A DNA stretch of 14,711 nt from Candidatus Solibacter sp. (GTDB lineage Bacteria > Acidobacteriota > Terriglobia > Bryobacterales > Bryobacteraceae): positions 1-14,711 of the forward strand of contig JADGNT010000031.1 of assembly GCA_017883345.1 (NCBI GenBank). The letters run 5' to 3'. A model generated the notes under the pieces. That model was not told the DNA's origin. It saw only the letters and a program-made list of their open reading frames with translations, and made no database searches. The first letter of the stretch is position 1. Every line of letters starts with the position of its first letter. Positions 1 through 14,711 of the stretch are shown one piece after another. The translations under genes and the position numbers were made by a program.

Positions 1-145
1 TCATCAAGCACTCGCCACAGGTCGTGCTCGAAGGCCGGCGTCTCCCGGTGATCTGTTTGAACTGCGCGCCGCGCTTCTGTAATTGGGTGTCGTCGGAATC
101 GCAAAAAGTGTCGACATCCACCCCCTGGAACCTGAGCGGCCGATT

Positions 146-862
146 TCAGGTGATCGCCGCCGCACCCGCCCACCCCCAGCCTTCGCCGCGAGTGACATGA
201 ATCTGTGCGCGACCATATACCGCACGCACCTCGGCCGGCGGCAGCACCTGGCCCAGCGGGTTCACGGCATTGATCATCCAGACCGGACGCGGCGCCAGAG
301 AATTTGCCAGATCCGGCAGGTCGTAAAACTTGAGGGCGGACGGCACGATCTGCTCGAACACCTGCCGGTGGATGCGATGCGTGACTACGGCGTCGTAGCC
401 CACCAGCATCTCTTCGAGCACCAGTTTCTTGATGCGCGGATCGAGAGCCGCGGCGTGCAGCATGGCCACGGCACCCGCGCCTCTTCCGATACCGGAGATA
501 TTTGAAGAATCGACCTGGCTGCGCGCGGAGAGCAGATCGATCCCGCGAGCGATATCCGCGGCTCGCATGCCCACGAGCGTCTTCCCCAGCAGAATGGCGG
601 TCTCCGCGTCGTCGTGGTCGGCAAAATAGGCAAAGAACTGGTTGTGCGTATCCAGAGCCGGGCGCGTTTCGCCCAGGCCACGTGCGTCAATCGCCATCAC
701 GATGTTGCCCTTGCGGACCAGCAACTCGGCCGCCTCGCGAGACGCTTGTTTGCCTTCGCCATCCGCGCAGATGATGTCCGGTTCCGCTTCGCTGGCAACC
801 TTTGCCCGCGGTGTGCGGATCCCATTGGCCCGGCAAGCGCTCCCAGCGTTTGCAGGGAGCCA
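146..862 (-). pseudogene. C-terminal remnant of a two-domain acetyl-xylan-esterase-like hydrolase
   Basis: An open frame of about 240 codons runs from an in-frame TGA at 863-865 to a TGA at 146-148 and has no good start; the first usable initiator is a TTG at 724. The stretch LLVRKGNIVMAIDARGLGET, then GIGRGAG, then the APRPVWMIN region, lines up with the second hydrolase domain of the intact esterase at 6088-8121 in this window (LAAAGHLVCAFDVRGIGD, AASGHMT, APRRVILAG). The catalytic N-terminal domain of that family, with its GxSxG serine, is absent. The elbow here reads G-I-G-R-G, so the serine is missing, as it is in the second domain of the intact paralogue. I read this as a truncated paralogue, probably dead. 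It could instead be a very short expressed domain, but the lack of a start or Shine-Dalgarno argues against that. Confidence 0.6.
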
Positions 863-865
863 TCA

Positions 866-1272
866 ACCAGAACGTAGGGGCTGTAGACATCGATCAGCCC
901 GCTGGCCAGGTACGGTTTCGCATTTTTCATAGTTCGGATCGTATTTTTTGGATACCGGGGGCATCGTGCTCTATGCTTTCCCGCAACAGGTCGTCGATCT
1001 GGTAGTGGAGCAAGTGGAGCTGACTGCCCACAACTGAAGCAGGCTTCCCAGGAGGCCGGACTCCGTCCCCCTGGGGCTCAGCGGTCTGAAGAGCAGGACG
1101 CCGATTCCGAACGGCTGGTGGGCTGCGCGGATCCTGGACCTGAAGATAGCTTCGCGATGGCCGATGTCTACCGGGGCGATATGGACAATCACGGCGATGG
1201 TGACAGCGTGAACCGGAGCTATCCAGTACCTTCAGATTCCTTGACGGCGGAAAAGCCCCGGGTTCGCAAGCC
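866..1272. other. About 400 bases without a recognisable gene; possible decayed coding sequence
   Basis: Only short minus-strand open pieces lie here. One (1231 to 971) contains the protein-like run IGHREAIFRSRIRAAH. A second frame is open to a TGA at 927-929 and ends HYQIDDLLRESIEHDAPG. A third starts with an ATG at 930 overlapping that stop (ATGA) and reads LASGLIDVYSPYVLVDG before losing protein-like character near 830. None matches a family I know. The pieces are in different frames, as expected for one or two genes broken by indels between the esterase remnant and the cupin gene. I see no RNA gene and no clear terminator. Confidence 0.35.
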
Positions 1273-2373
1273 TCACACGAAGGCAACTGTCGGCGAGATG
1301 CACTGCTCGGAGTACGTGAGGTATCCACCTGCCTCGCTAGAGATCGCGTACTGCACCCCCGGTGGTATCAGGACCAGATCCCCAGTACGCACCTCGACAC
1401 GAGGTATCGAGGACGGATTCTCGGAACTATCGCACATTGCCAAGCCACCGTCGCCACTAGAGATTCTGAGGAGCACGAGACGGTCGTCTTCTCGTTGGAG
1501 GTCCGTCTCTTGCTTCGGAGCTATGACGTAGCGCGCCGCTCTGAGGAACGAATCGCACAGGACCGTCCGCTCGCCCCCTTGTATGGCATCCGGCACAATA
1601 GTTTCCATGTTTCTGTGCTCAAGTCCTCTCACGGCTCGATTCGTCAGCGGCATTTCGATCGCGCGTAGCGCCTCCTCAGAATGGAGCCGATCGAACGAAG
1701 CAGGAATGGCTCTACCGATGTTCTGGTCATGCAACCTCTGGACCATATCGGTTGATACCGTTGCATACTCTTCGAGGACGCAACCAATGACAGTGTGCAC
1801 TGTTCCTAACTCAGATATCACAAGGACGTCGCCCGAAGCCGGCACAAACTTGTACCTGTCATAATCGGCATTCTCTTTGCCCGCAAGCCAATCTTGAAAG
1901 GATTCCTTCTTATATATCCGTTTCCACTGCTCGAAGTCGCACAAGAACACGTATCCTCCCGGCTTTACCTGGAGAATATGAAATACTTCTAGCTTATGCT
2001 CGATGTGTCTTTGAAAACTAAACCCCTGCCGTTCATTCTGGATAAATATCGAGTAACCGACAGGCGTTGCGGCCTTGATCGCGTACGACTTATACTTCAG
2101 AATGAATCCCAGTTCCATCTGGAACCTCGTGATCTGTCTGGCTTCCGCCCCGGACAACTGATTCCGCAGGATTGATCGCAAAAGTAGCTTTAGGAGCATC
2201 TCCAGCCGTTCGGCCTGGTCGATCGGCAAATCCCTGCGGAGGTGCTCTTTGAACACGGGCAGACCTCGCAATCCGCATTCGATCAGCCTCCGTACGATAT
2301 CGCTTTCATTTGTTTCAGAGTGGGCCGCATAGGCATCGAGATCCCGTGATAGCTCACTGTATTTGGTGGTCAT
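1273..2373 (-). CDS. Double-cupin protein of unknown function, with N-terminal helical domain
   Basis: A 366-residue soluble protein with no signal peptide. Residues 1-90 are charged and helical. A first cupin follows: H123, H126 and E129 lie in GFSFQRHIEHKLEVFHIL with PGG at 138-140, and GDVLVISELGTVH (181-193) supplies the second motif with H193. Next comes EEYATVSTDMVQRLHDQN (201-218), which resembles sugar-phosphate-type cupins. A second cupin occupies about 270-360; its motif GDLVLIPPGVQY (331-342) fits G-x5-P-x-G but has Tyr342 where the metal-binding His is expected, so this copy is probably metal-free. The ATG at 2373 has a weak GAGAG a few bases upstream. The gene lies 64 bases behind the transglutaminase-like gene, in the same direction and with the same low GC, so the two probably travel together. 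Function is unknown; a sugar isomerase/epimerase-like or ligand-sensing role is possible. Confidence 0.75.
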   Translation of the reverse strand: MTTKYSELSRDLDAYAAHSETNESDIVRRLIECGLRGLPVFKEHLRRDLPIDQAERLEMLLKLLLRSILRNQLSGAEARQITRFQMELGFILKYKSYAIKAATPVGYSIFIQNERQGFSFQRHIEHKLEVFHILQVKPGGYVFLCDFEQWKRIYKKESFQDWLAGKENADYDRYKFVPASGDVLVISELGTVHTVIGCVLEEYATVSTDMVQRLHDQNIGRAIPASFDRLHSEEALRAIEMPLTNRAVRGLEHRNMETIVPDAIQGGERTVLCDSFLRAARYVIAPKQETDLQREDDRLVLLRISSGDGGLAMCDSSENPSSIPRVEVRTGDLVLIPPGVQYAISSEAGGYLTYSEQCISPTVAFV

Positions 2374-2409
2374 CTTATCTCTCTATACTCTTCCCGCCGA
2401 GAGGCCTAT

Positions 2410-2427
2410 CATGGAAAATGATCCATG
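2410..2427. repeat. Inverted repeat CATGGA-N6-TCCATG in the cassette's intergenic gap
   Basis: A perfect 6-bp inverted repeat (2410-2415 and 2422-2427) with a 6-base A/T-rich spacer lies between the stop of the transglutaminase-like gene (2438) and the start of the cupin gene (2373). It could be an operator for a dimeric regulator or a small intercistronic hairpin. No U-tract follows it on the minus strand, so it is not a typical terminator. Confidence 0.35.
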
Positions 2428-2437
2428 GAGTTTCAAA

Positions 2438-3778
2438 TCAAGAAGGCTTCGGAAGTTCCACGGGCCCCCGGCTGAACGAGCGGGAGCCAAAACTAATACG
2501 AAAGGTCCCTAGCGATGCCTGCGGAGCCGCCACGAAAGAAATCCAGTCGTTTTCAATAAGGCATCCGTCTCCGGACAAGCGCAGTTCGATCGAAACACCG
2601 CCCAGCAGAACAACATTGATCGCGGCGCCCCGATCGACCTGTCTTCGAACGGTGAAGTCATGTACACCAGTGAACTTGAGTTGATAGACCCGATCCCAGG
2701 TTCCCGAGAACATCGGGCAAACAAGTACCAGCGGTATCTGATGACAAACGGCCCGATTCTCAGTAATGCATTTGTCGAAGCCGAAATACAACGTTGTGCC
2801 GCCTGTGAAGCAAATTGGGCAGAGATTTGAATCCGATTCAAAATGATAGGGGGCAATCGTCATATACTCTGCAACGTCTCCCTCCATGTATTTGTAAACG
2901 TCTCCGCAATCTCGATGATAGTAGCACGCGTAGCGATCTATTTGGCCAGTGGCCGCAAAATGTCGGCGATGATACAAAAACCCGTTACGATACAACGGGA
3001 TGTCGGCATCGAAAGGAGCCAAGACAACGCCGAGATTCTTGCCGACAAATGGGTCGGCATCAATGTCGATAATCAGCGGCACTCCGCCCAATTCGACAGT
3101 GCTATAAGCGTGAATAGGTGGTCTGCGAACTTCATCTGTATAAAAGGACGGCCAGAACTGGCGACAGGAGATCTCGCTTGGAAAGCGGTAGGCCGCGAGA
3201 ATGGCGGCGACATGCTTTTCGACACACGTGATGCACATGGCACCCAGACCATCATCGACGGGATAAGCCAGGGAATCCAATCCAGCGTTTTGAGATATCA
3301 GCTCGGCTTTGACTCGAATCAGGTCCTGAATAGCTGAGAGCAGCCTCTGCTCGACATGTGGCTGCAGGTCGAGGGAGTGCGCACGCAATCGTTGAATGGC
3401 ATCGCGTGCTGATGCGGAAGCATATGGTGAAATTAGTCCAGCAAGTTCTTCTTGTAGCATCACGGAGTCCTGAACTAGAGACACCCTCGACGAGACGGAA
3501 ATGGATGGCCTGCCCCAGCAGTCCCGGAGCGTGTCGGGCGTCCTTGTAAAGCGAATCGCATGCAGCCTAAAGCCGCCTGGTCGCGTGGCAGTGATGTCAA
3601 ACTGTCCGGAATCATCAGCGTCCACAAGTATATCGAAATCCTCGGCGATTCCACCCAGTTCGGCAGAAGCGGGCCAGCGGGACGATCGGGGACCGCGCAC
3701 AGATATCCAGAGATCGCCTCCGAATACTTCCTTAAATGTATGGAGAGACTCACCCTCCATTGGCAAAATAGCTGACAC
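2438..3778 (-). CDS. Transglutaminase-like (Cys-His-Asp) domain protein with Cys-rich C-terminal region
   Basis: A 446-residue protein from a GTG at 3778; an in-frame ATG at 3760 is the alternative, and neither has a strong Shine-Dalgarno. The central region resembles the transglutaminase/protease core. GAMCITCVEKHVAAIL (179-194) followed by FPSEISCR looks like the GxCxxxA helix and the 'GIPar' turn, with C182 or C185 as nucleophile. HAYSTVELGGVPLIIDID (223-240) matches the H-x-W-x-E-V...G.W...D block, giving H223 and D238. Residues 1-110 look like beta-rich globular sequence and 110-165 are helical. The C-terminal part holds C285, C291, C320-x-x-C323, C337 and C345, a possible zinc site. No signal peptide or membrane helix is apparent. 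The gene starts 57 bases behind the nagB-like gene and in its frame, but GC drops sharply at the boundary, suggesting insertion. A peptidase, cross-linking or peptide-modifying role would fit the fold; the substrate is unknown. Confidence 0.7.
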   Translation of the reverse strand: MSAILPMEGESLHTFKEVFGGDLWISVRGPRSSRWPASAELGGIAEDFDILVDADDSGQFDITATRPGGFRLHAIRFTRTPDTLRDCWGRPSISVSSRVSLVQDSVMLQEELAGLISPYASASARDAIQRLRAHSLDLQPHVEQRLLSAIQDLIRVKAELISQNAGLDSLAYPVDDGLGAMCITCVEKHVAAILAAYRFPSEISCRQFWPSFYTDEVRRPPIHAYSTVELGGVPLIIDIDADPFVGKNLGVVLAPFDADIPLYRNGFLYHRRHFAATGQIDRYACYYHRDCGDVYKYMEGDVAEYMTIAPYHFESDSNLCPICFTGGTTLYFGFDKCITENRAVCHQIPLVLVCPMFSGTWDRVYQLKFTGVHDFTVRRQVDRGAAINVVLLGGVSIELRLSGDGCLIENDWISFVAAPQASLGTFRISFGSRSFSRGPVELPKPS

Positions 3779-3835
3779 AATGTTTCCGGCGTGACCTCGT
3801 GGTCGAATTGGCGCGCAACCGGCGGGTGCGGCGGA

Positions 3836-4648
3836 TCATCGGGCCGCGGATGTGGGAGCCGACCCAGGCGTGGCGCGCCCTAACAGCGAGGAGGATTCAG
3901 AGTCCAGGAACAACTGCGCGAGCGCGTGCGTTCTCAGAATCGACGCCGGACAGGTGGTGGAGATTGGGCCTTCGATGGTATCTCGCACGGCTTCGGCCTT
4001 GCGGAGTTCCGGAACGCAGCAGATGAGGTTTGTCATACCAACGATGGTGGGACAGGTCAGCGATAATGCATGCTCCGGCACGGCGGAGATGCCGTCGAAA
4101 TGGCCTTCGCCAACCTGCTGTCGCCGGCAGGCATCGTCGAGATGGACAATCTTGACCGGCAGGGGGTCGGCGAAGTCCGCCACCGGCGGGTCGTTGAAGC
4201 CAATGTGTCCGTTCTCGCCGATTCCGATAAAGCCGGCGTCGATGGGCGCCTCGGCGAGCAGGGCGCCATAGCGGCGGCACTCAGCTTCCACATCCGGCGC
4301 GTCACCGTTAACATAGTGCATGGCGCGCAGCGGAACGCGGTCGGCCAGCCTCGTCTTCAGCCACAGCCGGAAACTCGCCGGATGCGTCATCGCCATGCCG
4401 GCGTACTCGTCCAGGTGGAACGCCTCGACGGCGCTCCAGCCGAGGTCTGGGGCCAGTACGAGTGCGTCAATAAAGTCGAGCTGGGAATTGCCGGTGCTCA
4501 CCACAATGCGTGCGCGGCCGCGGGTGGCGATGGCACCGCGCAGGATCGCGGCCGCAGCCTCTGCCGCTACGCCGGATGCCTCGCGTTTGGATGAGAATAC
4601 CTGCACCTGCATAACGCCGGCATGGAACGTCTTTATTAGGGATGACAT
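3836..4648 (-). CDS. nagB: Glucosamine-6-phosphate deaminase / NagB-like isomerase
   Basis: A 270-residue cytoplasmic member of the NagB/RpiA-like sugar isomerase family, which converts glucosamine-6-phosphate to fructose-6-phosphate and ammonia. Visible family motifs are STGNSQ (51-56, phosphate loop), FHLDEY (77-82, with D80), GIGENGHIGFNDP (142-154, with catalytic H148) and SLTCPTI (196-202). E. coli Asp141 is Asn here and Glu148 is Asp; the Asn is common in other NagB proteins. I place the start at the ATG at 4648 because GAGAGG lies 6 bases upstream. An in-frame ATG at 4675 would add nine residues and abut the stop of the MFS gene with no gap, but it has no ribosome site of its own. The gene is co-transcribed with the upstream carrier. 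No GlcNAc-6-phosphate deacetylase or kinase is seen nearby, so the real substrate may be a different amino-sugar phosphate. Confidence 0.85.
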   Translation of the reverse strand: MSSLIKTFHAGVMQVQVFSSKREASGVAAEAAAAILRGAIATRGRARIVVSTGNSQLDFIDALVLAPDLGWSAVEAFHLDEYAGMAMTHPASFRLWLKTRLADRVPLRAMHYVNGDAPDVEAECRRYGALLAEAPIDAGFIGIGENGHIGFNDPPVADFADPLPVKIVHLDDACRRQQVGEGHFDGISAVPEHALSLTCPTIVGMTNLICCVPELRKAEAVRDTIEGPISTTCPASILRTHALAQLFLDSESSSLLGRATPGSAPTSAAR

Positions 4649-4675
4649 GGGGTACCTCTCAAATGGATTCTGCAT

Positions 4676-5968
4676 TTAGCCTTGTTCTTGGCCCGCCGTC
4701 CGCGTGGGGACGAGCAGACAGACAAACAGGGTGGCGGCGAGCGGAACGGTGCTGGCGGCCACCAGCACGGGCTGGAAGGAGTAGTGGTCGGCGGCCCAGC
4801 CGATCAGGTAGGTGGAAAGAATCGTGCCGAGGCCGGCGCCAGTGCCGCTCATACCGCTCACTGTGGCGACCTCAGAGGACGGATAGAGATCGGACGGCAA
4901 CGTCAGTGCCATCGTGGACCATGCCGCATAGCTGAACGTGGAAATGGCGAAGAGCGCGATCAGTAGAGCGAAGTTGTTGAGAAACGCGGCCGGGATCAAG
5001 CACGCCATGCCGGCACCGCAAACCACGACCACGAATTTGCGCGCCCGCACGACGGGCCAGCCCCGGCGAATGAGGTAGCTCGAGAATCCACCTCCGGAGA
5101 AATTGCCGAGGTCGGCGGCAAGGAACGGAACCCAGAAGCCGACGAGTGCATTCTCCAGCCGGAATCCCTTCGAGACGAGGTAAATAGCGAACCAGTCGGC
5201 GACAAAGTACCAGACGGGATCGGTGAGCGCCCGGCCGAGTATAATGCCCCAGGTTTGGCGCATACCGAGCAGCGCGAGCCAGGAGTGGGATGATTCAGAA
5301 CCACTCTTTCCCGCTTCTGCTCTGCCGCTGAGAATGTAGTTGCGTTCGTCTGAGCCGAGTCGGGGATGAGTCTCAGGCGGGTGATAGAATCGCCGCCAGA
5401 CAAGCACCCAACTGAAACCGAGCATTCCCGTTACTACGAAAACCGGGCGCCAACTGCCGAAGCTGTGATAGAGCCCCACCACAAGGGCAGGCGCGACGGC
5501 GGCGCCGATGGCCGAACCGCTGTCGAACAGGGCCACAGCCCAGCCGCGTTCGGTCTTGGGAAACCATTCGGCGACAGCCTTTGTTGCGCCGGGCCAGTTG
5601 GCAGCCTCGCCTGCACCGAGCAGAAAGCGGAAAGCCATGAAACTCCTCAGGCCTTGCGCTGTCGCGGTCATGATGGCCGCTATCGAATACCAAGTGACCG
5701 AAAGCAGCAGGCCTCGGCGAGTGCCAAGCCAGTCGAGCAAGCGCCCCGCGACAGTCTGCATCACCGCGTAGGAGACGCGGAAGGAAATGATCAACAGCGC
5801 AAAATCCGAGTTCGTCCAGTGGTAGTCGGACTTCAAGAAAGGGGCAAGCACACTGAGTGTCTGGCGGTCGATGTAATTGATGACCGTGGAGGCAAACAGC
5901 AAACCACCAATCCACCATCGCAGCCGGGGAATCGCCGGGCGGCCCCCACCCTGGTTCCGTTCGACCAT
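4676..5968 (-). CDS. MFS transporter, anion:cation symporter type (hexuronate/ExuT-like)
   Basis: A 430-residue inner-membrane carrier with about twelve hydrophobic segments, starting near residue 19. The signature [15 protein letters not shown] (31-45), the cytoplasmic loop [11 protein letters not shown] (75-85, MFS motif A) and [15 protein letters not shown] (113-127) are typical of the ACS family that carries hexuronates, galactonate and related sugar acids by proton symport. A charged loop at about 192-228 separates the two halves. Length is normal and the frame is intact. The ATG at 5968 is set by GGAGGG five bases upstream. The stop is 27 bases before the preferred nagB start, so translation is probably coupled. 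Exact substrate cannot be read from sequence; the context suggests an amino-sugar or sugar acid. Confidence 0.88.
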
Positions 5969-5971
5969 TAT

Positions 5972-5995
5972 TTCCCTCCAAAAACGAGGAGGGAA
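5972..5995 (-). promoter_or_regulatory. Hairpin that sequesters the Shine-Dalgarno of the MFS gene
   Basis: On the minus strand, TTCCCTCC (5995-5988) pairs perfectly over 8 bp with GGAGGGAA (5979-5972), around the loop TCGTTTTT. The 3' arm contains the GGAGGG ribosome-binding site that lies five bases before the ATG at 5968. The folded RNA would hide it, so translation of the carrier may depend on opening of this stem. The pairing is seen directly; the regulatory role is inferred. Confidence 0.5.
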
Positions 5996-5998
5996 TGC

Positions 5999-6015
5999 GG
6001 GCTGAGGCCCAGCCC
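5999..6015 (-). promoter_or_regulatory. Second hairpin in the leader of the MFS gene
   Basis: On the minus strand GGGCTG (6015-6010) pairs with CAGCCC (6004-5999) around the 5-base loop GGCCT; two more G-C pairs can be added across a bulged G. It stands three bases upstream of the hairpin that covers the ribosome site, in the 119-base gap between the esterase stop and the MFS start. No U-run follows, so it is not a standard terminator. It could stabilise a processed mRNA end or be part of a structured leader. Confidence 0.4.
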
Positions 6016-6087
6016 CGCGACTTCCCTCGACGGAAACCCGTTGCTGAATGTGATCCAGATCATGTCGATCCCAGCATCAGGCCAGGG

Positions 6088-8121
6088 CTACCCGGCCGCG
6101 AGGCCAGTCAGGACGCGTTCAGTCCAATCCGCGTCGGGCCGGACCTCGACGGAGTCCTCATAAAGTGCGCGCACAAGGCCGGGCGCGACGGGTTGACCGT
6201 TGGCATCTACGGGCCCGGCGAGGATGACACGGCGGGGCGCGACGAGGCGCGCGATGAAGGGCAGGTCGGTGCGGGTAAGCACGCCAGGCAGGAAGCTCGA
6301 GAAAGGCTCGGTGTAGCTATCGCCTGCGAGCAGGCTTGCCCAGGAGACGAGGCCGCGCGCGAGGTAGGCGACGGCGAGGCCGGAATCGAGCGCTGTGGCG
6401 CAGAGCGCAGGCAGGGTCATATGACCACTGGCGGCGAGCACGAGCGGACGCTCGCGGCCGACACGCTGGCGCACAGCCGAGGACATCGCGAGGATGTCGT
6501 CCACGCGCTGCGCGAGCAGGGGATGGCCGAGGATGAGCGAAGCCCAGGCGTAAGCTTCCTCGCTCGAGTGCGACGCGTTGTAGAAAGAGTTGCCGCGACC
6601 GAGTTCGGGCGTAAGGTCGCCGATACCGCGGACGTCAAAGGCGCAGACGAGGTGACCAGCGGCGGCAAGATTCTGGCAGAGATCACCCTCGCGCCAGTGG
6701 CGTGTGCGACCGGCAGGATCGAGCAGTAAAAGCGCGGAGCGGAGCGGAGTGACAGGCGACGGATTGAACACGTAGGCGGGCAGAACGACACCGGGAGCGG
6801 AGGCGACCTCACAGGTTTCAACCTCGCAGCCGAGCGCACGGTCGCGCGCCAGCACGATGAGCTTAGCCGACGGCGCGGAGCCGAGTCCCAACAGCGTACG
6901 CAGCGCGGCGGCGTCGAGGGGCGCGGGCGAAACGGGCGCTGCGGGCGGGAGAGCGGGCTGGACTCCCGCCACAAGCACTGCGTCGGGTTCGGGCTGGACC
7001 GGGGGCTCGGAGACCAAGCGAGTGGAGCTGTGGAGCCAACGCTCGAGGAAGCGGTAGCTTTGGAGGCGCAATTCCGGCGCGAGGGCATGCGGTAGGGCTG
7101 TGGCGCCCCACTCGAGGCGGTCGGCGGCGCCGAGAAGCGCGTAGACGCGGCGGAGCTTCTCAAACTCCTCGAGGCCACTTTGGAGATACGAGGGCGAGTA
7201 GGTACCGAACGAGTCGCGCTCACTCACCAATAGCAGCAGCGGCTTGGGGGCGAGCGGGTAGAGCAGGTCCCAACGGTCGAAGCCGAGCGGGCCGGAGCCG
7301 ATGAGATTCTGCTCGGCGTCGTCGGTGGAGCCGGGCGGGTTGAAGCCGTCGCAGGCGAAGTTCTCGGTGTTGCCGCAGGAAACGACGGCGCAGGCCAGGC
7401 GCGAATCGACGGCGGCGAGGAACATGGTGAGCGTGGCACCGCCGGACTGGCCCATGGAAGCGATGCGCGTGCGGTCTACCATGGGAAGATCCCAGAGCAC
7501 GTCGAGACTGCGAACAGCATCCCAGAGTTGGAGCCTCGTGGCGCTATCGCCGGAGAGGAGGAGTTGGCGCCCTAGCCGGGAATGTTCCTCGTCGGCGTCG
7601 CCCGCCTTATAGTAGGTGCGCTCGCCCTGGCCGAAGGGATCAAAGGCGAGCACGACGTAGCCGAGGCGGACGAGCGCCTGGCACGCCTTCTGATAAGTGT
7701 CGTTGGCTTTTCCGTTCAGGCTATGGCCCATCTGGAAGAGAACAGCGGGGAAGGGCGGCTGCGCCCCATCCGGCAAATACAGGTTGGCCGGGATGCGCAC
7801 GCCGGTGCGGCTCTCGTAGACAAGCAACTGGACGCGATAGCCGTCGCGGGCAAAGCCGCCGGTTTGGTGGACAAGGAGCGGGGTGCGCTCCGGCTCGCCG
7901 CCGATGAGTTGCCAAAGGGTCTTGCGAACCCACTGCTGGCGGGCGCGCACGTCGTCGGGCGTCTTCAGTTGTGCGAGCGCTGCCTCGCGCCGCTGGTAGG
8001 CCTGGCGCGCCAGGGCGGCGAGATAGTCGGGTAGGCAGCGGGCATAAAGACGGAACCGCGGCTGAGCGAGAGCCGCGGTTCCACCGGCCAGTGCGAGAAG
8101 GATCGACCGACGCGTTAACAT
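6088..8121 (-). CDS. Exported two-domain alpha/beta hydrolase, acetyl-xylan-esterase-like
   Basis: A 677-residue protein predicted to be exported: it begins MLTRRSILLALAGG and reaches AQ near residue 20, a twin-arginine-type leader. Domain one (about 40-370) is a complete alpha/beta hydrolase, with G-Q-S-G-G and nucleophile S226, probable acid D303 in SERD, and H345 in LPHAL. Domain two (about 400-665) repeats the fold (AFDVRGIGD, then AASGHMT) without a nucleophilic serine, so it is probably structural or carbohydrate-binding. Such proteins remove acetyl or other acyl groups from polysaccharides or glycosides. An in-frame GTG six bases upstream (8127) is an alternative start; neither has a clear Shine-Dalgarno. 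The gene lies 47 bases behind the oxidoreductase gene. Its second domain is the closest match to the remnant at 146-862. Substrate is not determinable here. Confidence 0.82.
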   Translation of the reverse strand: MLTRRSILLALAGGTAALAQPRFRLYARCLPDYLAALARQAYQRREAALAQLKTPDDVRARQQWVRKTLWQLIGGEPERTPLLVHQTGGFARDGYRVQLLVYESRTGVRIPANLYLPDGAQPPFPAVLFQMGHSLNGKANDTYQKACQALVRLGYVVLAFDPFGQGERTYYKAGDADEEHSRLGRQLLLSGDSATRLQLWDAVRSLDVLWDLPMVDRTRIASMGQSGGATLTMFLAAVDSRLACAVVSCGNTENFACDGFNPPGSTDDAEQNLIGSGPLGFDRWDLLYPLAPKPLLLLVSERDSFGTYSPSYLQSGLEEFEKLRRVYALLGAADRLEWGATALPHALAPELRLQSYRFLERWLHSSTRLVSEPPVQPEPDAVLVAGVQPALPPAAPVSPAPLDAAALRTLLGLGSAPSAKLIVLARDRALGCEVETCEVASAPGVVLPAYVFNPSPVTPLRSALLLLDPAGRTRHWREGDLCQNLAAAGHLVCAFDVRGIGDLTPELGRGNSFYNASHSSEEAYAWASLILGHPLLAQRVDDILAMSSAVRQRVGRERPLVLAASGHMTLPALCATALDSGLAVAYLARGLVSWASLLAGDSYTEPFSSFLPGVLTRTDLPFIARLVAPRRVILAGPVDANGQPVAPGLVRALYEDSVEVRPDADWTERVLTGLAAG

Positions 8122-8168
8122 GTCCACATCATTTTAGAACGTGATGCATAAGCGTCAACTTAGGGAGG

Positions 8169-9473
8169 TCAGACCTTCTCGGGCACGACGAAAGGCTTGC
8201 GATACTCGCGCCGGAACATCCGGTTGGCCTCTGCGTCGCCGCGGACGCTGTAGCTGGCCGCATCGAACTGGAGCGTCCTGCCCACCCGGTAGGAGATGTT
8301 TGCCAAGTGGACCAGCGTTGTCGAGATTGCGCCTTCTTCAATCGGGGCGTTGAGGTCCTCTTGCTTGCGCGTGCGCAGCGCCGCGATGAAGTTGGCCCAA
8401 TTGTTTCCGATGTCCTCGCCGGAGGGACCGGGCTCCGAGTCGCGTCCGAGGAAGCTTTGGTAACGGCCGTGGTCTTCGTCCCAAACTGCCAGGCGTCCCT
8501 TCGACCCGTAGAACACCGCGCCGACGGTGTTGGGCGCGCGCCCGTCCTCGCCTATGCCGGATTCATGGTTGCTCATCCAGTGTCGCACCTCGAACACCAT
8601 CATCTTCTTTTTGCCGTTGTCGTCGAACTCGAAGCTGGCATTCAGGGTGTTCGGTGTTTCCTGGTCATCGTCGAACATGAAGTGGCCGCCGATGGCACTC
8701 ACCTTGGTGGGGTACTTCACGCCCAGGCCCCACCGGCAGACGTCCACCTGATGAATGCCCTGGTTCCCGAGATCGCCGTTGCCGTAGTCCCAGAACCAGT
8801 GCCAGTTGTAGTGGAATCGGTTCCGTGTAAAAGGGTGCTCGGGCGCCGGGCCGAGCCAAAGGTCGTAGTGGACACCCGGCGGCACCGGTTCCCCCGGCTT
8901 CCGGCCGATGGTGTCACGCCATTTGAAACAGAGGCCGCGGGCCATGTAGACGTCGCCGATAAGCCCGCCGTGGACGTGCCGCATGGCCTCCCGCGCAATG
9001 CTGGAGCGGCTATTGGTGCCGTGCTGCACCAGGCGATTGTACTTCCGCGCGGCGGCTACTATTTGCCTGGCCTCGAACATGTCGTGGGAGCAGGGCTTCT
9101 CCACATAAACGTCTTTCCCCGCCTGGCAGGCCCAGATCGTCTGGAGGGTGTGGTGATGGTTCGGAGTAGCGATGGAGACGGCGTCGATGGTTTTGTCTTC
9201 CAGGAGCTTGCGGATATCGGAGTAAACGGCCGGGCGCTTCTTCCCGGCTTTTTCCATGTCCGCGATGCAGACGTTCTGCACGGACTCGTCGATGTCGCAG
9301 ATGGCCGCGACTTCCACGTTCGGCATGGCTCCGTAGCGGGCGACATGAACCTTGCCCTGCCCGCGCACTCCGACGCAAGCGACCCGCACGGTATCATTGG
9401 CGCTGGCCAGCATCGTGGAACGAACTGCCGAACCAGCAGCCAGGGAACCCATCATAAAATGTCTTCGCTGCAT
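8169..9473 (-). CDS. Exported Gfo/Idh/MocA family oxidoreductase
   Basis: A 434-residue NAD(P)-dependent sugar oxidoreductase-type protein. It has a twin-arginine leader (MQRRHFMMGSLAAGS), then the Rossmann glycine loop GVRGQGKVH (35-43), ICDID (58-62), the cofactor-binding EKP (125-127), and GNQGIHQVD (236-244), the region carrying the catalytic-type histidine and aspartate of the family. The C-terminal half is the longer domain seen in the Tat-exported bacterial members, which hold their cofactor tightly, like glucose-fructose oxidoreductase. The ATG at 9473 is supported by GAGGAG seven bases upstream. The gene sits 64 bases behind the PIG-L gene and in front of the esterase. It probably oxidises, epimerises or cleaves a glycoside outside the cytoplasm; the exact reaction is unknown. 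Confidence 0.87.
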   Translation of the reverse strand: MQRRHFMMGSLAAGSAVRSTMLASANDTVRVACVGVRGQGKVHVARYGAMPNVEVAAICDIDESVQNVCIADMEKAGKKRPAVYSDIRKLLEDKTIDAVSIATPNHHHTLQTIWACQAGKDVYVEKPCSHDMFEARQIVAAARKYNRLVQHGTNSRSSIAREAMRHVHGGLIGDVYMARGLCFKWRDTIGRKPGEPVPPGVHYDLWLGPAPEHPFTRNRFHYNWHWFWDYGNGDLGNQGIHQVDVCRWGLGVKYPTKVSAIGGHFMFDDDQETPNTLNASFEFDDNGKKKMMVFEVRHWMSNHESGIGEDGRAPNTVGAVFYGSKGRLAVWDEDHGRYQSFLGRDSEPGPSGEDIGNNWANFIAALRTRKQEDLNAPIEEGAISTTLVHLANISYRVGRTLQFDAASYSVRGDAEANRMFRREYRKPFVVPEKV

Positions 9474-9480
9474 TTTCGTA

Positions 9481-9486
9481 CTCCTC
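9481..9486 (-). promoter_or_regulatory. Shine-Dalgarno deciding the start of the Gfo/Idh/MocA gene
   Basis: GAGGAG on the minus strand lies seven bases before the ATG at 9473. It fixes that start and shows the oxidoreductase has its own strong ribosome site, unlike the PIG-L and esterase genes on either side, which have none that I can see. Confidence 0.6.
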
Positions 9487-9516
9487 GCGGCTTAACGTAA
9501 CACACGCCACGCCACG

Positions 9517-9529
9517 AAGCGCGGCGCTT
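9517..9529. repeat. Hyphenated palindrome AAGCGC-G-GCGCTT
   Basis: A perfect 6-bp inverted repeat around a single base lies in the 64-base gap between the PIG-L stop (9538) and the oxidoreductase start (9473). It is too tight to form a good RNA hairpin, but it has the symmetry of a protein-binding site. In such GC-rich DNA it may be chance. Confidence 0.25.
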
Positions 9530-9537
9530 GCCGCCGG

Positions 9538-10530
9538 TCATTTCGCCGGGACGGCGTGCTCCTTTACATAGGAGTCGATGCGCGGGTCGCGGTCCGCGCC
9601 GGCGGCGCCCGGGGCGATATAGTGGAAGGCTTCGGCGTATTCCACGCCGTATTGCCTGCCTAACTCGCGACTGTGAGTGAGGCTGAATTCCTTGATGTAG
9701 TTGCGGTCGGCGGTGACGTCGTCGTCGTCGAGCAGGGGGAGGCGCTGATTGCGTTTTGCGAGCTCGGCGCGGAGACGCGATCCGCAGTGGCCGCCCGGGC
9801 CCTTGGCGACGTTCGCGCGAATCGCGTCGACGCGCTTATCGATCTGCTTGCTGATATCCACTACCCGCGTGATCTCGGGACGGCGCGCGAAATAGTATTT
9901 GTCCTGCACGGCTTTCGGCTGGAGGCCGGCGGCGAAGTGCTCCGCATAATCGTGCGCGCGGCCGGCCATCCAGCACGCGGCTTCGACTGCCTTCGCCAGC
10001 GTGTAGTGATCGGGATTCTCTTCGTCGTGCGCCCAAGGGTCCCAGCCGACTACGGTGTCGGCCTTGACGAGGCGAATCAGAAAAATGACGCGGCCGATCA
10101 GTTCGTTGAGCGAGACATCGCCCATACGGTGGTTGCTGTAATTCAGATCGAAATGGGCTTTGCATCCGAGAACGCGCGCCACCTCGTCGTTGTCACGCTC
10201 GTTGCCGAGCACGTGCTCGCCGATGGTTCCGGGCGTGCCGAGGCCGGGGGCATCGCCCATGTCGTCGTTCGACGCGCGCACTAAGTAGCCGGTGTAACCC
10301 TCTTCGATCAGCTTGGCGACTGTGCCTGCGGCCGAAAGCGGGATGTCATCGGAATGCGCCTGGAGCGCGAGCAGGACTCTTCCCTTGTGGGGCTGGCCTG
10401 GGTTGGAGCGCTCCAGTACCACGCGGGAGTCGGCCTGGGGTGGTTGCTGTTGTGGTTGTGGTTGAGAACGCGCCAACCGGGAGATCGCGCCGGCGGCAAC
10501 CAGACTGCCACAGAAATTGCGCCGTAACAT
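9538..10530 (-). CDS. Exported PIG-L / LmbE-family zinc deacetylase
   Basis: A 330-residue metal-dependent N-deacetylase-like protein. The leader MLRRNFCGSLVAAGAISRLA is twin-arginine-like, followed by a Gln/Pro-rich linker (22-35). The zinc motif is AHSDD (58-62), with H59 and D62 as ligands and Ser where most members have Pro; the usual following Glu is Ile. The third ligand, H175, lies in NPDHYTLAKAVEAA. The family removes acetyl groups from N-acetylhexosamine moieties, which fits the amino-sugar theme of the downstream genes. I use the ATG at 10530. An upstream TTG at 10563 would overlap the divergent promoter and shift the leader peptide away from the N-terminus. There is no Shine-Dalgarno before the ATG, but a TATAAT box ends seven bases upstream, pointing to a leaderless mRNA. 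First gene of the minus-strand cluster. Confidence 0.85.
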   Translation of the reverse strand: MLRRNFCGSLVAAGAISRLARSQPQPQQQPPQADSRVVLERSNPGQPHKGRVLLALQAHSDDIPLSAAGTVAKLIEEGYTGYLVRASNDDMGDAPGLGTPGTIGEHVLGNERDNDEVARVLGCKAHFDLNYSNHRMGDVSLNELIGRVIFLIRLVKADTVVGWDPWAHDEENPDHYTLAKAVEAACWMAGRAHDYAEHFAAGLQPKAVQDKYYFARRPEITRVVDISKQIDKRVDAIRANVAKGPGGHCGSRLRAELAKRNQRLPLLDDDDVTADRNYIKEFSLTHSRELGRQYGVEYAEAFHYIAPGAAGADRDPRIDSYVKEHAVPAK

Positions 10531-10545
10531 GGAACCGATTATACT
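10517..10545 (+). promoter_or_regulatory. Predicted sigma-70-type promoter for the dehydratase-permease pair
   Basis: TTGCGC (10517-10522), a 17-base spacer and TATACT (10540-10545) form a plausible -35/-10 pair. Transcription would begin near 10552, just before the CGAGG ribosome site (10551-10555) and the ATG at 10563. The -35 lies inside the first codons of the divergent PIG-L gene. Spacing and match are reasonable, but there is no experimental support. Confidence 0.45.
10538..10543 (-). promoter_or_regulatory. Consensus -10 box (TATAAT) for the PIG-L operon
   Basis: Read on the minus strand, TATAAT occupies 10543-10538 and is followed by only seven bases before the ATG at 10530, so the transcript would start at or next to the start codon. 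A weak TTGCAC lies 14 bases upstream, closer than usual for a -35. The box overlaps the plus-strand TATACT by four bases. Confidence 0.45.
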
Positions 10546-10562
10546 CTCGTCGAGGTTGTGCA

Positions 10563-11708
10563 ATGCGAATTACAGAGATCCGATCGGCAGGACTGCGCCA
10601 TGGCACGCCTGAGGGCGGGTGGGCCAATGAAATCCGTCCGGAAGATTGCGTCCACACGCTGATCGCGGTCTTCACCGATGAAGGCGTGACCGGATGGGGA
10701 TCTACCTTCACGAACGACGCGCTGGTGCACGGGGCGCTCGGCGTGCTCGAACCGCTCTACCGCGGCGAGAACCCGCTGGAGCCGGAGCGTGTCAGCGAGA
10801 AACTGCATGCGAACACCTTCTGGATGGGCCGCGGCGGGTCCATCACGCACGCGATCAGCGGGGTCGACATCGCGCTTTGGGACATTCTCGGGAAGGCGAC
10901 CGGACAGCCCGTGGGGAGGCTGCTCGGGGGACGGTATCGGGAGCGGGTGCGGCCCTACGCCTCGGTACTGATGCGCGAACCGCGCGCGCTGGCCGAACAA
11001 CTGAGCGGCATTCGCGGGCAGGGCTTCCGCGCGTTCAAGATCGGCTGGGGCCCCTTCGGGCGGCACAGCTTCGCGATGGACGAAGCCATCGTGCGGGCGG
11101 CGCGCCAGGCGATAGGACCGGAGTCCTTCCTGATGGTGGACGCGGGTGCGAGCGACGCCTTCTGGCCGCAGGATTACAAATGGGCGGCGCGGACCGCGCG
11201 CATGCTCGCCGCCTACGATGTCCACTGGTTCGAGGAGCCGCTCGATCCCGACAACCTGCACGATTACGTGCTGCTGCGGAACACGTCCGCGGTACCGATC
11301 GCGGGCGGCGAGGTCTTGACGCGGAGGCAATCGTTCGCCCCGTGGCTGCGGCAGCGCGCCTTCGACATCGTGCAGCCGGACGTGACGAAGGTGGGGGGAA
11401 TCAGCGAAGAACGGCGCATCGCGTGGATGGCGGAGGAGAATGGCGTGCGATTCATCCCGCACGGGTGGAACACGGCGTTGGGACTGGCGGCGGATCTGCA
11501 CCTGGCCTCAGCCAGCCGGAAGACCGATATGGTCGAGTACCTCATGGGCTCGCCGTTCATCGACGACCTGGTGACGGCGCCGTGGAAGCTGGACGCGGAG
11601 GGCATGCTGGCCATCCCGGACGGCGCCGGATTGGGAGTTGAGCTCAACATGGACGCGGTGGAAAAGCATACGGGCGAGCGCTTCCAGCCGGCGCGAGCGG
11701 GCATCTGA
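10563..11708 (+). CDS. Enolase-superfamily sugar-acid dehydratase (mandelate racemase/muconate lactonizing enzyme type)
   Basis: A 381-residue cytoplasmic enzyme. The N-terminal capping domain covers about 1-125 and a (beta/alpha)-barrel follows. Visible active-site elements are K159 in FKIGWGPFGR (K-x-G rather than the common K-x-K), D193 in VDAG, E224/E225 in WFEEP, E250 in GGE, D273 in VQPDVTKVGG, H300 in PHGWN and E325 in MVEYL. Three acidic magnesium ligands plus the D273/H300 dyad place it in the mandelate racemase subgroup, whose members mostly dehydrate sugar acids such as galactonate, fuconate or galactarate. The start is the ATG at 10563, with GAGG seven bases upstream; the frame stays open further upstream, but that lies inside the divergent gene. 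The stop is one base before the permease start, so they form an operon. Loss of the second lysine means the substrate stereochemistry differs from K-x-K enzymes. Confidence 0.88.
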   Translation: MRITEIRSAGLRHGTPEGGWANEIRPEDCVHTLIAVFTDEGVTGWGSTFTNDALVHGALGVLEPLYRGENPLEPERVSEKLHANTFWMGRGGSITHAISGVDIALWDILGKATGQPVGRLLGGRYRERVRPYASVLMREPRALAEQLSGIRGQGFRAFKIGWGPFGRHSFAMDEAIVRAARQAIGPESFLMVDAGASDAFWPQDYKWAARTARMLAAYDVHWFEEPLDPDNLHDYVLLRNTSAVPIAGGEVLTRRQSFAPWLRQRAFDIVQPDVTKVGGISEERRIAWMAEENGVRFIPHGWNTALGLAADLHLASASRKTDMVEYLMGSPFIDDLVTAPWKLDAEGMLAIPDGAGLGVELNMDAVEKHTGERFQPARAGI

Positions 11709-11709
11709 C

Positions 11710-13035
11710 ATGGCGGCGCCTGGCGGAACGGCGCGCGATCTGCCCCGCCGGTTGGGGATGCTGGATGCCACCGCAATCGTGGTGGGCATCGTGATCGGCT
11801 CGGGCATTTTTGTCCTCCCGAATGTGATCGCCCGCAACGTGCCGTCGTACGCCGGGATCGTCGCGGCGTGGGTGATTGGCGGCGTGCTCTCGTTCTGCGG
11901 AGCGCTGGCCTACGCAGAACTGGGCGCGATGCTTCCCGCCACGGGCGGGCAATACGTTTATCTGAGGGAAGCCTACGGACCGTTGTGCGCCTTCGTATGC
12001 GGCTGGACGTTTATGCTGGCGGTGCTCTCGGGCGGGAGCGCCTGGCTGGCGGTCACCTTCTCGATCTATGCGGGCTACTTCGTGCGTCTGACGCCGGCGG
12101 GCGCGAAGACGATCGCGGTGGCGTTGATCGCGGCGCTCTCGGCGGTGAATTACGTGGGGGTCAAGCAAGGGGCGGGGGTGCAGCGTACGTTCACGTGTTT
12201 GAAGGTGGCGGCGCTGGTGATACTGATCGGCGCCGCGTTCTTCAGCGGGCACTCCGCAACTGGCGGCGAGTCCGCGCCAGGTCGGGCTGGGTTCGCGCAT
12301 TTCGGCGTGGCCATGGCGGCATGCCTGATGGCGTACAACGGCTGGAGCTACGTCAGCTTCGTTGCTGGAGAGGTGCGGGATCCCGAGCGAAACCTGCTGC
12401 GCTCGCTGGTGATCGGGATGGCGGTGGTAGCGGTGCTGTATGTCGCGGCGAATCTGGCGTACCTGAAGGTGATGACGATCCCGGAGATCGCCGCCACCGA
12501 GCGCGTCGGCGCGGACGTGGCGACGCGGACCATGGGCTCGATCGGCGGAACGTTCGTATCGTTGGCCGTGCTGCTTTCGATTATCGGCGCGATCAACGGC
12601 TGCATCCTGACGGGCGCGCGGATCCCGTTCGCGCAGGCGAGGGACGGGCTGTTTTTCGCGCGGCTCGGAGAGGCGCACCCGCGTTTTCAGACGCCCGGTT
12701 TCGCCATCGTGTGCGGGGGAATCTGGACGGCCATTCTCGTGGTCAGCGGATCGTACGAGACGCTGTACTCGTACTCGATCCTGGCTGCGTGGATCTTCTA
12801 TACGATGAGCGTGGCGGCGGTGATGGTGCTGCGCCGCAAACTGCCCGATGCGGCGCGGCCATACCGGATGTGGGCCTATCCGTGGACTCTGTGGCTGTTC
12901 GTGGCGGTGTCCGTATGGTTCATGGCGGACGCGGTCGTAACCGAGCCGCGGCCTTCCGCGATGGCGCTGACGATTGTCGCGACGGGCGCGCTGGCGTACT
13001 GGATGTGGCGCAGGGTGTCCGCAACGCCGGGTTAG
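11710..13035 (+). CDS. APC-family amino acid permease
   Basis: A 441-residue inner-membrane transporter with about twelve hydrophobic segments. The first helix carries GSGIF (30-34), the broken-helix substrate-binding motif of the APC superfamily, followed by AWVIGGVLSFCGALAYAELGAMLP (53-76) and GGQYVYLREAYGP (79-91), typical of the basic-amino-acid/polyamine and LAT-like branches. The ATG at 11710 is one base after the dehydratase stop, with no strong Shine-Dalgarno, so translational coupling is likely. An amino-acid or amine exchanger paired with a sugar-acid dehydratase is unusual and suggests that the substrate carries an amino group or is an amino-acid conjugate. Substrate is not determinable from sequence. 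Confidence 0.88.
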   Translation: MAAPGGTARDLPRRLGMLDATAIVVGIVIGSGIFVLPNVIARNVPSYAGIVAAWVIGGVLSFCGALAYAELGAMLPATGGQYVYLREAYGPLCAFVCGWTFMLAVLSGGSAWLAVTFSIYAGYFVRLTPAGAKTIAVALIAALSAVNYVGVKQGAGVQRTFTCLKVAALVILIGAAFFSGHSATGGESAPGRAGFAHFGVAMAACLMAYNGWSYVSFVAGEVRDPERNLLRSLVIGMAVVAVLYVAANLAYLKVMTIPEIAATERVGADVATRTMGSIGGTFVSLAVLLSIIGAINGCILTGARIPFAQARDGLFFARLGEAHPRFQTPGFAIVCGGIWTAILVVSGSYETLYSYSILAAWIFYTMSVAAVMVLRRKLPDAARPYRMWAYPWTLWLFVAVSVWFMADAVVTEPRPSAMALTIVATGALAYWMWRRVSATPG

Positions 13036-13209
13036 CTCCAACACGGTTCACTTAAGGGTGGCATCCCGACGCTTCCCAGATGGCCGTATCTCGGGAGTTT
13101 CAAGGCGGCGGCACTTCTACGCGACAAGCTAGCCAAGTGACACCACGACATTCACATCGGCGAATCACACGGCGAGATCTGGCTGCAGGGCGGTGCCATA
13201 GCCCGGAAG
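13036..13209. other. Convergent intergenic region
   Basis: The region lies between the convergent permease and nuclease genes. A plus-strand frame reads through GSFKAAALLRDKLAK to a stop and continues DIHIGESHGEIWLQGGA, which looks like a decayed protein tail but matches nothing I know. I see no strong hairpin followed by a T-run on either strand. Confidence 0.3.
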
Positions 13210-13857
13210 TCACACAGCTAAGAATAGATGATAGATCTTGAATGCACGGCGGGGGAGTGAATGGGATGATTCACTGACTCGGGAGCCGCCCGGCAGAACA
13301 GACGAGGGCACGAGCCGGGGTGTTGGCGAACACTGTAGTTGCCCGTGATTTGCCTCGATCGACGCTGCGACAGAAGCACGCGCTCTTTCGATGTCGCCGT
13401 CGAATACGTAACCGAGCATTCCGGCACTGTCCAGATCACACGCGTAACGCTCCTCGATGAAACACATCATTCCCTGATGCCCGGTCACATAGTCGGGGAC
13501 CAGCGACTTCCGGCCGGATGGGAAGGTGACGTGGAGCCGCTTCGACTCGATTACAAAGTATGGCCAGGGTTTTTCTATCCCGGTTGAGTAAAGAAACATC
13601 AGGTCCGTTCGGCCCAATTGCTTTTGTCTGGCCCACCTTCGGTCGTAGATCGGCACCTCGCGGAGCAACTCGATGGGGCGAGCCCTCAAACCTGGATCGC
13701 GGTCCAGAAGATCGCGCAGACGATCAGTGAGGTCATTTTCGAGTTCGGTATCATGCAACTTCCTTAGCCTGGCGCCGCTCCGCACTATGGCGGCAAGGAT
13801 GAAAGAGATCTCCTCCTCTGGGAATAGGGGAACCCATCGGGCGGCATTGTGTCTCAT
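13210..13857 (-). CDS. PD-(D/E)XK nuclease-like protein linked to a DNA methyltransferase
   Basis: A 215-residue protein. After a helical start, LENDLTDRLRDLL (39-51) supplies the early glutamate (E40), GRTDLMFLY (82-90) the aspartate D85, and YFVIESKRL (100-108) the E104-x-K106 pair. Together these form the core of a PD-(D/E)XK nuclease fold. A short Cys-containing segment (132-140) and a C-terminal HLFL complete it; length is complete. The ATG at 13857 overlaps the methyltransferase stop as ATGA, so the two are translationally coupled; I therefore reject the longer frame from 13938. The pairing suggests the cleavage partner of a restriction-modification or related phage-defence system. The same fold also occurs in repair and accessory proteins, so restriction activity is an inference. 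Confidence 0.7.
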   Translation of the reverse strand: MRHNAARWVPLFPEEEISFILAAIVRSGARLRKLHDTELENDLTDRLRDLLDRDPGLRARPIELLREVPIYDRRWARQKQLGRTDLMFLYSTGIEKPWPYFVIESKRLHVTFPSGRKSLVPDYVTGHQGMMCFIEERYACDLDSAGMLGYVFDGDIERARASVAASIEANHGQLQCSPTPRLVPSSVLPGGSRVSESSHSLPRRAFKIYHLFLAV

Positions 13858-14711
13858 TCTGTCTTTGCTTGCCGCCGCGCTTCGGCGATGTGAGCGCTGA
13901 GTTCGACGGCGTCGTTGAGCGCAGCCGTTCGGGTCCACTCCCCACGCAGAGCGGGCTTCACCAGGTAGATGCGCGAACCGTCGAAAATCAACCCGCTGCG
14001 CGAAAACTCGAGATGTCCCGCGCGCTCGATATTTACCTCCTGCAGGCGCTGCAGGGCGGCGGCGAGCGGCCTGGACAGATCCCGAATGCAGAACTCCTTT
14101 ACAGAGTGGGTCTGACTGAGTTCGACAAGGCCGACGCCGAGTTCAGTAGCCACGCTACCAGCGGCGCAAACCCTTATGCCTCCAGTAGCCCATCCGTTCA
14201 GTGTATTCACGAGCATTGTCGCGTACGGCTCAAGTCCCGCCGCGTCGAGCGCTTGCAGCGTGGGTATCTTTCGCGCGGCTTCGAGAGAGCCGGGCGTGGC
14301 GCTGCGATCAAAGACCTCCACCGTTTCCTCAACAAGGGCGCGTTCCTGCTGGTTGATCCCGAAGTATTCATAGATGAGAGAATTGAGCCCAAGTTGAAGT
14401 TCTTCGGCCTTGTCGCGCTGCTGCTGAAGCCACGCCTTCCGCGCCTTTGCCGCGTCGTCCTCTTCGTCATCGTCGCCGGAGCGCAAGCGAAATTCAGGCT
14501 CCTTCGGTTTCTTGAGCAGAATCTGGGCGCCATCGTCCATCTCTTCGATAAATCGGCGTACGCTGACGGCGGCCTTACCCACTATCAACGCTGCGTTCGG
14601 CTGCGCTGCGTCGCTGTCGGGCAGAAAGAACGGCAGACTCAGGGCCTCCTTGTTGTGTACCTTATCCCGCTCAGTAGCTAAACTAGCCGCAGTATGGAAC
14701 ACGAAGTAACG
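13854..14711 (-). CDS. N6-adenine DNA methyltransferase, C-terminal part (5' end beyond the window)
   Basis: The frame is open to the right edge, so this is the last 285 residues of a larger protein. It begins RYFVFHTAASLATERDKVHN, followed by LPFFLP, which resembles the target-recognition part of type I/IIG-like and defence-system N6-adenine methylases. After it come an acidic stretch (GDDDEEDDAAKARK), a long helix and LNSLIYEYFGINQQERALVE, which matches the spacer helix common near the end of such enzymes. The tail IYLVKPALRGEWTRTAALND is typical of the family end. The catalytic NPPY and SAM-binding motifs must lie outside the window. It is translationally coupled (ATGA) to the nuclease-like gene. 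I cannot decide between a type I-like, IIG-like or BREX/DISARM-type methylase. Confidence 0.7.
   Translation of the reverse strand, partial: RYFVFHTAASLATERDKVHNKEALSLPFFLPDSDAAQPNAALIVGKAAVSVRRFIEEMDDGAQILLKKPKEPEFRLRSGDDDEEDDAAKARKAWLQQQRDKAEELQLGLNSLIYEYFGINQQERALVEETVEVFDRSATPGSLEAARKIPTLQALDAAGLEPYATMLVNTLNGWATGGIRVCAAGSVATELGVGLVELSQTHSVKEFCIRDLSRPLAAALQRLQEVNIERAGHLEFSRSGLIFDGSRIYLVKPALRGEWTRTAALNDAVELSAHIAEARRQAKTE

Follow-up and report, generated by a model that had tools for sequence, protein, structure and literature searches.

The cluster III deamidases are papain-like enzymes, and they include protein glutaminase, the catalytic domains of SseI and of the Pasteurella multocida toxin (PMT), and NTAQ1. 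PMC3498931 places the Cys and the His about 40 residues apart in the triads of PMT and SseI, and the His and the Asp 15 residues apart. Arylamine N-acetyltransferases and amide synthases (NAT, ShGdmF) are further enzymes for comparison. Known bicupins include oxalate decarboxylase, mannose-6-phosphate isomerase, HEPD/MPnS, and the 7S/11S globulins, and operons with GatZ, AgaS, and PfkB are described for the catabolism of amino sugars and tagatose. Here, a pair of adjacent genes is compared with these systems.

The window, i.e., the whole stretch of 14,711 nucleotides that was analyzed, is contig C184 of an acidobacterial genome of 5.4 Mb in 890 contigs. Gene 1 and gene 2 are both encoded on the minus strand, in agreement with the initial annotation, which had described two adjacent co-directional genes of low GC content. 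Its counts by hand were also reproduced (24 of 60 bases are G or C at 1981-2040, 41 of 60 at 6241-6300). The block that contains both genes (Table 1) is a GC outlier within the window, with 53.3%, whereas 170 overlapping segments of block size across 3736-14711 had 64.4% on average and never less than 61.2%. The GC content at third codon positions was 0.54 for gene 1 and 0.62 for gene 2, compared to 0.74-0.85 for seven other genes of the window. The spacer between the genes contained one weak promoter-like site, which did not exceed the shuffle level, and the same was true for all promoter- and terminator-like sites at 1000-4000. Rfam yielded no match within the window at gathering scores. At the downstream border of the unit, an alpha/beta hydrolase gene (146-930) is open only at 146-724, has no clear start, and may be broken near the border. 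The contig end (13210-14711) encodes a protein similar to the C-terminal portion of the PADLOC model REase_MTase_IIG for type IIG restriction-modification (E 1.7e-6), and the ORF at 13210-13938 looks nuclease-like by eye, but has no Pfam, NCBIfam, or PADLOC match.

Table 1. Features of the two-gene locus within the window.
Feature	Positions	Strand	Description and evidence
Gene 2, bicupin	1273-2373	-	366 aa; alignment of 18 rows, AlphaFold, Foldseek, dN/dS
Spacer gene 1/gene 2	2374-2437	-	64 bases; close likeness to the 65 bases of L003
Gene 1 (most likely extent)	2438-3460	-	340 aa, papain-like/transglutaminase-type; alignment, AlphaFold model, VIA fold matches, dN/dS
5' extension of the 446-aa ORF, probably spurious	3461-3778	-	stop in relatives, codon-position differences, starts of relatives
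Conserved low-GC block	1250-3735	.	common to window, L003, and L020; flanks different in each genome

Gene 1 had been listed as an ORF of 446 aa, which was opened at its first start codon. This start was not borne out, and 106 codons are probably spurious. In the relatives P0003 and P0004, the first residue corresponds to residue 107 of this ORF. An in-frame TGA is present at the identical codon of the upstream stretch both in L003, a locus on a 5,903-base contig of G623, a genome of the same genus, and in L020 (genome G625). In addition, the differences between the window and L003 in the upstream stretch were distributed 10/4/5 over the three codon positions, i.e., an excess at the third position was absent; the same comparison yielded 23, 15, and 44 for the cupin gene and 24, 20, and 32 for gene 1 proper. 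Therefore, M107 was taken as the start, and the motif AGGA lies 7 bases ahead of it. The 340 aa version is thus the most likely one, and in front of gene 1 the upstream stretch is conserved at the DNA level, but not at the protein level. The predicted proteins P0001 and P0002, which are 99% identical to that of the window, count against the shorter version, because they do contain the upstream stretch, as would be the case for ORFs called mechanically from the same DNA. The 106 codons were also considered as a third gene, which was rejected as coding today because L003 and L020 carry the in-frame stop and a codon-position bias is absent; the codons may represent a degraded older gene. With the new start, the residues formerly numbered C182, C185, H223, and D238 became C76, C79, H117, and D132.

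The gene 1 alignment (A4) comprised 21 rows, three of which are truncated (P0005, P0008, P0141). Beside intact copies, P0002, P0005, and P0141 look truncated or frame-shifted, which may be due to assembly errors. The CxxC, HxYxxVEL, and Asp motifs that had been noticed before are present and conserved across the alignment. The proposed Cys-rich tail was reduced to two invariant residues, C214 and C248. Like C76 and C79, they are found in all 20 of the 20 rows that have a letter at the site. H117 and D132 do not vary in any row that covers them, and R100, D134, and D136 are also invariant.

The AlphaFold model of gene 1 (pLDDT 85.2, pTM 0.83) places C76 directly before helix 77-90, H117 within strand 116-124, and D132 at the end of strand 127-132. 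A Cys at a helix N-terminus, a His on a strand, and an Asp on the next strand thus follow each other in the order of the Cys-His-Asp branch, and C76-H117-D132 is the predicted triad. The C-terminal part (residues of about 200-340) is beta-rich. The best matches of the VIA fold search were transglutaminase/papain-like in kind. The earlier assignment to transglutaminase-like enzymes therefore held with respect to the placement of Cys, His, and Asp in the model and to the type of the best folds, but the scores were only middling. Profile searches added no family. When the 21 members were scanned against Pfam (E 0.1), there was no match at cut-off to Transglut_core, Tox-PLDMTX, Gln_amidase, or any other family; only an unrelated fvmX2 match was seen in one of the 21 members (E 0.053). 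NCBIfam yielded no match at cut-off, and a class II dehydroquinase-like match (Pfam E 0.18, NCBIfam E 0.19) was rejected as noise. A sequence search of the PDB with the alignments of both genes found nothing below E 0.6, and the viral fold library contained no match to gene 1 below E 0.001. The gene 1 product is probably cytosolic, as no signal peptide was seen by eye.

The four invariant Cys residues, together with the middling fold scores, would also be compatible with a structural zinc site built by C76, C79, C214, and C248, in which case gene 1 would be a non-catalytic metal binder with only a papain-like arrangement. This is improbable, because H117, D132, and R100 are likewise invariant, the model puts C76 where a helix begins and H117 and D132 on strands, as in the superfamily, and the spacing of Cys, His, and Asp agrees with that of the solved triads mentioned above. 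The predicted folds favour amide hydrolysis or acyl transfer as the chemistry of gene 1. The latter could mean that gene 1 is an amide-forming acyltransferase of the arylamine acetyltransferase/geldanamycin amide synthase type and that the cupin is an isomerase or epimerase, both acting in the tailoring of a small natural product or peptide. However, carrier-protein or synthetase domains were absent among the ten window proteins scanned, and this role is quite unlikely.

Gene 2 is a member of the cupin superfamily. The Pfam profile Cupin_2 was found in 12 of the 18 members (best E 2e-6; the window protein itself had no match at E 0.01), and Foldseek with the AlphaFold model (pLDDT 78.0) matched an oxalate decarboxylase with an E value of about 1e-8. 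The best match of the cupin alignment in the PDB sequence search was not significant (E 0.78). The protein starts with a helical segment (residues 2-88), which is followed by two cupins. In line with the earlier description of one metal-competent and one metal-free cupin, the first has the full set of metal-type residues (H123, H126, E129, H132, and H193, invariant in 18 of 18 rows), and the second lacks a conserved His. The first cupin may bind a metal; the pLDDT was 46-58 over much of this part of the model.

The two genes differ greatly in distribution, with 363 clusters for the cupin and 20 for gene 1. Gene 1 was detected in 1 of 396 genomes of the phylum (with the narrower alignment A1), in 2 of 399 of the class, the second one being a fragment in G751, and in 2 of 237 of the family, a survey that missed a remnant in G625. 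The cupin was detected in 2 of 297 genomes of the phylum, in 2 of 200 of the class, in 5 of 101 and then 7 of 237 of the family, and in 1 of 41 from the class to which G059 belongs; G751 was the sole carrier among 80 genomes searched in its genus. As the draws overlap and few candidates were scored per genome, all these counts are lower bounds.

Nine places with a cupin gene were read, i.e., the window, L003, L020, L035 (G751), L010 (G487), L011 (G429), L012 (G443), L013 (G468), and L014 (G059). An intact gene 1 is located upstream of the cupin in two of them, the window and L003. In L020 the window bases 2418-3303 are absent, and gene 1 aligns over just 40 start codons. In L035, which belongs to another family, a C-terminal remnant of gene 1 (2204-2407; 84% identity to P0131 across 38 residues) lies directly upstream of the cupin. 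At the other five places seven gene 1 proteins found nothing below E 0.2 with tblastn. The pair is thus conserved beyond the genome of the window, as the initial annotation had asked. Recurrence in unrelated neighbourhoods held in so far as the four places have four different neighbourhoods, but three of them are in one genus. That the pair is a tight functional unit is less sure, because the cupin is far more widespread, occurs without gene 1 at five of the nine places, and gene 1 has decayed at two more.

It is also conceivable that there is no functional pair, that the cupin works alone, and that gene 1 was a passenger upstream of it when the DNA moved. The absence of gene 1 at five of nine cupin places and its degradation at two more would be explained in this way, and also its higher dN/dS (0.39 between window and L003, compared to 0.23 for the cupin, for which values of 0.22-0.23 were obtained; all without a significance test). 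Nevertheless, a passenger is unlikely. Both genes have values well below 1, which are kept by the intact gene 1 copies, and in L035 the remnant has kept its position directly in front of the cupin, although its clade is only about 37% identical to gene 1 of the window and this cupin about 47% identical to the kind found in the window.

The unit occurs sporadically and has a low GC content wherever it is found with gene 1. The GC content of the unit and of the rest of the locus was 0.533/0.635, 0.524/0.618, 0.534/0.622, and 0.508/0.571 for the four gene 1-linked units. The window shares 1250-3680 with L003 (bounded by the end of the L003 contig) and 1167-2417 and 3304-3735 with L020, and past these stretches the flanks differ in each genome. 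L035 lies near a tRNA-Met and a fragment of an integrase, whose Phage_integrase match was below cut-off (E 1.5e-4). Inverted repeats within 1050-3900 did not pair the borders of the block, and its exact ends are not fixed. No relatives were found in plasmid records (tblastn, P0131 and cupin), phage records (gene 1 only), or viral contigs (both alignments), and five proteins yielded only PHROGs matches of E 0.038-0.049. Cupins without gene 1 also had a low GC content in L010 (0.542/0.603) and L011 (0.562/0.608), but not in L012, L013, and L014. In a cupin tree of 116 rows (P0010-P0128 of at least 340 aa, from the best 120 of 363 cupin matches, plus nine genomic copies), the gene 1-linked copies stood in two places, which was no more ordered than in shuffles, as 82 of 500 reached an equally low value; L035 formed a long branch. 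The shuffles and the low GC content of cupins without gene 1 slightly lowered our confidence in the explanation preferred below.

The neighbours of the cupin suggest a sugar as its substrate, and this proposal is derived from the neighbourhoods only. In L011, genes for a weak SIS match, PfkB, GatZ, the cupin, and a GH2 glycosidase follow each other on one strand, with 3 bases between GatZ and the cupin. In L010, a weak SIS match, PfkB, and GatZ are oriented divergently from the cupin and a Melibiase gene, and a strong SIS gene is located further on. Both loci are from the same genus, and thus this context amounts to hardly more than one case. Genomes of this kind commonly carry carbohydrate genes. 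The neighbours elsewhere are a beta-helix protein and a sodium:solute symporter (L035), an amidohydrolase (L013), a Cys/Met-type PLP enzyme (L012), an FkbM methyltransferase and a reverse transcriptase (L014), and NagB-like, MFS, and hydrolase genes (window). The nagB-like gene was rejected as a pathway marker, as G622 keeps nagB and the MFS gene (88%) without the rest of the window on an 8,427-base contig.

Several other features were seen at these loci. L010 encodes, between GatZ and a SIS-domain gene, a protein of 728 aa (12969-15155) that carries an FGE-sulfatase domain at its C-terminus. L012 contains a short ORF (3476-3853) of near-identical SLIAHGPSLPPDPWVGG-like repeats, which is partly unreadable (X). 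In L014 the FkbM-type gene (7267-8100) adjoins the cupin, near a reverse transcriptase (5033-5962) close to PADLOC RT_VI (E 3e-72) and an HTH gene (5962-6438). In L003, two adjacent genes (2530-5792) encode proteins of 525 aa and 513 aa, which look alike by eye and have no Pfam match.

Toxin and effector deamidases are among the closest folds of gene 1, and thus gene 1 could be a toxin of the deamidase type whose target is a cytosolic protein or a protein of a neighbouring cell, with the cupin as immunity or antitoxin partner. Sporadic low-GC units, one of them by an integrase fragment and tRNA-Met, would fit, as would the decay of gene 1 beside an intact cupin, which is expected when the antidote outlasts the toxin. 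Yet this is rather improbable: the cupin family is much larger than that of gene 1, a cupin is part of a sugar operon without gene 1 in L011, secretion or polymorphic-toxin domains were absent among the ten window proteins scanned, and neither protein had a PADLOC match (the two L003 neighbours had no Pfam match of any kind). Also for a sensor, which had been suggested as partner of the enzyme, no support was found.

Taken together, our tentative preference is a horizontally acquired two-gene accessory unit, in which a Cys-His-Asp amide enzyme and a sugar-processing bicupin would act in one pathway. Gene 1 would be an enzyme of the papain-like/transglutaminase superfamily, with C76 as nucleophile assisted by H117 and D132, which cleaves or transfers an amide, i.e., a deamidase, amidase, or amide-forming acyltransferase. 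Gene 2, with its one putative metal site, would isomerise, epimerise, or otherwise process a sugar or amino-sugar derivative. The pair might thereby enable the host to open an amide-bearing, possibly N-substituted sugar, and the freed sugar would be handed on. A more far-reaching version is doubtful: gene 1 might represent an undescribed papain-like amidase family with its own beta-rich C-terminal domain, which forms a two-enzyme relay with the metal bicupin on an amide-linked sugar, the whole being a minimal mobile catabolic cassette of soil Acidobacteriota that is lost in the absence of its substrate.

With gene 1, the papain-like/transglutaminase superfamily would gain a family that has no Pfam entry and whose candidate triad is invariant, and the gene order in four genomes ties it to a bicupin that is equally unassigned. 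The pair is also a handle on a widespread cupin family, which is found beside sugar genes in one genus and for which no named role was found. Both proteins seem small, soluble, and amenable to testing. Should the link be real, it would point to a new amide-opening step in the carbohydrate use of soil bacteria. The open-licence literature, as far as listed, contained no description of the pair, and the word cupin was absent among the matches listed for GatZ/AgaS/PfkB-type operons. The PADLOC models of anti-phage defence systems yielded no match up to E 0.01 for either of the two window proteins or for P0119, P0131, and P0139.

In comparison with the cluster III deamidases, gene 1 would share the core according to its predicted fold and has the same order of Cys, His, and Asp and spacing of the triad, but it has no Pfam or NCBIfam match at cut-off, carries an extra beta-rich C-terminal part, and is paired with a cupin; a secretion context was not seen. 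Arylamine N-acetyltransferases and amide synthases were only 8-9% identical to gene 1 in the fold-match rows, and there was no sign of the use of CoA or a carrier. The cupin lies in or beside PfkB-GatZ and SIS-type genes in L011 and L010, as in the amino-sugar/tagatose operons, but the pair of the window is located outside such an operon. From the known bicupins, gene 2 differs by its helical N-terminal segment of about 88 residues, by the motif H-x-x-H-x-x-E-x-x-H, and by metal-type residues in the first cupin only.
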